Below, one piece after another: positions 1 through 64,000 of a stretch of 64,000 nucleotides of DNA. Below the pieces are notes generated by a model. That model did no database searches, had not been told where the DNA came from, and saw only the letters and a program-made list of their open reading frames with translations. The position numbers and the translations under genes were made by a program. How positions within the stretch are numbered: position 1 is the first letter of the stretch; each line of letters opens with the position of its first letter. Origin of the DNA: Micromonospora globbae (lineage in GTDB: Bacteria; Actinomycetota; Actinomycetes; Mycobacteriales; Micromonosporaceae). Where the stretch lies: NCBI RefSeq assembly GCF_003610785.1, contig NZ_RAQQ01000027.1, positions 1 to 64,000 of the forward strand, read 5' to 3'.

Positions 1-197
1 CCCTGAACCCCACAGATGCTCCAACACCTGCCGATGCCCGAACGTCAACACACCCGGCCTCGCCACCAGCACCCCCAACCCAACCAAGATCAGTTGCACT
101 GAAGCCTAGAAACCACCCGGCGTGTCGCAGCGATAACGTCATGATCAACCGGAGGTGACCGGGGGGCCGGGGGCGGTCGGGGTGGTCGGGGGTGGGG
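1..197. other. Left-edge stretch with no identifiable complete gene
   Basis: No complete gene is visible here. On the minus strand a frame beginning with GTG at position 99 stays open for 33 codons to the window edge. It could be the start of a gene lying outside, but I see no ribosome binding site or recognisable motif. The stretch also holds CATGATCAACC (139-149), which matches part of the right arm of the inverted repeat at 57426-57483, but no partner arm is visible nearby. Confidence 0.3.
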
Positions 198-986
198 TCA
201 GAAGAACAGGCCGCGGCGCTGGAGGGACTGGCGCAGCCAGCCGTCGAGCTGGGCGGCCCAGTCCACCTGGTCGACCGTGGCGTGGTCGACGGTGAACCGG
301 CCGAACGCGTCCCGCCCCTCGGTGAACAGGCCACCCCGCTTGTCCAGCTCCAGCACCACCTGCATCTGCCGCGGGTCGGCGATGAAGGTGACCTCCAGCT
401 GGTTGATGGCCCGGGCGTACTGCGGGGCGGGGTGGAACTCGATCTCCTGGTAGAACGGCAGCGTCTGCCGTACGCCGTAGATGTGGCCGCGCTCCACGTC
501 GGCCCGCGCGAACCGGAAGCCGAGCCGCAGCAGCGCGTCCAGCAGGCGCTCCTGGGCGGGCAGGGGGTGTACGGCGACCGGGTCCAGGTCGCCCTTGTCC
601 ACCGCCCGGGCCACCTCCAGCTCCGTACGCAGCCCCATGGTCATCCCGTGCAGGTGCTGCCCGTACAGCTCGGTGACCGGGGTCTCCCACGGCACGTCGA
701 AGCGGAACGGGATGTCGTAGCGCTGACCGGGCTCCAGCCGGAACGCGCCCGTCACCCGCTGACGGTGGAACTCCTGGTTGGTGTCGTACTCGTTGTCGCC
801 GCTCTCCACCTCGACGCGGGTGAGCAGCCCGAGCGCCACGTACTCGATGTCGACCTGGTGGTCGCCGCCCATCACCTGGATCCGGCCCTCGAGCTGGCCG
901 CCCGGACGGCAGTTCGGGTTGGCCAGCACGGTTTCCACCGACGGGCCGCCGACGCCCATCGCCTGCATCAGCCGCTTGAAGACCAC
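198..986 (-). CDS. Spo0M-like sporulation-control protein (arrestin fold)
   Basis: The 262-residue product matches the Spo0M family in length and order. It opens with a short helical segment ending in [11 protein letters not shown], followed by beta-rich sequence with the typical [17 protein letters not shown] stretch near residues 95-110 and [18 protein letters not shown] after it. Spo0M-type proteins are soluble, arrestin-like and were first linked to control of sporulation in Bacillus; their role in actinomycetes is unclear. The start is a GTG at 984-986 (minus strand) with GGAGG five bases before it; the frame is open further upstream but without a better site. The gene is divergent from the sigma factor gene. 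A second, more divergent paralogue lies at 47490-48413. Confidence 0.85.
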
Positions 987-1222
987 AACATCCTCCGTCG
1001 CCTCTACCGGGCCGGCCACGCCGGCCGGTCGCTGGCACCGTAACCGGGACGGGCAACACGACCCGTCCGACACACCCGCCCCGGCCGGCCGCGCCACGGC
1101 GATCCGACCGGATTCCTGTCGGGTCCCCGATCGCCTCACTCCCGTTTAACGCCCCGCCCGCCAAGCTGTGTGTCACCGGCACCACTGGGGCCGGGATGGC
1201 ACGACACGGGGAGAGACGAGAG

Positions 1223-2239
<1,017 letters not shown>

Positions 2240-2257
2240 CCAGGGCGTTGACGGCTT

Positions 2258-2284
2258 CGGGCCCCGGCGGTTCGCCGGGGCCCG
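2258..2284 (+). terminator. Intrinsic-type hairpin after the sigma factor gene
   Basis: A perfect 12-bp stem (CGGGCCCCGGCG paired with CGCCGGGGCCCG) with a three-base loop lies 18 bp after the sigma factor stop codon. There is no U-tract, as is usual for G+C-rich actinobacteria. Confidence 0.7.
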
Positions 2285-2376
2285 TCGCGTGCGCCGGCGC
2301 GGCGGTGGTTGACCCGGCCGACGGGGTGGGCTAACAAGGCGTGACCGGCTCCACCGGCAGCGTGAGGGGACGCAGC

Positions 2377-2784
2377 ATGAACTGGACGTTGGAAGTCGTG
2401 GTGGTACCCGTGTCCGACGTGGACCGGGCCAAGGCGTTCTACGCCGACCAGGTCGGGTTCACCGTCGACCACGACACGGCCATCGGCGGCCTCGGCCGGG
2501 TCGTGCAGCTCACGCCCCCGGGATCGGGCTGCTCCATCGTGTTCGGCACGGGGGTGATCCCGGAGATGACGCCCGGGTCGCTCAAGGGTCTGCAACTGGT
2601 GGTGCCCGACATCGAGCGGGCGCGCGCCGAGCTGGTCGGCCGGGGCGTACCGGTCAGCGAGATCCAGGTGCTGGGAAGCAACGCCAACCCCACCCCGCAC
2701 CCCCTGGACAACGTCGGGTTCGTCTTCTTCTCGGACCCGGACGGCAACTCGTGGGCCGTCCAGCAGATCTCCAGCCGCGCCTGA
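2377..2784 (+). CDS. VOC (glyoxalase/bleomycin-resistance) family protein
   Basis: The 135-residue product has the paired beta-alpha-beta-beta-beta layout of VOC proteins: VSDVDRAKAFYADQVGF near the start, VPDIERARAELVGRGV in the middle and FFSDPDGNSWAVQQ near the end, with the metal-ligand Glu position replaced by Gln in the last motif. Family members include glyoxalases, dioxygenases and drug-binding proteins, so the substrate cannot be told. The ATG at 2377 has GAGGGG upstream. It is a single gene, convergent with pat and only 12 bp from it. Confidence 0.85.
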   Translation: MNWTLEVVVVPVSDVDRAKAFYADQVGFTVDHDTAIGGLGRVVQLTPPGSGCSIVFGTGVIPEMTPGSLKGLQLVVPDIERARAELVGRGVPVSEIQVLGSNANPTPHPLDNVGFVFFSDPDGNSWAVQQISSRA

Positions 2785-2796
2785 CCCGCCCCGCCG

Positions 2797-5346
2797 TCAC
2801 AGGCGGCGAGGGCCGGTGTCGGGGCGGTCGAGGGCCGCACCGAGGCGGACGGTGGCGTGCAGCACCGACAGGCCGTCGGGCCGGGCGAGCACCGGGTTGA
2901 GCGTGAGCGCCCGCACCCGCGGCTGCTCGTCGGCGAGCCGGCCGACCCGCAGTAGCAGGTCGGCGAGGGCCGCGCGGTCCACCGGCGCGGCGCCCCGGTG
3001 GCCGCGCAGCAGCGGGGCCGCCCGCGGCTCGTCGACCAACTCCGCGGCGTCCCGATCGGTCAGCGGCACGGCCCGCCAGGCCCGGTCGCCCAGCAGTTCG
3101 GTGGCCACGCCGCCGAGCCCGAAGCCGACCACCGGCCCGAACGCCGGATCCTCGACCAGCTCGACCACGCAGGCAACCCCGGGCGGGACCATCGGCTGGA
3201 CCAGGACGTCCGCGCCGAAGGCCGCGGCCATCTCGGCGTACGCGCGGCGGACCGTCGCGGCGTCCGGCAGGTCGAGCCGGACGGCGCCGAGGTCGAGCCG
3301 GTGCCGCAGCCCGTGCGCCGCAGCCTTGAGCGCCACCGGGAAGCCGAGCCGCCGCGCCGCGTCGACCGCCTCGTCCGGCGTACGCGCCGGCACCGACCGC
3401 ACCAGGTCGATGCCGTACGCGGCCAGCAGGGCGGGCACGTCGGCACCCTCGGGACGCAGCGCGGCCTGACCGGCGGCACGGTCGACGCCGGGCAGTTCCG
3501 GCAGGGTGCCCGACGGGCGGCGCAGCCACTCCGCGTACCGGTGCACCCGGCCCAGCGCCCGGACCGCCTCCTCGACGCCCCCGTACGCGGGCAGCCCGGC
3601 CGGGGCGCGTCCGGCCAGCACGGTGGCGACGACCGGCTTGCCGGCGTCGAGAGCGGCGGGCAGCGCGGCGGTGACGTCGGCGTCGGCGGGCTGACCGGGC
3701 AGCGGCGGGGCGAGCGTCACGGCGAGCGCGTCGACCCGCTCGTCGCCGGCCGCCGCGGCCAGCAGGGCGGCGAGTTCGGACGCCGTGCCGTTCGGCCCGA
3801 CGTCGCGGGGGTACCCGTCGGCCAGCGTCAGCCCCTGAGCGGCCAGCGCGGCGGCGGCCAGCCCGGTGAGCGCCGAGGAGTTGCCGACCACCGCGACCCG
3901 CGGACCGGCGGGCAGCGGCTGGTGGGCCAGGAGCACCCCGACGTCCAGCAGTTCGGCGACCGTGTCGACCCGGATCACCCCGGACTGGGTGAAGAGGGCG
4001 GCCACCGCGACGGCGTCCGGGCCGGCGGAGTCGCCCACGCCCGGTGGCCGGGCCGGCGAGGCGAGCGCCACCACCGGCTTCGTCCGCCCGATCCGGCGGG
4101 CCAGCCGGGCGAACTTGCGCGGATTGCCGAACGTCTCCAGGTGCAGCAGGATCACGTCGGTGCCGGGGTCGTCCTGCCAGTACTGGAGCAGGTCGTTGCC
4201 GGAGACGTCGGCCCGGTTCCCCGCCGAGACGAAGCGGGACAGGCCGAGCCCGCGCCGGTCCGCCTCGGCCAGCAGCGCCACCCCGAACGCCCCGGACTGG
4301 CTGAAGATCCCCACCCGTCCCGGCGGCGGCAGCGCCGGCGCGAGCGTGGCGTTCAGGCGTACGGCCGGGTCCGTGTTCGCCACCCCGAGGCAGTTCGGGC
4401 CGACCACCCGCATGCCGGCGGCGTGCGCGGCCCGGACCAGGGCCCGCTGCGCGGCGGCGCCCTGGGCGCCCGCCTCGGCGAAACCGGCCGAGATCACCAC
4501 GAGGCCGTGCACCCCGGCGGCCGCGGCGTCGGCGACCACGGCGGGCGCCGCCTCGGGCGGCACGGCCACCACCGCCAGGTCCACCGGCACGCCGGCGTCG
4601 GCCGCGCGGGGGTACGCGGGCAGCCCGGCGACGGTCGCGGCGGTCGGGTGCACCGGGACCACCGTGCCGGTGAAGCCACCGTCGCGCAGGTGCCCGAGCA
4701 CCGCGGCGCCGACGCCCTGCCCGGTGGCGCTGGCGCCGTAGACGGCCACGCCCCGCGGCGCCAGGAGTCGGGCGATCGAGCGGGCCTCCGTCCGGTGCTC
4801 GCGGCCACGCTGCACCTCGAGGGTCGCCTCGGTGGGCGCGATCGGGAAGGTGAGGTGGACCACGCCGTCGGCGAACTGCCGCTGCAGCTGGTAGCCGAAG
4901 TCGGAGAAGACCCGCAGCATCGCCCCGTTGGCCGGGAGCACCTCGGCCACGAAGTGCACGATGCCGACCCGGCGGGCCGCGTCGGCGAGGTGCTCCAGCA
5001 GCACCGACCCGATCCCCCGGCCCTGGTAGGCGTCCTCCACCACGAAGGCCACCTCGGCCTCCGGCGCCTCCGGCCCGAGCCGCTCGTACCGGCCGACGGC
5101 CACGATCCGCCCGCCGGCCAGCACGACGAGCGCCTCCCGGTCCCGGTGGTCGACGGTGACGAAACGCTGCAGGTCCCGCTCCGGGATCCGGGGGTACGGC
5201 GAGAAGTAGCGCAGGTAACGGGTGCGCTCGGAGAACCGGGCGTGCATGGCCACGATGCCCAGCGCGTCGTCGGGCCGGATGGGTCGCAACTGGACGGTGG
5301 TGCCGTCGCTGAGCAGCACGTCCACCGGCTGGTCCACGGTCGTCAC
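2797..5346 (-). CDS. Pat-type protein lysine acetyltransferase: GNAT domain fused to NDP-forming acyl-CoA synthetase-like module
   Basis: The 849-residue product has an N-terminal GNAT domain (about 15-165, acetyl-CoA loop AYQGRGIGSVLL), a CoA-binding domain (about 195-290), succinyl-CoA-ligase-like domains (about 300-600) and a C-terminal ATP-grasp domain (about 630-845). Pat/PatA proteins acetylate and inactivate AMP-forming acetyl-CoA synthetase. The His of the SHTG motif, which carries phosphate in active acyl-CoA synthetases, is missing: the corresponding stretch reads GVGDSAGPD. That fits a regulatory acetyltransferase rather than a ligase. The start is a GTG 22 bp after the acuC stop codon, so the two genes are probably co-transcribed, giving an acetylase and a deacetylase from one operon. 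Confidence 0.88.
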   Translation of the reverse strand: MTTVDQPVDVLLSDGTTVQLRPIRPDDALGIVAMHARFSERTRYLRYFSPYPRIPERDLQRFVTVDHRDREALVVLAGGRIVAVGRYERLGPEAPEAEVAFVVEDAYQGRGIGSVLLEHLADAARRVGIVHFVAEVLPANGAMLRVFSDFGYQLQRQFADGVVHLTFPIAPTEATLEVQRGREHRTEARSIARLLAPRGVAVYGASATGQGVGAAVLGHLRDGGFTGTVVPVHPTAATVAGLPAYPRAADAGVPVDLAVVAVPPEAAPAVVADAAAAGVHGLVVISAGFAEAGAQGAAAQRALVRAAHAAGMRVVGPNCLGVANTDPAVRLNATLAPALPPPGRVGIFSQSGAFGVALLAEADRRGLGLSRFVSAGNRADVSGNDLLQYWQDDPGTDVILLHLETFGNPRKFARLARRIGRTKPVVALASPARPPGVGDSAGPDAVAVAALFTQSGVIRVDTVAELLDVGVLLAHQPLPAGPRVAVVGNSSALTGLAAAALAAQGLTLADGYPRDVGPNGTASELAALLAAAAGDERVDALAVTLAPPLPGQPADADVTAALPAALDAGKPVVATVLAGRAPAGLPAYGGVEEAVRALGRVHRYAEWLRRPSGTLPELPGVDRAAGQAALRPEGADVPALLAAYGIDLVRSVPARTPDEAVDAARRLGFPVALKAAAHGLRHRLDLGAVRLDLPDAATVRRAYAEMAAAFGADVLVQPMVPPGVACVVELVEDPAFGPVVGFGLGGVATELLGDRAWRAVPLTDRDAAELVDEPRAAPLLRGHRGAAPVDRAALADLLLRVGRLADEQPRVRALTLNPVLARPDGLSVLHATVRLGAALDRPDTGPRRL

Positions 5347-5368
5347 CGGCCGCCCTCCCCCGGCCGGC

Positions 5369-6550
5369 TCAGTCGCGCGGGTCGTGCGGGTCGAGCCCGA
5401 GCAGCGGGAAGACCGTCTTGCGGGTGGCCGCGATCGACCGGTCCACCGCGGTCGGCTCGCCGCTGGGCTGCCACGGCTCGTACGCGGGGTCGACGTCGTC
5501 GGTCATCCGCAGCGGCACCTCCCGCCCGGGGCAGCGGGTGGCCGCCAGTTCCCGCCACGACGGCGGAGTCAGCGTCGCCGGGTCCAACGGCTCGCCGGTG
5601 GCCACCGCCAGCAGGTGCGTCCAGGCCCGCGGCACCGCCTCGACCAGCGCGTACCCGCCGCCGCCGGTGGCCACCCAGCGGCCGTCGCACAGCTCGTCGG
5701 CGAGCGCCCGCAGGGCGAGGTACGTGGCGCGCTGCCCGTCGACCGAGAGGTGCAGGTCGGCCAGGGGGTCGCGCCGGTGCGCGTCCGCGCCGCACTGCGT
5801 CACCAGCAGCTGGGGCCGGTACGCGCGCAGCACCGACGGGACGACGGCGTGGAACGCGCGCTGCCAGCCCGCGTCGTCGGTGCTCGGCGGCAGCGGCACG
5901 TTGACGGCGCTGCCCTGGGCGTTCGGTCCGCCGGTCTCGTCGGGGAACCCGGTGCCCGGGAACAGGGCGAGCGGCGTCTCGTGCAGGCTGACCGTCAGCA
6001 CCCGGGGATCGTCCCAGAAGATCTGCTGCACCCCGTCGCCGTGGTGCACGTCCACGTCCACGTACGCGATCCGCTCCGCCCCGAGGTCGAGCAGGCGGGC
6101 GATGGCTACCGCCGGGTCGTTGTAGACGCAGAAACCGGAGGCCCGGGCCGGCATGGCGTGGTGCAGCCCGCCGGCCACGTTCACGGCCCGCCGCGCCTCG
6201 CCCCGCCAGACCGCCTCGGCGGCGGCGACGCTCGCCCCGGCGATCAGCGCGCTGGCCTCGTGCATCCCGTCGAAGATCGGGTTGTCCGAGGTGCCCATCC
6301 CGAACCCGGCGAACAGCGGGTCGGACGGCGCGGCGCGGACCGCCGCCAGGTAGCGGGGCTCGTGCACCCGCGTGAGCAGCGCGTCGTCGGCGGGTTCCGG
6401 CTTGACCAGGCGCACCCCGGGCCGGTCGAGGACGCCGAGTTCCCGGGCGAGCGCCATGGTCAGCTCCACCCGGACCGGGTCGAGGGGATGGTCACCCATG
6501 TCGTAGGCGAGCAGTGACTCGTCCCACACCACCACCGTGTCGTCGGACAT
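5369..6550 (-). CDS. acuC: AcuC-like deacetylase, histone deacetylase superfamily
   Basis: The 393-residue product has the class I/II deacetylase signatures: GGLHHAMPARASGFCVYND, the zinc-site motif YVDVDVHHGDGVQQIF, SLHETPLALFPGTG, and QCGADAHRRDPL followed by TGGGGYALVEAVPRAWTHLL. AcuC removes acetyl groups from acetyl-CoA synthetase and other proteins. The ATG at 6550 begins MSDDTVVVWDE, the usual AcuC opening; the longer open frame upstream is not coding. It is followed after 22 bp by the pat-type acetyltransferase gene, so writer and eraser of lysine acetylation are made together. The rhodanese gene upstream ends 47 bp away and may share the transcript. Confidence 0.92.
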   Translation of the reverse strand: MSDDTVVVWDESLLAYDMGDHPLDPVRVELTMALARELGVLDRPGVRLVKPEPADDALLTRVHEPRYLAAVRAAPSDPLFAGFGMGTSDNPIFDGMHEASALIAGASVAAAEAVWRGEARRAVNVAGGLHHAMPARASGFCVYNDPAVAIARLLDLGAERIAYVDVDVHHGDGVQQIFWDDPRVLTVSLHETPLALFPGTGFPDETGGPNAQGSAVNVPLPPSTDDAGWQRAFHAVVPSVLRAYRPQLLVTQCGADAHRRDPLADLHLSVDGQRATYLALRALADELCDGRWVATGGGGYALVEAVPRAWTHLLAVATGEPLDPATLTPPSWRELAATRCPGREVPLRMTDDVDPAYEPWQPSGEPTAVDRSIAATRKTVFPLLGLDPHDPRD

Positions 6551-6597
6551 GGGCCCATCGTCGCACGTGGACCGGTGGACGGCAGCGTACGTCCTGC

Positions 6598-7452
6598 TCA
6601 CGCCCCGGGTGTCGGCCCGGTGGCCACCGGACGGTCCGGGTCGGCCACCCAGTTGCTCCACGAGCCGACGTACAGCGCGGCGTCCGGCCGGCCGGCGAGG
6701 TGCAGGGCGAGCACCGCCTGGGCGGCGGTCACCCCCGACCCGCAGTACGCCCCGACCGGTGTGCCCTCGGTCACCCCGGCGGCGGCGAACCGCTCCCGCA
6801 GCACCTCGGCGGCGGGGAAACGGCCGTCGGCGACGTACTCCGGCGCGGGCAGGTTGACGGCGCCGGGCACGTGCCCGGCGACCGGGTCGATCGGTTCGGT
6901 CTCGCCGCGGTAGCGCGCCGCCGCGCGTACGTCGAGCAGCAGCCCCTCGCCGGCGGCGAGCCGGGCCGCGGCGGCCGCGTCGAGCACGGGCAGCGCGCCG
7001 GGGTTCACCTCGACGTCGCCCGGCGCCGGCCGCGGCACCTCGGCGGTGGTGGGCAGGCCGGCGGCCAGCCAGGCCGGGTACCCGCCGTGCAGCAGGCGGA
7101 CCGGACGGTGCCCGGCCCAGCGCAGCGTCCACCAGGCGCGGGCCGCCGCCATGCCGTCACCGCCGTCGTACACGACGACGGGGTGGCCGCTCCGGACGCC
7201 GGCGGCCCGCAGCGCGGCCTGCAACGCCCCGGGATCGGGCAGCGGGTGCCGTCCGGCGTGGCCCGGGGGTCCGCACAGCGCCGTGTCCAGGTCGACGAAG
7301 ACCGCGCCGGGCAGGTGACCGACGGCGTAGTCGTCGCGTCCGGGCGGACCGGTGAGCCGCCAGCGGACGTCGAGCAGGGTGGGCGGGGTGGCGGAGTCGA
7401 TCTCGGCGGCGAGCCGGTCGGGCTCGACGAGGAGATCCTCGGTACCGGACAT
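6598..7452 (-). CDS. Thiosulfate/mercaptopyruvate sulfurtransferase, two rhodanese domains
   Basis: The 284-residue product contains two rhodanese domains (about 10-125 and 150-275). The second has the active loop CGSGVTA with the persulfide-carrying Cys near residue 237; in the first the loop is YDGGDGMAA with no Cys, as is normal for the structural domain of this family. The CGSGVT loop is closer to 3-mercaptopyruvate sulfurtransferases than to CRKGVT thiosulfate enzymes, but substrate choice is not certain. The start at 7452 leaves about 97 bp to the divergent ideR-like gene. Confidence 0.88.
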   Translation of the reverse strand: MSGTEDLLVEPDRLAAEIDSATPPTLLDVRWRLTGPPGRDDYAVGHLPGAVFVDLDTALCGPPGHAGRHPLPDPGALQAALRAAGVRSGHPVVVYDGGDGMAAARAWWTLRWAGHRPVRLLHGGYPAWLAAGLPTTAEVPRPAPGDVEVNPGALPVLDAAAAARLAAGEGLLLDVRAAARYRGETEPIDPVAGHVPGAVNLPAPEYVADGRFPAAEVLRERFAAAGVTEGTPVGAYCGSGVTAAQAVLALHLAGRPDAALYVGSWSNWVADPDRPVATGPTPGA

Positions 7453-7549
7453 GCCGTCCAGTCAACACCATCCGGGCAGCTGGCTCGCGTTTCGGCCTCG
7501 GTCGTTACAGCGGGGGCGCGGTAACATCGATCACTGGAGGGCCGCTGAC

Positions 7550-8236
7550 GTGAAACACGACCTGGTCGACACGACGGAAATGTACCTACGCACCATCCTC
7601 GAACTGGAGGAGGAGGGTGTGCCGCCGCTGCGTGCCCGGATCGCCGAGCGGCTGAAGCAGAGCGGTCCCACGGTGAGCCAGACGGTCGCCCGGATGGAAC
7701 GCGACGGGCTGCTGACCGTCGAGGGCGACCGGCACCTGACGCTCACCCCGCAGGGTCGCAGCGCCGCCGTCTCGGTGATGCGTAAGCACCGGCTCGCCGA
7801 GCTGCTGCTGGTCAACGTGATCGGGATGCCCTACGAGGAGGCCCACGACGAGGCCTGCCGGTGGGAGCACGTGATGAGCGACGCCGTGGAGAAGCGCGTC
7901 TACGACCTGCTCAACCGGCCGACCCGCTCGCCGTACGGCAACCCGATCCCGGGTCTGGAGGAGTTGGGCTCGCCGGGGCCGGAGGAGACCGCGGCGGCCG
8001 ACGGCGAGCGCAACCTGGCCTTCCCCGGCCTGTCCGGGACGGTGGTCGTGCGCCGGATCTGCGAGAGCGTCCAGACCAACGCGGACGTGCTGCGCCAGCT
8101 GCACGCCGCCGGGGTCGACCCGGGCGCCACGGTGACGGTGGCCCAGGAGCGCGACGGGGTGTCGATCGACCGCTCCGGCGACCGGATCCGGCTGCCCCGC
8201 GAGGTCGCCTCCCGAGTCTTCGTCGCCGCCCCCTGA
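7550..8236 (+). CDS. ideR: IdeR/DtxR-type iron-dependent repressor
   Basis: The 228-residue product agrees with the full-length DtxR/IdeR family (about 230). An N-terminal winged helix opens with [20 protein letters not shown] and includes [18 protein letters not shown]. The metal and dimer domain keeps the ligands in MRKHRLAE and EACRWEHVM, and a C-terminal SH3-like domain covers about 150-228. With Fe2+ bound, these proteins repress siderophore and iron-uptake genes. The GTG at 7550 has GGAGG nine bases upstream and gives the conserved N-terminus. No typical iron box was seen within the window. Confidence 0.93.
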
Positions 8237-8246
8237 CGGCGCACCG

Positions 8247-8801
8247 TCACAACGCCCTGGTGTTCACCGTCTTGGCCAGGGCGGTCAGCCCGGCCACGAG
8301 CTTCTCGGCCGCCGACCTGGCGGTGCCCTTCGGGGTGGTCCAGCGCAGGGTCGCCAACCGGCCGTCCGTGGAGAGCCAGCCCACCTCGGCCGCCGGCCCG
8401 TGGCCGCCGGCGGCGCCGGTGGTCCGCCGGTAGGCCTGCTGACCGAGCCCGGTGACCTTGCCGGCCGAGTCCGGCACCACGTCGGCCGCGAAGGTGGCCT
8501 TGTCCATCGACGTCTCGGTCACCGTGAGCGTCAGCTCGGGCAGGGTGGCCTGCCCGGCCCGCACCACGCAGGTGTGGGTGTCGCCCCGCTCGCTGGCCGC
8601 CGCCACGTCGAAGCGTACGTTCACGTGCTGTTCGATCACGGCGAAGTCGAGCAGCCGGCAGGCGCCGCCGGAGGACGCGGCGGGCACGTCGAGGGCGATG
8701 GGCGCGGGCGGCGGCAGCGCCACCGGCTCGCGCTCCGAGGCGCAGCCGGCGGTCAGCAGTACGGCCGAAGCGGCGAGCCAGGTCCGGGCGCGCACTCTCA
8801 T
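8247..8801 (-). CDS. Secreted lipoprotein of unknown function
   Basis: The 184-residue product starts with a lipoprotein signal (LLTAGC, lipidated Cys at 20) followed by a Pro/Ala-rich linker. The mature part begins near a Cys in GGACRLLDF and has a second Cys in THTCVV, which could pair as a disulfide. The layout recalls small actinobacterial lipoproteins such as the DUF3558 group, but I cannot assign it. Two starts are possible: the ATG at 8801, with GGAGG only one base away, or the GTG two codons downstream (8795) with better spacing. It converges on ideR, 10 bp away. Confidence 0.7.
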
Positions 8802-8954
8802 CCCTCCACCTCGCCGGCGGGTGGCCCGCCGGATGTCCGTCGGACACCGTACGGGCAACCGGGCCGATGCGGAAGACCGGGAACCGCCGCCCGAGGGGAC
8901 GGACGCCACACGACCCGGCGCAACCAGGGGCGTCGCCGCACGCGTCTCCTCCAC

Positions 8955-9938
8955 ATGGGTTCCCGATCTTCACTGCCGGGCGGCGGACGGGCCACGAACG
9001 CCTCCCCGCCGGCCGTCACCCGCCGCGCTCTCCTGGGCACCGGCGCGCTCCTTCCGCTGGCGGCCTGCACCACGGAGGCGACGCCCTCCCCCGGCCCGTC
9101 GGCCGCCTCTCCCGCCCCCACGGCCCCCTCGGCGTCCGCCCCCTCGGCGTCGGCGCCGCACGCCGGCCTCGTCGCGCTGGAGCGCCGGTTCGACGCGCGG
9201 CTCGGGGTGTACGCCCTCGACACCGGCACCGCCGCCACGATCGCCCACCGGGCGGACGAGCGGTTCGCGTTCTGCTCGACGTTCAAGGGGCTGGCGACGG
9301 CGGCCGTGCTGCACCGCCACCCGCTGTCGTACCTGGAGACCGTCGTGCGGTACACGCGACGGGACCTCATGGAGAGTTCCGCCATCACGAGGCGGCACGT
9401 GGACACGGGGATGACGCTCCGCCAGGTGTGCGACGCCGCGGTCCGCTACAGCGACGGCACGGCCGGCAACCTGCTGCTCCGCGAGCTGGGCGGACCGGCC
9501 GCGCTGACCGCGTACGTGCGGAGCCTCGGCGACACGGTGACCCGGATGGACCGGATCGAGCCGACCATCGTGGAGGCCACGCCGGGCGACCCCCGGGACA
9601 CGACGTCGCCCCGGGCGATCGGCACCACCTACCGGGCGATCCTGCTGGGCGACGCGCTGGCCGACGACCGCCGCGCCTTCCTGCGCGACCTCATGGAACG
9701 CAACGCCACGGGCGCGGGCGCCGCACGCATCCGGGCCGGCGTGCCGCGGGGGTGGACGGTGGCCGACAAGACCGGGACCGGCGACTACGGCACCCTCAAC
9801 GACATCGGCGTCGTGTGGCCTCCGGGAGCCGCGCCGCTCGTGATCGCGATCATGTCGAGCCGGGCCGAGCGGGACGCCGCCTACGATCAGGCCCTGATCG
9901 CCGAGGCCGCCGCGTACGTGGTCAGAACGCTGACCTGA
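8955..9938 (+). CDS. Class A beta-lactamase, predicted lipoprotein
   Basis: The 327-residue product has a [17 protein letters not shown] export signal (twin Arg at 23-24, lipobox Cys at 38), a long Ala/Ser/Pro linker, then a class A serine beta-lactamase domain. It shows the nucleophile motif [13 protein letters not shown] in place of the usual SDN loop, the omega-loop Glu in [13 protein letters not shown], and KTGTGDYG. The SDG loop is shared with some actinobacterial enzymes such as BlaC. The position usually held by the omega-loop Asn (N170) reads Val. The start ATG has no clear ribosome binding site. The D,D-carboxypeptidase gene follows after 48 bp, which suggests a shared cell-wall or beta-lactam context. 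Confidence 0.88.
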
Positions 9939-9986
9939 GCGACACGACCACGTGGAACAGACCGACGTGCCGTAGGGAGAGAGTCC

Positions 9987-11273
9987 ATGCCCGAGTCCGC
10001 GACGACTCACGTGACCACCGCAACGCCGCCGCCTCCGGTCCGGCGTCGTACCGCCAGCGTCTGGCTGCTCGTGACCGGCCTGCTCGTCGTACTCCTGGCG
10101 GGTGCCGCCCTCGTGGCGATCGAACCGCTGCACCGCCCCCTGCCGGCGCCGGCCGTCACACGGACCCTGCCCGCGTCCACGGTCGTCCCCGGGGCGGCCC
10201 CCGCGTTGCCGTGGCCGCAGGCCGGCCAGGCCGCCCTCTCCGTCGACGGGCTGGGCCCGCTCGGCACGTCGGGCGGCAACCGGCCGGTGCCGATCGCGAG
10301 CGTCGCCAAGGTGATGACCGCGTACGTCATCCTGACCGCGCACCCACTCGACCGCGGCGAGCAGGGACCGACGCTCACCGTCAGCGCGGCGCAGGCCGCC
10401 GCGTACCCGAGGGAACGGGCGCGCGGGGAGTCGCTCGTGCCGGTCGTCGCCGGGGCGGTCTTCACCGAGCGTCAGGCGCTCCAGGCCGTGCTGCTCCCGT
10501 CGGCCAACAACATGGCGCGGATCCTCGCGGCCTGGGACGCCGGGAGCGTCGACGCCTTCGTCGCCAAGATGAACGACACGGCCGCCGCGCTCGGCATGAC
10601 CGACACCCACTACACCGACCCGGCCGGCCTCGACCCGGGCACCGTGAGCACGGCCGTCGACCAGGTGATCCTGGCGCGCAAGGCGATGGAGCTGCCGGCG
10701 TTCGCGGAGATCGTGGCGCAGAAGGAGGCCACCCTCCCGGTCGCCGGGACGGTCCGCAACTACAACTCCCTCGTCGGCCGCGACGGCGTCGTGGGAATCA
10801 AGACCGGATCCACCGACGAGGCGGGCGGCTGCCTCGTCTTCGCCGCCGTCGCCACGGTGGCCGGCCGGAAGGTCACCGTCGTGGGCGCCGTCCTGGGGCA
10901 GCCCGGCGCCGACACCCCCGTGCAGCTGGACCGGGTGTTCCGGGCGACCCGACCGTTGATCCGCACCGCGGTGGCCGCGATCGCGGAGCACCCGGTCGTG
11001 AAGGCCGGCGAGCCGGTCGCCACCGTACGGGGGCCGCTGGGCGCCGGCACGACCCTCCACGCGGCGCAGGACGTACGCGTGCTGGGGTGGCCCGGCATGC
11101 CGGTGCGGCTGGACGTCGACGTCCCTCCGGTGCCGCAACGGCTGCCGGCCGGGACGGAGACCGGCCGGATCAGCGCGGTCGCCGGTGAGGGCGCTACCGT
11201 GACCGTCGCGATCGAGAGCGGCGTACGCCTCGAACCGCCGTCCACGTGGGACCGCATCCGGCGGCACCGCTGA
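9987..11273 (+). CDS. D-alanyl-D-alanine carboxypeptidase, membrane-anchored (peptidase S11)
   Basis: The 428-residue product has a Pro-rich N-terminus, one membrane segment at about 24-45, then a serine peptidase domain with SVAK (near residue 105), SAN (near 172) and KTGSTDEAG (near 271). These are the three motifs of low-molecular-weight penicillin-binding proteins that trim the terminal D-Ala from peptidoglycan stem peptides outside the membrane. A C-terminal beta-rich region resembles the spacer of DacA proteins. GGGAGAGAG precedes the ATG. It lies directly after the beta-lactamase gene and may be co-transcribed with it. Confidence 0.87.
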   Translation: MPESATTHVTTATPPPPVRRRTASVWLLVTGLLVVLLAGAALVAIEPLHRPLPAPAVTRTLPASTVVPGAAPALPWPQAGQAALSVDGLGPLGTSGGNRPVPIASVAKVMTAYVILTAHPLDRGEQGPTLTVSAAQAAAYPRERARGESLVPVVAGAVFTERQALQAVLLPSANNMARILAAWDAGSVDAFVAKMNDTAAALGMTDTHYTDPAGLDPGTVSTAVDQVILARKAMELPAFAEIVAQKEATLPVAGTVRNYNSLVGRDGVVGIKTGSTDEAGGCLVFAAVATVAGRKVTVVGAVLGQPGADTPVQLDRVFRATRPLIRTAVAAIAEHPVVKAGEPVATVRGPLGAGTTLHAAQDVRVLGWPGMPVRLDVDVPPVPQRLPAGTETGRISAVAGEGATVTVAIESGVRLEPPSTWDRIRRHR

Positions 11274-11275
11274 GC

Positions 11276-11518
11276 TCAGTCGTCGACGTACGGGCAGTGC
11301 CGGCAGCCGCGGCCGCAGCACGTACCGCGGCGGGCCAGGAAGCCGGCGGTCAGCACGAACAGCCCGCTGCCCGGGTCGAGGTAGCCGGCCTCCCCCGCCT
11401 CCAGTGCGGCGGCGTGCGCCGCGAGGATCCGCTCCCGGTCCGGGTGGTCCGCCGGCAGCCGTGACGGGTGCGGCTCGGTCAGCGGGCGGGCCGCCAGCGG
11501 TCGTCGTTCACCGGTCAC
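11276..11518 (-). CDS. Small Cys-rich protein, DUF5522 type
   Basis: The 80-residue product ends in RRGTCCGRGCRHCPYVDD, the hallmark of the DUF5522 family (a C-x(n)-GCRHCPY tail), preceded by HPDRERILAAHAAALEAGEAGYLDPGSG. The clustered Cys residues suggest metal or iron-sulfur binding, but no function is known. The gene converges on the carboxypeptidase gene with only 2 bp between stop codons. Confidence 0.8.
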   Translation of the reverse strand: MTGERRPLAARPLTEPHPSRLPADHPDRERILAAHAAALEAGEAGYLDPGSGLFVLTAGFLARRGTCCGRGCRHCPYVDD

Positions 11519-11715
11519 CGCCGCAGTCTAGGAACAGCGACCCCGGCGCCCCGGGCCGGGCGAGCGGGGCGGGGCGAGCGGGGCGGAGCGAGCGGCGCCG
11601 GTTGGGCGGGGCCGGGCGAACGGCGCCGGTTCGGCGGGAAAATGCCGCGCCCGGTCGCGGCCGCCCCACTACGGTTCGCGACGTCCCGTGTCCGTGCCCA
11701 CAGACAGGCCTCCCG
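11519..11715. repeat. G-rich intergenic stretch with imperfect direct repeats
   Basis: Between the divergent DUF5522 and MFS genes lies a strongly G-biased tract (about 11555-11640) made of imperfect repeats of GGGCGGNGCGAGCG and two copies of CGGCGCCGGTT. It contains no plausible gene. It may simply be low-complexity sequence in a divergent promoter region. Confidence 0.45.
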
Positions 11716-13035
11716 GTGAGCCAGCACGTCGCCGATCCCCCGGCGTCACCCGTCGTCCGACCGCCGTCGCTGCTGCGCGACCGGAACTTCGTGCTGCTGT
11801 GGAGCGGCCAGACGGTCAGCGAGCTGGGCACCCGGATCGCCGGGGTGGCGGTTCCGCTGCTCGCCGCGGACACCCTGCACGCCAGCGTCTTCCAGGTGTC
11901 GCTGCTCACCTTCCTGGCCTGGCTGCCGTACCTGCTCGTCTCGCTGCCGGCCGGCATCCTCGCCGACCGGACCGACCAGCGGAAGCTGATGATCCTCTGC
12001 GACCTGGGCCGGGCCGCGCTGATGCTGTCGCTACCGGTGGCCGCGCTGGTCGGGCAGCTCACGCTCGGCTTCCTGTACGCGGTGGTGGGGCTCTCCGGCG
12101 TGCTCACCGTGCTGTTCACGGTCGCGTACAAGAGCATGCTGCCCGCGTTGATCCCGGCGGCGCAGCTCGTGGACGGCAACGCCAAGCTCACCATGAGCCA
12201 GGACGCCGCGGAGCTGGTGGGGCCGACGCTCAGCGGTGTGCTCATCGGGCTGGTGGGCGCCGCGCGGACGTTCCTCGCCAACGGGCTCGCCTTCCTGGTC
12301 AGCGCGCTGACCCTGCTACTGATCCGGCCCGGCCCGAGAGCGGGGTCCGCGACGGGACCGTCGTCGGGGCCGTCGTCGGGACCGGACCCGGCCGCGCCGG
12401 CGGAGCGGGTGCCGCTGCGGGTGCAGATGACCGACGGACTCGCCTTCGTCCGCCGCCAGCGGATCCTGCTGAGCATCCTCGCCTGCACGACCACCTCGAA
12501 CTTCTGGGTGATGGCGGCCAGCTCGATCGAGGTGACGTTCATGGTGCGTGAGCTGCACGCCTCCTCGGTACAGGTGGGCGTGGTCTTCTCGGTCAGCGCC
12601 GTCGGCGGCCTCGTGGTCGGGGCTCTCGCCGCGCGGCTGTCGGCGTCGATCGGCTCGGCCCGGGTCATCTGGGTGTCGATGGCCACGCCCGGCCCCCTCT
12701 ACCTGCTGATGCCCCTGGCGCGGCCCGGCTGGGGCGTACTCCTCTACGGCATCGGGCTGGCCGCCTTCTCCGCCAACGCCGTGCTGTTCAACGTGGCGTC
12801 GACGACCTACCGGCAGCGGATCACCCCGCCGGCCATCCTCGGCCGGGTCAACGCCGCGTTCCTGTGGATCTGCTTCGGGGTGATCCCGCTCGGCGCGCTG
12901 GTCGGCGGTGCCCTCGGCACGGCGCTCGGGCTACGTACGGCGCTGTTGGTCTGCGTGCTCGGCACGTGGAGCGCGTGCCTGTTCGTGGTGTTCTCTCCAC
13001 TGCGGAGGATGCGGGACACGCCGGAGCCGGCGTAA
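11716..13035 (+). CDS. MFS exporter, macrolide-efflux type
   Basis: The 439-residue product is a twelve-segment major facilitator protein. It opens with LLRDRNFVLLWSGQTVSELG, typical of the MefA/tetronasin-type drug exporter branch, and has the ADRTDQRKLMILCDLGRA loop after helix 2. A Ser/Gly/Pro-rich cytoplasmic linker (about 205-230) separates the two halves. Substrate is unknown; drug or metabolite export is inferred from family. The start is a GTG without an obvious ribosome binding site, but the frame just upstream lacks other start codons. Confidence 0.83.
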   Translation: MSQHVADPPASPVVRPPSLLRDRNFVLLWSGQTVSELGTRIAGVAVPLLAADTLHASVFQVSLLTFLAWLPYLLVSLPAGILADRTDQRKLMILCDLGRAALMLSLPVAALVGQLTLGFLYAVVGLSGVLTVLFTVAYKSMLPALIPAAQLVDGNAKLTMSQDAAELVGPTLSGVLIGLVGAARTFLANGLAFLVSALTLLLIRPGPRAGSATGPSSGPSSGPDPAAPAERVPLRVQMTDGLAFVRRQRILLSILACTTTSNFWVMAASSIEVTFMVRELHASSVQVGVVFSVSAVGGLVVGALAARLSASIGSARVIWVSMATPGPLYLLMPLARPGWGVLLYGIGLAAFSANAVLFNVASTTYRQRITPPAILGRVNAAFLWICFGVIPLGALVGGALGTALGLRTALLVCVLGTWSACLFVVFSPLRRMRDTPEPA

Positions 13036-13141
13036 CGCCGCCGGACCGGCTCGCAGCGCCGGCGGAGCGTGCGTGTCGCTGCTGGACCGGCTCGTAGCTG
13101 CCGGACCGCGCATAGCGCTGGCGCTGCCGGCGGCGGGTGGT

Positions 13142-14077
13142 TCAGCCGAACCAGACCATCGACTGCCCGTGCCCCCGCGACCAGGCGAGCGGCCGGCCGT
13201 CGAGCGCGAGCACGTTGTGCAGCGCCTCGCTCGGCGGCTCCGGCAGCCCGTCGTACGGCAGCACCTCGGGGGCCTCGTTGGAGATCCAGTGCCCGGGCAG
13301 CTCGCGGACGACGTCGACGAACGCGTCCCGCCGTGCGCGGGGCACCTGGTAGAGCACCGAGGTGTGGAACACCACGAGCGTCGCGCCGGCCGGCGCCCGG
13401 GCGGCCAGGGCCGGCAGGTCGTCCACCAGGTCGCCGCGTACCAGCAGCGGCGGGTCGGCGGCGGCGATCCGGGCGGCGGCGCGCAGCCGCTCGCGGCGGT
13501 GGCTGTGCTCCGGCCAGACGAGGGCGTCCAGCCACGCCACGTCGGCGGGGTCGGTCACGTCGAGCGGGTTCAGGTCGAGACCGGCCCGCCACACCACCCG
13601 CGGCAGCCGGGTCGGGGGCATCAGGCCGGTGGCCGCGCAGTCGAGCACCGGCGTGCCCGAGCCGACCCGGTGGTCGCCGTAGCGGTAGGCGTACCGGTCG
13701 GGGTAGAGGCAGAGACCGGCAGAGGCGCCGACCTCCAGCAGAGCGAGCGGCTGCGGCAGGGCGGCGAGCACGGGCAGCAGGACGGCGCAGCGGCCGGCCT
13801 CGTTCGTCTGGGTCGCCCGGACGCGCATCTCCGCGGCGATCGCCGGCCAGTTCGCCACCGCGAACCCGCGGAACGCCGCCGGGTCGTCGACGGGGCCGCC
13901 GAGCAGCCGTACGACGCCGAACAGCAGGTTCGGTTGCCGCTTGCCGGGCGGCAGCTCGCCGAGCCGGGCGAGCAGCTCGTCGTCGCGGGAGACGGCGAGC
14001 GCCAGCCGTTCGTACGTGGGTGACACCCCGCGTAGCTCGCGGACGGCGAAGTCGACGTAGTCGGCGGCGATCGTCAT
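13142..14077 (-). CDS. DUF2332 family protein
   Basis: The 311-residue product matches the DUF2332 family in size and motifs: LLEVGASAGLCLYPDRY near the middle, GLDLNPLDVTDPADVAWLDALVWPEH, and LVVFHTSVLYQVP later. The GASAGL stretch looks like the glycine loop of a class I methyltransferase, but no reaction has been assigned to this family to my knowledge. The ATG at 14077 gives MTIAADYVDFAVREL, a plausible N-terminus. It converges with the MFS gene and has repeat element A upstream. Confidence 0.8.
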   Translation of the reverse strand: MTIAADYVDFAVRELRGVSPTYERLALAVSRDDELLARLGELPPGKRQPNLLFGVVRLLGGPVDDPAAFRGFAVANWPAIAAEMRVRATQTNEAGRCAVLLPVLAALPQPLALLEVGASAGLCLYPDRYAYRYGDHRVGSGTPVLDCAATGLMPPTRLPRVVWRAGLDLNPLDVTDPADVAWLDALVWPEHSHRRERLRAAARIAAADPPLLVRGDLVDDLPALAARAPAGATLVVFHTSVLYQVPRARRDAFVDVVRELPGHWISNEAPEVLPYDGLPEPPSEALHNVLALDGRPLAWSRGHGQSMVWFG

Positions 14078-14122
14078 GAGCCGATGATCGCCGATGTCGG
14101 CGCCGCAGGGCTGATCCTGACC

Positions 14123-14198
14123 CCGCGATCTTGCAGTTTCGGCCCGCGATTCGCGGCATGTGTCCCCGTTTGCCAGGGCAGAAAGTGCAAGATCGCGG
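14123..14198. repeat. Inverted repeat element A (CGATCTTGCA family)
   Basis: Left arm CCGCGATCTTGCAGTTTCGG and right arm ending AAAGTGCAAGATCGCGG pair with two mismatches over about 22 bp, separated by about 30 bp. The right arm ends 28 bp beyond the stop codon of the minus-strand VOC gene. Close relatives lie at 24766-24845 and 44054-44129. Confidence 0.85.
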
Positions 14199-14226
14199 AG
14201 GGGCCCGTCAACGGTGAGCCTGTCCT

Positions 14227-14586
14227 CTAGAGCCACCGGGTCAGGTTGAGCATGTTGCCGTCGGGGTCGAGCACATGCGCGACCCGCTGGCCCCACGGCA
14301 TGTCGTTGGGCTGTCCGGGCACGGTGCCGCCGGCCGACTCGACAGTGGGCAGCAGCGCGTCGACGTCGGGAACCTCGGCGCTGAGGATGATCCGCACCGG
14401 CGCGCCGATCTGGGTGTCGTCCCTCTGGACGAGGCCGAGCACGGTCTCCCCGATCCGCAGCTCGACGTAGAACTCCGGGCCCTCGTCGGGCACGCGGAAG
14501 GTCTGCGTCGCACCGAGCACCGTCTCGTAGAAGGTGCGCAGGCGGGGAAGGTCGGGCGTGCTGACGACGGGCTGGATCGAGGGCAT
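14227..14586 (-). CDS. VOC (glyoxalase-like) family protein
   Basis: The 119-residue product has the VOC fold pattern: VVSTPDLPRLRTFYETVLGA, then FYVELRIGETVLGLVQR, VPDVDALLPTVESAGG and HVLDPDGNMLNLTRWL. Substrate is unknown. It is about the size of a single VOC domain pair and is not close in sequence to the VOC protein at 2377-2784. It is followed by inverted repeat element A. Confidence 0.83.
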   Translation of the reverse strand: MPSIQPVVSTPDLPRLRTFYETVLGATQTFRVPDEGPEFYVELRIGETVLGLVQRDDTQIGAPVRIILSAEVPDVDALLPTVESAGGTVPGQPNDMPWGQRVAHVLDPDGNMLNLTRWL

Positions 14587-14709
14587 TCGCGTCTCCTGAG
14601 CGGTCGGTTGTCAGTAGGACCGACCGGAGACCCGGAACTCATCGGTGGCACCGCGTGCCGGACGGGCGATACGACTCGGAGGCAGTGAGTCGTCCCGTCG
14701 CCAGACGCG

Positions 14710-14745
14710 CGCTGCCCCGACCCCGTGACCGGGATCGGGGCAGCG
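14710..14745 (-). terminator. Hairpin after nrdJ
   Basis: A 16-bp stem with one mismatch (CGCTGCCCCGACCCCG with CGGGATCGGGGCAGCG) and loop TGAC lies 13 bp beyond the nrdJ stop codon on the minus strand. It is well placed to end the nrdR-nrdJ transcript. Confidence 0.72.
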
Positions 14746-14758
14746 TGTGGCGCGTACG

Positions 14759-17626
14759 TCAGCTGCAGCCGCTGGTGGAGCCGCAGCCCTCGCAGACGTA
14801 GCAGCTACCGGCGGGGCGCATCTTCGTACCGCAGGTGAAGCAGAGCGGCGCGTCGGCGGCCTTGCCCATCACGGCCTCCAGCAGTTCGGTGCTGGAACCG
14901 ACCGACGGGGCCGGCTTGGCGGCGGCCACGTCGGCGGTCTCCTGCGCCGGCTGGGCGACCGGGCCGGTCTTCGGCTCCTCCGGCTTGGTCTCGACCGGGG
15001 CGGAGGCGGCCATCGCGGTGAGGTCCGCACCGTTGGCCTCCGCCTCCGCCTCGGCCGCGAGCTGGGCGGCCCGCTCCTTGGCCGTGAAGATGCCCAGCTC
15101 CGCGCGGCGCTCGTACGGCAGGAAGTCCAGTGCCAGCCGCCGGAAGATGTAGTCCATCACCGAGGCGGCCATGCGCACGTCCGGGTCGTCGGTCATGCCG
15201 GCCGGCTCGAAGCGCATGTTGGTGAACTTGCTGACGTACGTCTCCAGCGGGACGCCGTACTGGAGACCGATGGAGATGGCCACCGAGAAGGCGTCCATCA
15301 CGCCGGCCAGGGTCGAGCCCTGCTTCGACATCTTGAGGAAGACCTCGCCGAGGCCGTCGTCCGGGTAGGACGACGCGGTGAGGTAGCCCTCGGCGCCGCC
15401 GACCGAGAAGGAGATCGTCTGCGACGGGCGCTTCTTCGGCAGGCGCTTGCGCACCGGGCGGTACTCGACGACCTTCTCGACGACCTTCTCCGGCTCGGCG
15501 GTCTCGGTGGTCTCCGTGGTCGCCTTGTTCGACTTGGCGACCGAGAGCGGCTGGCCGACCTTGCAGTTGTCGCGGTAGATCGCCAGGGCCTTGAGGCCGA
15601 GCTTCCAGCCCTCGAAGTAGATCTTCTCGACGTCCTCGACGGTGGCCTGCTCCGGCATGTTGACCGTCTTGGAGATGGCGCCGGAGATGAACGGCTGGAT
15701 GGCCGCCATCATCCGTACGTGCCCCATCGGGGCGATCGAGCGCTCACCCATCGCGCAGTCGAAGACCGCGTAGTGCTCCGGCTTGAGGCCGGGGGCGTCC
15801 ACCACGTGGCCGTGGTCGGCGATGTGCTCGACGATCGCCTCGACCTGCTCCTCGGGGTAGCCGAGGCTGCGCAGGGCGCGCGGCACGGTCTGGTTGACGA
15901 TCTGCATGGAGCCGCCGCCGACCAGCTTCTTGAACTTGACCAGCGCCAGGTCCGGCTCCACACCGGTGGTGTCGCAGTCCATCATGAGGCCGATGGTGCC
16001 GGTGGGCGCCAGCACGCTGGCCTGCGAGTTCCGCCAGCCGTACTTGTCGCCGATCTTGTTACCGAGGGTCCACTGCTTCGTGGCCTCCCGCTGGATGGCG
16101 GTGGCCACGGTGCCGGCCGGCTTGATCTCGTCGTTGGCGGCCGCGTGCTTGCGCATGACCCGCTTGTGCGGCTCGGCGTTGCGGGCGTAGCCGTCGTACG
16201 GGCCGACGATGCCGGCCAGCTCCGCCGAACGGCGGTACGCGGTGCCGGTCATCAGCGAGGTGATCGCCGCGGCGAGCGAGCGGCCCTGGTCCGAGTCGTA
16301 CGGCAGGCCGGAGGCCATCAGCAGCGCGCCCAGGTTGGCGTAGCCGATGCCCAGCTGCCGGTAGGCCCGCGTGGTCTCACCGATCTTCTCGGTCGGGAAG
16401 TCGGCGAAGCAGATCGAGATGTCCATGGCCGTGATGACCAGCTCGACCGACCTCACGAACTTCTCCACCTCGAAGCCCCCGTCGGCGCGGAGGAACTTCA
16501 TGAGGTTGAGCGACGCCAGGTTGCAGGAGGAGTTGTCCAGGTGCAGGTACTCCGAGCACGGGTTCGACGCGGTGATCCGCCCGGTCTCCGGGCAGGTGTG
16601 CCAGTCGTTGATCGTGTCGTCGTACTGGAGGCCGGGGTCGGCGCACTCCCACGCGGCCTGGGCGATGGTGCGGAAGAGCTTCTTGGCGTCGACGGTGTCG
16701 ATGACCGCGCCGTCGAGCCGGCCGCGCAGGTCGAAGGTGCCGCCGTTCTCCACGGCGTTCATGAACTCGTCGGAGACGCGGACGGAGTTGTTGGCGTTCT
16801 GGTACTGGACGCTGACGATGTCGGCGCCGCCCAGGTCCATGTCGAAGCCGGCGTCCCGCAGCGCGCGGATCTTGTCCTCCTCGCGCGCCTTGGTGAGCAC
16901 GAACTCCTCAATGTCCGGGTGGTCCACGTCGAGGATGACCATCTTGGCCGCCCGCCGGGTCGCGCCGCCGGACTTGATGGTGCCGGCGCTCGCGTCGGCG
17001 CCCCGCATGAAGCTCACCGGGCCGGAGGCGGTGCCGCCGGAGGAGAGCAGCTCCTTGGAGGAGCGGATCCGGGACAGGTTCACGCCGGAGCCGGAACCGC
17101 CCTTGAAGATCAGCCCCTCCTCCTTGTACCAGTCGAGGATCGAGTCCATCGAGTCGTCGACCGAGAGGATGAAGCACGCGCTGACCTGCTGCGGCGACGG
17201 CGTGCCCACGTTGAACCAGACCGGCGAGTTGAAGCTGAACACCTGGTGCAGCAGCATCCAGGTCAGCTCGTGGGCGAAGATCTCCGCGTCGGCCGGGCTC
17301 GCGAAGTAGCCGTACTCCTCGCCGGCCGTCCGGTAGGTGGTGACCACCCGGTCGATCAGCTGCTTGAGCGACCACTCCCGCTCCGGGGTCCCCACCGCGC
17401 CCCGGAAGTACTTGGTGGTCACGATGTTCGCCGCGTTGACGCTCCACGACTCGGGGAACTCCACCCCGCGCTGCTCGAAGTTGATCGAGCCGTCCCGCCA
17501 GTTCGTCATCACGACGTCCCGGCGCTCCCACGTGACCTCGTCGTACGGGTGGACCCCCTCCGTCGTCCAGACCCGCTCGATCTTCAGGCCCGCGCCTGCC
17601 TTGCTCCGCGACCTGCTTGTCGTCAC
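14759..17626 (-). CDS. nrdJ: Vitamin B12-dependent (class II) ribonucleotide reductase
   Basis: The 955-residue product reduces ribonucleotides to deoxyribonucleotides using adenosylcobalamin. It shows the NPCSEYLHLDNSSCNLASLNL active-site region near residues 353-373, an active-site Cys in SACFILSVDDSMD near residue 152, and a Cys-rich C-terminal tail (CFTCGTKM through CEGCGSTSGC) that re-reduces the active site or binds metal. Size and tail match the long actinobacterial NrdJ type. The GTG at 17626 is chosen because GAGGGGGG precedes it; the longer open frame upstream overlaps nrdR. It lies 64 bp downstream of its repressor gene nrdR, and a hairpin follows. Confidence 0.95.
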   Translation of the reverse strand: MTTSRSRSKAGAGLKIERVWTTEGVHPYDEVTWERRDVVMTNWRDGSINFEQRGVEFPESWSVNAANIVTTKYFRGAVGTPEREWSLKQLIDRVVTTYRTAGEEYGYFASPADAEIFAHELTWMLLHQVFSFNSPVWFNVGTPSPQQVSACFILSVDDSMDSILDWYKEEGLIFKGGSGSGVNLSRIRSSKELLSSGGTASGPVSFMRGADASAGTIKSGGATRRAAKMVILDVDHPDIEEFVLTKAREEDKIRALRDAGFDMDLGGADIVSVQYQNANNSVRVSDEFMNAVENGGTFDLRGRLDGAVIDTVDAKKLFRTIAQAAWECADPGLQYDDTINDWHTCPETGRITASNPCSEYLHLDNSSCNLASLNLMKFLRADGGFEVEKFVRSVELVITAMDISICFADFPTEKIGETTRAYRQLGIGYANLGALLMASGLPYDSDQGRSLAAAITSLMTGTAYRRSAELAGIVGPYDGYARNAEPHKRVMRKHAAANDEIKPAGTVATAIQREATKQWTLGNKIGDKYGWRNSQASVLAPTGTIGLMMDCDTTGVEPDLALVKFKKLVGGGSMQIVNQTVPRALRSLGYPEEQVEAIVEHIADHGHVVDAPGLKPEHYAVFDCAMGERSIAPMGHVRMMAAIQPFISGAISKTVNMPEQATVEDVEKIYFEGWKLGLKALAIYRDNCKVGQPLSVAKSNKATTETTETAEPEKVVEKVVEYRPVRKRLPKKRPSQTISFSVGGAEGYLTASSYPDDGLGEVFLKMSKQGSTLAGVMDAFSVAISIGLQYGVPLETYVSKFTNMRFEPAGMTDDPDVRMAASVMDYIFRRLALDFLPYERRAELGIFTAKERAAQLAAEAEAEANGADLTAMAASAPVETKPEEPKTGPVAQPAQETADVAAAKPAPSVGSSTELLEAVMGKAADAPLCFTCGTKMRPAGSCYVCEGCGSTSGCS

Positions 17627-17690
17627 GCCGTCGCCCCCCTCGTCTGCGCGGTCACCCACCGCGCGTCCCAATCTGACAGAAACCGAAGAA

Positions 17691-18191
17691 TCAGTGCGCG
17701 CGGGCGGCGGCCTCGACCGCGTCCGCCCCGCCGTTCTCGCGGGCGCGCGCCGCGGCCCGCAACGACTCGATCTCGCGCTCGAAGTCGGCGAGCGAGTCGA
17801 AGGACCGGTAGACGCTGGCGAACCGCAGGTACGCCACCTCGTCCAGGTCCCGCAACGGGCCCAGGATCGCGAGCCCCACCTCGTGGCTGGGGATCTCGGC
17901 GGCGCCCTTGGCCCGGATCGTCTCCTCCACCCGCTGGGCGAGCAGCGCGATGGCGTCCTCGTCGACGGGCCGGCCCTGGCACGCCTTGCGCACCCCACCG
18001 ATGATCTTCGTCCGGCTGAACGGCTCGGTCACCCCACTGCGCTTGACGACCGCCAGGACGGCCTCCTCGACCGTGGTGAACCGCTTGCCGCACTCCGGGC
18101 AGGCGCGCCGCCGCCGGATGAGCTGGCCGTCGTCGGCCTCCCGCGAGTCGACCACGCGAGAGTCGGCGTGCCGGCAGTACGGACACCGCAT
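17691..18191 (-). CDS. nrdR: NrdR, ATP-cone repressor of ribonucleotide reductase genes
   Basis: The 166-residue product begins [17 protein letters not shown], with four zinc-ribbon Cys (CPYC and CPECGKRF), followed by an ATP-cone domain (about 48-138). NrdR senses dATP/ATP and represses ribonucleotide reductase operons. A strong AAGGAGGT site precedes the ATG. The gene heads the nrdR-nrdJ transcript, so it probably also represses itself; paired candidate operator sites lie about 130-170 bp upstream. Confidence 0.95.
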
Positions 18192-18318
18192 CGCTGACCT
18201 CCTTGATCGCCCGCGCTCGACCCGAGCCGTTCCCGGGCAACGCGAGACCGCGGCGTCGCCATCGTCCGATGGCCCCCGCCGCGTCACTGTACGGGAGTGC
18301 GGTCGGTAGTCGAACCCA

Positions 18319-18359
18319 ACCTATAGGCAACTTACGCCCATGTGACTACTACATCTAGG
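18319..18359 (-). promoter_or_regulatory. Candidate paired NrdR boxes upstream of nrdR
   Basis: Two similar short sites, ACCTATAGG (18319-18327) and ACATCTAGG (18351-18359), lie exactly 32 bp apart in the same orientation. Known NrdR boxes occur in pairs about three helical turns (31-32 bp) apart. The match to published box consensus is only partial, so the spacing is the main support. Confidence 0.4.
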
Positions 18360-18607
18360 GGTCGACCGTATGCCCCCGGCGGACCCCGGTCAAGTCGACG
18401 GCGTGTCCCGCGTGTCACTCCCGATCCCGGTCGATCCCCGCCCGTCCGACCCGCCGTCCGACCCCGCCGGCACGCCGATCCACCCCCGTCCGGCCCGGCG
18501 GGCCGAGCCCGCCGACCCGCCGGTGAACCCAACGGGCGGACCGGCCCGTGGTTACCGCTTCGCCGGCCAGGCTCGCCCGATCGGCCGGTCCCGCCGACCA
18601 CGAGCAT

Positions 18608-18623
18608 TCGAACACGCGTGCCA
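18608..18623. promoter_or_regulatory. Weak second LexA-box candidate
   Basis: TCGAACACGCGTGCCA has a perfect left half site (TCGAAC) but a poor right half (GTGCCA for GTTCGA). It lies 85 bp upstream of the better site at 18693-18708. Confidence 0.3.
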
Positions 18624-18692
18624 ACCGACGTACCATTTATCAGAACGGGAGTACGAACGTTTCGGTTTTCCCCGCGACACGCCGGTGAGAGG

Positions 18693-18708
18693 TCGTACAG
18701 ATGTTTGA
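18693..18708 (+). promoter_or_regulatory. LexA (SOS) box in the lexA promoter
   Basis: TCGTACAGATGTTTGA fits the actinobacterial SOS consensus TCGAAC-N4-GTTCGA at 10 of 12 half-site positions, with the two changes placed symmetrically. It lies 132 bp before the lexA start codon, as expected for autoregulation. Confidence 0.65.
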
Positions 18709-18840
18709 AAATGACCGATCTCACCTATACGGTCAGGAACAACCGGTCGCGGCGGGATCCGCCGCACCAGAAAGCACACCGGCATCACCGCACGCAACAG
18801 GGGGCGCCGGGGGCACCCAGCGCCGACAGGGAGGACGGAC

Positions 18841-19626
18841 GTGACCGAGGACCGGGCCAGCCGGCCGAAGAACCCGCAGCAGCTCGCCGAGGCGGGTCCG
18901 CCGGCCACTCGGCGCCGGGGCACCGCGCGCACCCGGGCGGCGCAGCCCGCCGTACGCCCGGTCACCCCGGTGGTCAGCACCTTCCCCGATCCGGCGACGG
19001 TCGACCTGACCGCCCGGCAGCGGCGGATCCTGGAGTTCATCCGCACCTGGGTCGACCGGCACGGCTACCCGCCGAGCGTGCGGGAGATCGGCGAGGCGGT
19101 CGGGTTGGTGTCCCCGTCCAGCGTCGCCTACCAGCTGAAGGAGCTGGAGAAGAAGGGCTTCCTGCGCCGCGACCCCAACCGGCCGCGCGCCGTGGACGTC
19201 CGCGCCCCCGGCGACCTGGTCGACGACGAGCTGGCCCGCGCCCAGCGGCCCACCCCGGCGTACGTGCCGATGCTCGGCCGGATCGCCGCCGGCGGCCCGA
19301 TCCTCGCCGAGCAGGCGGTGGAGGACGTCTTCCCGCTCCCCCGCGAGCTGGTCGGCGAGGGTGAGGTCTTCATGCTCCAGGTCAAGGGCGACTCGATGCT
19401 CGACGCGGCCATCTGCGACGGCGACTGGGTCGTCGTGCGGCAGCAGCCGACCGCCGAGTCGGGCGACATCGTGGCGGCCATGCTCGACGGCGAGGCCACC
19501 GTCAAGACCTACCGCCGCCGCGACGGGCACGTGTGGCTGATGCCCCAGAACCCGGCCTTCGACCCGATCCCCGGCGACGACGCGACCATCATGGGGCGTG
19601 TCGTGGCGGTGCTGCGGCGCATCTGA
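18841..19626 (+). CDS. lexA: LexA, SOS response repressor and self-cleaving protease
   Basis: The 261-residue product has a winged-helix DNA-binding domain at about 57-115 ([20 protein letters not shown], with [20 protein letters not shown]) and a S24 protease domain. The cleavage site is Ala150-Gly151 in GRIAAGGPI; the catalytic pair is Ser185 (GDSMLD) and Lys222 (ATVKTY), 37 residues apart as in E. coli LexA. The GTG start has GGGAGGAC upstream. About 55 extra residues, rich in Arg, Ala and Pro, precede the DNA-binding domain compared with E. coli. It is preceded by its own SOS box; recA at 40220-41266 also carries one. Confidence 0.96.
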
Positions 19627-19702
19627 CCACGGGCGGGTGGCCACGCCCGGTGGTCACCCGCACCGAGGGCTCCACGGGCGAACCCGCGCCCGCACGCGGC
19701 GA

Positions 19703-21424
19703 TCAGTATCGGTCGCCCCGGTAGCCGCGGCCCCCACCCGGGTACTGGCCGTACGGGTCGATGTCGTCGTCTCGCCGGCGACCGCCCCGCTGGCCCCGAT
19801 AGTCCGGCTCCGGCCCGGGCCCACCCCGTCGGGGCGGCGGCTCCGCACGGCCTCCGCCGTACACGCCACCGCCGCCGGGCTGGCCACCGCCGTAGACCCC
19901 ACCGCCCGCGGGGCGCCCACCGCCGCCGGCAGGCCGCCCACCGCCACCGGCGGGGCGACCGCCGCCCGCCGGCCGGCCGTTGCCGCCGTAGACACCACCA
20001 CCGCCGCTCGGGCGGCCACCGCCGCCGCTGGGCGGCCGCGCACCGCCGTACACGCCTCCCGTGCCGCCGGCCGGTCGACCGCCGCCGTAGACGCCTCCAC
20101 CGGCGGGCGCGCCGCCGCGGGCCGGGCCCCCGGCGGGCGGAGCACCCCCGCGCGCCGGGCCTCCGCCGTACACGGCGCCGTTGCTCGGGGCACCGCCGTA
20201 GACACCGCCCCGCGGACCGTCGCTCACGGGAGCGTCGGCCTCCACGAAGCCGCTCGGCCGGTCGTCGACACCGTCCGGGCCGTCCGGATCCTCACCGGCC
20301 GCCCGCTTGCGGCGGGTCCGGAGGATGCCGAAGATGCCGATGCCGACCAGCACCACACCGATCACGCCGACCGCGGCGATCAGGTAGGTGATGTCCTGGA
20401 GACTCAGCTCGTCGAACCACGACCGGCCGGCCGCCTGCCCGCCCTCGTGGTCGTCGGCGATCGGCGCCGCCGTGCTCGTCGACGGCGTGTAGGCGAGGAT
20501 GTTCACGTCGAGCTCGTCGTCGCCGAGCTGCGCGACGTCCGAGACGGTGAGGAAGGTCTTCCCGTCGGGCGTGTAGGCGATCGCCTCGCCGAACGGGTCG
20601 GACAGCGGGGTTACCCGCGGCTTGCCGGTGGTGAGCGCCCCGACGATGTCACCGCCGGTGACGTCGAACTCGAAGGCGTCGGCGTACGTGCGCAGCACCA
20701 CCCTGCTGCCGTCCGGGGAGCGGGCCGCACCGGTGATCGCGACCCGGCCGAACGTGTTGAGCGGGTTGTCCGTCTGCGTCTTCGGCAGCGTGATCTCGCC
20801 GACCTTCTCCATCGGCACCGGCTCGGTGGCGCCGTTCTTGAGCGCCGCCGTCGGACGGTAGATCTCCGCCTTGCCCGAGATCACCTTCGTGATGATCAGC
20901 GGTAGCTTGTCGTCGCCGACCAGCAGTGCCTCGGCGTCGTGCGGCTTCCCCTCCGGGTACGAGAGGCGGTGCAGGACGGGCTCCTTGGAGCCGCTCACCG
21001 GCATGGTCCAGACCGCCACGCGCTTGCGGCGCTCCTCCGACATGGGGTTGTCACCGGTGTCGGCGATCCACAGCGTCTTGCGGTCGGGCGAGAGCGCCAG
21101 GTCCTCCGTGTCGAACGGGCCCTCACCGGAGTAGGGCACCGGATCCTTGGAGATCTTGCACTTGTTGTCCAGGTAGAAGACCCGCTTACGCGACTCGACC
21201 TCGGTGCCGTCGTTGATCACGATGTAGCCGCTGTTCGTCGCCACGAGCCCGGAGATCTCGCGCAGCCGCTCGTCGGTGATGGTGCACCGCTTCTTGCCGG
21301 GCTGCGGTTCGCCGGGAGCGGGAGCTGCCGGAGCGGGGGCCGCCAGGGCGGCGGCTCCGGTGAGTGCCACGGTGACGCCGACGAGCCCGAGGGCGACCGT
21401 GACCGAGGAAACAGCGCGGCGCAT
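19703..21424 (-). CDS. Secreted/membrane protein with extracellular propeller-like domain and GGVYGG-repeat C-terminal tail
   Basis: The 573-residue product has a signal peptide (about 1-28, ending ALAAPAP), an extracellular domain of about 300 residues with motifs such as DTEDLALSPDRKTLWIADTGDN and ARSPDGSRVVLRTYADAFEFDV that suggest a beta-propeller, one membrane segment at about 330-352 (TYLIAAVGVIGVVLVGIGIF) followed by the stop-transfer LRTRRKR, and a 200-residue cytoplasmic tail. The tail is made of Gly-rich repeats (GGVYGG, GRPAGGG, PARGGAP) and ends rich in Arg, Asp and Tyr. The ATG at 21424 is chosen because the signal peptide starts there. I do not know a function. Confidence 0.78.
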   Translation of the reverse strand: MRRAVSSVTVALGLVGVTVALTGAAALAAPAPAAPAPGEPQPGKKRCTITDERLREISGLVATNSGYIVINDGTEVESRKRVFYLDNKCKISKDPVPYSGEGPFDTEDLALSPDRKTLWIADTGDNPMSEERRKRVAVWTMPVSGSKEPVLHRLSYPEGKPHDAEALLVGDDKLPLIITKVISGKAEIYRPTAALKNGATEPVPMEKVGEITLPKTQTDNPLNTFGRVAITGAARSPDGSRVVLRTYADAFEFDVTGGDIVGALTTGKPRVTPLSDPFGEAIAYTPDGKTFLTVSDVAQLGDDELDVNILAYTPSTSTAAPIADDHEGGQAAGRSWFDELSLQDITYLIAAVGVIGVVLVGIGIFGILRTRRKRAAGEDPDGPDGVDDRPSGFVEADAPVSDGPRGGVYGGAPSNGAVYGGGPARGGAPPAGGPARGGAPAGGGVYGGGRPAGGTGGVYGGARPPSGGGGRPSGGGGVYGGNGRPAGGGRPAGGGGRPAGGGGRPAGGGVYGGGQPGGGGVYGGGRAEPPPRRGGPGPEPDYRGQRGGRRRDDDIDPYGQYPGGGRGYRGDRY

Positions 21425-21471
21425 TGCGCAAGTGTCGCATGCCCGGGGTTTCCGGCGGGTCACGCCAGCCG

Positions 21472-21627
21472 GCTCAGGCCGGTACGCCGGCCGGGGGGCA
21501 ACCCCGGCACGCCGGGCTCACGCCGGTGGTGTCAGGCGGGTACGCGGGGCTCACGCCGCCCGGGTCAGGCCGGCACGCCAGGCTCACGCCGGCGATGTCA
21601 GGCCGGCACGCCGGCCGGGGTCAGGCC
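21472..21627. repeat. Degenerate tandem repeat, unit about 33 bp
   Basis: About four to five imperfect copies of a unit built from TCAGGCCGGCACGCC and GGCTCACGCCGG fill the gap between hflX and the GGVYGG-repeat protein gene. The last copy runs into the final codons of hflX on the minus strand. Confidence 0.7.
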
Positions 21628-23108
21628 CCGGCGACGGCCGCCTGCGCGTACGGGGCCAGCTCGGCGGCGAGCGGCTGGTTCACGCGCACGTGCAGCAGCG
21701 TGCCCTCGGGCAGGTGGGCCGTGCTGAGCACCTCGCCGAGGCGGTGCACCCGGGCGACCAGGTCACCCCGGTCGTACGGCAGCACCGCACGCACCTCCAC
21801 CGCGGGCCGCGGCAGCCGCGTCTCGATGACGTCGCGCAGGTCGTCGATCCCCCGCCCGGAGCGGGCCGAGACGAAGACCGCCTCCGGCCAGAGCCGCTTC
21901 AGCCGCAGCAGCGTCTCCTCGTCCGTGGCGTCGATCTTGTTGACCACCAGCAGCTCGGGAAGCCGGTCGGCGCCCACCTCGGCGAGCACCTCGCGTACCG
22001 CCCGGACCTGCTCCTCCGGATCCGGGTGGGTGCCGTCGACGACGTGAACCACCAGGTCGGCCTCGGCGACCTCCTCCAGCGTCGAGCGGAACGCCTCGAC
22101 GATCTGGTGCGGCAGGTGCCGGACGAAGCCCACCGTGTCGGAGAGCGTGTAGACACGCCCGTCGCTCGTGGTCGCCCTGCGGGTGGTCGGGTCGAGGGTG
22201 GCGAACAGCGCGTTCTCGACCAGCACACCCGCGCCGGTCAGGCGGTTGAGCAGGCTCGACTTGCCGGCGTTGGTGTAACCGGCGATGGCCACGGCCGGCA
22301 CCGCGTTGCGGGAGCGGCGGGCACGCTTGGTCTGGCGTACGGTGCGCATGCCCTTGATCTCGCGACGCAGCCGGGCGATCCGCGTGCGGATCCGGCGCCG
22401 GTCGGTTTCGAGCTTCGTCTCACCGGGACCACGCAGACCCACACCGCCGCCGGCGCCGCCCACGCGGGCGCTACCGCCGGTCTGCCGGGAGAGCGTCTCG
22501 CCCCAACCGCGCAGGCGGGGCAGCAGGTACTCCAGCTGGGCCAGCTCGACCTGCGCCTTGCCCTCCTTGCTCTTCGCGTGCTGGGCGAAGATGTCGAGGA
22601 TCAGCGCCGTACGGTCGACGACCTTGACCTTGGTCCGCTGTTCGAGGTTGCGCAGCTGCGACGGGGAGAGCTCACCGTCGCAGATGACCGTGTCGGCGCC
22701 GGTGGCGAGCACGACGGAGCCCAGGTCGTCGACCTTGCCCCGACCGATGTACGTCGCCGGGTCGGGACGGTCGCGCCGCTGGATGAGCCCCTCGAGCACC
22801 TGGGAGCCGGCGGTCTCGGCCAGCGCGGCCAGCTCGGTGAGGGAGTTCTCGGCGTCGGTCTGCGTGCCCTCGGTCCAGACGCCCACGAGCACCACCCGCT
22901 CCAGGCGGAGCTGGCGGTACTCGACCTCGGTGATGTCGGTGAGCTCGGTGGAGAGGCCGGGGACCCGCCGCAGCGCCTGCCGCTCCGACAGCTCGAACTC
23001 GCCGGTGGTGGCGTCGAGCTCCTCGTCCTCAACGGGGACGACGACGGTGTCCTGGTCGCGCAAGCCGATCTCCTGTCCGTTCTGCCGGTTACCGAGCAAT
23101 CCTGACAT
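21621..23108 (-). CDS. hflX: HflX, ribosome-associated GTPase
   Basis: The 495-residue product has an N-terminal HflX domain (about 60-215; ATYIGRGKVDDL and RTALILDIFAQHAKSKEGK), a helical linker with GGVGLRGPGETKLETDRR, and a GTPase domain with G1 GYTNAGKSS (near residue 278), DTVGF and NKID. HflX splits stalled or hibernating 70S ribosomes after stress. Its place near miaA, dapF and miaB is common in bacteria. The start at 23108 gives about 128 bp to the divergent malic enzyme gene. Confidence 0.93.
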   Translation of the reverse strand: MSGLLGNRQNGQEIGLRDQDTVVVPVEDEELDATTGEFELSERQALRRVPGLSTELTDITEVEYRQLRLERVVLVGVWTEGTQTDAENSLTELAALAETAGSQVLEGLIQRRDRPDPATYIGRGKVDDLGSVVLATGADTVICDGELSPSQLRNLEQRTKVKVVDRTALILDIFAQHAKSKEGKAQVELAQLEYLLPRLRGWGETLSRQTGGSARVGGAGGGVGLRGPGETKLETDRRRIRTRIARLRREIKGMRTVRQTKRARRSRNAVPAVAIAGYTNAGKSSLLNRLTGAGVLVENALFATLDPTTRRATTSDGRVYTLSDTVGFVRHLPHQIVEAFRSTLEEVAEADLVVHVVDGTHPDPEEQVRAVREVLAEVGADRLPELLVVNKIDATDEETLLRLKRLWPEAVFVSARSGRGIDDLRDVIETRLPRPAVEVRAVLPYDRGDLVARVHRLGEVLSTAHLPEGTLLHVRVNQPLAAELAPYAQAAVAGA

Positions 23109-23236
23109 GTGACAACGCGCGGCGCACCTGCGTTATGCCCGTGGTCGTACCCACCGGTAGCGGGGCCGGATGCCGGCCGAGCCGGGTGGGCGAGTAGAAA
23201 TGCCAGTCGAGCCGCTCAGCGCTGACGGAGGAACCT

Positions 23237-24709
23237 GTGGCCATCACCCGACTTCCGAGTGCCGGATTCTCGATCACGATCCGGATCGCCGTACCGGCGG
23301 ACGCGTCGTCGATCGGGCGGCTGACCACCTCCGTCGGGGAGGCCGGGGCGATCGTGACCGCGCTGGACGTGGTCGACTCCGACCCGACCAACGTGATCGT
23401 CGACCTCACCTGCGACACCGCCGACGCGAGCCACGCCGACCAGGTCGTCCAGGCGCTCAGCGCCCTCGACGGGGTGGACGTGCGCAAGGTCTCCGACCGC
23501 ACGTTCCTGCTGCACCTCGGCGGGAAGATCGAGGTCAGCTCGAAGGTCGCCCTGCGGACCCGCGACGAGCTGTCCCGCGCGTACACCCCCGGTGTGGCCC
23601 GTGTGTGCCAGGCCATCGCCGAGAACCCGGCGGACGCGCGGCGGCTGACCATAAAGCGCAACACCGTGGCGGTGGTCAGCGACGGTTCGGCCGTGCTGGG
23701 CCTCGGGAACCTCGGCCCGGCCGCGGCGCTGCCCGTCATGGAGGGCAAGGCGGCGCTGTTCAAGCGCTTCGGCGGCGTGGACGCCTGGCCGGTGGTGCTC
23801 GACACCCAGGACACCGACGAGATCGTCTCTATCGTCAAGGCGATCGCCCCCGCGTACGGCGGGATCAACCTGGAGGACATCGCCGCGCCGCGCTGCTTCG
23901 AGATCGAGGCGCGGCTGCGTGAGGCGCTCGACATCCCCGTCTTCCACGACGACCAGCACGGCACCGCGATCTGCGTGCTGGCCGCGCTCACCAACGCGCT
24001 GCGGGTGGTGGGCAAGCAGCTCACGGACGTCCGGGTCGTGGTCTCCGGCGCCGGCGCCGCCGGCACGGCGATCATGAAGCTGCTGCTGCGTCAGGGCGTG
24101 GGCGACATCATCGCGTACGACCGGCAGGGCGCCCTGCACCGCGGCCAGACCGGGCTGAACCCGGCCTGGCAGTGGCTGGCCGAGAACACCAACAAGGAGA
24201 ACTACTCCGGTGACCTCGCCGGCGCCATCCAGGGCGCGGACGTCTTCATCGGGGTGAGCGCCCCAAACCTGCTCACCGGCGAGGACATCGCCACCATGGC
24301 GAAGGACGCGATCGTGTTCGCGCTCGCCAACCCCGACCCGGAGGTCGACCCGCGGGAGGCGCGCAAGCACGCCGCGGTGGTCGCCACCGGCCGGTCGGAC
24401 CAGCCCAACCAGATCAACAACGTGCTGGCCTTCCCCGGTGTGTTCCGCGGCATGCTCGACGCGCACGCGGAGGAGTTCACCGAGGAGATGGCGATCGCGG
24501 CGGCGCAGGCCATCGCGGACGTCGTCGGCGAGGACAAGATCAACCCGACGGTAATCGTGCCGAGCGTCTTCGACGCCCGGGTGGCCCCCGCGGTGGCCGC
24601 CGCCGTACGCGCGGCCGCGCAGAACCCGGCCGCGGCGCCCGCTCCGGCCGGTGACGCCGGCCCGGCCGACCTCCCCGAGATCGCCGCCGAAGCCTCCGCC
24701 ACGCCGTAA
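23237..24709 (+). CDS. NAD(P)-dependent malic enzyme with N-terminal ACT domain
   Basis: The 490-residue product converts malate to pyruvate and CO2 with reduction of NAD(P). An ACT-like regulatory domain (about 14-90) precedes the catalytic domain, which has AYTPGVARVCQAI, SAVLGLGNLGPAAALPVMEG, the metal-site stretch NLEDIAAPRCFEIE, FHDDQHGTAI, and the nucleotide loop VSGAGAAGTA. The tail after residue 460 is Ala/Pro-rich. GGAGGAA precedes the GTG start. The ACT domain suggests allosteric control by a small ligand; which cofactor is used cannot be told with certainty. Confidence 0.9.
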   Translation: MAITRLPSAGFSITIRIAVPADASSIGRLTTSVGEAGAIVTALDVVDSDPTNVIVDLTCDTADASHADQVVQALSALDGVDVRKVSDRTFLLHLGGKIEVSSKVALRTRDELSRAYTPGVARVCQAIAENPADARRLTIKRNTVAVVSDGSAVLGLGNLGPAAALPVMEGKAALFKRFGGVDAWPVVLDTQDTDEIVSIVKAIAPAYGGINLEDIAAPRCFEIEARLREALDIPVFHDDQHGTAICVLAALTNALRVVGKQLTDVRVVVSGAGAAGTAIMKLLLRQGVGDIIAYDRQGALHRGQTGLNPAWQWLAENTNKENYSGDLAGAIQGADVFIGVSAPNLLTGEDIATMAKDAIVFALANPDPEVDPREARKHAAVVATGRSDQPNQINNVLAFPGVFRGMLDAHAEEFTEEMAIAAAQAIADVVGEDKINPTVIVPSVFDARVAPAVAAAVRAAAQNPAAAPAPAGDAGPADLPEIAAEASATP

Positions 24710-24765
24710 ATCCCGGGCCCCGCGCGGACCCCTCCCCGGGGGCCCCGGGCCCCCCGGGGACCCCT
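24710..24765 (+). terminator. G+C-rich palindromic run after malic enzyme gene
   Basis: The 56 bp after the stop codon include runs such as CCCCGGGGGCCCCGGGCC that can form several alternative hairpins. Together with the adjoining inverted repeat B they form a double structure between two convergent genes. Confidence 0.45.
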
Positions 24766-24845
24766 CCCCGCGATCTTGCACTTTCTGCCCCGGCAAAAGC
24801 CGCATTCCACGCGATCCAGGGGCCGAAAGTGCAAGATCGACGGGG
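24766..24845. repeat. Inverted repeat element B (CGATCTTGCA family)
   Basis: The left arm CGATCTTGCACTTTCTGCCC and the right arm, starting GGGGCCGAAAGTGCAAGATC, pair over about 25 bp with few mismatches around a 30-bp centre. It lies between the convergent malic enzyme and dapF genes, 25 bp beyond the dapF stop codon. Confidence 0.87.
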
Positions 24846-24870
24846 TGACCCGGCGGGGTCAGGGCATGGG

Positions 24871-25716
24871 TCAGGGGTGCAGGGTTGGGGCGGTGACCTG
24901 GCCGGTGGCGACCAGGACGGCGGGGCCGGAGAGCCAGCAGGAGTCCTCGGTCACCGTCACCGTGAGGCGGCCCCCGGGCACGTCGACGGCGACGACCCCG
25001 GTGTCACGCCCCGCGTCGCGCAGCGCCACCGCGCCCACCGCGCACGCGCCCGTGCCGCAGGAGAGCGTCTCCGCCGAGCCCCGCTCGTAGACCCGCATCA
25101 GCACGTGCCCGTCGGCGCCCGCCACCGGCGCGCCGGGGGCGGTGAACTCGACGTTCACGCCGGCGGGGAAGACCGCGGCGTCCACCTCGGGCGCCCGGCC
25201 CAGGTCGAGCGCCGGCAGGTCCAGCCCGGCGGGCAGCGGGCACACGAGGTGCGGGTTGCCCACGTCCACGGCGGTGCCGGCCAGGGTGAGCCCACCGAGG
25301 GTGGCCGTCGACGCGTCGTACAGCCGGGGGCGGCGCATCTCGACGGCGACGTCCTCCCCCTCGATCCGGGCCCGCACCACGCCGGCCCGCGTCGCCACGG
25401 GCAGCGCGGCCTCCGAGGGCTCGGCCAGCCCGGTGTCGAGGAGGTAGCGGACGAACACCCGCGCGCCGTTGCCGCACATCTCGGCGAGCGAGCCGTCGGC
25501 GTTCCAGTAGTCCATGAACCACTCGGCCTCGCCGGCCAGCGCGGCTCCCTCCGGGTGCTTGGCGGCCCGGACGACCCGCAGCACGCCGTCCGCGCCGATC
25601 CCCCGCCGCCGGTCGCACAGCGCCGCGACCAGCCCCAGGGTGAGGTCGAGCGCGCCGTCCGGGTCGGGCAGGATCACGAAGTCGTTGCCGGTGCCGTGCC
25701 CCTTGGTGAACTCCAC
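24871..25716 (-). CDS. dapF: Diaminopimelate epimerase
   Basis: The 281-residue product converts LL- to meso-diaminopimelate for lysine and peptidoglycan synthesis. It begins MEFTKGHGTGNDFVILPD, with the two catalytic Cys in EMCGNGARVF (near residue 80) and TLSCGTGACAV (near 218). It is the last gene of a compact operon: it starts only 7 bp after miaA ends. Inverted repeat B follows the stop codon. Confidence 0.95.
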   Translation of the reverse strand: MEFTKGHGTGNDFVILPDPDGALDLTLGLVAALCDRRRGIGADGVLRVVRAAKHPEGAALAGEAEWFMDYWNADGSLAEMCGNGARVFVRYLLDTGLAEPSEAALPVATRAGVVRARIEGEDVAVEMRRPRLYDASTATLGGLTLAGTAVDVGNPHLVCPLPAGLDLPALDLGRAPEVDAAVFPAGVNVEFTAPGAPVAGADGHVLMRVYERGSAETLSCGTGACAVGAVALRDAGRDTGVVAVDVPGGRLTVTVTEDSCWLSGPAVLVATGQVTAPTLHP

Positions 25717-25723
25717 GCCCCCA

Positions 25724-26635
25724 TCATCGCGCAGCGGACGTCGCCACCCGCACGGCCTCGGCCACCAGGCCGGGGTCGGCCGAGTCGAGCCAGTGGATCC
25801 GGGGGTCCCGGCGGAACCAGGAACGCTGCCGTCGGACGAAGCGCCGGGTGGCGCGGATCGTCTCCTCGTACGCCTCGGTCTCGGTCAGCTCGCCGGCGAG
25901 GAACCGCAGCACCTGCTGGTAGCCGAGCGCGCGGCTCGCCGTACGCCCGTCGGGCAGGCCCCGGCCGACCAGCTCGCGGGTCTCGGCGACCAGGCCGTCG
26001 GCCCACATCCGGTCGACCCGCCGGGCGATCCGCTCGTCCAGCAATTCCGTGTCGAGGTCCACGCCGATCTGCACCGACGGGTAGTACGGGGTGGGCTCCG
26101 GCAGCGACGCCGTGAACGGCGCCCCGGTCAGCTCGATCACCTCGAGCGCCCGGACGATGCGCCGGCCGTTGCCGGGCAGGATGCCCGCGGCGGCAGCGGG
26201 GTCGGCGGCGCGCAGCCGCGCGTACAGGGGGGCCGGGCCGACCTCGGCGAGCTCCCGCTCCAGCCGCTCCCGGATCGCCGGGTCGGTGCCGGGAAACTCG
26301 AACTGCTCCAGCACCGCCCGGACGTAGAGCCCCGAGCCGCCGACCAGCAGTGGCACCCGCCCCCGGGCCAGGATGCCGTCGACGGCCGCGCGGGCGAGCC
26401 GCTGGTACTCCGCGACGCTGGCCGGCTCGGTGACGTCCCAGATGTCCAGCAGGTGGTGCGGCACCCCCTCCCGCTCGGCCGGGGTGAGCTTGGCGGTGCC
26501 GATGTCCATGCCCCGGTAGAGCTGCATCGAGTCGGCGTTGACCACCTCGCCGTCGAGGGCGTGCGCGAGGGCGATGCTCAGCGCCGACTTGCCCGCCGCG
26601 GTCGGCCCGACCACGGCCACGACGGTGCCGGTCAT
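25724..26635 (-). CDS. miaA: tRNA dimethylallyltransferase
   Basis: The 303-residue product adds the dimethylallyl group to A37 of tRNAs that read UNN codons. It has the P-loop VGPTAAGKSAL near the start, DSMQLYRGMDIGTAK, HHLLDIWDVTEPASVAEYQ and GGSGLYVRAVL. MiaB, encoded at 28920-30419, then methylthiolates the same base. The start ATG overlaps the TGA of the upstream gene (ATGA), so translation is probably coupled. Confidence 0.95.
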   Translation of the reverse strand: MTGTVVAVVGPTAAGKSALSIALAHALDGEVVNADSMQLYRGMDIGTAKLTPAEREGVPHHLLDIWDVTEPASVAEYQRLARAAVDGILARGRVPLLVGGSGLYVRAVLEQFEFPGTDPAIRERLERELAEVGPAPLYARLRAADPAAAAGILPGNGRRIVRALEVIELTGAPFTASLPEPTPYYPSVQIGVDLDTELLDERIARRVDRMWADGLVAETRELVGRGLPDGRTASRALGYQQVLRFLAGELTETEAYEETIRATRRFVRRQRSWFRRDPRIHWLDSADPGLVAEAVRVATSAAR

Positions 26636-27348
26636 CCGCGGGTCCAGGTCGCCACGAGGTAGGCGACGCCGTACGGGGCCGTGTGGTGGAGCAGGTCACC
26701 CCGCCAGTCGCCCCCCGCCGCGCGGGCGGCGGCGGCGAGCACCTGCCAGGTCGCGCGACCCGCCACCCGCAGCTCCGCGGACAGCGCCGGGTCCAGGTCG
26801 AGGAGGGCGTCGGCGTCCGCCGCGGCCAGGGCCGCCGCCACCGATTCGTCGTACGCCTGCGCGCGCGGGTCGTGGTAGCCGGGCGCCTTCTCGCCCCGGC
26901 AGGCCGTCCCGTCCCCCATGGCCAGCAGCGCGACCCGCGTGCCGCGCTCCGACACCCGCGCGGCGAGGTCGCGCAGCCCGGCCCCGGCGGTGTCGGCGGC
27001 GACCTGGGCGGCGGCGACCGGCACCCGCACCTCGTGGCGGGCGAGCAGCCAGGCGCCCAGGGTGAGGCTCAGCGGCAGCACCGCGCCCCGGTCCGGCTGG
27101 CCCGGGCTCAGGGGGACGGCCAGGTCGACACCCCACGGCTGCAACGAGCCGGTGGCCGGCGACGGGACCCAGCCGGTCTCCGGCCCGTCCCCGACCAGCA
27201 CCACGGTGTCCGGTCCGGCGGACAGCAGCCGGGCCACGGCGGCGTCGCAGGCGGCCCGGAGGTCGTCCAGCTCCGGTGCGGCGGCACCGGCCACCTCGGG
27301 CACGAGCAGGGGCGGGTGGGGGCAGACGGCGGCGGCGACCAGTGGCAC
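26632..27348 (-). CDS. Class III extradiol dioxygenase B-subunit-like protein
   Basis: The 238-residue product resembles the LigB/MEMO-type dioxygenase fold: AAAVCPHPPLLVPEV near the start (the CPHPP His motif), VLVGDGPETG, and LLAMGDGTACRGEKAPGYHD. This gene commonly precedes miaA and dapF in actinobacteria, but no substrate is established. The GTG at 27348 gives VPLVAAAVCPHPP; an in-frame GTG six codons upstream is possible. The stop codon overlaps the miaA start, making it the first gene of a three-gene operon. Confidence 0.8.
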   Translation of the reverse strand: MPLVAAAVCPHPPLLVPEVAGAAAPELDDLRAACDAAVARLLSAGPDTVVLVGDGPETGWVPSPATGSLQPWGVDLAVPLSPGQPDRGAVLPLSLTLGAWLLARHEVRVPVAAAQVAADTAGAGLRDLAARVSERGTRVALLAMGDGTACRGEKAPGYHDPRAQAYDESVAAALAAADADALLDLDPALSAELRVAGRATWQVLAAAARAAGGDWRGDLLHHTAPYGVAYLVATWTRG

Positions 27349-27551
27349 CCGTTCACGGTAGCGGGACACCCCGGTGCGTCCACGCGCCGATCCGGTCACC
27401 CGGGCGGTAGGACACCGTATGGTCACGGTCGGCGATAGGCGCTCGACGGGGACGGGGTCGTACCTGTGACAATGCCGGGGAGAAACTTGGCTGCGCCGTG
27501 GCGGCGCTCGGGGGACGGTTCCCCCGACGCCGGGAGAACGAGGATGGGCAC

Positions 27552-28760
27552 ATGAGCGACTGGACTGCCTTCGGACGGGTGGACGCGGACGGCACCGTGT
27601 ACGTCAAGACCGCCGAGGGCGAGCGGGTGGTCGGATCCTGGCAGGCCGGAGCACCGGAGGAGGGGCTGGCACACTTCGCGCGCCGCTTCGCCGATCTGGT
27701 GACCGAGGTGGACCTGACCGAGGCCCGTCTCAACTCGGGCGCGGCGGACGCCGGCCACTCGCTGAGCACGATCCGCCGGATCCGGGCCTCCCTCGCCGAG
27801 GCGCACGTGGTCGGCGACATCGACGGGCTGGCCGCACGGCTGGACCGGCTCGCGGCCCTGGCCGAGGAGAAGGCCGGCGAGGCCCGCGCGGCGCGGGACG
27901 CGGCACGCGCCGAGGCGCTGGCCCGCAAGACGGCGCTGGTCGAGGAGGCCGAGAAGCTGGCCGCCGAGTCGACGGGCTGGAAGACCGCCGGGGACCGCCT
28001 CAAGGAGATCCTCGACGAGTGGAAGACCATCCGGGGCGTCGACAAGAAGACCGACGGCGAGCTGTGGAAGCGTTTCGCCGCCGCCCGCGACGGCTTCACC
28101 CGCCGCCGGGGCGCCCACTTCGCGTCCCTGGACGCGCAGCGCAAGCAGGCGCAGGCCGTCAAGGAGGAGCTGGTTACCGAGGCGGAGAAGCTGAAGGACT
28201 CCACCGACTGGGCGGCCACGGCCAACCAGCTCAAGGACCTGATGTCGCGCTGGAAGGCGGCGCCCCGCGCCTCCAAGGAGGCCGAGCAGCGGCTGTGGGA
28301 ACGGTTCCGGGCCGCGCAGGACGAGTTCTTCACCCGCCGCAGCGAGGTGTTCTCGGCGCGGGACAACGAGCAGCGCGCCAACCTGGAGCGCAAGCAGGCC
28401 CTGCTCGCCGAGGCCGAGGCGCTCGACGTCGAGGGCGACCCGAAGGGCGCCCAGGCGAAGCTGCGGGAGATCCAGGCCCAGTGGCACGAGGCGGGCCGGG
28501 TGCCCCGCGAGGCGGCCGCCGGGCTGGAGCGCCGGCTGCGGGCCGTCGACGAGAAGGTCCGCGAGGTCATGGACTCGGCGTGGCGGCGTACGTCCAAGGA
28601 GGACAACCCGCTGCTCGCCCAGATGCGGGCGCAGGTCGCCGAGGCGGAGGACCGGCTGGCGCGGGCGCAGGCCGCCGGCGACGCCCGGCGGATCCGGGAG
28701 GCCGAGCAGGCCCTCGCGACGAAGCGGCAGTTTCTCCAGCTGGCCGAGCAGTCGGGCTGA
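27552..28760 (+). CDS. DUF349 repeat protein
   Basis: The 402-residue product is almost wholly helical and highly charged. An N-terminal part (MSDWTAFGRVDADGTVYVKT) is followed by repeated DUF349 units of about 75 residues with conserved Trp, such as LKEILDEWKTIRGVDKKTDGELWKRF, LKDLMSRWKAAPR with ERLWERFRAAQDEFF, and LREIQAQWHEAGRVPRE. Function is unknown. The ATG at 27552 has GAGG upstream. A strong terminator follows. Confidence 0.85.
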   Translation: MSDWTAFGRVDADGTVYVKTAEGERVVGSWQAGAPEEGLAHFARRFADLVTEVDLTEARLNSGAADAGHSLSTIRRIRASLAEAHVVGDIDGLAARLDRLAALAEEKAGEARAARDAARAEALARKTALVEEAEKLAAESTGWKTAGDRLKEILDEWKTIRGVDKKTDGELWKRFAAARDGFTRRRGAHFASLDAQRKQAQAVKEELVTEAEKLKDSTDWAATANQLKDLMSRWKAAPRASKEAEQRLWERFRAAQDEFFTRRSEVFSARDNEQRANLERKQALLAEAEALDVEGDPKGAQAKLREIQAQWHEAGRVPREAAAGLERRLRAVDEKVREVMDSAWRRTSKEDNPLLAQMRAQVAEAEDRLARAQAAGDARRIREAEQALATKRQFLQLAEQSG

Positions 28761-28771
28761 CCCGAGGTGTG

Positions 28772-28803
28772 GGAGCCCCGGTCCCGGACGGGACCGGGGC
28801 TCC
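28772..28803 (+). terminator. Terminator hairpin after the DUF349 gene
   Basis: A perfect 14-bp stem (GGAGCCCCGGTCCC with GGGACCGGGGCTCC) closed by the four-base loop GGAC begins 12 bp after the stop codon. Confidence 0.85.
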
Positions 28804-28830
28804 GTCGTCTCCGCGCCCGGTTCGAGGGCC

Positions 28831-28909
28831 CAAGATCGTGCACGATCCACGAAGTAGTGGCCTCCGCGCGCTGGCGAAGGCACTACATCCTGCTTACAGC
28901 GCGATCTTG
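28831..28909. repeat. Inverted repeat element E (reversed-end variant)
   Basis: The ends are CAAGATCG and CGATCTTG, the reverse of the polarity in elements A-C, and an inner GTAGTG/CACTAC pair continues the symmetry. The right end lies 10 bp beyond the miaB stop codon on the minus strand, between convergent genes. Confidence 0.6.
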
Positions 28910-28919
28910 CGCCGGCGGG

Positions 28920-30419
28920 TCAGTGCGCGGCGCAGCCCGAGGTGGGTGCGGGCGTGGCGGCCGGCGCGCCGATCGTGGGCAGCCCCAGCAGCACACCTGG
29001 CGTACGGGGCGTACGCCCCGCCTCGGCGGCGTCGCCGGCCCGGGTACGCCGGTGCGACAGCGGCTCGCCGTCGGCGTTGAGGTGGTGCGGGGCGGCGTAC
29101 GTGACGGTGGTGTGCACGACGTCGCCGGGGCGGATCTGCCCGGCGAGGGAGCCCGCGTCGAAGTGGACGAGCCGTCCGTCCCGGGCCCGGCCGGACATCC
29201 GCCCCGTCCGCTCGTCCTTGCGGCCCTCACCGACGGCCACGAGCACCTCGACGGTCTCGCCGACCAGCTTCCGGTTCTCCGCCCAGGTGATCTCCTCGAC
29301 GCAGGCGATGAGCCGCTCGTACCGCTCCTGCACGACCTGCTTGGGCAGCTGGCCGTCCATCGTGGCGGCGGGGGTGCCGGGGCGCTTGGAGTACTGGAAG
29401 GTGAAGGCCGAGGCGAAGCGGGCCTCGCGTACCACGTCGAGGGTGCGCTCGAAGTCGGCCTCGGTCTCGCCGGGGAAGCCCACGATGATGTCGGTGGTGA
29501 TGGCCGCGTCCGGCATGGCCGCCCGGACCTTCTCGATGATCCCGAGGTAGCGCTCGGCCCGGTACGACCGGCGCATGGCGCGCAGCACGGCGTCGGAGCC
29601 GGACTGCAACGGCATGTGCAGCGAGTGGCAGACGTTGGGCGTCTCGGCCATGGCGGCGATCACGTCGTCGGTGAAGTCCTTCGGGTGCGGGCTCGTGAAC
29701 CGCACCCGCTCCAGGCCGTCGATGTCGCCGCAGGCCCGCAGCAGCTTGCCGAACGCGAGCCGGTCGCCGAACTCGACGCCGTAGGAGTTGACGTTCTGCC
29801 CGAGCAGGGTCACCTCCAGCACGCCCTCGTCGACCAGCGCCCGCACCTCGGAGAGGATGTCCCCGGGGCGGCGGTCCTTCTCCTTGCCGCGCAGGGAGGG
29901 CACGATGCAGAACGTGCAGGTGTTGTTGCAGCCCACCGAGATCGACACCCAACCGGCGTACGTCGACTCGCGGCGGGTCGGCAGCGTCGAGGGGAAGACC
30001 TCCAGCGACTCGAGGATCTCCACCTCGGCGGCGGTGTTGTGCCGGGCCCGTTCGAGCAGCACCGGCAGCGAGCCGATGTTGTGCGTCCCGAAGACCACGT
30101 CCACCCAGGGCGCCTTGCGGACGATGTCGCCGCGGTCCTTCTGGGCCAGGCAGCCGCCCACGGCGATCTGCATCCCGGGGTGCTTCTCCTTGACGGGGCG
30201 CAGATGACCGAGGTTGCCGTAGAGCCGGTTGTCGGCGTTCTCCCGGACCGCGCAGGTGTTGAACACCACCACGTCCGGGTGCTCGTCGGCCTCGGCGGCC
30301 CGGACGTATCCGGCCTGCTCCAGCAGCCCGGAGATGCGCTCCGAGTCGTGCACGTTCATCTGGCAGCCGTACGTCCGCACCTGGTAGGTACGCGGGCTGC
30401 CCGCCGCTGCGGTAGTCAT
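28920..30419 (-). CDS. miaB: tRNA-2-methylthio-N6-dimethylallyladenosine synthase
   Basis: The 499-residue radical-SAM methylthiotransferase has three Cys for the auxiliary iron-sulfur cluster in YGCQMN (19), NTCAVREN (55) and GGCLAQKD (89), the radical SAM motif CNNTCTFC near residues 163-170, and a TRAM domain at about 390-460. It completes the hypermodified base started by MiaA. The C-terminal 50 residues beyond TRAM are low-complexity and unlike the E. coli enzyme. Confidence 0.95.
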
Positions 30420-30472
30420 GACCAGGACAGCGTATCCGGGCCCACCGGATCGACCGGAACCGAGGAGGAGCC

Positions 30473-30751
30473 GTGTGCCGGAGCATCAAGACCCTGCGTG
30501 AGCCGTACACCGAGCAGGTGACCGACGAGGACGTCCGGGCCGCGGCGTTGCAGTACGTCCGGAAGATCTCCGGTTTCCGTACGCCCGCCGCGCACAACGC
30601 CGCCGCGTTCGAGGCGGCGGTGGCCGCCGTGGCGGAGGCCACCGCGACCCTGCTCGACCAGCTCGTCGTGCGCGGGGGCGCGGCGCCGCGCGCCGGTCAG
30701 GCCGCCGCGAGCGCCGGCGCGACCGTGTCGGGGGCCCACCGGGAGCGGTGA
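30473..30751 (+). CDS. DUF2277 family protein
   Basis: The 92-residue product begins [20 protein letters not shown] and continues with [19 protein letters not shown], the DUF2277 signature. Function is unknown. GAGGAGG precedes the GTG start. Its last 55 bp overlap the 3' end of the convergent gene at 30697-31176, so the variable Ala-rich tail may be recent. Confidence 0.85.
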
Positions 30752-31176
30752 CACTGGGACCAGCCGCGGCAGCCGGGGTCGGCCTCGGTGCAGAGGCGCT
30801 GGTTGCGCAGCTCCTCGCCGTCGTCGGTCTCCCGCACGTCGAAGTGCACCGGCCGGATGGTGCCGTCGGGGGAGACGAGCAGGTGCCGGCCGGCGTCGAG
30901 GGTGTCGTCGCGCAGCAGGCAGTTGCGGTCCAGCAGCCGGGCGAGCGCGGCGATGCTGGCGTGCTCGGAGAGCTGGTCCGGCACGCCGTAGCAGTCCACG
31001 ATCGTGGCGAACTCCCCGGGCGCCTGCCAGACGTCGCAGACCACCGCGTACGCCGGCAGGCGAGCCGGGTCGGCGATCGCGAGGGGCATCACCACCCGGC
31101 CGAGCGCCTCGGCCAGTGCCGGGTAGACCTCCACGGGTCGTACCTGGTCGATTCTCCAGTTCCACAGCTCGGTCAT
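30697..31176 (-). CDS. Unknown 159-residue protein with Cys-rich C-terminus
   Basis: I do not recognise this family. The product starts MTELWNWRIDQVRPVEVYPAL, has a central helical stretch (EHASIAALARLLDRNCLLRDD), a beta-rich section (HLLVSPDGTIRPVHFDVRE), and a C-terminal motif [19 protein letters not shown]. That motif could bind a metal. The coding pattern looks genuine: hydrophobic and charged residues alternate normally and the ATG at 31176 has GAGGAGGC upstream. It converges with and overlaps the DUF2277 gene. Confidence 0.65.
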   Translation of the reverse strand: MTELWNWRIDQVRPVEVYPALAEALGRVVMPLAIADPARLPAYAVVCDVWQAPGEFATIVDCYGVPDQLSEHASIAALARLLDRNCLLRDDTLDAGRHLLVSPDGTIRPVHFDVRETDDGEELRNQRLCTEADPGCRGWSQCHRSRWAPDTVAPALAAA

Positions 31177-31409
31177 GCCGCCTCCTCGCTGCGTTCGTCC
31201 CACCGGCCTCCGGATCGGGCCTTACTGACGATGGTGCGGTGCATTTGACCTCAGCCGGGGGCAAGTTACCGGTCTGTGACCATTCCGGGCAAATTTTCCC
31301 GCCCCCACATCGCTGGGAGTAGCGGGAAAGTGACAGTTTATCGGGTATGGTGCCACAAATCACGCAGCGGGATCCCCGGGCGCGGCGCGTGCGCCCCGCC
31401 ACCCGTCCC

Positions 31410-32399
31410 TCAGCGGACGACCACCAGGTGCTCGCCGCGGGGCAGGAGTTCCCCCACCACCGGCGCGCCCGGCAGCTCCCCGGCCACCAGCAGCCCGCCG
31501 GAGGTCTGCGCGTCGGCCAGCAGCAGCCGTTCGTCCTCCCCCACGGCACCGAAGTCGGTCCACGGGGTCACCCAGTCCAGGTTGCGGCGGCTGCCGCCGC
31601 TCACGTACCCGTCGCGCACCGCCTCGCGGGCTCCGGCGAGGTACGGCACCCGGGCCGCGTCGATCGCCACGGTCAGCCCGCTGGCCCGGGCCAGCTTCGA
31701 GGCGTGACCCAGCAGTCCGAAGCCCGTCACGTCGGTGCCGCAGCGGATCCCCGCCGCGACCGCGGCGCGGGCGGCGTCCCGGTTCAGGGCGCTCATCGTG
31801 GCCACCGCCTCCGGGAAACGCTCACCGGTGGCCTTGTGCCGGGTGTTCAGCACCCCGACGCCGAGCGGCTTGGTGAGCGAGAGCGGCAGCCCGGGCCGGC
31901 CCGCGTCGAGCGTGATCAGGTCCTCGGGGCGGACCACCCCGGTGACCGCGAGCCCGTACTTGGGGCCGTCGTCGTCGACGCTGTGACCTCCCGCCAGGTG
32001 GCAGGCGGCGTCGCGGGCCACGTCCTGCCCGCCCCGCAGGACCTCCCGCGCCAGCTCCATGGGCAGCACGTCGCGGGGCCAGCAGAGCAGGTTCAGGGCC
32101 ACCAGCGGGGTGCCGCCCATGGCGTACACGTCGGAGAGCGCGTTGGCCGCGGCGATGCGCCCCCAGTCGTACGCGTCGTCCACGACGGGGGTGAAGAAGT
32201 CGGCGGTGCTCACGACGCCGGTCCGCTCGTCGAGGCGGACCACCGCGGCGTCGTCACCGTGGTCGAGTCCGACCAGCAGGTCCGCGTCACCGGTGGCGGG
32301 GCCGAGACCGGAAACCATCGCCTCCAGCTCGCCCGGCGGGATCTTGCAGGCGCATCCGCCACCGCGGGCGTACCGGGTGAGGCGTACCGGTTCGGTCAT
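31410..32399 (-). CDS. selD: Selenide, water dikinase (selenophosphate synthetase)
   Basis: The 329-residue product makes selenophosphate from selenide and ATP. The catalytic motif near the N-terminus is GGGCACKIPP, with Cys16, Cys18 and Lys19 at positions equivalent to Cys17, Cys19 and Lys20 of E. coli SelD; the first residue is Cys rather than selenocysteine. Further signatures are LDHGDDAAVV, STADFFTPVVDD and LAGGHSVDD. No selA, selB or tRNA-Sec was seen in the window, so the selenium product (selenocysteine or 2-selenouridine) cannot be told from here. Confidence 0.93.
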   Translation of the reverse strand: MTEPVRLTRYARGGGCACKIPPGELEAMVSGLGPATGDADLLVGLDHGDDAAVVRLDERTGVVSTADFFTPVVDDAYDWGRIAAANALSDVYAMGGTPLVALNLLCWPRDVLPMELAREVLRGGQDVARDAACHLAGGHSVDDDGPKYGLAVTGVVRPEDLITLDAGRPGLPLSLTKPLGVGVLNTRHKATGERFPEAVATMSALNRDAARAAVAAGIRCGTDVTGFGLLGHASKLARASGLTVAIDAARVPYLAGAREAVRDGYVSGGSRRNLDWVTPWTDFGAVGEDERLLLADAQTSGGLLVAGELPGAPVVGELLPRGEHLVVVR

Positions 32400-32516
32400 T
32401 CCCCCATGATCGCCCCGATGGGCGCAGAGCCGCCACCATCACGCGCCCGTTTCGGGGTCGAAATCGGACTCTCCGCACCCGGCACCGTGGGTGTTACCGC
32501 TCCGTGACCAACCGAG

Positions 32517-32547
32517 TTGCATTCCGCCACAACCGGCCGCCTACAGT
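32517..32547 (+). promoter_or_regulatory. Candidate promoter of gluABCD
   Basis: TTGCAT (32517-32522) and TACAGT (32542-32547) are separated by 19 bp and lie about 57 bp before the gluA start. The spacing is slightly long, so this is tentative. Confidence 0.35.
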
Positions 32548-32603
32548 TGCCCAACCAGGGGTCGACAGACCCGATCCGCGAGACGACAGGGACGGTGGAC
32601 GAC

Positions 32604-33350
32604 GTGACGACGGGCGAACCGCTCATCGTGCTGGACTCGGTCAACAAGTGGTTCGGGCCGCTGCACGTGCTGGACGACGTCTCACTCTCGGTCGGCCGCG
32701 GTGAGGTCGTCGTGGTGATCGGCCCGTCCGGCTCCGGCAAGTCGACGCTGTGCCGGACGATCAACCGCCTGGAGCCGATCAACTCGGGCACGATCACCTT
32801 CGACGGGCAGCCGCTGCCGGCCGAGGGCAAGGCCCTCGCGAAGCTGCGCAGCGAGGTCGGCATGGTCTTCCAGTCGTTCAACCTCTTCGCGCACAAGACC
32901 ATCCTCGAGAACGTCACCCTCGGCCCGATCAAGGTCCGCAAGGAGAAGCCGGCGGCGGCCCGCGAGCGCGCCATGGCGCTGCTCGACCGCGTCGGCATCG
33001 CCAACCAGGCGGACAAGTTCCCGGCCCAGCTCTCCGGCGGTCAGCAGCAGCGGGCGGCCATCGCCCGCGCGCTGGCCATGCAGCCCAAGGCGATGCTCTT
33101 CGACGAGCCCACGAGCGCCCTCGACCCCGAGATGGTGGGCGAGGTGCTCGACGTGATGACCTCCCTGGCCCGCGACGGCATGACGATGGTCGTCGTCACC
33201 CACGAGATGGGCTTCGCGCGGCACGCGGCCAACCGGGTCATCTTCATGGCCGACGGCCAGCTGGTGGAGGACGCGCCGCCGACCGAGTTCTTCGCCAACC
33301 CCCGCAGCGAGCGGGCCAAGGACTTCCTCTCCAAGATCCTCACGCACTAG
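32604..33350 (+). CDS. gluA: Amino acid ABC transporter ATPase, GluA type
   Basis: The 248-residue ATPase has Walker [10 protein letters not shown], the Q-loop at [13 protein letters not shown], signature LSGGQQQR, Walker [14 protein letters not shown] and the H-loop VVTHEMGF. It powers uptake of a polar amino acid, probably glutamate by similarity to the corynebacterial GluABCD system. The GTG at 32604 is preferred; another in-frame GTG lies nine bases upstream. It is first in a four-gene operon. Confidence 0.92.
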
Positions 33351-33406
33351 GCGTCCACCAGGAGCGCGCCGTCCCCCGGCGGGTTTCGTCCAAGAAGGAG
33401 ATGAGT

Positions 33407-34291
33407 ATGCGTATGAAGCGCATGGCGGCGGTCGCGGCGGCCGCCACCCTGGCCCTCGGGCTGGTCGCCTGCGGCGACAACGGGTCCGACGAGGGCACCG
33501 GCAGCGGCGGGGAGACCAAGTCGTTCGCCGCCGGCAGCACCATGGAGCGGCTGAACAAGGCCCAGGCCATCAAGGTCGGCACCAAGTTCGACCAGCCGGG
33601 CTTCGGCCTCAAGGGCCTGTCGGGCAAGCCGGAGGGCTTCGACGTCGAGGTCGCCAAGATCATCGTCAAGGAGCTCGGCATCCCCGAGGACAAGATCGAG
33701 TGGGTGGAGACCCCGTCGAAGGTCCGTGAGGACGTCATCGTCAACGGCACCGTCGACTTCGTGGCGGCCACCTACACGATCAACGACAAGCGCAAGGAGC
33801 GCATCGCCTTCGCGGGGCCGTACTACGAGGCCGGCCAGAACATCCTGGTGAAGAAGGACGACACCACCATCACGGGCCCGGACTCCTTCAAGGACGGCAC
33901 CAAGAAGGTCTGCTCGGTGACCGGCTCGACCCCGGCCGAGGAGATCAAGAAGTACGTCAAGGACGTCGCCACCCAGTTGGTGCTCTTCGACACCTACGAC
34001 AAGTGCCGGGACGCCCTCAAGGGCGGCCAGGTGGACGCCGTCACCACGGACAACGTGATCCTGCTCGGCTACATCGCCAAGGACGAGGCGTCCTTCAAGC
34101 TGGCCGGTGAGAACTTCACCAAGGAGCCGTACGGCATCGGCGTGAAGAAGGAAGACACCGACTTCCGTAACTTCATCAACGACACGCTGGAGAAGGCCTA
34201 CTCCGACGGCAGCTGGAAGAAGGCCTGGGACGACACCGCTGGCAAGTTCGGCGCCGAGCTGGGCGACCCGCCGGCCGTCAACCGCTACTGA
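33407..34291 (+). CDS. gluB: Amino acid ABC transporter substrate-binding lipoprotein, GluB type
   Basis: The 294-residue product has a lipoprotein signal (LALGLVAC, lipidated Cys at 22), a Gly/Ser linker, then a family 3 solute-binding domain with KPEGFDVEVAKIIVKELG, VDFVAATYTINDKRKERIAF and GPYYEAGQNILV. Those motifs are typical of glutamate/glutamine binders. Three ATGs lie close together; the second (33407) is chosen because AAGAAGGAG ends six bases before it. Confidence 0.92.
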   Translation: MRMKRMAAVAAAATLALGLVACGDNGSDEGTGSGGETKSFAAGSTMERLNKAQAIKVGTKFDQPGFGLKGLSGKPEGFDVEVAKIIVKELGIPEDKIEWVETPSKVREDVIVNGTVDFVAATYTINDKRKERIAFAGPYYEAGQNILVKKDDTTITGPDSFKDGTKKVCSVTGSTPAEEIKKYVKDVATQLVLFDTYDKCRDALKGGQVDAVTTDNVILLGYIAKDEASFKLAGENFTKEPYGIGVKKEDTDFRNFINDTLEKAYSDGSWKKAWDDTAGKFGAELGDPPAVNRY

Positions 34292-34332
34292 TCTGACCCG
34301 TTGATCTGGAGGGTGGGGAGGAAGTCCGACCC

Positions 34333-35040
34333 GTGAGTGTGCTCATCGACAAGTTCGACGTCTTCGCGGGGGGCTTCTGGCTCACCCTCCAGATCTGCGT
34401 ACTCGCCGCGATCGGCGCCCTGATCCTGGGCGCCGTCGTGGCGGTGCTGCGCATCTCCCCGGTGCCGCCGTTGCGGGCGGTCGGCACGGCGTACGTGACC
34501 GTCTTCCGGAACATGCCGCTGACCGTGGTCATGTTCTTCGCGGCGTTCGGCCTGCCGGCCCTCGGCTCGAACGCGGACTTCCTCCGGATCCCCGGGCTCG
34601 ATGCGATCTTCACCCGGCTCGGCACCGACCTGCCGTACTTCCGGTTCGCGCTGATCGCCCTCGTGCTCTACACCGCGGCGTTCGTCTGCGAGGCGCTGCG
34701 CTCCGGCGTGAACGCCGTTCCCGCCGGCCAGGCGGAGGCCGCCCGGTCGCTGGGCCTCACCTTCGGTCAGAACCTGCGGTACGTGGTGCTGCCGCAGTCC
34801 TGGAAGGCCTCGGTCGTGCCGCTCGGCTCGGTGATCATCGCAATGATCAAGAACTCGGCGCTCATCGGCTTCTTCGGCGTCGTCGGCGACCTGTCGGCGA
34901 CCGCCGACCAGCTCACCTCGGCCGAGGGCTACGCCTTCGTGCCGGTCGCCATCGGCATCTCGATCGGATACCTGATCATGACCGTTCCCCTCGGCGCCCT
35001 TCTGGACCGGATCGAGAAGCGGCAGGCGGTGGCCCGATGA
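34333..35040 (+). CDS. gluC: Amino acid ABC transporter permease, GluC type
   Basis: The 235-residue permease has about five membrane segments and the cytoplasmic loop EALRSGVNAVPAGQAEAARSLGL that contacts the ATPase. It is typical of the His/Glu/Gln permease family. GGGAGGAAG precedes the GTG start. The stop codon overlaps the gluD start (ATGA). Confidence 0.92.
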   Translation: MSVLIDKFDVFAGGFWLTLQICVLAAIGALILGAVVAVLRISPVPPLRAVGTAYVTVFRNMPLTVVMFFAAFGLPALGSNADFLRIPGLDAIFTRLGTDLPYFRFALIALVLYTAAFVCEALRSGVNAVPAGQAEAARSLGLTFGQNLRYVVLPQSWKASVVPLGSVIIAMIKNSALIGFFGVVGDLSATADQLTSAEGYAFVPVAIGISIGYLIMTVPLGALLDRIEKRQAVAR

Positions 35041-36008
35041 GCCAGCAGAACAGCGTCCTCTACGACGTTCCCGGCCCCCGGCAGCGCCGGATCACCCTGA
35101 TCAGCAGCGTGGTGGCCGCCGTCCTGGTGCTGGTCGGCGTGTACTACCTGATCTACCGTCCGCTCGACGAGAAGGGCCAGTTCACGTCGGAGCTGTGGGG
35201 CCCGCTCGTCGACCCCGGCAACGAGAACTTCTCCCTCGTCTGGGACCGGATCGGCATCGGCCTGAAGAACACGCTGATCGCCGCGGTGCTGGCCATCATC
35301 TCCTCGCTGGTGGTCGGCACGCTGATCGCGGTGCTGCGGATCCAGCTCAAGAGCCTCACGCGGCGCCGGTTCACCGGGCTCGCGACGCCCGTGTCGTACC
35401 TGCTGCGCGGCCTGAGCGTGCTGCTGTCGGCGGTCACGCGCTTCTGCGTCGAGGTGTTCCGCGGCCTGCCCGTCGTGATCACCATCTTCTTCGTGGCCCG
35501 GGGCTTCCCCGAGTTCGGGATCACCTTCGACACGCTCTGGTACCTGGTCATCGGCCTGACCATCTACAACTCGGTGGTCATCGCCGAGATCCTCCGCTCC
35601 GGCATGGAGGGCCTGCCGGGTGGGCAGGCCGAGGCCGCGGCGGCGATCGGTCTCTCACCGTTCCAGACCACCCGGATGATCCTGCTGCCGCAGGCGTTCC
35701 GGATCATGCTGCCGGCGCTCATCAGCCAGCTCGTGGTGGTGCTCAAGGACACCTCGCTCGGCTTCATCATCAGCTACGAGGAGACCCTGAACATCGGCAA
35801 GCAGATCATCGGCGCCCTGGACAACCCGATCCAGGTCTACGCGGTGATCGCCGTGCTGTTCATCGCCGTCAACTACTCGCTGTCGAAGCTGGCCCAGTAC
35901 GTCCAGCGCCGGCTCTCCCGCGGCCGGAGGACCGCCGGCACCCCGGCGCAGAACCCGCCGCCGGCGGCGCTCATGTCCCAGGCCGAGAGCAGCGGCCAGG
36001 GCGTCTGA
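35037..36008 (+). CDS. gluD: Amino acid ABC transporter permease, GluD type
   Basis: The 323-residue permease pairs with GluC. It has an N-terminal cytoplasmic stretch and a first membrane helix (SSVVAAVLVLVGVYYLIY), the conserved ATPase-contact loop EILRSGMEGLPGGQAEAAAAIGL, and a longer C-terminal tail rich in Pro and Ala. It overlaps gluC by four bases, so translation is coupled. A strong terminator follows. Confidence 0.92.
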   Translation: MSQQNSVLYDVPGPRQRRITLISSVVAAVLVLVGVYYLIYRPLDEKGQFTSELWGPLVDPGNENFSLVWDRIGIGLKNTLIAAVLAIISSLVVGTLIAVLRIQLKSLTRRRFTGLATPVSYLLRGLSVLLSAVTRFCVEVFRGLPVVITIFFVARGFPEFGITFDTLWYLVIGLTIYNSVVIAEILRSGMEGLPGGQAEAAAAIGLSPFQTTRMILLPQAFRIMLPALISQLVVVLKDTSLGFIISYEETLNIGKQIIGALDNPIQVYAVIAVLFIAVNYSLSKLAQYVQRRLSRGRRTAGTPAQNPPPAALMSQAESSGQGV

Positions 36009-36019
36009 CCCGGACCGTA

Positions 36020-36060
36020 CGACGAAGGGCCGCCCCCCGGTCGGGGGCGGCCCTTCGTCG
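36020..36060. terminator. Bidirectional terminator between gluD and RNase Y gene
   Basis: A perfect 18-bp stem runs from CGACGAAGGGCCGCCCCC to its complement GGGGGCGGCCCTTCGTCG with a five-base loop. It lies 11 bp after gluD and 9 bp from the stop codon of the convergent gene, so it can serve both. Confidence 0.9.
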
Positions 36061-36069
36061 CGGTCGGCC

Positions 36070-37836
36070 TCAGCGGGCGATCTCGGTGACCCGGGACTCG
36101 CGGACCACGGTCACCCGGATCTGACCGGGGTACGTCAGCTCCTCCTCGATCTGCTTGGCCACGTCCCGGGCCAGCACGGCCGCGCCGATGTCGTCGACGT
36201 CCTCCGGCTTGACCATCACCCGGATCTCGCGGCCCGCCTGCATGGCGAAGACCTTCTCCACGCCGAGCTTGCCGGCCGCGATCTCCTCGATCCGCTCCAG
36301 CCGCTTGACGTACGCCTCGAGGCTCTCCCGCCGCGCGCCCGGCCGGCCGCCCGAGCAGGCGTCGGACGCCTGGGTGAGCACGGCCTCGACGGTCTGCGGC
36401 GGCACCTCGTTGTGGTGCGCCTCGATGGCGTGCACCACCTCTTCGCTCTCGCCGTACTTGCGGGCCAGGTCCGCGCCGATGATGGCGTGGCTGCCCTCCA
36501 CCTCGTGGGTGAGCGCCTTGCCGATGTCGTGCAGGAACGCCGACCGCTTGATGAGGGGCACGTCCAGGCGCAGTTCGGCGGCCATGACGCCGGCGATGTG
36601 GGCGGTCTCGACGAGGTGCTTGAGCACGTTCTGCCCGTACGACGTCCGGTAGCGCAACCGGCCGAGCAGCGTGACCAGCTCCGGGTGGATCTCGGTGATC
36701 CCCACCTCGACGAGCGCGTCCTCGGCGGCCCGGCGGCAGAGCTGCTCGACCTCCTGCCGTGCCAGGTCGTAGACCTCCTCGATCCGGTGCGGGTGGATGC
36801 GCCCGTCGAGGACGAGCTTCTCCAGGGTGAGCCGGCCGACCTCGCGGCGGACCGGGTCGAAGCAGGAGAGCAGGACCGCCTCGGGGGTGTCGTCGATGAT
36901 GAGGTTCACCCCGGTCACCGACTCGAAGGCGCGGATGTTGCGCCCCTCCCGGCCGATGATGCGGCCCTTCATCTCGTCACCGGGCAGGTGCAGGACGCTG
37001 ACCACGCTCTCCGCGGTCTGCTCGCTCGCCACCCGCTGGATGGCGTCCACCACGATGTGCCGGGCGCGCTCCTCGGCGGTGCTGCGGGCGTCCGCCTCGA
37101 TGTCGCGGACCAGCAGCGCCGCCTCCCGCTTGGCCTGGGACTCGATGGCCTCGATCAGCTCGGCGCGGGCGGCCTCGGCGGTGAGCCCGGCCACCCGTTC
37201 CAGCTCCCGGCGGCGCCGCTCCTCCGCCTCGGCCAGCTCGGCCTCCCGCTGGTCCAGCGCGGCCTCCCGGGCCGCGAGGGCGGCGCTGGCGGCGGTGAGC
37301 TGCCGCTCCCGCTCGGCGAGCCGCTCCACCTCCTCGGTGTGCAGCCGTTCCCGCTCGTCCATCCGGGCGGCCCGCCGCTCCACCTCGGCGGCCTGCTCAC
37401 GGGTGGTCGCGGCCAGCACGGCCACCTCCCGCTCGCCGCTGCGCCGCGCGGTCGCCCGCAACTGCTCCGCGTCGGCCTCGGCCTGCTTGTGGGCCCGCTC
37501 CAGGATCGTGTCGGCCTCGGCGCGCGCGTCGTCGAGCATCCGGCGAGCCTCGGCCCGGGCGGCCTTCGCCTCCGCCTTCGCGGCGGCGGCCTCCGCGCGT
37601 GCCGCCGCGGCCGCCGACTTCGCCACGTCGATGGTGCTGTTCGCCTCGTCGGCCGCACTGCGTAACGCGGCGAGGGACTGCTCCTGCCGGTCCTTCTCGG
37701 CGATGAAGGCCGGGTCGGCCGCCGCGGGGGCCGTGCCGATGCGGCGCAGCGTCCGGAGGCCGACCACCATCGCGCCGGCGACCACGAGGGTCAGGAGCAG
37801 CACGGCGACGAGCAGTACGGTGTCGAAGGCGCTCAT
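36070..37836 (-). CDS. rny: Ribonuclease Y
   Basis: The 588-residue endoribonuclease has an N-terminal membrane anchor (about 6-28, LLVAVLLLTLVVAGAMVVGL), a long coiled coil (about 45-270) rich in Ala, Glu and Arg, a KH RNA-binding domain (about 280-350, MKGRIIGREGRNIRAFE) and an HD domain (about 405-500) with the metal motif LHDIGKALTHEVEG near residue 438. RNase Y starts mRNA decay at the membrane. The coiled coil is longer than in Bacillus (520 residues in total). The ATG at 37836 with GGAG upstream places the anchor at the N-terminus. Confidence 0.92.
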   Translation of the reverse strand: MSAFDTVLLVAVLLLTLVVAGAMVVGLRTLRRIGTAPAAADPAFIAEKDRQEQSLAALRSAADEANSTIDVAKSAAAAARAEAAAAKAEAKAARAEARRMLDDARAEADTILERAHKQAEADAEQLRATARRSGEREVAVLAATTREQAAEVERRAARMDERERLHTEEVERLAERERQLTAASAALAAREAALDQREAELAEAEERRRRELERVAGLTAEAARAELIEAIESQAKREAALLVRDIEADARSTAEERARHIVVDAIQRVASEQTAESVVSVLHLPGDEMKGRIIGREGRNIRAFESVTGVNLIIDDTPEAVLLSCFDPVRREVGRLTLEKLVLDGRIHPHRIEEVYDLARQEVEQLCRRAAEDALVEVGITEIHPELVTLLGRLRYRTSYGQNVLKHLVETAHIAGVMAAELRLDVPLIKRSAFLHDIGKALTHEVEGSHAIIGADLARKYGESEEVVHAIEAHHNEVPPQTVEAVLTQASDACSGGRPGARRESLEAYVKRLERIEEIAAGKLGVEKVFAMQAGREIRVMVKPEDVDDIGAAVLARDVAKQIEEELTYPGQIRVTVVRESRVTEIAR

Positions 37837-38497
37837 GCCCGGACTCCGCGCGGACCACCGGTGAACCTGTGCCGTCCCGCCATGGCCGCCTCCCCTGAAC
37901 GTCGGCGCCGCAGGGACCGTGCCGACGGCACGCTCCTGCGGCTCTGGACGCCCGACCGGAGCGACTGGCCGTGGGTAGCTTTCTCCGTCGGCGGTGCCCT
38001 GGTTGGCATCGTCGACGGCCGGGTGCAGTTGTCGCGCCGGCTCCGGACCGGCCTGTCCGGAGCTGGTGCCAGAGGCCGTCTGAACGGCCAAAGTGATGCT
38101 GTTCTGTTACGCGATCTATGTTGTGCGCTTAGCCTGCGCTGGTCGGGCAATGTGAGCCTGTATGGCGAGGCTAGGTCTCCGGGGGCGGTCTGGTCAAGAA
38201 CTCATGATCAAACCCCCCGAACGGAGAGAAGTTGCGCCGTCACCGAGGGCTCAGCAGGACGCGGACACGGCAGGACAAAGTCCCCAGCGAGTGAGGTGCC
38301 TCGGCCGCCGGGGCCGGCGGCGCTCCGGGCCGGCACGGCCTCACGCGGGCCGACGGACCAGGCCCACGGCCTCACGCGGGCCGACGGACCAGGCGCACGG
38401 CCTCACGCGGGCCGACGGACCAGGCGCACCCCCTCACGCAGGCTCACGGCGTCACGAAGGTTGACCGTGTGCCGGCCACTCGCGGAGGGGCCCGGGG
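37837..38497. other. 661-bp gene-free stretch upstream of RNase Y gene
   Basis: This gap lies between the start of the RNase Y gene and the end of the BKACE gene. The part at about 38090-38240 is lower in G+C and could carry the RNase Y promoter. The part at 38334-38457 is a tandem repeat. Open frames here are repeats or Arg-rich shadows, and I see no gene. Confidence 0.6.
38334..38457. repeat. 31-bp tandem repeat, three copies plus a degenerate fourth
   Basis: Copies start at 38334, 38365 and 38396 and are identical except for the last base of the first. The unit begins CACGGCCTCACGCGGGCC and ends GACGGACCAGGC plus one or two bases. A fourth, degenerate copy begins at 38427. There are no spacers, so it is not a CRISPR array. 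Confidence 0.95.
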
Positions 38498-39238
38498 TCA
38501 GTGGGCGCCCGCGGCGCGGGCGGCGACGACCAGCGCCGCGTTGTCGGGGGCCGGGGAGCCGTCCGGCATCCGGAGCGTGTCCTCGAGACCGATGCGGGTG
38601 TGCAGGCCCCGCCGGACGGCCTCGGCGAGCACCTGCCAGGTGGCCGGGCCCTCGGCGTGCAAGAGGACCGGAGGCGTCGCGCTCCCGGCCGCCGTGCCCG
38701 GCGCCTCTGCGGCCGTGGGGGCCAGCGCGGCGAGGACGCGTGCCGCGTCGGCCAGCGCCACCGTCGGCTCCTCGGCCATGCACTCGACGAGGATCCTGCC
38801 GGCCGGCACCCGCCAGCGCCGGTACGCCTCGACCGCCTCCACCGTCCAGAGTCCCGCCTCGACCATCACGCCCCGCTCGTGCAGGGCGGCGGCCACCGCC
38901 TCGGCGCCCTCCTCGTGGGCGTTGACGGACGCGAAGTCGGGCAGGTGCGTCCAGGCCCGGACGGCGGCCACCCGGGCGGCCGGGTCCGGCTCGATCCACG
39001 CCCCGGTGCTCACGCCCACGGGCAGCCCCGGGCGGGCGGCCCGGACCGCGACGATGGCCTCGGCGATCACCTCCGGACGCAGCGACTCGACACCGCCCTC
39101 GCCGCGCGGGTGCACGTGCACGGCGGCCACGCCCAGCGCGGCGCAGCGGGCCGCGTCGGCGGCCAACTCCGCCGGAGTCAGCGGCACGGCGGGATGCTCG
39201 TCGCGGCCCCGCCCGCCGTTGAGACACGCCTTCAGCAC
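38498..39238 (-). CDS. BKACE-family (beta-keto acid cleavage) enzyme
   Basis: The 246-residue product fits the BKACE/DUF849 family, zinc enzymes that condense a beta-keto acid with acetyl-CoA. It begins LKACLNGGRGRDEHPAVPLTP and has the metal motif AAVHVHPRGEGG, SVNAHEEGAEAV and the C-terminal GLEDTLRMPDG. It is shorter than typical members (270-310 residues), and residues around 170-190 are low-complexity. The substrate is unknown. It stands alone between two repeat-rich gaps. Confidence 0.82.
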   Translation of the reverse strand: MLKACLNGGRGRDEHPAVPLTPAELAADAARCAALGVAAVHVHPRGEGGVESLRPEVIAEAIVAVRAARPGLPVGVSTGAWIEPDPAARVAAVRAWTHLPDFASVNAHEEGAEAVAAALHERGVMVEAGLWTVEAVEAYRRWRVPAGRILVECMAEEPTVALADAARVLAALAPTAAEAPGTAAGSATPPVLLHAEGPATWQVLAEAVRRGLHTRIGLEDTLRMPDGSPAPDNAALVVAARAAGAH

Positions 39239-39339
39239 CTGACAGCTCCTTCCGGTGGGCGGGGCGGTCCGCAGGGGTGCCGCGCCCGGCGGTCACCCCG
39301 CCAGCCAGCCCGCGGCTGGCCCGACGCGACCCCAGGCGG

Positions 39340-39480
39340 GTCACCCCCACCCGGCCCACGCCTCCCCACACAAGCCGGGCCGATTACGCCACCAGCCGGC
39401 CCGCGCATCCCCCGACAAAGCCAAGCCGGTCACGCCACCAGCCGGCCCACGCCTCCCCGGCGCAAGCCGGACGGATGACC
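39340..39480. repeat. Degenerate tandem repeat, unit about 46 bp
   Basis: The 17-base word ACGCCACCAGCCGGCCC occurs at 39386-39402 and 39432-39448, 46 bp apart, within a tract of two to three imperfect copies that include ACGCCTCCCC and CAAGCCGG. It lies between the BKACE and recX genes. Confidence 0.75.
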
Positions 39481-39515
39481 CGACCGCCCCGCCCCACGAG
39501 CCACCCGGCGCGTGG

Positions 39516-40211
39516 TCAGCCGCCCGCTCGGCCGTCGCGTTCCAGCTCGTTCTCCGCCTCGGCGAGAGCGTCCGCGTCGATCTGCTCGGCGAACTCGGCC
39601 GCCTCGGCGCTCTGCGCCGCGAGCGCGTCCTTCACGGCCCGGATGGCCACACCGGGCGGGTAGCCCTTGCGGGCCAGCATGCCGACCAACCGGCGGAAGA
39701 CCGCGTCCGGCTCACCGCGGACCGTCCGCAGCTTGCGGTCCACGAGCGCGCGGGCCGTCTCCGCCTCGGTCTCCTCGCTCAGCTCACCGAGCGCCTCGCT
39801 GGCCGTGTCGCCGTCCACGCCGCGCCGGCGCAGCTCGTCGGCGAGCGCCCGGCGGGCCAGGCCGCGCCCGGCGTGCCGGCTGCTCACCCAGGCCCGGGCG
39901 AACGCGGCGTCGTCGATGATGCCGACCTCGTCGTAGCGGTCGAGGACCTGGGCGGCGACCTCCTCGGAGATGCCCCGCCGGGCGAGGGCGCCGGCCAGTT
40001 CGGCCCGCGTACGCGGCCGCACGGCGAGCTGCCGCAGACAGATCTCACGGGCCAACTCGGCCTCGTCGCGAGGCGGGGCGGGCGCGGCGTCCGGGTCGGC
40101 CTCCGTGGCACCCCCTCGGCGACCACGGCGGGGCCGGGGCGTGGTGGCGTCACCCGGGCGGGGTGGGCTGGCGTCCCAGCCTCGCCCCGTCCGGGCTCGT
40201 CGTCCTGCCAT
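39516..40211 (-). CDS. recX: RecX, regulator of RecA
   Basis: The 231-residue product has an N-terminal Arg/Pro/Ala-rich extension of about 50 residues, then the three-helix repeats of RecX: CLRQLAVRPRTRAELAGALARRGI, DEVGIIDDAAFARAWVSSRH, ADELRRRGVDGDTA. RecX binds and restrains RecA filaments. It starts 8 bp after the recA stop codon and is surely co-transcribed. Confidence 0.93.
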   Translation of the reverse strand: MAGRRARTGRGWDASPPRPGDATTPRPRRGRRGGATEADPDAAPAPPRDEAELAREICLRQLAVRPRTRAELAGALARRGISEEVAAQVLDRYDEVGIIDDAAFARAWVSSRHAGRGLARRALADELRRRGVDGDTASEALGELSEETEAETARALVDRKLRTVRGEPDAVFRRLVGMLARKGYPPGVAIRAVKDALAAQSAEAAEFAEQIDADALAEAENELERDGRAGG

Positions 40212-40219
40212 GGATCAGG

Positions 40220-41266
<1,047 letters not shown>

Positions 41267-41397
41267 CGTTGCCACCCCTGCCTTCGCCGGCGTCTTTGCT
41301 GAGCTTCGCGTCACGCGGACACGCTAGGCGCTGGGTCCGACAGAAAACCAGCCGACGGGCCGCGAGCTGTGGACGAGCACCCCGCTGTGGACAATAG

Positions 41398-41413
41398 CCG
41401 AACAGGTGTACGA
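41398..41413 (-). promoter_or_regulatory. LexA (SOS) box upstream of recA
   Basis: CCGAACAGGTGTACGA reads CGAAC-N4-GTACG and closely matches the known mycobacterial recA SOS box, including its AGGT spacer. It lies 131 bp before the recA start. Confidence 0.78.
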
Positions 41414-41450
41414 CTCGGCAAGCGACACGCGGATCGGCGGAAATCGCTGC

Positions 41451-41651
41451 TCAGCGTAGTCGCGCCGGCACCCGGTCGGGATAGGCCGCGCAGACCGCCC
41501 GCCACACCACCTGCGTCTCCTCACCGGCGGCGAGGGCCTGCGCGATGGTCCGCCCGCCGAGCTGCGAGAGCACCTGGTCGGCGGCGATGCTGGCCGCGTA
41601 GCCCGGCCCGAACGCCTCCTCCAGCCGCGCCCAGAAGTCGGTCAGCCGCAC
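41451..41651 (-). CDS. DUF3046 family small protein
   Basis: The 66-residue product VRLTDFWARLEEAFGPGYAAS continues to LSQLGGRTIAQALAAGEETQ and VWRAVCAAYPDRVP, the DUF3046 signature. Members are commonly encoded next to recA in actinobacteria; function is unknown. GGAGGA lies seven bases before the GTG start, which is only 2 bp after the MFS stop codon, so the two genes are probably co-transcribed. The recA promoter lies within about 185 bp downstream. Confidence 0.87.
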   Translation of the reverse strand: MRLTDFWARLEEAFGPGYAASIAADQVLSQLGGRTIAQALAAGEETQVVWRAVCAAYPDRVPARLR

Positions 41652-41653
41652 GT

Positions 41654-43000
41654 TCAGTCCTCCTCGTCCGGTGCCCCCGCCGGCACCGGCCGCAACGCTA
41701 GCGCCACCAGGGGCACCACGGCGACCGCGGCGAGCAGGGTGAGGACCGGATAACCGGCGGCCCGCATGACAAACCCGCTCACGGCGGCCGCGGCCGCGCC
41801 GGCCAGCCCCATCATCAGGTCGGAGAAGCCCTGCACGCTCGGGCGCACCGACGTCGGCACCGACTCCGACAGCAGCGTCGAGCCGGCCACCATCGTGCCG
41901 GACCAACCCAGCCCGAGCAGGACCAGACCCACCGAGAGCCGCGGCGTGTGGTGCCCGGCCGTACCGGCGACCGCGCACGCGGCGAGCAGCAGCGCGACGC
42001 CGCCGAGGATCACCGCCCGCCGGCCGAGCCGGTCGGTGAGCCACCCCACCACCGGGGAGAGCGCGTACATCCCGGCGATGTGCAGGCTCAGCACGATGCC
42101 GACCACCCGCAGCACGTCCGCGTCGCCGTGCGACTCACCGAGCCGGACCGGCGTCATCGACATGACCGCCACCATCACCACGTGACCCACCGCCACCGCG
42201 GCGATGCCGAGCCGGGCGGCGGCGCGGACGCGTACCACCTGCCACGCCGCCCGCATCCCGTCGCCGCGCCGGTCGCGCGGAGCCGGCGCGGCGACGGCCT
42301 CCGCGGGCGGGGTGACCTCGGGCGCGGCGCCGGCCTCCACCGGGGCGGGGGCCGCCGCGAGCCGGCGCGCGGTGAGCAGTGGGTCGGGCCGCAGCAGGGC
42401 GAGCAGTACGCCGGCGACCAGCACGAACGCGACCGCGCTGAACGCGAACGGGCCGGCCAGCGGCGGCAGGCCCCAGCCGGCGGTGGTGCGGTCGGCGAGC
42501 GCCGCGAAGTTCGGCGCGGCCACCGCCCCGATGGTGGTGGCCCAGACGACCAGGGAGAGCTGGCGGCCCCGGCGGGCCGGCTCGGCGAGGTCGACGGCCG
42601 TGTAGCGGGCCTGGAGGTTGGCCGTGGTGCCCCCACCGAAGAGCAGCATCCCGAGGAAGAGCAGCGGCACCGACCGGTTGACCGTCGCGAGCACCACCAG
42701 CACCGCGCCGACCGCGCCGGCCAGGTACGCGAACGCCAGCCCCGGCCGGCGGCCGTGCCCGTTCATGATGCGGGTGACGGGCACCGCCAGCACCGCACCG
42801 CCCACCACGGCGGCGCTCTGCGCCAGGCCGGCCATGGCCGTGCCGGCGACCCGCTCGGCGAGCAGCGCCCCCACCGCGATGCCGATGGTGACGCCGATGC
42901 CGCCGACGATCTGGGTGCCGAAGAGCAGCCGGAGGGTACGCCGCTGGATGGGCGCGACGTCCGGGCGGACCGGGGTCGACGCGGTCAGGTCGGTGGCCAT
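41654..43000 (-). CDS. MFS transporter
   Basis: The 448-residue product has two sets of six membrane segments, with RIMNGHGRRPGLAFAYLAGA after helix 2 and VVGWLTDRLGRRAVILGG in the second half. A charged linker with Ala/Pro runs at about 215-245. No substrate can be named. The gene is followed 2 bp later by the DUF3046 gene. Confidence 0.85.
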   Translation of the reverse strand: MATDLTASTPVRPDVAPIQRRTLRLLFGTQIVGGIGVTIGIAVGALLAERVAGTAMAGLAQSAAVVGGAVLAVPVTRIMNGHGRRPGLAFAYLAGAVGAVLVVLATVNRSVPLLFLGMLLFGGGTTANLQARYTAVDLAEPARRGRQLSLVVWATTIGAVAAPNFAALADRTTAGWGLPPLAGPFAFSAVAFVLVAGVLLALLRPDPLLTARRLAAAPAPVEAGAAPEVTPPAEAVAAPAPRDRRGDGMRAAWQVVRVRAAARLGIAAVAVGHVVMVAVMSMTPVRLGESHGDADVLRVVGIVLSLHIAGMYALSPVVGWLTDRLGRRAVILGGVALLLAACAVAGTAGHHTPRLSVGLVLLGLGWSGTMVAGSTLLSESVPTSVRPSVQGFSDLMMGLAGAAAAAVSGFVMRAAGYPVLTLLAAVAVVPLVALALRPVPAGAPDEED

Positions 43001-43093
43001 GCGGGCTCCTCGCGGTAAGGGATGCCGAGGGCCTCCATCCTTGCGCAGCCGTCCCGGGCGGCGGCACCCCGTTTCGCCGAGGGGAGAAGCCCG

Positions 43094-43798
43094 TCAGGTG
43101 GCCAGCGCGCGGGCGGCCACCGTGAGGTCTTTGACCAGCCCGTCGTACGCCTTGTCCTGGTCGTCGGCGCGCAGCACCGCCGACGGGTGGATGGTGGCGA
43201 GCAGCTGGGCCGGCGGGGTGTCGGCCACCTTCCCGGCGCTGTCCACCGGTACCCGCTGGAAGTCCTCCGGGTGCTGGGCGGACGCCGGCCAGGGCATCAG
43301 CTCCCCGCGCTGGCGGGTCACCCGGAAGGTCGGGCCGAGCAGCGCCTTGGCCGCGGTGGCGCCCAGGACGACGACGATCTCCGGGTGCAGCCGGGCGAAC
43401 TCGGCCACCAGCCACGGCCGGCAGGCGGTGATGTGCACGCGGTCCGGGGTCTGGTGGATGCGCCGCTTGCCGCGCAGCTCGAAGCGGAAGTGCTTGACCG
43501 CGTTGGTGAGGTAGATGTGCGCGGGATCGAGGCCGGCGTCGTCGACCGCCTTGCGCAGGAGCCGCCCGGCGGGCCCGACGAAGGGCAGGCCCTTCTGGTC
43601 CTCCATGTCGCCGGGCTGTTCGCCGACGAAGACCACCCGGGCGCTCGCGTCGCCCCGACCGAAGACGGTCTGGGAGGCGTCCCGGTACAGCTCGCAGCCG
43701 CGGCAGCCGGCGGCCGCCGCCCGCAGGTCGTCGAGGGTGTCCGCGTCGGGCGGGATGAACCGCTGGGCGCCGGGGGCGCTCTCGGGCTGCTCGGCCAT
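43094..43798 (-). CDS. udgX: UdgX-type uracil-DNA-binding glycosylase
   Basis: The 234-residue product belongs to the family 4-related uracil-DNA glycosylases: CRGCELYRDA (Cys32, Cys35), GEQPGDMEDQKGLPFVGPAGRLL and TIHPSAVLR. It carries the KRRIHQ loop with His near residue 115 that defines UdgX, where this His forms a covalent bond with the abasic sugar left after uracil removal. Only three Cys are visible for the iron-sulfur cluster; the position usually held by another Cys reads His in NAVKHFRF. It stands alone, just downstream of a tiny membrane-peptide gene. Confidence 0.9.
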   Translation of the reverse strand: MAEQPESAPGAQRFIPPDADTLDDLRAAAAGCRGCELYRDASQTVFGRGDASARVVFVGEQPGDMEDQKGLPFVGPAGRLLRKAVDDAGLDPAHIYLTNAVKHFRFELRGKRRIHQTPDRVHITACRPWLVAEFARLHPEIVVVLGATAAKALLGPTFRVTRQRGELMPWPASAQHPEDFQRVPVDSAGKVADTPPAQLLATIHPSAVLRADDQDKAYDGLVKDLTVAARALAT

Positions 43799-43870
43799 GC
43801 CGACTGTTATATACCCCTTCGCGGATCGGTGCCGGGTACGCGACGACCGGCACCGCCCCGGGACGCGGGA

Positions 43871-43990
43871 TCAGTAGCCGCCACCACCGCCGCCACCTCC
43901 GGACATCAGCGCGATGATCACGATGATGATCACGATCACCGCCACCGCGATCGCGATCCAGATGCCTCTCCTGGTCCTCGACGACGCCAT
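43871..43990 (-). CDS. 39-residue single-pass membrane peptide with oligo-Gly tail
   Basis: A 40-codon frame opens with ATG at 43990 after GGAGG nine bases upstream and ends in TGA. The product has a basic start (MASSRTRRG), a membrane helix of about 20 Ile/Val/Ala residues (IWIAIAVAVIVIIIVIIALM) and a tail of Ser, eight Gly and Tyr. I do not recognise a family. The ribosome binding site, the clean helix and the positive-inside start support a real gene. It lies between udgX and the MocR gene, 72 bp before udgX. Confidence 0.65.
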   Translation of the reverse strand: MASSRTRRGIWIAIAVAVIVIIIVIIALMSGGGGGGGGY

Positions 43991-44053
43991 GGCCGCTCAC
44001 CTCCGGCGCGCGGCATACCCACACCACCCGCGGTCACGCCCCGCCCCTGGTCC

Positions 44054-44129
44054 CCGCGATCTTGCACTTTCCGCCCCGGCAACAACGACATTCCGGGGCA
44101 TTGCGCGGGCACAAACTGCAAGATCGCGG
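44054..44129. repeat. Inverted repeat element C (CGATCTTGCA family)
   Basis: Left arm CCGCGATCTTGCACTTTCCG and a right arm ending AACTGCAAGATCGCGG pair with few mismatches around a centre of about 30 bp. The right end lies 21 bp beyond the MocR gene stop codon on the minus strand. Confidence 0.85.
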
Positions 44130-44150
44130 AGGTCAAGGGGGGCGCGGGGG

Positions 44151-45491
44151 TCAGGCTGTCAGGGTCGGGGGTGGGGTGGGGTTCGCGGCTTGGGACAGGG
44201 CTTCGGCCAGGGGTCCCGTGTCGGCGTCGGTCAGGGGGCTCACGGTGATCCGCAGCCCGGGCCCGGCGGCGATGCGGTAGAGCGCGCCGGGCGCCACCGA
44301 CCAGCCGGCGTCGCGCAGGGCGGTCACCGCGCTGGTCTCGTCCGGCACGGGCACCCAGACGTTGATCCCGCTGCGCCCGTACGCCGTGACCCCCCGCTCG
44401 GCCAGCGCGGCGAGCAACGCGCCCCGCCGCCGCTCGTAGCTCTCCGCCGCGCGGTCGACGAGGGCGGCGACCTCCGGATCCCGCCACAGGGCGAGCAGCA
44501 GCCGTTGCAGCACCGTGGACACCCAGCCGGCGCCGACCCGCGCCCGGCCGGCCACCCGGGCCACGGTGGTCTCGTCCCCCACGAGGACCGCGAGGCGCAG
44601 GTCGGGGCCGAAGGGCTTGCTCGCCGAGCGGAGGAAGGCCCAGCTCCCGGTCGCCCCGGCCAGAGGGTGCAGGGGTACGCGGGCCAGCTCGGCGGCGTGG
44701 TCGTCCTCGATCAGCAGCAGCTCCGGCCAGCCGGCGAGGAGGTCCCGCAGCGCCGCGGCGCGGGCGGCGGAGACGGCCGCGCCCGTGGGGTTCTGCGCCC
44801 GGCTGGTCACGATCAGCGCGCGGGCGCCCGCGGCGAGTGCGGCGGCCACCCCGGCCACCATCGGACCCTCGTCGTCGACGGGTACGCCGATCGGGCGCAG
44901 CCCGAGCGCCGCGACCAGGTCGAGCAGGTTCGCCCAGCCCGGGTCCTCCACGGCCACCGCGTCACCGGGCCTCAGGTGCGCGCCCAGCAACCGCTCGATG
45001 CCGTCGAGCGCCCCGCCGGTGAGGGTCAGCTCCCCGGCCGGTACGGCGTCGGCGGCCAGCCGTGCGCGGGCGGCCTCGGCCAGCTCGGGGAGCACCCCGG
45101 CGCCGGAGTAGCTGACCGGCGGGCCGGCCTCGGCGGCGAGGGCGGCCAGGTGCGGGCCGAGCGAGGGCAGCAGGCGCGGGTCCGGCTCGCCGGCGGAGAG
45201 GTCCCGCAGGCCGGGCGCGGGCGGCGGTCGCAGCGCCGAGCGGCGGGCCGCCACGGGCGGGCGGGGACGGACGCGGGTGCCGTGCCGGCCGGCGGTGGCC
45301 ACGAGCCCGCGCTGGCGCAGCTCCTGGTAGGCGCGGGCCACGGTGGCCGGGCTGACCGCCAGCTCGGCGGCGAGCGCCCGTACCGGCGGCAGGGCCGCTC
45401 CCGGTGGCAGGGCGGCGGTACGGATGCCGGACTCGATGCTGGCCGAAATCTCGGCGGCCGTCGCCCCGGTGACCTGATAGCGTGCTGACAC
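44151..45491 (-). CDS. MocR-type regulator: GntR helix-turn-helix fused to class I aminotransferase
   Basis: The 446-residue product has a GntR DNA-binding domain (about 8-75, VRALAAELAVSPATVARAYQELRQRGLV) and a PLP-binding aminotransferase-like domain (about 95-440; SAQNPTG-like SRAQNPTGAAVS, LIEDDHAAEL and the Lys in LRSASKPFGPDLRL). MocR proteins sense PLP or aldimines and regulate neighbours. The GTG at 45491 has no ribosome binding site; TACAAT lies 7-12 bases before it, so the transcript may be leaderless. It is divergent from a PNPOx-GNAT fusion gene. Confidence 0.88.
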   Translation of the reverse strand: MSARYQVTGATAAEISASIESGIRTAALPPGAALPPVRALAAELAVSPATVARAYQELRQRGLVATAGRHGTRVRPRPPVAARRSALRPPPAPGLRDLSAGEPDPRLLPSLGPHLAALAAEAGPPVSYSGAGVLPELAEAARARLAADAVPAGELTLTGGALDGIERLLGAHLRPGDAVAVEDPGWANLLDLVAALGLRPIGVPVDDEGPMVAGVAAALAAGARALIVTSRAQNPTGAAVSAARAAALRDLLAGWPELLLIEDDHAAELARVPLHPLAGATGSWAFLRSASKPFGPDLRLAVLVGDETTVARVAGRARVGAGWVSTVLQRLLLALWRDPEVAALVDRAAESYERRRGALLAALAERGVTAYGRSGINVWVPVPDETSAVTALRDAGWSVAPGALYRIAAGPGLRITVSPLTDADTGPLAEALSQAANPTPPPTLTA

Positions 45492-45497
45492 AAATCA

Positions 45498-45515
45498 GGG
45501 ATTGTACTAGAACAA
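45498..45515. promoter_or_regulatory. Palindromic operator and -10 element between MocR gene and its target
   Basis: TTGTACTAGAACAA (45502-45515) is a 14-bp palindrome with one mismatched pair. On the minus strand it overlaps a TACAAT -10 element (45498-45503) of the MocR gene, and it lies 11 bp before the divergent ATG. Binding here could control both directions. Confidence 0.5.
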
Positions 45516-45526
45516 AGGGCGACGCG

Positions 45527-46798
45527 ATGACCACCACCCCTGACGCCGAGCGCACCACGTACCCCCCGACCGGCCGGACGACGGCGAGCCGCTCCCGCGA
45601 CCGGATGAGCTACGACCGCGCCGCCGCACACGCCGTGCTGGACGAGGCGTACCACTGCGCGCTCGCGTTCACCGTCGACGGCGAACCGCGCGTGCTGCCC
45701 ACCCTGCACGTCCGCGTCGGTGACACGCTCTACCTGCACGGCTCCACCGGCAGCCGTCCCCTGCTCGCCGCCCGGGGCGCCGGCCTGCCCGTGTGCGTGT
45801 CGGTCACCCTGCTCGACGGTCTCGTCCTCGGCCGCTCCCAGTTCCACCACAGCGCCAACTACCGGTCGGTGGTCGCGCACGGCACGGCCCACCTGGTCAC
45901 CGACGAACGGGAGAAGGCCGACGTGCTCACCGCGCTGGTCGAGAAGGTCGCCGCCGGGCGCAGCGCGGACAGCCGCCCGCCGACCCGCAAGGAACTGGCC
46001 GAGACCGCCGTCCTGGCGCTGCCGCTGCGCGAGGTCTCGCTACGCGCCCGCACCGGGGGCGTACGCGAGGAGGAGGCCGACCTCGCCCTGCCGTACTGGG
46101 CCGGCGTGGTGCCGCTGCGGCTGACGGCCGGCGTGCCCGAGCCCGACGCCGGCGTCCGCGCGCCGCTGCCCGCGTACCTGCGGACGCCGCCCTCGCCGTG
46201 GCACGACCCGGCGGTGCTGCGCGGGGAGCACGTCGTGCTGGAACCCCTCGACCTCGCCCACGCCGACGAGCTGCACGCGGCCACCGCCGACCCGGAGGTC
46301 TGGCGGCACCTCGGCAACCGGCAGCCGGTCGACGCGGCCGAGACGCGCCAGATCGTCGCGTCGGCCCTGGCCGCCCACCACCGGGGCGAGCGGGTGCCGT
46401 GGGTGCAGCGCTGCGCGGTGACCGGCGCGGTGGTCGGCACGACGTCGTACTACGAGGTGGATCCCGAGCGCCGGTCGGTGGCCATCGGCTACACGTTCCT
46501 GGGCCGGCCGTGGTGGCGCAGCGGCATCAACACCGAGGCGAAGCTGCTGCTGCTCACCCGCGCCTTCGAGGAACTGGGCGCGGTCCGGGTGGTCTGGCAC
46601 ACCGACATCCGCAACGAGCGCTCGCAGCGGGCGATCGAGCGGCTCGGCGCGACCCGCGAGGGGGTGCTGCGGCGGCACCGGCAGCGCCCCGACGGATCGT
46701 GGCGGGACACCGTGCAGTACGCCATGACCGTCGACGAGTGGCCGACGGCACAGGCCGCCCTGCGGGAAAGGCTTCGCCCGGCGGCACGGGTGGCGTGA
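45527..46798 (+). CDS. Fusion of PNPOx-type FMN-binding domain and GNAT acetyltransferase
   Basis: The 423-residue product has an N-terminal pyridoxamine-phosphate-oxidase-like split-barrel domain (about 28-190; LALAF-type core HCALAFTVDGEPRVLPTLHV, FHHSANYRSVVAHGTAHLV) and a C-terminal RimJ/RimL-type GNAT domain (about 235-420; VLEPLDLAHADELHAATADP, GRPWWRSGINTEAKLLL, NERSQRAIERLGATREG). The first half probably binds FMN; the second uses acetyl-CoA on an unknown amine. AAAGGG precedes the ATG. Its stop codon overlaps the LysE gene start, so the pair is translationally coupled. Confidence 0.85.
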   Translation: MTTTPDAERTTYPPTGRTTASRSRDRMSYDRAAAHAVLDEAYHCALAFTVDGEPRVLPTLHVRVGDTLYLHGSTGSRPLLAARGAGLPVCVSVTLLDGLVLGRSQFHHSANYRSVVAHGTAHLVTDEREKADVLTALVEKVAAGRSADSRPPTRKELAETAVLALPLREVSLRARTGGVREEEADLALPYWAGVVPLRLTAGVPEPDAGVRAPLPAYLRTPPSPWHDPAVLRGEHVVLEPLDLAHADELHAATADPEVWRHLGNRQPVDAAETRQIVASALAAHHRGERVPWVQRCAVTGAVVGTTSYYEVDPERRSVAIGYTFLGRPWWRSGINTEAKLLLLTRAFEELGAVRVVWHTDIRNERSQRAIERLGATREGVLRRHRQRPDGSWRDTVQYAMTVDEWPTAQAALRERLRPAARVA

Positions 46799-47466
46799 TG
46801 ATGTCCGGCGTGCTGGGGATCACCGACATCGGAACGTACGTGGTGGGCACCGTGGCGATCGTGCTGCTGCCCGGGCCCAACTCCCTCTTCGTGCTGTCCA
46901 CCGCCGCCAAGCGCGGGGTGGGCGCCGGCTACCGGGCCGCCGGTGGGGTCTTCCTCGGCGACGGGGTGCTCATGTTCCTCTCCGCCGCCGGGGTGGCGTC
47001 GCTGCTCAAGGCGTACCCCCCGCTGTTTCTCGTGATCAAGTACGCCGGCGCCGCGTACCTCGGCTACGTGGGGCTCACGATGCTCCGCGGCGCCTGGCGG
47101 CGCTGGCGCGACCGCAACGACCCCGGCACGCCGCGCCTCATCGACGCCGCGCAGCCCGCGGAGCTGCGCAGCCCGTTCCGCAAGGCGCTCGTGATCAGCC
47201 TGCTCAACCCGAAGGCGATCCTCTTCTTCGTCTCGTTCTTCATCCAGTTCGTCGACCCGGCGTACCCCTGGCCGGTGCTCTCCTTCGGCCTGCTCGGGCT
47301 GATCGCGCAGGTGACCAGCGCGCTGTACCTCACCGCGCTGATCTTCACGGGTACGTTCCTGGCCGCGCAGTTCCGCCGGCGCCGGCGGCTCGCGGCGGGC
47401 GCCACCACGGGGGTGGCCGCCCTCTTCCTCGGCTTCAGCGTCAAGCTCGCCACCGCGAGCATGTGA
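46798..47466 (+). CDS. LysE/LeuE family exporter
   Basis: The 222-residue product has six predicted membrane helices and the family motif VLLPGPNSLFVLSTAAKRGVG, plus SLLNPKAILFFVSFFIQFVD. These proteins export amino acids or related small molecules. The ATG overlaps the preceding TGA (TGATG). Coupling with an acetyltransferase fusion and a PLP-sensing regulator suggests export of an amino acid or an acylated amine. Confidence 0.9.
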   Translation: MMSGVLGITDIGTYVVGTVAIVLLPGPNSLFVLSTAAKRGVGAGYRAAGGVFLGDGVLMFLSAAGVASLLKAYPPLFLVIKYAGAAYLGYVGLTMLRGAWRRWRDRNDPGTPRLIDAAQPAELRSPFRKALVISLLNPKAILFFVSFFIQFVDPAYPWPVLSFGLLGLIAQVTSALYLTALIFTGTFLAAQFRRRRRLAAGATTGVAALFLGFSVKLATASM

Positions 47467-47489
47467 CCGGCCGGGCGGCCCCGCACGGG

Positions 47490-48413
47490 TCAGGTGCCGT
47501 CGCCTCCGCCGCCGCCCACGCCGGCGCTGCCGGCGGTGCCGCCCAGGCCGAACCCCGGCGGCACCGGATCGTCGGGCGGTCGGCTGACGTGCGCGGACTC
47601 CGTGATCTGTGCGGACCAGTCCGCGTGGGCGGCGGTCGCGGCGTGCCGGTTGATGGCCTCGCGTAGCCAGCCGTCCACCGTGGCCACCCAGTCCCGCCGG
47701 TCCGCGCCCGCGTGCCAGACGCGGAACCGGCTGATGCTCTGGTGGGTCACGCCGGCCAGCGCGAGCCGGCGGTCCATCCAGAGGATCACCTCCAACCCCG
47801 CCGCGTTGGTCACGAAGACCAGTTCGAGTTCGGTGATGGGGCCCGCGTAGAGCGGGGCGACCCAGTAGCCGATCCGCTGGTGCAGCGGCAGCGTCTGCTC
47901 CACGCCCGGCAGCCGGGCGTCCACGAGGCCGGCCTGGCGCAGGCTGAAGCCCAGCGTGTCGAGTGCCGCCAGCACGTGCGCCTGGGTGGGCAGCGGGTGC
48001 ACGAACACCGGCACGAGGGCACCCTGGTCGAGCTGCGGTTCGATGGCCACCTCCGTCCGCAGGCCCATCCGGAGGCTGAGCAGCGGCACGCCGCCGAAGA
48101 CCGTCACCGGGGTCTCCCAGGGCACCGGGAACTCGAACGGGATGGTCCGGCCGCGTCCGGCCCGGAGCACGAACGCGCCCGTCAGCGCCGCCTCGTGGAA
48201 CTGCACGAGGCGGCGGGGCGCCGACGGGTCCTCCGACTCGGCGGTGGTCACCAGGCCGAGCCGGACGTGCTGCACCGGCACGTCCACGGAACCGGCGGTC
48301 ACCGTCACCCGGCCGGGCAGCTTCAGGCCCGGCCGGGTGCTCGGATTGGTCAGCGCGGTACGCACGGTCAGGCCGGTCCAGCTGGACTCCGGCGACACAC
48401 CCGTGAACCGCAC
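47490..48413 (-). CDS. Second Spo0M-like protein, long C-terminal tail
   Basis: The 307-residue product has the Spo0M arrestin-like domain ([59 protein letters not shown]), then about 60 extra residues ending in a Gly-rich tail (PGFGLGGTAGSAGVGGG). The GTG at 48413 is chosen because GGAGG lies seven bases upstream; this start omits the GVGGP opening seen in the paralogue at 198-986. It converges on the LysE gene, 23 bp away. Confidence 0.8.
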   Translation of the reverse strand: MRFTGVSPESSWTGLTVRTALTNPSTRPGLKLPGRVTVTAGSVDVPVQHVRLGLVTTAESEDPSAPRRLVQFHEAALTGAFVLRAGRGRTIPFEFPVPWETPVTVFGGVPLLSLRMGLRTEVAIEPQLDQGALVPVFVHPLPTQAHVLAALDTLGFSLRQAGLVDARLPGVEQTLPLHQRIGYWVAPLYAGPITELELVFVTNAAGLEVILWMDRRLALAGVTHQSISRFRVWHAGADRRDWVATVDGWLREAINRHAATAAHADWSAQITESAHVSRPPDDPVPPGFGLGGTAGSAGVGGGGGDGT

Positions 48414-48538
48414 CGGACCGCCTCCCGCCGTGAGATCGCCCCTCGCGGACCGGTTCCCCGATCCGCGAGGCACCTCAACTGTCGCGGAGCACCGGCCGGC
48501 TCACCACGACTTCGACGAAGCGAAAACACCCCTCCGCT

Positions 48539-49603
48539 TCAGCGCAGCCGACGTCCGCGCGGCACCGGGTCGGTCTCGTCGTCGAACTCGCCGATGACCT
48601 CCTCCAGCAGGTCCTCCAGCGCCACGAAGCCGACCGGTCGGGCCGGGCCGCCACCGTTGCGCACCAGGGCCAGCTGGGACTGGCGGGCCCGCATCGCGGC
48701 GACCGCCTCGGTCACCGACGCCTCCGCCGGGAGCGTGAAGGCGGTGCTCATCAGCTCGCCGGCGGTGGCGTGCTGACCCGTGGTGACCGCGCGCACCGCC
48801 TCCCGGACGTGCACCAGGCCGCAGACGTCGCCCGCCGCGTCCAGGACCGCCAGGCGGGACCGGCCGCTCTCGCGGCTGACCTGCTCGATCCGCTCGGCCG
48901 AGTCGTCCCGGTGGACCGTGACCATCGTCGAGAACGGCTCCATCACCTGGGCCACCGTGGTGCCCTGCAGCTCCAGCATGCTGGTGAGCAGCTGGTGCTG
49001 CTCGGCGCCGAGCAGCCCGTGCTCACGGGACTGCTCCAGCAGGATCCGCAGCTCGTCCGGCCCGTGCACCTGGGCGAGCTGGTCCTGGGGGTTCACCCGG
49101 GCCAGCCGCAGGATCGAGTTGGCCAGCGCGTTGAGCGCGGAGAGCACCGGCCGGGACACCCGCGCGAACGCGCGGAACGGCAGCGCCAGCAGCATGGCCG
49201 ACCGCTCGGCGTCGGTGATCGCCCAGGACTTCGGCGCCATCTCCCCCACCACCAGGTGCAGGAAGGTGACCAGCGCCAGCGCGAAGACCAGCGCGATCGC
49301 GTGGCTGGCGGCCTCCGGCAACCCGACCAGGTGCAGCGCCGGGCTCACCAGGTGCTCGATCGCCGGCTCGGCGAGCGCACCGAGGCCCAGCGTGCACAGC
49401 GTGATGCCGAGCTGCGCGCCGGCCAGCATCAGCGACAGTTCGCGTACGCCGTCCAGCGCGGCCCGCGCGGCCCGCCCGCCGCCGGCGGCGGCCTGCTCCA
49501 GCCGGTACCGCTTGCTGGCCACCAGAGCGAACTCGGCGGCCACGAAGAAGCCGTTCAGGGCCAGCAGCACCACGGAGGTGAACAGCGCGATGCCCGGGCT
49601 CAT
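48539..49603 (-). CDS. CNNM/CBS membrane protein without CorC_HlyC domain
   Basis: The 354-residue product has a CNNM transmembrane domain (about 1-185; LNGFFVAAEFALVASKRYR, GEMAPKSWAITDAERSAM) and two CBS domains (about 205-335). It ends without the C-terminal CorC_HlyC domain that its upstream neighbour has. CNNM proteins are linked to Mg2+ or other ion transport. It starts 73 bp after the neighbour ends, so both probably share a transcript. Confidence 0.87.
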   Translation of the reverse strand: MSPGIALFTSVVLLALNGFFVAAEFALVASKRYRLEQAAAGGGRAARAALDGVRELSLMLAGAQLGITLCTLGLGALAEPAIEHLVSPALHLVGLPEAASHAIALVFALALVTFLHLVVGEMAPKSWAITDAERSAMLLALPFRAFARVSRPVLSALNALANSILRLARVNPQDQLAQVHGPDELRILLEQSREHGLLGAEQHQLLTSMLELQGTTVAQVMEPFSTMVTVHRDDSAERIEQVSRESGRSRLAVLDAAGDVCGLVHVREAVRAVTTGQHATAGELMSTAFTLPAEASVTEAVAAMRARQSQLALVRNGGGPARPVGFVALEDLLEEVIGEFDDETDPVPRGRRLR

Positions 49604-49676
49604 CGGCGCACCCCTCCTGCCGTCATGCCGGACCCACTGTTCGCGAGCGCGGGGCTCTTCGGTTCATTCCTCGCGC

Positions 49677-51035
49677 TCACGCCGACACCTCCGGGCGCTT
49701 GCCCGGCTCGGTGAGCCGCAGCCGCACGGAGTCCGCCACGTGGCGGTCGACGGCCAGCACCTCGACCAGCGCGCGGGGCTCGACCTCGCCGTCCTCCCCG
49801 TCCGTGGGGAGGGTGATCTCCAGCCGGTCGCCCACCTCGGGCACCCGGCCCAGTTCCCGCATCACGAGGCCGGACAGGGTGTCGTACTCCGGCGCCTCGG
49901 GCAGGGCGATGCCCGTGCTGTCGGCCACCTCGTCGATGCGCCAGCGGGCCGGCACCACCCAGGAGCCGTCCGCCTGCCGGGCCGGCGCCCGCTCCGGCGG
50001 GTCGTCCTCGTCCCGGATCGGGCCGACCAGCTCCTCGGCGATGTCCTCCAGGGTGATCACCCCGGCGAAGCCGCCGTACTCGTCGACCACGCAGGCCATC
50101 TGCCGGTGGCCTGACCGCAGCCGGTCGAGCACCGTGGGCAGCGGCAGCGTCTCGGGCACCAGCAGCGGCGGTACGGCCACCGCGCTCACCGGGGTGGTGG
50201 CGCGCTCCTGCGGGGGTACGCCGAGCACGTCGGCGATGCCGACGACGCCCACGAGGTCGTCCACGCCCTCGGCTCCCCGGACCGGGAAGCGCGAGTGGCC
50301 GGTGTCCAGCAGCTCGACCACCCGGCTGACCGGGTCGTGGGCGCGGACGCTGTGCACGTCCACCCGCGGGACCATGGCCTCGCCGGCGGTCAGCTCGCGG
50401 AAGTCCAGCCCGCGGTCGAGCAGCGTGGACATCTCCACGTCGAGGTGCCCCTCCTGGCGGGACTCGGCGATGATCTGCTCCAGGTCCTCCGGGGTGGCGC
50501 CGCTGGGCAGCTCCTCGATCGGCTCGATGCCGACCCGGCGCAGCAGCCGCACCGCGGCCCGGTCGAACAGCCGGACCACCGGGCCGGCCACCTTCAGGTA
50601 CATCAGGGTGGAACGCGCCAGCACGCGGCTCACCGACTCGGCGCGCGCGATGGCGAGGTTCTTCGGGGCGAGTTCGCCCAGGACCATCTGCACCACCGTG
50701 GCGATGATCAGGGCCAGCGCGACGGACAGCGGAAGGCTGACGGACTCGGCGACCCCGGCCAGGCCGAGCAGGTCGGCCAGACCGGCGCCGAGGTACGGCT
50801 CGGCGGCGTAACCGACCAGCAGGGCGGTCACGGTGATGCCGAGCTGGGCTCCCGAGAGCATGAAGGAGAGCCGGCCGGTCACCTCGAGTGCCCGCGCGGC
50901 GGCCTGGTCGCCGTCCTCGGCGAGCTGGCGCAGCTTGCCGCGGTCCACGGCGACGTAGCCGAACTCCTGAGCCACGAAGTAGCCGGTGAGTGCGGTGAGA
51001 ACAATGATCAGGACCAGGCCCAGGACGATCAACAC
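49677..51035 (-). CDS. CNNM/CBS/CorC_HlyC membrane protein
   Basis: The 452-residue product has an N-terminal CNNM domain (about 1-195; GYFVAQEFGYVAVDRGKL, LGELAPKNLAIARAESVS), two CBS domains (about 215-335; MVPRVDVHSVRAHDPVS, CVVDEYGGFAGVITLEDIAEEL) and a C-terminal CorC_HlyC domain (about 360-445). Members are often annotated as hemolysins but probably move or sense Mg2+. The start is a GTG. It is the first of two tandem CNNM genes. Confidence 0.88.
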   Translation of the reverse strand: MLIVLGLVLIIVLTALTGYFVAQEFGYVAVDRGKLRQLAEDGDQAAARALEVTGRLSFMLSGAQLGITVTALLVGYAAEPYLGAGLADLLGLAGVAESVSLPLSVALALIIATVVQMVLGELAPKNLAIARAESVSRVLARSTLMYLKVAGPVVRLFDRAAVRLLRRVGIEPIEELPSGATPEDLEQIIAESRQEGHLDVEMSTLLDRGLDFRELTAGEAMVPRVDVHSVRAHDPVSRVVELLDTGHSRFPVRGAEGVDDLVGVVGIADVLGVPPQERATTPVSAVAVPPLLVPETLPLPTVLDRLRSGHRQMACVVDEYGGFAGVITLEDIAEELVGPIRDEDDPPERAPARQADGSWVVPARWRIDEVADSTGIALPEAPEYDTLSGLVMRELGRVPEVGDRLEITLPTDGEDGEVEPRALVEVLAVDRHVADSVRLRLTEPGKRPEVSA

Positions 51036-51237
51036 GGGAGGCTCAGGGCTCCCCGCAACGGCGTCGGGGCCATCGGATGCCGGGCATGACCCGGCTGGCT
51101 ACTGCTGCCCTCCGGGGCAGAAGAGTCGATCATGCGGCCATTTTATCGGCGCTGGCTGTACGTCCGCTGAGGGTGGCCGAAGGCTCCCGCTTATCCGGTT
51201 TGCCGGAAGGTGCGGCCGGCACTGCCTGTGTGCCCGA
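51036..51237. other. Gap between the Mrp operon and the CNNM genes
   Basis: No gene is visible. CTGCCC-TCCG-GGGCAG can form a short hairpin. The stretch CCATTTTATCGG at about 51138-51149 is unusually A+T-rich for the region and could be part of the CNNM promoter. Confidence 0.4.
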
Positions 51238-51570
51238 TCAGCGGTCGGCGAGTTCGTCGACGACGAGCAGGTCACGGTCGACCCGCCCGGAGCGGTACGC
51301 GGCCCGGCCGATCATCTGGGCGGCCACCGGGGCGGTGGCCAGCTGGAAGATCGCGACGAGCGCCACCATCCCGAGGTCGCTCGGGGACCGCAGCCGCAGC
51401 GCCACCCCGGTCAGGACGAGCAGCACCCCGAGCGACTGTGGTTTGGTGGCCGCGTGCATGCGGTCCAGCACGTCGGGGAAGCGCAGCACGCCGATCCCGG
51501 CGGCCAGGGCGAGCAGCGCGCCGGCCACCAGGAACAGGGCACCCAGCCAGTCGGCGACGACGGTGACCAT
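51238..51570 (-). CDS. mrpG: Mrp antiporter subunit G
   Basis: The 110-residue product has three membrane helices and the MnhG/PhaG signature GVLRFPDVLDRMHAATKPQSLGVLLVLTG. It is the last gene of the Mrp operon; its ATG overlaps the mrpF stop codon by one base (TGATG). Confidence 0.92.
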   Translation of the reverse strand: MVTVVADWLGALFLVAGALLALAAGIGVLRFPDVLDRMHAATKPQSLGVLLVLTGVALRLRSPSDLGMVALVAIFQLATAPVAAQMIGRAAYRSGRVDRDLLVVDELADR

Positions 51571-51833
51571 CAGGCCTCCGTCCGCACGGCGAACCGGACC
51601 AGGGAGACCGAGCCGACGAAGCCGAGCAGGGAGAGCACGACGAGCACGGGCAGCGTGGTCGCGTGCCGGTTGACCGCCGCCTCGGCGGCGACCGAGCCGA
51701 CCATGGTGGCCAGCAGCATGTCGGCGGCGACCACCCGGTCGACCAGCGACGGGCCCCGGTACAGCCGGACCAGGACGAGCAGCGCCGTCACCGAGAACAG
51801 CGCGGTGAGGACGACGACGAGGAACGTGGTCAC
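51570..51833 (-). CDS. mrpF: Mrp antiporter subunit F
   Basis: The 87-residue product has three membrane helices with RLYRGPSLVDRVVAADMLLA, the MrpF signature. The GTG start overlaps the mrpE stop codon by four bases. Confidence 0.92.
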   Translation of the reverse strand: MTTFLVVVLTALFSVTALLVLVRLYRGPSLVDRVVAADMLLATMVGSVAAEAAVNRHATTLPVLVVLSLLGFVGSVSLVRFAVRTEA

Positions 51834-52420
51834 GAGGTGTTCTCCTTCTCGACGGGATCGCTGTGCACCCGGCGCAGTTCGTCCGCCGAGCCGATGGCCC
51901 GGACGATGCGCCGTTCGATGTCGAGCACCCGCTGACGGTTGTCCGCGAGGCCCTGCGGCCCGCGTACGTCCAGCACGTGCAGGTAGAGGATCGCGGCCTC
52001 CCGGTCCACCTCGAGGATCAGCGTGCCGGGGACCAGCGAGACCAGTTCGGCGGTGAGCGCCAGGTTCAGGTCGGTGCGTACCCGCAGCGGAACTCCGATG
52101 ACGGCGCTGCGCGGGACGAACCCGGGCCGCACCGCGACGGCGGCCACGTGCACGCTCGCCACGACCAGCTCGGCGACGAACCGGCCGGCGAGCGCCAGCA
52201 GGGCCCGGGGGCGCACCCGACCGGCGAACGTGACCGGTGGAAGCGGGAAGAAGACCAGCACGGCCATGCCGGCGAGCAGCCCGCCGAGCAGGTTCCCCCA
52301 GGAGAAGTCCCCCCAGAGCAGGTTCCAGATCAGCACCAGCCAGCCGAGCGCCGCCGCCTGGTCCCGCCACCGCCCCACCCGGCTGCGTACCCGGCCGACC
52401 GGCGGCTCCTCGCCGGTCAC
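51830..52420 (-). CDS. mrpE: Mrp antiporter subunit E
   Basis: The 196-residue product has an N-terminal pair of membrane helices (LGWLVLIWNLLWGDFSWGNL, GGLLAGMAVLVFFPLPP) and the soluble part typical of MrpE (LTAELVSLVPGTLILEVDRE, LHVLDVRGPQGL). It is longer than most MrpE (about 160). The GTG start overlaps the mrpD stop codon. Confidence 0.9.
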   Translation of the reverse strand: MTGEEPPVGRVRSRVGRWRDQAAALGWLVLIWNLLWGDFSWGNLLGGLLAGMAVLVFFPLPPVTFAGRVRPRALLALAGRFVAELVVASVHVAAVAVRPGFVPRSAVIGVPLRVRTDLNLALTAELVSLVPGTLILEVDREAAILYLHVLDVRGPQGLADNRQRVLDIERRIVRAIGSADELRRVHSDPVEKENTS

Positions 52421-53922
52421 GGCGTGCCGCCGGGGAACACGGCCCGGATGTACGGGGTGCGGTCGCGCAGGTCGGTGGCGGCGTCGGCGGTCACGTCGAA
52501 GAGCGGCCCGGCGGCCACGGTCAACGCCAGCCCGAGCACGATCAGGGCGACCGTGGCGCCCACCATCGTGGCGGGCAGCCGGACGGCCGGCTCCTCGGTG
52601 GCCAGCCGGGGTTCGCGCCAGAACGCGATGTTCCACACCCGGGAGGCCACGTACAGGGTGAGCAGGCTGGTCAGCGTGCCGGCGGCGACCAGCGCCAGGG
52701 GCAGCGCGCCGCCGGCCGTGACGCCGGCCTGGAGCAGGCCGAGCTTGCCGAGGAAACCGGAGAACGGCGGCACACCGGCGAGGTTCATGGCCGGCACGAA
52801 GAAGAGCACGCCGAGCAGCGGCGCCATCCGCGCCAGCCCGCCGAGGCGGCGCAGGTCGGTGCTGCCGGCCCGCAGCTCGACCAGACCGGCCACCAGGAAG
52901 AGGGTCGTCTGGATGGTGATGTGGTGCACCACGTAGAAGATCGCCCCGGCGAGCCCGGCCACGGTGCTCAGCGCCACGCCGAAGATCATGTAGCCGATGT
53001 GGCTGACGAGCGTGAACGAGAAGAGCCGCTTCATGTCCGACTGCGCCACCGCGCCGAGGATGCCGACCAGCATGGTCAGCCCGGCCACCACCATGAGCAG
53101 CCGGGACACCTGACCTCCGGGGAAGAGCAGCGTCTCGGTCCGGATGACCGCGTACACGCCGACCTTGGTGAGCAGGCCGGCGAAGACCGCGGTGACGGGG
53201 GCCGGGGCGGTCGGGTAGCTGTCCGGCAGCCAGGCCGAGAGCGGGAAGACCGCCGCCTTGACCCCGAACGCGAGCAGCAGCGCCACCTGCAACGCCAGCC
53301 GTACGCCCTCCGGCAGCGCGTCCAGGCGCTGGGCGAGCTGGGCCATGTTCAGCGTGCCGGTGGCCGCGTACACCAGCCCCACGGCGGCCAGGAAGACCAT
53401 CGACGAGAGGATGCTGACCACCACGTACGTCGAGCCGGTCCGGATCCGCACCTCGGTGCCGCCGAGCGTGATGAGCACGAAGCTCGCGGCGAGCAGGATC
53501 TCGAAGGCCACGAAGAGGTTGAACAGGTCGCCGGCGAGGAACGCGTTGGTCACGCCGGCGGTCAGCACCAGGTACGTCGGGTGGTAGATCGTCACGGGGG
53601 CGTTCTCGCCGATCTCCGCCTGCCGCTGCCCGATCGAGTAGAGCAGCACGCAGAGGGTGACGGCCGAGGACACCACCAGCATCAGCGCCGCGAGCTGGTC
53701 GGCGACCAGCACGATCCCGACCGGCGGCGGCCACGCCCCGACGGCCAGCACCACCGGCCCGTGCCGGTACGCCTGCACGAGCAGCACCGCGGCGACCACC
53801 AGCGTGGTCGAGAGCCCGGTCACGCTGATGGCGCGCTGCAACCGGGGCCACCGGCCCAGCACCAGGGTCAGCGCGGCGCCGAGCAGCGGCACCACCACCG
53901 GCAGGGGCAGCAGCCGGCTCAT
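52417..53922 (-). CDS. mrpD: Mrp antiporter subunit D
   Basis: The 501-residue product is a NuoM/NuoN-like proton-translocating membrane subunit with about 14 helices. Key stretches are FVAFEILLAASFVLITLGG, the Lys-containing FGVKAAVFPLSAWLPDSYP, and SDMKRLFSFTLVSHIGYM. MrpD with MrpA exchanges Na+ (or K+) for protons. It starts 16 bp after mrpC ends. Confidence 0.94.
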   Translation of the reverse strand: MSRLLPLPVVVPLLGAALTLVLGRWPRLQRAISVTGLSTTLVVAAVLLVQAYRHGPVVLAVGAWPPPVGIVLVADQLAALMLVVSSAVTLCVLLYSIGQRQAEIGENAPVTIYHPTYLVLTAGVTNAFLAGDLFNLFVAFEILLAASFVLITLGGTEVRIRTGSTYVVVSILSSMVFLAAVGLVYAATGTLNMAQLAQRLDALPEGVRLALQVALLLAFGVKAAVFPLSAWLPDSYPTAPAPVTAVFAGLLTKVGVYAVIRTETLLFPGGQVSRLLMVVAGLTMLVGILGAVAQSDMKRLFSFTLVSHIGYMIFGVALSTVAGLAGAIFYVVHHITIQTTLFLVAGLVELRAGSTDLRRLGGLARMAPLLGVLFFVPAMNLAGVPPFSGFLGKLGLLQAGVTAGGALPLALVAAGTLTSLLTLYVASRVWNIAFWREPRLATEEPAVRLPATMVGATVALIVLGLALTVAAGPLFDVTADAATDLRDRTPYIRAVFPGGTP

Positions 53923-53938
53923 CGGGGCGCCCGCCGGG

Positions 53939-54421
53939 TCATGCGACGCCGTCCCCGCGCCGCAGCCGCCGCCGCGCCGGTTCCGGGTCGACCTGCTCCG
54001 GGTCGGCGCCCGGGCCCTCGCCGCCGAGGTCCGCGGTGGCCACCTCGTCACGCTCGGCCCGGCGGACGATCTGCCGGTCCTCCACGTCGTCGGGCACCTC
54101 GTCGTCCCCCGTCAGGTACCAACTGCGGTAGGCGACCGCGAGCAGGAACGCGGTGAGCCCGAAGGTGATGACGATGGAGGTGAGCACCATGGCCTGCGGA
54201 AGCGGGTCGCTCATCCGGTCGACGGGACCGGTGCCCACCACGGGGGCTCCGCCGGAGCGGCCGCCCATCATGATGAGCAGGTTGACGCCGTTGCCGAGCA
54301 GGACGATCCCGAGGAGGATCCGGGTCAGGCTGCGCTCCAGCAGCAGGCGCACCCCGCAGGAGACGAGCACGCCGACGGCGACGACCAGCACGGCCGTCGG
54401 GCCCGCCCCGCCGCCGTTCAC
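53939..54421 (-). CDS. mrpC: Mrp antiporter subunit C
   Basis: The 160-residue product is NuoK-like with three membrane helices (TRILLGIVLLGNGVNLLIMM and MVLTSIVITFGLTAFLLAVA). The C-terminal 50 residues are a charged cytoplasmic tail not found in most MrpC. The GTG start overlaps the mrpA stop codon by four bases. Confidence 0.92.
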   Translation of the reverse strand: MNGGGAGPTAVLVVAVGVLVSCGVRLLLERSLTRILLGIVLLGNGVNLLIMMGGRSGGAPVVGTGPVDRMSDPLPQAMVLTSIVITFGLTAFLLAVAYRSWYLTGDDEVPDDVEDRQIVRRAERDEVATADLGGEGPGADPEQVDPEPARRRLRRGDGVA

Positions 54422-57243
54422 CGGCCCTCCCCCTGGTCGGCGGCCACGCGGGCGTCGGCGGCCTCGATGTGCCGGTCCACCTCGGCGCCGAGGCGGCGCA
54501 GGATGTCCAGCATCAGCCCGACCACCACGAGGTAGACGCCCACGTCGAAGAAGAGGGACGTGACGAGGTAGAAGTGCCCGATCCCCGGCACGTACAGGTC
54601 GACGCGGGCACTCTGGAGCACCGAGCCGCCGGCCAGCAGCGCGATCACCCCGGTGCCCACCGAGACGGCCAGCCCGGCGCCGAGCACGGTGCCCGCCCCG
54701 ATCGGCGCGGCGTCGGCCAGTTCGTACCGGCCGCCGGCCAGGTAGCGGACGACCAGCGCGAGGCTCGCCACCAGCCCGCCGGCGAAGCCGCCGCCGGGTG
54801 CGTTGTGGCCGGAGAAGAGCAGGAAGAGCGAGAACAGCACCACCGTGTGGAAGAGCAGCCGGGTGATCACCTCCAGGACGATCGACCGGCGCCGCTCGTG
54901 CAGGCGGGCGCCGCCCCGCAGCCAGACGGGCTGGCCGGGGCGCTGCGGGCGGGTCTCCCGCTGCGGCCGGCGGGGCCGGGGTCCGGTGCGGGACCGCTCG
55001 AAGATCAGGCTGGCCACGCCGGTGGCGGCCACCACGAGCACGGAGATCTCACCCATGGTGTCCCAGGCTCGGATGTCGACCAGCGTCACGTTGACCACGT
55101 TGCGGCCGTGCCCCTCGCTGACGGCCAGGTCGGCGAAGGCCGTCGAGATGCTGGTGCTCTGCCGGGCGGCACCGGCGACCAGCGCGAGGCCGGCGGCCGC
55201 CAGGCCGGCCCCCACGGCGACCGCCCGGCGCAGCCACCGGCTGCGGCGCAGTGGACGGGCCGAGAAGCGCGCCGGCAGGCGGCGCAGCACGAGGACGAAG
55301 ACCGCGATGGTCGCGGTCTCCACGAGGAACTGGGTGAGCGCCAGGTCCGGTGCGCCGGAGAGGACGAACAGCATCGCGGTGCCGTAGCCGGTGACCCCGA
55401 CCAGCAGCATGGCGGTCAGCCGGCGGCGTACGCGTACCGCCAGCACCGCCGCGACCGCGAGGACCACGACGACGACCAGTTGCAACGGGGTCTGCCAGAG
55501 GGCGATCCGCTCCTGCCAGGGCCGGGAGGCCAGCATCGCGCCGCCGGGGAGCAGCACGAACACGACGAGGATGATGCCCAGGTACTGCGGCAGGGAGCCG
55601 CGCTGGGTCGCGCCGGTCACCTCGACGGCGAGCCGGTCGAAGCGCCCGACCACCCACTCGTAGCCGGGATTCCCGCCGACCGGGGCCCGCAGCCGGGCCA
55701 GGACCGGGGCGAGGGGGCCGCGCAGCGCGAAGAGCGCGCCGCCCGCGAGCAGCGCCAGCGCCGACAGGCCGAGCGCCGGGGTCGGCCCGTGCCAGAGCGC
55801 CAGGTGCGCGTGGAGCGTGCCGAGCAGTTCGGCGTACGGGCGCAGGAGAGGGTCGAGACCACCGGCGAGCGGCCCGGCGACCAGCCCCGCGACGGCGAGC
55901 AGGGCCGGCGGCAGCAGCAGCGGCGGCGCGACCCGGCCGAGGCGCGCCGGCGCGACGTCCGGCCGGTCGGCGAACGCCCCCCACAGGAACCGCACGCTGT
56001 ACGCCACGGTGAGCGCGGTGCCCGCCACGAGCCCGGCGAGGACCACCGGCCGGTCGGTGAACGCGGCGAACGCCGCCTCCTTGGCGACGAAGCCGATCAG
56101 CGGCGGCACCCCGGCCATGGACGCGGCGGCCAGCAGCGCCACGGTCACGAGCGGCGCCGCGCCGTGCCGCAGCCCGGAGAGCTCGCGCAGGTCCCGGGTG
56201 CCGGCACCGTGGTCGATCACCCCGACCACGAGGAAGAGGGTCGCCTTGAACAGGGCGTGCGCGAGCAGCATGGCGACCCCGGCCAGGGCGGCGTCCGGGG
56301 TGCCCGCCCCGACGAGCACCACGAGCAGGCCGAGCTGGCTCACCGTGCCGTACGCCAGCAGCAGCTTCAGGTCGGTCTGCCGCAGGGCGGCCCAGCCACC
56401 GACGATCATGGTGGCCACGCCCGCGACCAGCACGACCGGTCGCCACGGCCCCACGGTGGCGAGCGCCGGCGCGAGCAGCCCGATGAGGTAGACGCCGGCC
56501 TTCACCATGGCGGCCGCGTGCAGGTACGCGCTCACCGGTGTGGGCGCCGCCATCGCCACCGGCAGCCAGGCGTTGAACGGCAGCACCGCCGACTTGGACA
56601 GCGCGCCGGCCAGGATCAGCAGCACCGCGGCGACGAGGTGGCCGCCGTCGGGCAGCCGCCCGGCCCCGATCTCCGACCACCGGTAGGTACCGGCGTGCTG
56701 GCCGAGCAGGATGAACCCGACGAGCATGGCGAGCCCGCCGAGCGAGGTGACGATCAGCGCCTGCGCGGCCGCCCAGCGGCTGGACCGCCGCTCGGTGCTG
56801 TGCCCGATCAGCAGGTACGAGAAGATCGTGGTCAGTTCCCAGCCGACGTACAGCAGCAGGAGGTCGTCGGCGAAGACGACACAGAGCATGGCCCCGGCGA
56901 ACGCGACCAGGACGGCGGCGAACCGGGCCAGCCCGAGGGAGCCGGGGCCGAAGTACCGGGCGCAGTAGACGAGCACGAGCGCGCCGACGGCGCCCACCAG
57001 CAGGGTCATCAGCCAGGAGAGCGTGTCGAGCCGGAACGCGAGGTCGAGGCGGAGCTGGCGGATCCAGGCGTACGTCTCGACCACCGCGCCGCCGTGCCGG
57101 ACGGCCGGCGTCTGCGCCAGCGCCCAGCCGAAGGCGGCGGCCGGCGCCAGCGCCAGCGGGTAGAAGGCGCGCGGACCCCACCACCTGACGAACAGCGGCG
57201 CGAGGAGTGCCGCCACGAGGTGGAGGATCAGCAGTACGAGCAC
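54418..57243 (-). CDS. mrpA: Fused Mrp antiporter subunits A and B
   Basis: The 941-residue product joins the NuoL-like MrpA (residues 1 to about 770, with FADDLLLLYVGWELTTIFSY, KSAVLPFNAWLPVAMAAPTP and the MbhE-like SGAPDLALTQFLVETATIAVF) to the MnhB domain of MrpB (about 788-925, LFLLFSGHNAPGGGFAGGLV). The fusion explains the lack of a separate mrpB. The GTG at 57243 has GGGAG five bases upstream, better than the GTG two codons earlier. It heads the operon A/B-C-D-E-F-G. Confidence 0.93.
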   Translation of the reverse strand: MLVLLILHLVAALLAPLFVRWWGPRAFYPLALAPAAAFGWALAQTPAVRHGGAVVETYAWIRQLRLDLAFRLDTLSWLMTLLVGAVGALVLVYCARYFGPGSLGLARFAAVLVAFAGAMLCVVFADDLLLLYVGWELTTIFSYLLIGHSTERRSSRWAAAQALIVTSLGGLAMLVGFILLGQHAGTYRWSEIGAGRLPDGGHLVAAVLLILAGALSKSAVLPFNAWLPVAMAAPTPVSAYLHAAAMVKAGVYLIGLLAPALATVGPWRPVVLVAGVATMIVGGWAALRQTDLKLLLAYGTVSQLGLLVVLVGAGTPDAALAGVAMLLAHALFKATLFLVVGVIDHGAGTRDLRELSGLRHGAAPLVTVALLAAASMAGVPPLIGFVAKEAAFAAFTDRPVVLAGLVAGTALTVAYSVRFLWGAFADRPDVAPARLGRVAPPLLLPPALLAVAGLVAGPLAGGLDPLLRPYAELLGTLHAHLALWHGPTPALGLSALALLAGGALFALRGPLAPVLARLRAPVGGNPGYEWVVGRFDRLAVEVTGATQRGSLPQYLGIILVVFVLLPGGAMLASRPWQERIALWQTPLQLVVVVVLAVAAVLAVRVRRRLTAMLLVGVTGYGTAMLFVLSGAPDLALTQFLVETATIAVFVLVLRRLPARFSARPLRRSRWLRRAVAVGAGLAAAGLALVAGAARQSTSISTAFADLAVSEGHGRNVVNVTLVDIRAWDTMGEISVLVVAATGVASLIFERSRTGPRPRRPQRETRPQRPGQPVWLRGGARLHERRRSIVLEVITRLLFHTVVLFSLFLLFSGHNAPGGGFAGGLVASLALVVRYLAGGRYELADAAPIGAGTVLGAGLAVSVGTGVIALLAGGSVLQSARVDLYVPGIGHFYLVTSLFFDVGVYLVVVGLMLDILRRLGAEVDRHIEAADARVAADQGEGR

Positions 57244-57425
57244 CCGCACTCCCGGTCGAGGTGGCAGCGGCGGACGCCTCCGGCGGTCGGCGCCTAGATG
57301 CGATCAGACGTCAGTTCCGCGCTCTTCGGGCGGATTCTGCGAAAATCGCCCGTATCGCCCGCCCAGGTGCCCCACATCCAAAAGACCCCGGCGCCGCCCC
57401 GTCCCACCCGCGACCCCCACCCCGG

Positions 57426-57483
57426 TGATCATGAGGTTGCCGGGCAGAAACCGGGACGTTCACCCCCGCCAACCTCATGATCA
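57426..57483. repeat. Inverted repeat element D (TGATCATGAGGTTG type)
   Basis: Arms TGATCATGAGGTTGCCGGG and CCCGCCAACCTCATGATCA pair with one mismatch around a 20-bp centre. The right arm contains the TGA stop codon of the minus-strand gene at 57481-57918. Layout matches elements A-C but the arm sequence is unrelated. Confidence 0.88.
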
Positions 57484-57918
57484 ACCGCGAGAGCGGGCGG
57501 GTGATCCGGCGGGCGGGCCGGCGTCGGCGGGTTGGTCGGGGGGCTCCTGGTGTGCCGGGGTGCGGGTGTCGAGGGCGGCCCCCTGGCGCCCCGACTCGGT
57601 CAGCAGGTCGGTGCGCCCGAGCTGGCGGGCGACCCGGTGCACGACGCGCTCCGCGGCGGCCAGCGAGCGCACCGACAGCAGGCGACCTCGACTCTCCCGC
57701 CGCAGTACGAAGTAGTGCACCGCGGCGCGGACCTGCCCCCGGTCGGCGGCGCTGGCATGGGCCGTGGAGACGACCAGTTCGCGCAGGCAGCGGGCCAGCC
57801 GCTCGGCGAGCTCGAGTTCGGGACCGCGCAGCCCGGCGCGGACGGCGGCGAGATGGCTGTCGACCTTGCGGATGAGCACGTCCGTGCCGCGCTCGACGTT
57901 CCGCTGCTCGACGGCCAT
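57481..57918 (-). CDS. Unknown 145-residue helical protein
   Basis: I do not recognise this family. Residues 1-100 are mostly helical, with RGTDVLIRKVDSHLAAVRAG, LELAERLARCLRELVVSTAH, RGQVRAAVHYFVLRRESRGR and AAERVVHRVARQLGRTDLL. The rest is Pro/Ala-rich and probably disordered. The stop codon lies inside inverted repeat D. Upstream is an A+T-rich region shared with lhr. The regular heptad-like pattern and the sound start (MAVEQRNVERGTD with CGGGGTGGAGG upstream) support a real gene. Confidence 0.7.
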   Translation of the reverse strand: MAVEQRNVERGTDVLIRKVDSHLAAVRAGLRGPELELAERLARCLRELVVSTAHASAADRGQVRAAVHYFVLRRESRGRLLSVRSLAAAERVVHRVARQLGRTDLLTESGRQGAALDTRTPAHQEPPDQPADAGPPAGSPARSRG

Positions 57919-57952
57919 CCGATTCCTCCACCCCGGTCCGGTCGCGAGTGAA

Positions 57953-58016
57953 GTTACTTTATGTTGCGCATCACAAGCAAGCAGTTAAGTGAGACTTAAT
58001 GCGTCAACCGTTACTT
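57953..58016. promoter_or_regulatory. A+T-rich control region with palindrome, upstream of lhr and the 145-residue protein gene
   Basis: In this unusually A+T-rich 64-bp tract, GTTACTT occurs at 57953-57959 and 58010-58016, and between them lies the perfect palindrome TTAAGT-GAG-ACTTAA (57985-57999). It is a plausible operator and promoter for the divergent genes. Confidence 0.5.
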
Positions 58017-58097
58017 CCACTCCCCAAGTGTCCTATCCAGACATAAACCACCACCGCCCGTAGGGGGATTGTCGCAGCCCCGCGGCAGGATGGACAG

Positions 58098-61000
58098 GTG
58101 GCGGAGATGGCAGACGGCCCCGGCGTGGGCGACGCGGACGTGCTGAGCGGGTTCAGCCCGGCGACCCGGGAGTGGTTCACCGCCGCCTTCGCCGCGCCCA
58201 CCGCCGCCCAGGCGGGCGCGTGGCAGGCGGTCTCGGCCGGGCGCAACGCGCTCGTCGTGGCGCCGACCGGCTCCGGCAAGACCCTCGCCGCCTTCCTCTG
58301 GTCCCTCGACCGGCTGGCCCGCGAGCCCGCCCCGGCCGACGCGAAACAGCGGTGCCGGGTGCTCTACGTGAGCCCGCTCAAGGCGCTCGCCGTCGACGTC
58401 GAGCGCAACCTGCGCGCCCCCCTCGCCGGCATCCGGCAGGCCGCGACCCGGCTCGGCATCGCCCCGCCCGACATCACGGTCGGCATGCGCACCGGCGACA
58501 CCCCGGCCGACGAGCGGCGCGCCTTCGCGCGGACCCCGCCGGACATCCTCATCACCACCCCCGAGTCGCTGTTCCTGCTGCTCACCTCCGCTGCCCGCGA
58601 CTCGCTCCGCGGCGTCCAGACGGTCATCGTCGACGAGGTGCACGCGGTCGCCGGCAGCAAGCGCGGCGCCCACCTCGCGCTGTCCCTGGAGCGGCTCGAC
58701 GAACTCCTGCCGGCACCCGCCCAGCGGATCGGCCTGTCCGCCACGGTCCGGCCGATCGACGGCTGCGCACGGTTCCTCGGCGGGGCCCGGCCCGTCGACG
58801 TGGTCCAACCGCCCACGCCGAAGACCATCGAGGTCGCCGTCGAGGTGCCCGTGGAGGACATGACCCGCCTCGACGAGCAGGAGCAGCCGCTCGACGACGA
58901 GCTGGGCGGGCCGGGGCCGCGCCGGCCGTCCATCTGGCCCGCCGTCGAGGAACGGGTCTACGCCCTCATCCGGGCGCACCGCTCGACCATCGTCTTCACC
59001 AACTCCCGGCGCAGCGCGGAGCGGCTCTGCGCCCGCCTCAACGAGCTGGCCGCCGAGGAGCTGGCCGGCGCGGACGGCACCGGCGCGGGGAGCGGTCCCG
59101 GCCGGTCCGCGGCCGACGGCGGCCCGGCCGGCGGTCGCGCCCCGTCCGGCGGGCCGTTCCGGGCGCCGCGCCAGCCGGCCGAGGTGATGGCCCAGTCCGG
59201 ATCGGCCGCCGGCGCGGCACCCGTGATCGCCCGGGCCCACCACGGCAGCGTCTCCCGCGAGGAGCGCAAGCACATCGAGGAGGCGTTGAAGTCCGGGCAG
59301 CTGCCCGCCGTGGTCGCCACCTCCAGCCTGGAACTCGGCATCGACATGGGCGCGGTCGACCTCGTCGTGCAGATCGAGGCCCCGCCGAGCGTCGCCGCCG
59401 GCCTGCAGCGCGTCGGTCGGGCCGGGCACCAGGTCGGCGCCGTCTCCCGCGGCGTGGTCTTCCCCAAGCACCGCGGCGACCTCCTCTCCTGCGCCGTCGT
59501 GGCGGAACGGATGAGCGAGGGCGCCATCGAGGAGCTGCACTTCCCGCGCAACCCGCTCGACGTGCTGGCCCAGCAGATCGTGGCGATGGTGGCACTGGAA
59601 CCGTGGCGGGTGGGCGACCTCGCCGTGGTGGTCCGGCGCGCGGCGCCCTTCGCCGAGCTGCCCGACTCGGCGCTGCACGCCGTGCTCGACATGCTCTCCG
59701 GCCGCTACCCCTCGACGGCCTTCGCCGAGCTGCGCCCCCGGCTCGTCTGGGACCGGGCCACCGACGTGCTCACCGGCCGGCCCGGCGCGCAACGGCTCGC
59801 CGTGACCAGCGGCGGCACGATCCCCGACCGGGGCCTCTTCGGGGTCTTCCTGGCCGGCGCCGAACGGGCCGCCCGGGTGGGCGAACTCGACGAGGAGATG
59901 GTCTACGAGTCGCGCGTCGGCGACGTCTTCCTGCTCGGCTCGTCGTCCTGGCGGATCGAGGAGATCACACCGGACCGGGTGCTCGTGTCCCCCGCGCCCG
60001 GACAGGCCGCGCGGATGCCGTTCTGGAAGGGCGACACGCTGGGCCGGCCCGTCGAGCTGGGCCGCGCCATCGGCGCCCGGGTGCGCGCCCTGCTGCGGAC
60101 GGACGACGAGGCGGCGATCGCCGCGCTGCGCGCCGGCGGGCTGGACGACTGGGCGGCCGGCAACCTCATGGCGTACCTGCGGGAGCAGCGTGCCGCCACG
60201 CGGTCGCTGCCGGACGACCGGACGATCGTCGTCGAGCGGTTCCGTGACGAGCTGGGCGACTGGCGTCTCGCGGTGCACAGCGTGCTCGGTGCGCGGGTCA
60301 ACGCGCCGTGGGCGCTGGCCATCGGGCGCCGGCTGACCGAGCGCTACGGCGTGGACGCCCAGGTGATGCCGTCCGACGACGGCATCGTCGTACGCCTGCC
60401 GGACACCGCCGACGAACCACCCGGCGCCGACGTGGTGGCCTTCGAACCCGACGAGATCGCCCAGCTCGTGGAGGAGTCCGTCGGCACGTCGGCGCTCTTC
60501 GCGTCCCGGTTCCGCGAGTGCGCGGCCCGGTCGCTGCTGCTGCCCCGCCGCGACCCGCGCCGCCGCCAACCGCTCTGGCAGCAGCGCCAGCGCGCCGCCC
60601 AACTGCTCGACGTCGCCCGCGAGTACGCCGACTTCCCGGTCACGCTGGAGGCCGCGCGGGAGTGCCTCCAGGACGTGTTCGACCAGCCGGCCCTGGCCGG
60701 GCTCATGCGGGACCTGTCCGCCCGCCGGGTGCGCCTCGTCGAGGTGGAGACCGCGCAGCCGTCGCCGTTCGCCCGGTCGCTGCTCTTCGGCTACGTGGGC
60801 GCGTTTCTCTACGAGGGCGACGCGCCGCTCGCCGAGCGGCGGGCCGCCGCGCTGGCACTGGACTCGGCGCTCCTCGGCGAACTGCTCGGCCGCGTCGACC
60901 TGCGGGAGCTGCTCGACCCGGCGGTGCTCGCCGAGACCGAGCGGCAGCTGCGCTGGCTCACCGAGCAGCGGCGGCCCCGCGACGCGGAGGACGTGGTCGA

Positions 61001-62747
61001 GCTGCTGCGCGTGCTCGGCGACCTCACGGCGGACGAGCTGGCGGAGCGGGGCGTGCCGGTCGACTGGCTCACCGACCTGGAGGCGGCCCGCCGGGTGCTG
61101 CGCGTCCGGATCGCCGGCGAGGAGCGCTGGGTCGGCATCGAGGACGCGGCCCGGCTGCGCGACGCGCTCGGCGTGGCCCTGCCCGTCGGGGTCGCCGAGG
61201 CGTACCTCGCACCGGTCCCCGACCCGCTCGGCGACCTCGTCGCCCGGTACGCCCGCACCCACGGGCCGTTCGCGGCCGCCACCTGCGCGGCCCGGTTCGG
61301 GCTCGGCGTGTTCGTGGTGGAGCAGGCGCTGCGGCGGCTCGCCGCCACGGGCCGGGTGGTGTCCGGCGAGTTCACCCCGGACACCGTCGGCAGCCAGTGG
61401 TGCGACGCCGAGGTGCTGCGGATGCTGCGTCGCCGGTCCCTGGCCGCGCTGCGCCGGGAGATCGAGCCGGTGCCGCCGCGCGCGCTGGCCGCGTTCCTGC
61501 CCCGCTGGCAGCAGGTCGGCTCGTCCGCCCGCGGGGTGGAGGCGCTGGCCGCGACGGTGGAGCAGTTGCAGGGCGCCGCCGTGCCGGCGTCGGCGCTGGA
61601 GCGGCTGGTGCTGCCGGGCCGGGTGGCCGACTACTCCCCCGCGCAGCTCGACGAGCTGTGCGCGAGCGGCGAGGTGGTCTGGGCGGGCTCCGGCGCCATC
61701 TCCGGCGGCGACGGCTGGGTCACGCTCGCGTACGCCGACGCCGCGCCGCTGCTGCTCCCCCCGCCGGACGAGGGGCTGGCCCTCACGCCGCTGCACGAGG
61801 CGGTGCTCGACGCGCTGGCCGACGGGCAGGCGCTCTTCTTCCGACCGCTGGCCGACCGGGTCGGCTCGACCGACGACGCGGCGCTGACCGCCGCCATCTG
61901 GGACCTGGTGTGGGCCGGCCACCTCACCAACGACACGCTCGCCCCGCTGCGCGCGGTGCTCGGCGCGGGCGGGGCGCACCGTTCACGGCCGTCCGCGCCG
62001 CGCACCCGATACCGGCGCCCCGGCCGGATCGCGCTGCCCACCCGCGGCGGCCCGCCCACCGTGGCGGGGCGCTGGTCGCGCCTCCCGGAGCGGGACACCG
62101 ACCCCACCCGCCGCGCCGCCGCGCTGGCCGACGTCCTGCTGGACCGGCACGGCGTGCTCACCCGGGGCGCGGTCGTGGCCGAGCAGGTGACCGGGGGTTT
62201 CGCCGCCGTGTACCCGGTACTCTCCGCGCTGGAGGAGCGCGGGGCGGCCCGGCGCGGCTACTTCGTGGAGGGGCTCGGCGCGGCCCAGTTCGCCGTGCCC
62301 GGAGCGGTGGACCGCATCCGGGCGCTCGCCGAACCGGCCGACGCCGGGCGGGGCGGCCCCACACTGGTGCTCGCCGCCACCGACCCGGCGAACCCGTACG
62401 GCGCGGCGCTGCCGTGGCCGGAGCGGGTGGTCGACTCGGGCGACGGCGACACCCCGGCGACCGGGCACCGGGCCGGCCGCAAGGCGGGGGCGCTCGTCGT
62501 CCTGGTCGCCGGCGACCTCGTGCTCTACGTGGAGCGGGGCGGGCGCACGCTGCTCTCCTTCACCGACGACACCGAGGCGCTCGCGGCGGCCGCCAAGGCG
62601 CTGGCGGACGCGGTGCACACGGGCGCGCTCGGCGCCATCTCGGTGGAGCGGGCCGACGGTGAGGCCGTAAACACCTCGCCGCTGCGTGACGCCCTGACCG
62701 CCGCCGGTTTCCGGGCCACCCCGCGCGGTCTGCGGCTGCGCGGCTGA
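58098..62747 (+). CDS. lhr: Lhr-type ATP-dependent superfamily 2 helicase
   Basis: The 1549-residue product has Walker A APTGSGKT (near residue 55), the DEVH box (near 178), motif III-like SATVRP, motifs IV-VI with VGRAGHQVG, an Lhr winged-helix and beta-barrel core to about residue 870, and a long C-terminal extension as in mycobacterial Lhr. These enzymes unwind DNA and RNA:DNA 3' to 5' and respond to crosslink damage in mycobacteria. A 45-residue low-complexity Gly/Ala/Pro insert lies near 325-370. The GTG start at 58098 is supported only by a weak AGGA. Confidence 0.94.
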   Translation: MAEMADGPGVGDADVLSGFSPATREWFTAAFAAPTAAQAGAWQAVSAGRNALVVAPTGSGKTLAAFLWSLDRLAREPAPADAKQRCRVLYVSPLKALAVDVERNLRAPLAGIRQAATRLGIAPPDITVGMRTGDTPADERRAFARTPPDILITTPESLFLLLTSAARDSLRGVQTVIVDEVHAVAGSKRGAHLALSLERLDELLPAPAQRIGLSATVRPIDGCARFLGGARPVDVVQPPTPKTIEVAVEVPVEDMTRLDEQEQPLDDELGGPGPRRPSIWPAVEERVYALIRAHRSTIVFTNSRRSAERLCARLNELAAEELAGADGTGAGSGPGRSAADGGPAGGRAPSGGPFRAPRQPAEVMAQSGSAAGAAPVIARAHHGSVSREERKHIEEALKSGQLPAVVATSSLELGIDMGAVDLVVQIEAPPSVAAGLQRVGRAGHQVGAVSRGVVFPKHRGDLLSCAVVAERMSEGAIEELHFPRNPLDVLAQQIVAMVALEPWRVGDLAVVVRRAAPFAELPDSALHAVLDMLSGRYPSTAFAELRPRLVWDRATDVLTGRPGAQRLAVTSGGTIPDRGLFGVFLAGAERAARVGELDEEMVYESRVGDVFLLGSSSWRIEEITPDRVLVSPAPGQAARMPFWKGDTLGRPVELGRAIGARVRALLRTDDEAAIAALRAGGLDDWAAGNLMAYLREQRAATRSLPDDRTIVVERFRDELGDWRLAVHSVLGARVNAPWALAIGRRLTERYGVDAQVMPSDDGIVVRLPDTADEPPGADVVAFEPDEIAQLVEESVGTSALFASRFRECAARSLLLPRRDPRRRQPLWQQRQRAAQLLDVAREYADFPVTLEAARECLQDVFDQPALAGLMRDLSARRVRLVEVETAQPSPFARSLLFGYVGAFLYEGDAPLAERRAAALALDSALLGELLGRVDLRELLDPAVLAETERQLRWLTEQRRPRDAEDVVELLRVLGDLTADELAERGVPVDWLTDLEAARRVLRVRIAGEERWVGIEDAARLRDALGVALPVGVAEAYLAPVPDPLGDLVARYARTHGPFAAATCAARFGLGVFVVEQALRRLAATGRVVSGEFTPDTVGSQWCDAEVLRMLRRRSLAALRREIEPVPPRALAAFLPRWQQVGSSARGVEALAATVEQLQGAAVPASALERLVLPGRVADYSPAQLDELCASGEVVWAGSGAISGGDGWVTLAYADAAPLLLPPPDEGLALTPLHEAVLDALADGQALFFRPLADRVGSTDDAALTAAIWDLVWAGHLTNDTLAPLRAVLGAGGAHRSRPSAPRTRYRRPGRIALPTRGGPPTVAGRWSRLPERDTDPTRRAAALADVLLDRHGVLTRGAVVAEQVTGGFAAVYPVLSALEERGAARRGYFVEGLGAAQFAVPGAVDRIRALAEPADAGRGGPTLVLAATDPANPYGAALPWPERVVDSGDGDTPATGHRAGRKAGALVVLVAGDLVLYVERGGRTLLSFTDDTEALAAAAKALADAVHTGALGAISVERADGEAVNTSPLRDALTAAGFRATPRGLRLRG

Positions 62748-62750
62748 CGA

Positions 62751-62768
62751 CGACGGCCCGGGCCGTCG
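62751..62768. terminator. Short palindrome between convergent lhr and lipoprotein genes
   Basis: CGACGGCCCGGGCCGTCG is a perfect 18-bp palindrome just after the lhr stop codon. As a hairpin it has almost no loop, so the terminator call is weak. Confidence 0.4.
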
Positions 62769-62828
62769 CGGTGGCCCGCGGCCACGCCGGTGCCGCTCGC
62801 TGGCGACGCGCCACCCCCGACCGGCCGC

Positions 62829-63425
62829 TCAGAGGAGCCGGGCGAGCACCGCCTCGTAGCGGGGGCGGTCGCCGGCCGGCGTCTTCGCCTCCAGGTAGTT
62901 GAGCACCACGGCGCCGCGCCGGTACGACTGACCGGCCCAGGTGTCCGCGATGTCGCTCGCGCTGGTCTCGTCCGGGAAGACGTACACGGTCACGGTGTCG
63001 GTGGCGACGATCTCGGAGCAGCCGAGACCGAGCCCGTCCGGCCCGCAGTCGACCGAGCGGTCGCGGGGGTGGGGCACCGGGAGGCCGGCGGCGCGGAACG
63101 CGGCCACCACCTGCTGGGCCCCGGGGGCGCCGGCGGGGCGGCGCGGCAGCACCACCGGCGGCGGGCTGGCCGGGCGGCGTTCGGTCTGCTCCTGCACGGC
63201 CGGCGCGTCACCGGCGGGCGCGTCACCCGCGGGCGGGACGGCCGGGCCGTTCGTCGAGCCCGCGGGGGTCGGTACGGCCACCGCCGAGCCGGTGGCGGGT
63301 GGCACGACGACGGCCGAGCGGGTGACGGTCGGTTCGGCGGCCGCACCATCCCCGCCTCCGCATCCGGCGGTGACGGCGACGGCGGCGGCGAGCACCGTGA
63401 TCGCGGCCAGGTGTCGATGGGTCAC
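62829..63425 (-). CDS. Predicted lipoprotein of unknown function
   Basis: The 198-residue product has a lipoprotein signal (AAAVAVTAGC, Cys at 22), an extended Pro/Ala/Thr linker to about residue 100, and a small C-terminal domain with two Cys (SVDCGPDGLGLGCSEIV) likely to form a disulfide. The GTG at 63425 sits just before the signal peptide; an in-frame start 17 codons upstream (63476) is possible. No family is recognised. Confidence 0.75.
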   Translation of the reverse strand: MTHRHLAAITVLAAAVAVTAGCGGGDGAAAEPTVTRSAVVVPPATGSAVAVPTPAGSTNGPAVPPAGDAPAGDAPAVQEQTERRPASPPPVVLPRRPAGAPGAQQVVAAFRAAGLPVPHPRDRSVDCGPDGLGLGCSEIVATDTVTVYVFPDETSASDIADTWAGQSYRRGAVVLNYLEAKTPAGDRPRYEAVLARLL

Positions 63426-63633
63426 CAGGGCAGTCTTCCGAACGCCATCCGCCGGCGACAGTGGCCGGTCGGTCACTCACGGTGTCGCCCATCCGGCACG
63501 TACCCGGCGACCAGGCGATCCTGCGGTGCGGCGACGGTCGCGCCGGGTCCACGGCGGAAACGCGCGGCGACCGGCCCGGGCCGGTCGGTAGCATCCCGGC
63601 CGGCATCCGAGGACGACCGGGGAGGGAGACGGC

Positions 63634-64000
63634 ATGGGCGGGATCACCGTACGGGAGGCCGGGCCGGACGACCGGGCCGCCGTCGACGCGCTGCACGAGC
63701 GCGAGTGGGGCGGCCCGTACGTCGTGGCCCACGACGTCCGGTACGACCTGCGTACGCTGCCGACGCTGGTGGCGGTGGACGGCGCCGGCGCGGTGGTCGG
63801 CGCTCTCGCGCACCACCGGGAGGCGGACGGTCTGGAGGTGGTCAGCGTGGTGGCCGCCGTACCCGGCGGCGGGGTCGGCACCGCGCTGCTGGACGCGGCC
63901 GCGGCGACGGCGCGAGCGGCGGGGCTGGCGCGGCTCTGGCTGATCACGACGAACGACAACCTGCGCGCCCTCCGCTTCTACCAGCGGCGCGGCCTGCGGC
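63634..64000 (+). CDS. GNAT acetyltransferase, cut by the window edge
   Basis: At least 122 residues are present. It begins MGGITVREAGPDDRAAVDAL and has the acetyl-CoA loop VAAVPGGGVGTALLDAA and the late motif TTNDNLRALRFYQRRGLR. Substrate is unknown. GGAGGGAGACGGC precedes the ATG. The frame is open at position 64000, so the C-terminus is missing from the window. Confidence 0.88.
   Translation, partial: MGGITVREAGPDDRAAVDALHEREWGGPYVVAHDVRYDLRTLPTLVAVDGAGAVVGALAHHREADGLEVVSVVAAVPGGGVGTALLDAAAATARAAGLARLWLITTNDNLRALRFYQRRGLR

Follow-up and report, generated by a model that had tools for sequence, protein, structure and literature searches.

A short hairpin repeat with conserved arms at a gene end in Micromonospora globbae, a candidate mobile element of a genus-centred superfamily

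Element D and its neighbouring genes

We analysed a stretch of 64,000 nucleotides from Micromonospora globbae (contig NZ_RAQQ01000027.1; hereafter the window), which belongs to a 7.09 Mb draft genome of 95 contigs with completeness 100. Element D is located between two genes of the minus strand, a 145-aa ORF and a gene for an Mrp/Mnh-type antiporter subunit (Table 1). The start of a 1549-aa ORF (58098-62747), a putative large Lhr-type helicase, adjoins the 145-aa gene. The element consists of a perfect 14-nt inverted repeat around a 30-nt core, and both arms were found where the original prediction had placed them. Folded as RNA with a few flanking bases, it reaches -35.4 kcal/mol (z -5.15, with none of 200 shuffles as good), and a strong hairpin is predicted for it both as RNA and as DNA. 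Intrinsic terminators, i.e. a GC-rich hairpin followed by a T-run, were absent from 57250-58100, and Rfam at the gathering threshold gave no match on the window. The element is bordered by a C-rich left and a G-rich right stretch, here called skirts. The right skirt is the C-terminal coding tail of the 145-aa ORF, and the 40 nt beyond it have a skew of -0.42.

Table 1 Features of the window. Positions are those of the whole stretch; skew denotes (C-G)/(C+G).
Feature	Position	Strand	Remarks
Element D	57426..57483	.	58-bp hairpin element, D arm family
Left arm of element D, TGATCATGAGGTTG	57426..57439	+	
Variable core of element D	57440..57469	.	30 nt; most typed copies 29
Right arm of element D	57470..57483	-	exact complement of left arm
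TGA stop of 145-aa ORF, from right arm	57481..57483	-	
Left C-rich skirt of element D	57386..57425	.	skew +0.50
Right G-rich skirt of element D	57484..57523	.	skew -0.29
145-aa ORF ended by element D	57481..57918	-	no Pfam match
943-aa Mrp/Mnh-type antiporter subunit gene	54418..57249	-	next gene on same strand, 176 bp from D
A-family element	14126..14195	.	70 bp
A-family element	24771..24839	.	69 bp
A-family element	44057..44126	.	70 bp

Three further elements of the window (A to C of the original prediction) make up what we call the A family. Element D had been thought to have their size, which is incorrect, as it measures 57-58 bp and they measure 69-70 bp. Its arm had also been called unrelated to that of A. 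This is not wholly the case: 8 of 14 positions agree, a value reached by only 0.8% of the sequences obtained on shuffling the A arm, and there is a family whose arm is intermediate between the two (GATCATG[CG]AGTTG). The central word GGCAGAAA that D was said to have in common with A is indeed present, but it looks like a coincidence, being found in one of 154 D elements, namely the window copy.

The TGA that ends the 145-aa protein is within the right arm, as predicted, and is its outermost triplet. Among 129 D elements that could be placed relative to called genes, 20 contain the stop codon of a neighbour, which corresponds to the first triplet of the arm in 14, the third in 4 and a deeper position in 2. 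The supply of a stop codon is probably a by-product of the TGATCA in the arm. With its sequence TGATCATGA, the arm gives TGA in one frame when a copy lies at the end of a gene, as in element D, and is open in another, as in the ada-alkA gene described below. It had further been proposed that insertion reset the C-terminus of the upstream gene. The C-termini of the orthologues do differ between species: of 29 relatives, 23 have a protein of 128 aa, 1 has one of 125 aa and 4 have one of 135-148 aa, with 1 undetermined, compared to 145 aa in the window. However, past residue 108 or so the tail varies even where relatives have no element, so the insertion would have shifted a loose end by a few residues. 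A reset of the C-terminus is therefore plausible as a minor effect, although not as a dramatic event.

Copies, sister families and genomic setting

Element D is a copy of a dispersed element and its arm is far from unique in the genome. The arm at up to 2 mismatches occurs 130 times in forward and 130 times in reverse orientation in the window's genome, compared to 5 and 13 for the reversed control. Besides the window copy, which has 58 bp and is not counted here, 71 further copies of exactly 57 bp have at most 3 mismatches over 26 fixed positions, against 0 in the control; among the matches listed, 32 were exact and 14 had one mismatch. The length is narrow, with 88 of 102 typed elements having 57 bp, 7 having 58 and 7 having 56, although lengths of about 53-64 bp were admitted in the searches. 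The window and 20 stretches of its genome that were picked for their D copies, 464 kb in total, were also scanned de novo. Inverted repeats whose arm contains 5 or more A/T numbered 43 (29 D, 7 A and 7 other), compared to none in one block-shuffled control. In an alignment of 87 57-mers, columns 2-14 and their partners hardly vary, partly by construction since most of these copies were found with exact arms, and columns 16-18 are mostly paired. The evidence for a pairing constraint is mixed: columns 1/57 (48% Watson-Crick) and 15/43 (55%) vary without keeping pairs, whereas the column pair 19/39 swaps C-G with G-C. Copies outside ada-alkA were found via their arms, so decayed copies are under-counted.

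Exact-arm D pairs were found in 57 of 101 Micromonospora genomes, with the maximum of 38 in the window's genome and 0 in all for the control. An order-wide sample gave an exact D pair in 44 of 397 genomes, which belong to 2 of 85 genera, both of one family, and a scan of named genomes gave only Micromonospora and Verrucosispora records among the 101 stretches listed. Outside the genus Micromonospora, exact-arm D pairs were thus almost absent from the genomes covered. Two separate observations concern the placement of copies. M. tulbaghiae has two different D elements about 110 bp apart (L222:473-697). In four contigs of the window's genome (C1, C9, C18 and C30), D arms are also found no more than about 600 bp from a contig end, which may reflect difficulties in assembling the skirts or neighbouring sequence.

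Cores of D elements fall into classes by word, namely GGAGATC (C1), GACRAA-CGGAC (C2) and CGACACGCC (C3); the core of the window copy is in none of them. A sister family, E, has the arm GATCAAGAGGTT and was found in 68 of 101 genomes, with 0 elements in the window's genome. The A family was found in 46 of 101 genomes, with 37 elements in the window's genome, and in 13 of 101 genomes all three exact patterns (D, E and A) are absent. The C1 word GGAGATCAAA and the C3 word also occur within E arms; some E elements thus have C1 or C3 cores, which means that arms and cores combine. The arms of a further type, F, read GATCATG[CG]AGTTGTGGTG. Another long hairpin family (GATCGACTCGG...CCGAGTCGATCA) was seen to the left of, and close to, a D element in L201 and L243, and hairpins related to it occur in L055, L057 and stretches of genomes G020 and G068. 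We considered whether D and E are mutually exclusive arm dialects and do not claim it, as the correlation over 101 genomes is not significant (rho -0.12, p 0.22); only at the extremes do genomes with at least 10 D have E up to 13, and those with at least 20 E have D up to 4. The copy numbers of D and A are weakly correlated over the same genomes (rho 0.25, p 0.012), and those of E and A are not.

From 154 D elements, 129 were placed, 6 were inside called genes and 19 were not placeable, where genes were called with a codon-usage script and small genes may be wrong. The placed elements lie between convergent genes in 69 cases, tandem genes in 46 and divergent genes in 14, compared to 172, 431 and 164 of the 767 neighbour pairs at the same loci, and the median distance to a called stop codon is 32 nt. 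The flanks are C-rich on the left and G-rich on the right in all three settings, with the skew of the 40-nt flanks ranging from +0.36 to +0.44 on the left and -0.40 to -0.44 on the right (average about +0.40 and -0.41) and fading by about 100 nt. The skew after 253 stop codons without an element nearby is 0.05, and A elements (n=15) have the same skew as D elements (+0.39 left, -0.38 right). A skew measured for the E family was disregarded, since its search pattern matches D arms as well. The pairing of left with right skirts (-39.2 kcal/mol) is only slightly above that of permuted partners (-37.6 +- 0.33 kcal/mol). We therefore rejected a precise extension of the stem by the skirts, and the pairing is mostly due to composition.

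Occupants of orthologous sites

We compared the locus of element D in two overlapping sets of relatives, one with 30 loci including that of the window and the other with 29, each having 27 loci with both anchors. D arms were found only in the window's locus in both sets. However, the comparison is not simply one of strains with and without the element, since other arm families occur there. In the first set, E-type hairpins are present in five loci (L050-L053 and L056), an F-type hairpin in L058 and L063, and, by calls made partly by reading the sequences, an A element also in L063, another long hairpin (G) in L055 and L057, and a decayed E in L077. The other loci of this set showed no hairpin, and those with both anchors have gaps of 86-280 bp. 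The second set adds E in L113 and L116, a decayed E in L117 and F in L122. The closest relatives are about 9-10% diverged at the locus, and we observed no case in which one of two very close strains had gained D. Separately, in L057 (genome G068) the interval that separates the antiporter gene from the orthologue of the 145-aa ORF contains an insertion, its length very roughly 170 bp. Found by reading the sequence, it is unrelated to D and has inverted ends GGCGTGTGTCGAAGTC / GACTTTGACACATGCC with CTAG on both sides, the pattern expected of a classical MITE that duplicates 4 bp of its target.

Other sites change their occupant as well, as seen on following three more D sites of the window's genome into 7 relatives. 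The site D9826 has an E-type hairpin in 7 of 7 relatives, one of them with the variant arm GATCACGAGG. At D13535, 4 of 7 relatives have a D-type and 2 an E-type hairpin, and 1 has none; at D4725, 1 of 7 has a D-type hairpin and in the other 6 it was not detected. Among sites of A elements, 24771 has A in G066, an E-type hairpin in G116 and no A in G144, G020 and G068; 44057 has A with a different core in G066 and G116 and none in the same three genomes; and at 14126 no A was found in the 4 relatives (of 5) that have the flanks. Genome G012 has a nested copy, an E element inside another E, and G036 has a full E beside a half. The 154 distinct D elements include 50 pairs with flanks alike on both sides, one pair being two elements of one locus, and cores in such pairs are often of different class or orientation. 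Since these pairs were found by their arms, they are silent on how often arms decay.

A further case is a gene for an Ada-AlkA fusion protein (PF02805, HTH_18 and PF06029), in which an element lies between the conserved TRLL and LRGF and is translated as VDHEV...QPHDQ or similar. The window's genome has it as well (L290, G000:C9:68901-69900, of rows L260-L329). A search matched 121 of 121 genomes, and we examined 72 rows that are not a random sample: 30 rows that best matched a query with an element, 40 others, including the window's genome, that were picked mainly for short or split matches, and two additional loci. An insert of at least 60 nt was present in 53 of the 72 rows; in the remaining 19 it was shorter, one of these having an arm. 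Of the 53 inserts, 45 have both arms within 1 mismatch (at least 11 of 12) of the arm of D, D-C3 or E, 5 have one such arm and 3 have none; with shuffled arm words, all 50 trials on these inserts gave 0. A single frame accounts for the left arm in 44 of 45 rows and for the right arm in 47 of 50, so that the hairpins reside in the gene in frame. One insert (L319, G035:C1:6093301-6094150) has 124 nt, which is no multiple of three, and its gene must be broken or the assembly wrong.

Three kinds of hairpin occupy this place, namely E and two kinds of D, one with a C1 and one with a C3 core. When the C1/C3 class of 32 element rows is mapped on a flank tree of 53 rows, it changes at least 9 times; this is a minimum on the best tree, in which 7 of 49 inner branches are open and two rows have identical flanks. 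The core changes orientation 3 times with flanks unchanged. The arms are kept at the nucleotide level. In 28 two-armed D-type rows of 33 tested, the arms retain rare codons ending in A or T, with a GC3 of 0.089 in arm codons compared to 0.916 in the flanks. Third-position agreement is 0.923 in arm codons compared to 0.73 and 0.68 in the flanks, where 0.923 is an upper figure, since 5 rows without two good arms had been dropped. Flank words of 12 nt were within 1 mismatch of their consensus in 63% (left) and 48% (right) of rows; on the same measure the arms gave 45 of 53 and 50 of 53, although the arms were given the best fit to three words. Judging from these codons, the arm seems to be kept for its DNA sequence and not for the peptide.

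Explanations of the hairpins

The closest likeness is to the REPINs of Pseudomonas fluorescens. As described in PMC3116915, these have two inverted conserved 16-mers at a perfectly conserved distance with a less conserved spacer, a predicted hairpin and a location in extragenic space, with 430 REP doublets. D elements likewise have two inverted conserved short arms at a fixed distance, a variable spacer and a hairpin. However, REPINs accompany RAYT genes (PMC3116915), D and E copies also reside in frame within a gene, and their occupants change at fixed sites. We rejected membership in the RAYT/REPIN system, since the window's genome (a draft in 95 contigs, completeness 100) has no match to RAYT (Y1_Tnp, PF01797). 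Such a match was found in 28 of 101 genomes and in 3 of 13 genomes with at least 10 exact D pairs. REP sequences, according to the available text of PMC8266576, are high-copy palindromes proposed to be non-autonomous and mobilised in trans by TnpA-REP, a HUH single-strand enzyme, with the GTAG tag in recognition; the D arm has no GTAG tag, and the window's genome has no match to the enzyme. CGTC precedes GATC in some D copies, and the window copy reads CGGTGATC.

Rickettsia palindromic elements, according to the review PMC10969869, form several families of about 150 bp that are often in frame in protein genes. The ada-alkA hairpins resemble them in being inserted in frame with the reading kept open, but D elements have 57 bp and belong to another phylum, and most placed D copies are intergenic. 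The RU/ERIC-type elements of enterobacteria are likewise small repeats; in the accessible portion of PMC2759123 they are mobile, 103-168 bp long and intergenic (by the title also intragenic or coding), and the design of fixed arms and free core does not appear in that portion. A MITE of a DDE transposon would have terminal inverted repeats, as element D does. However, no target-site duplication was found in 37 flank pairs, where 4 of the 37 have equal flanks of 4 nt and none has equal flanks of 5 to 10 nt, and a scan of 1.62 Mb for a gene bracketed by unpaired arms gave nothing convincing, only one 3-kb pair with poor arms (L110), which we judged to be chance. In open-licence literature on repeats and MITEs of Micromonospora and Micromonosporaceae, the titles and abstract openings of the matches listed give no account of these elements, and the arm strings as text retrieved only an unrelated plant paper. 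PMC3733652, on GTAG/CGTC-tagged repeats, contains neither Micromonospora, Salinispora, Streptomyces nor Frankia, nor GATC, and PMC12306157 is without Micromonospora.

On balance, and with only modest confidence, we favour the explanation that D is a RAYT-independent, REPIN-like non-autonomous mobile hairpin of a Micromonospora-centred superfamily whose arms are recognised by a trans-acting factor. The two inverted, sequence-specific arms at a fixed distance would be what a trans-acting protein recognises, as proposed for REPINs (PMC3116915), and the core would be only stem and loop. Copies may move or rewrite one another via an arm-binding enzyme, and new copies could land in old ones, as in the nested copy, after which loss of the outer arms would leave the site in place with a changed occupant. 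Copies would persist near gene 3' ends because they do least harm there, and a copy inside a gene would be tolerated in one open frame. The diversity of cores even within one genome speaks against mobility, as it is not predicted by simple recent copying. The same holds for the lack of target-site duplications in the 37 flank pairs, of a convincing arm-bracketed gene in the 1.62 Mb and of an observed gain of D. Moreover, arms might be kept at single sites because the individual copies are useful to the host.

A function for the host is the core of one alternative, in which the hairpins are bidirectional transcript ends that stop or trim transcription arriving from either side, the C-rich, G-poor upstream RNA being a Rho loading site and the hairpin a roadblock or 3' cap, with spread being secondary. 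The excess of convergent placements, the short median distance to a stop codon and flanks that are C-rich on the side entering the hairpin, compared to the near absence of skew after element-free stops, are consistent with it. However, the skew is equally strong for the 14 divergent and 46 tandem copies, in which at least one flank is the 5' flank of a gene. Moreover, element D has no T-run terminator, a terminator needs no conserved arm sequence, and dozens of species have an element within ada-alkA, which is translated, although a Rho site there could be masked by translation. We consider this explanation rather unlikely, and a chance palindrome or plain intrinsic terminator extremely improbable: a hairpin after a stop codon would fit the latter, but the copy numbers are far over the controls, the de novo scan found 43 repeats with A/T-containing arms against none in shuffled sequence, and the T-run is lacking.

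Exchange between copies could also proceed with no dedicated enzyme if cruciforms break and are repaired from other copies or species via arm homology, such that conversion keeps the arms alike and swaps or flips the cores. The changes of core class and orientation at ada-alkA under unchanged flanks (9 and 3) agree with this. So does the core identity, which is higher among copies at that site than between them and copies elsewhere (0.66 vs 0.53 for C1 and 0.77 vs 0.57 for C3, with 15 and 8 site rows). Different species may thus exchange alleles of a single site, although a protein-level constraint at this coding site could also raise the identity within it. A homology of 14-18 bp in the arms is, however, little for RecA, and neither the first arrival at a site nor nested copies are explained. 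Repair alone thus appears quite unlikely to us, less probable than the transcript ends. A variant that we regard as doubtful, about as much as the transcript ends, takes the hairpins as fixed chromosomal addresses with rewritten contents, where an arm-specific, RAYT-independent system exchanges, flips and re-arms hairpins, mixes arm and core families and carries the symmetric skirts.

Returning to the mobile hairpin that we favour, palindromic repeats of this kind are thought to spread via RAYT enzymes or parent transposons. The present hairpins occur in high copy across a genus, in a genome without a RAYT match, and their occupants change at conserved sites. Element D shows how a repeat can set the stop codon of a gene. 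The ada-alkA gene is a natural experiment across the genus, with one gene holding three kinds of hairpin in the same place and mostly in the same frame, and it makes the cause of the likeness of repeat arms testable in one gene and about 100 strains.
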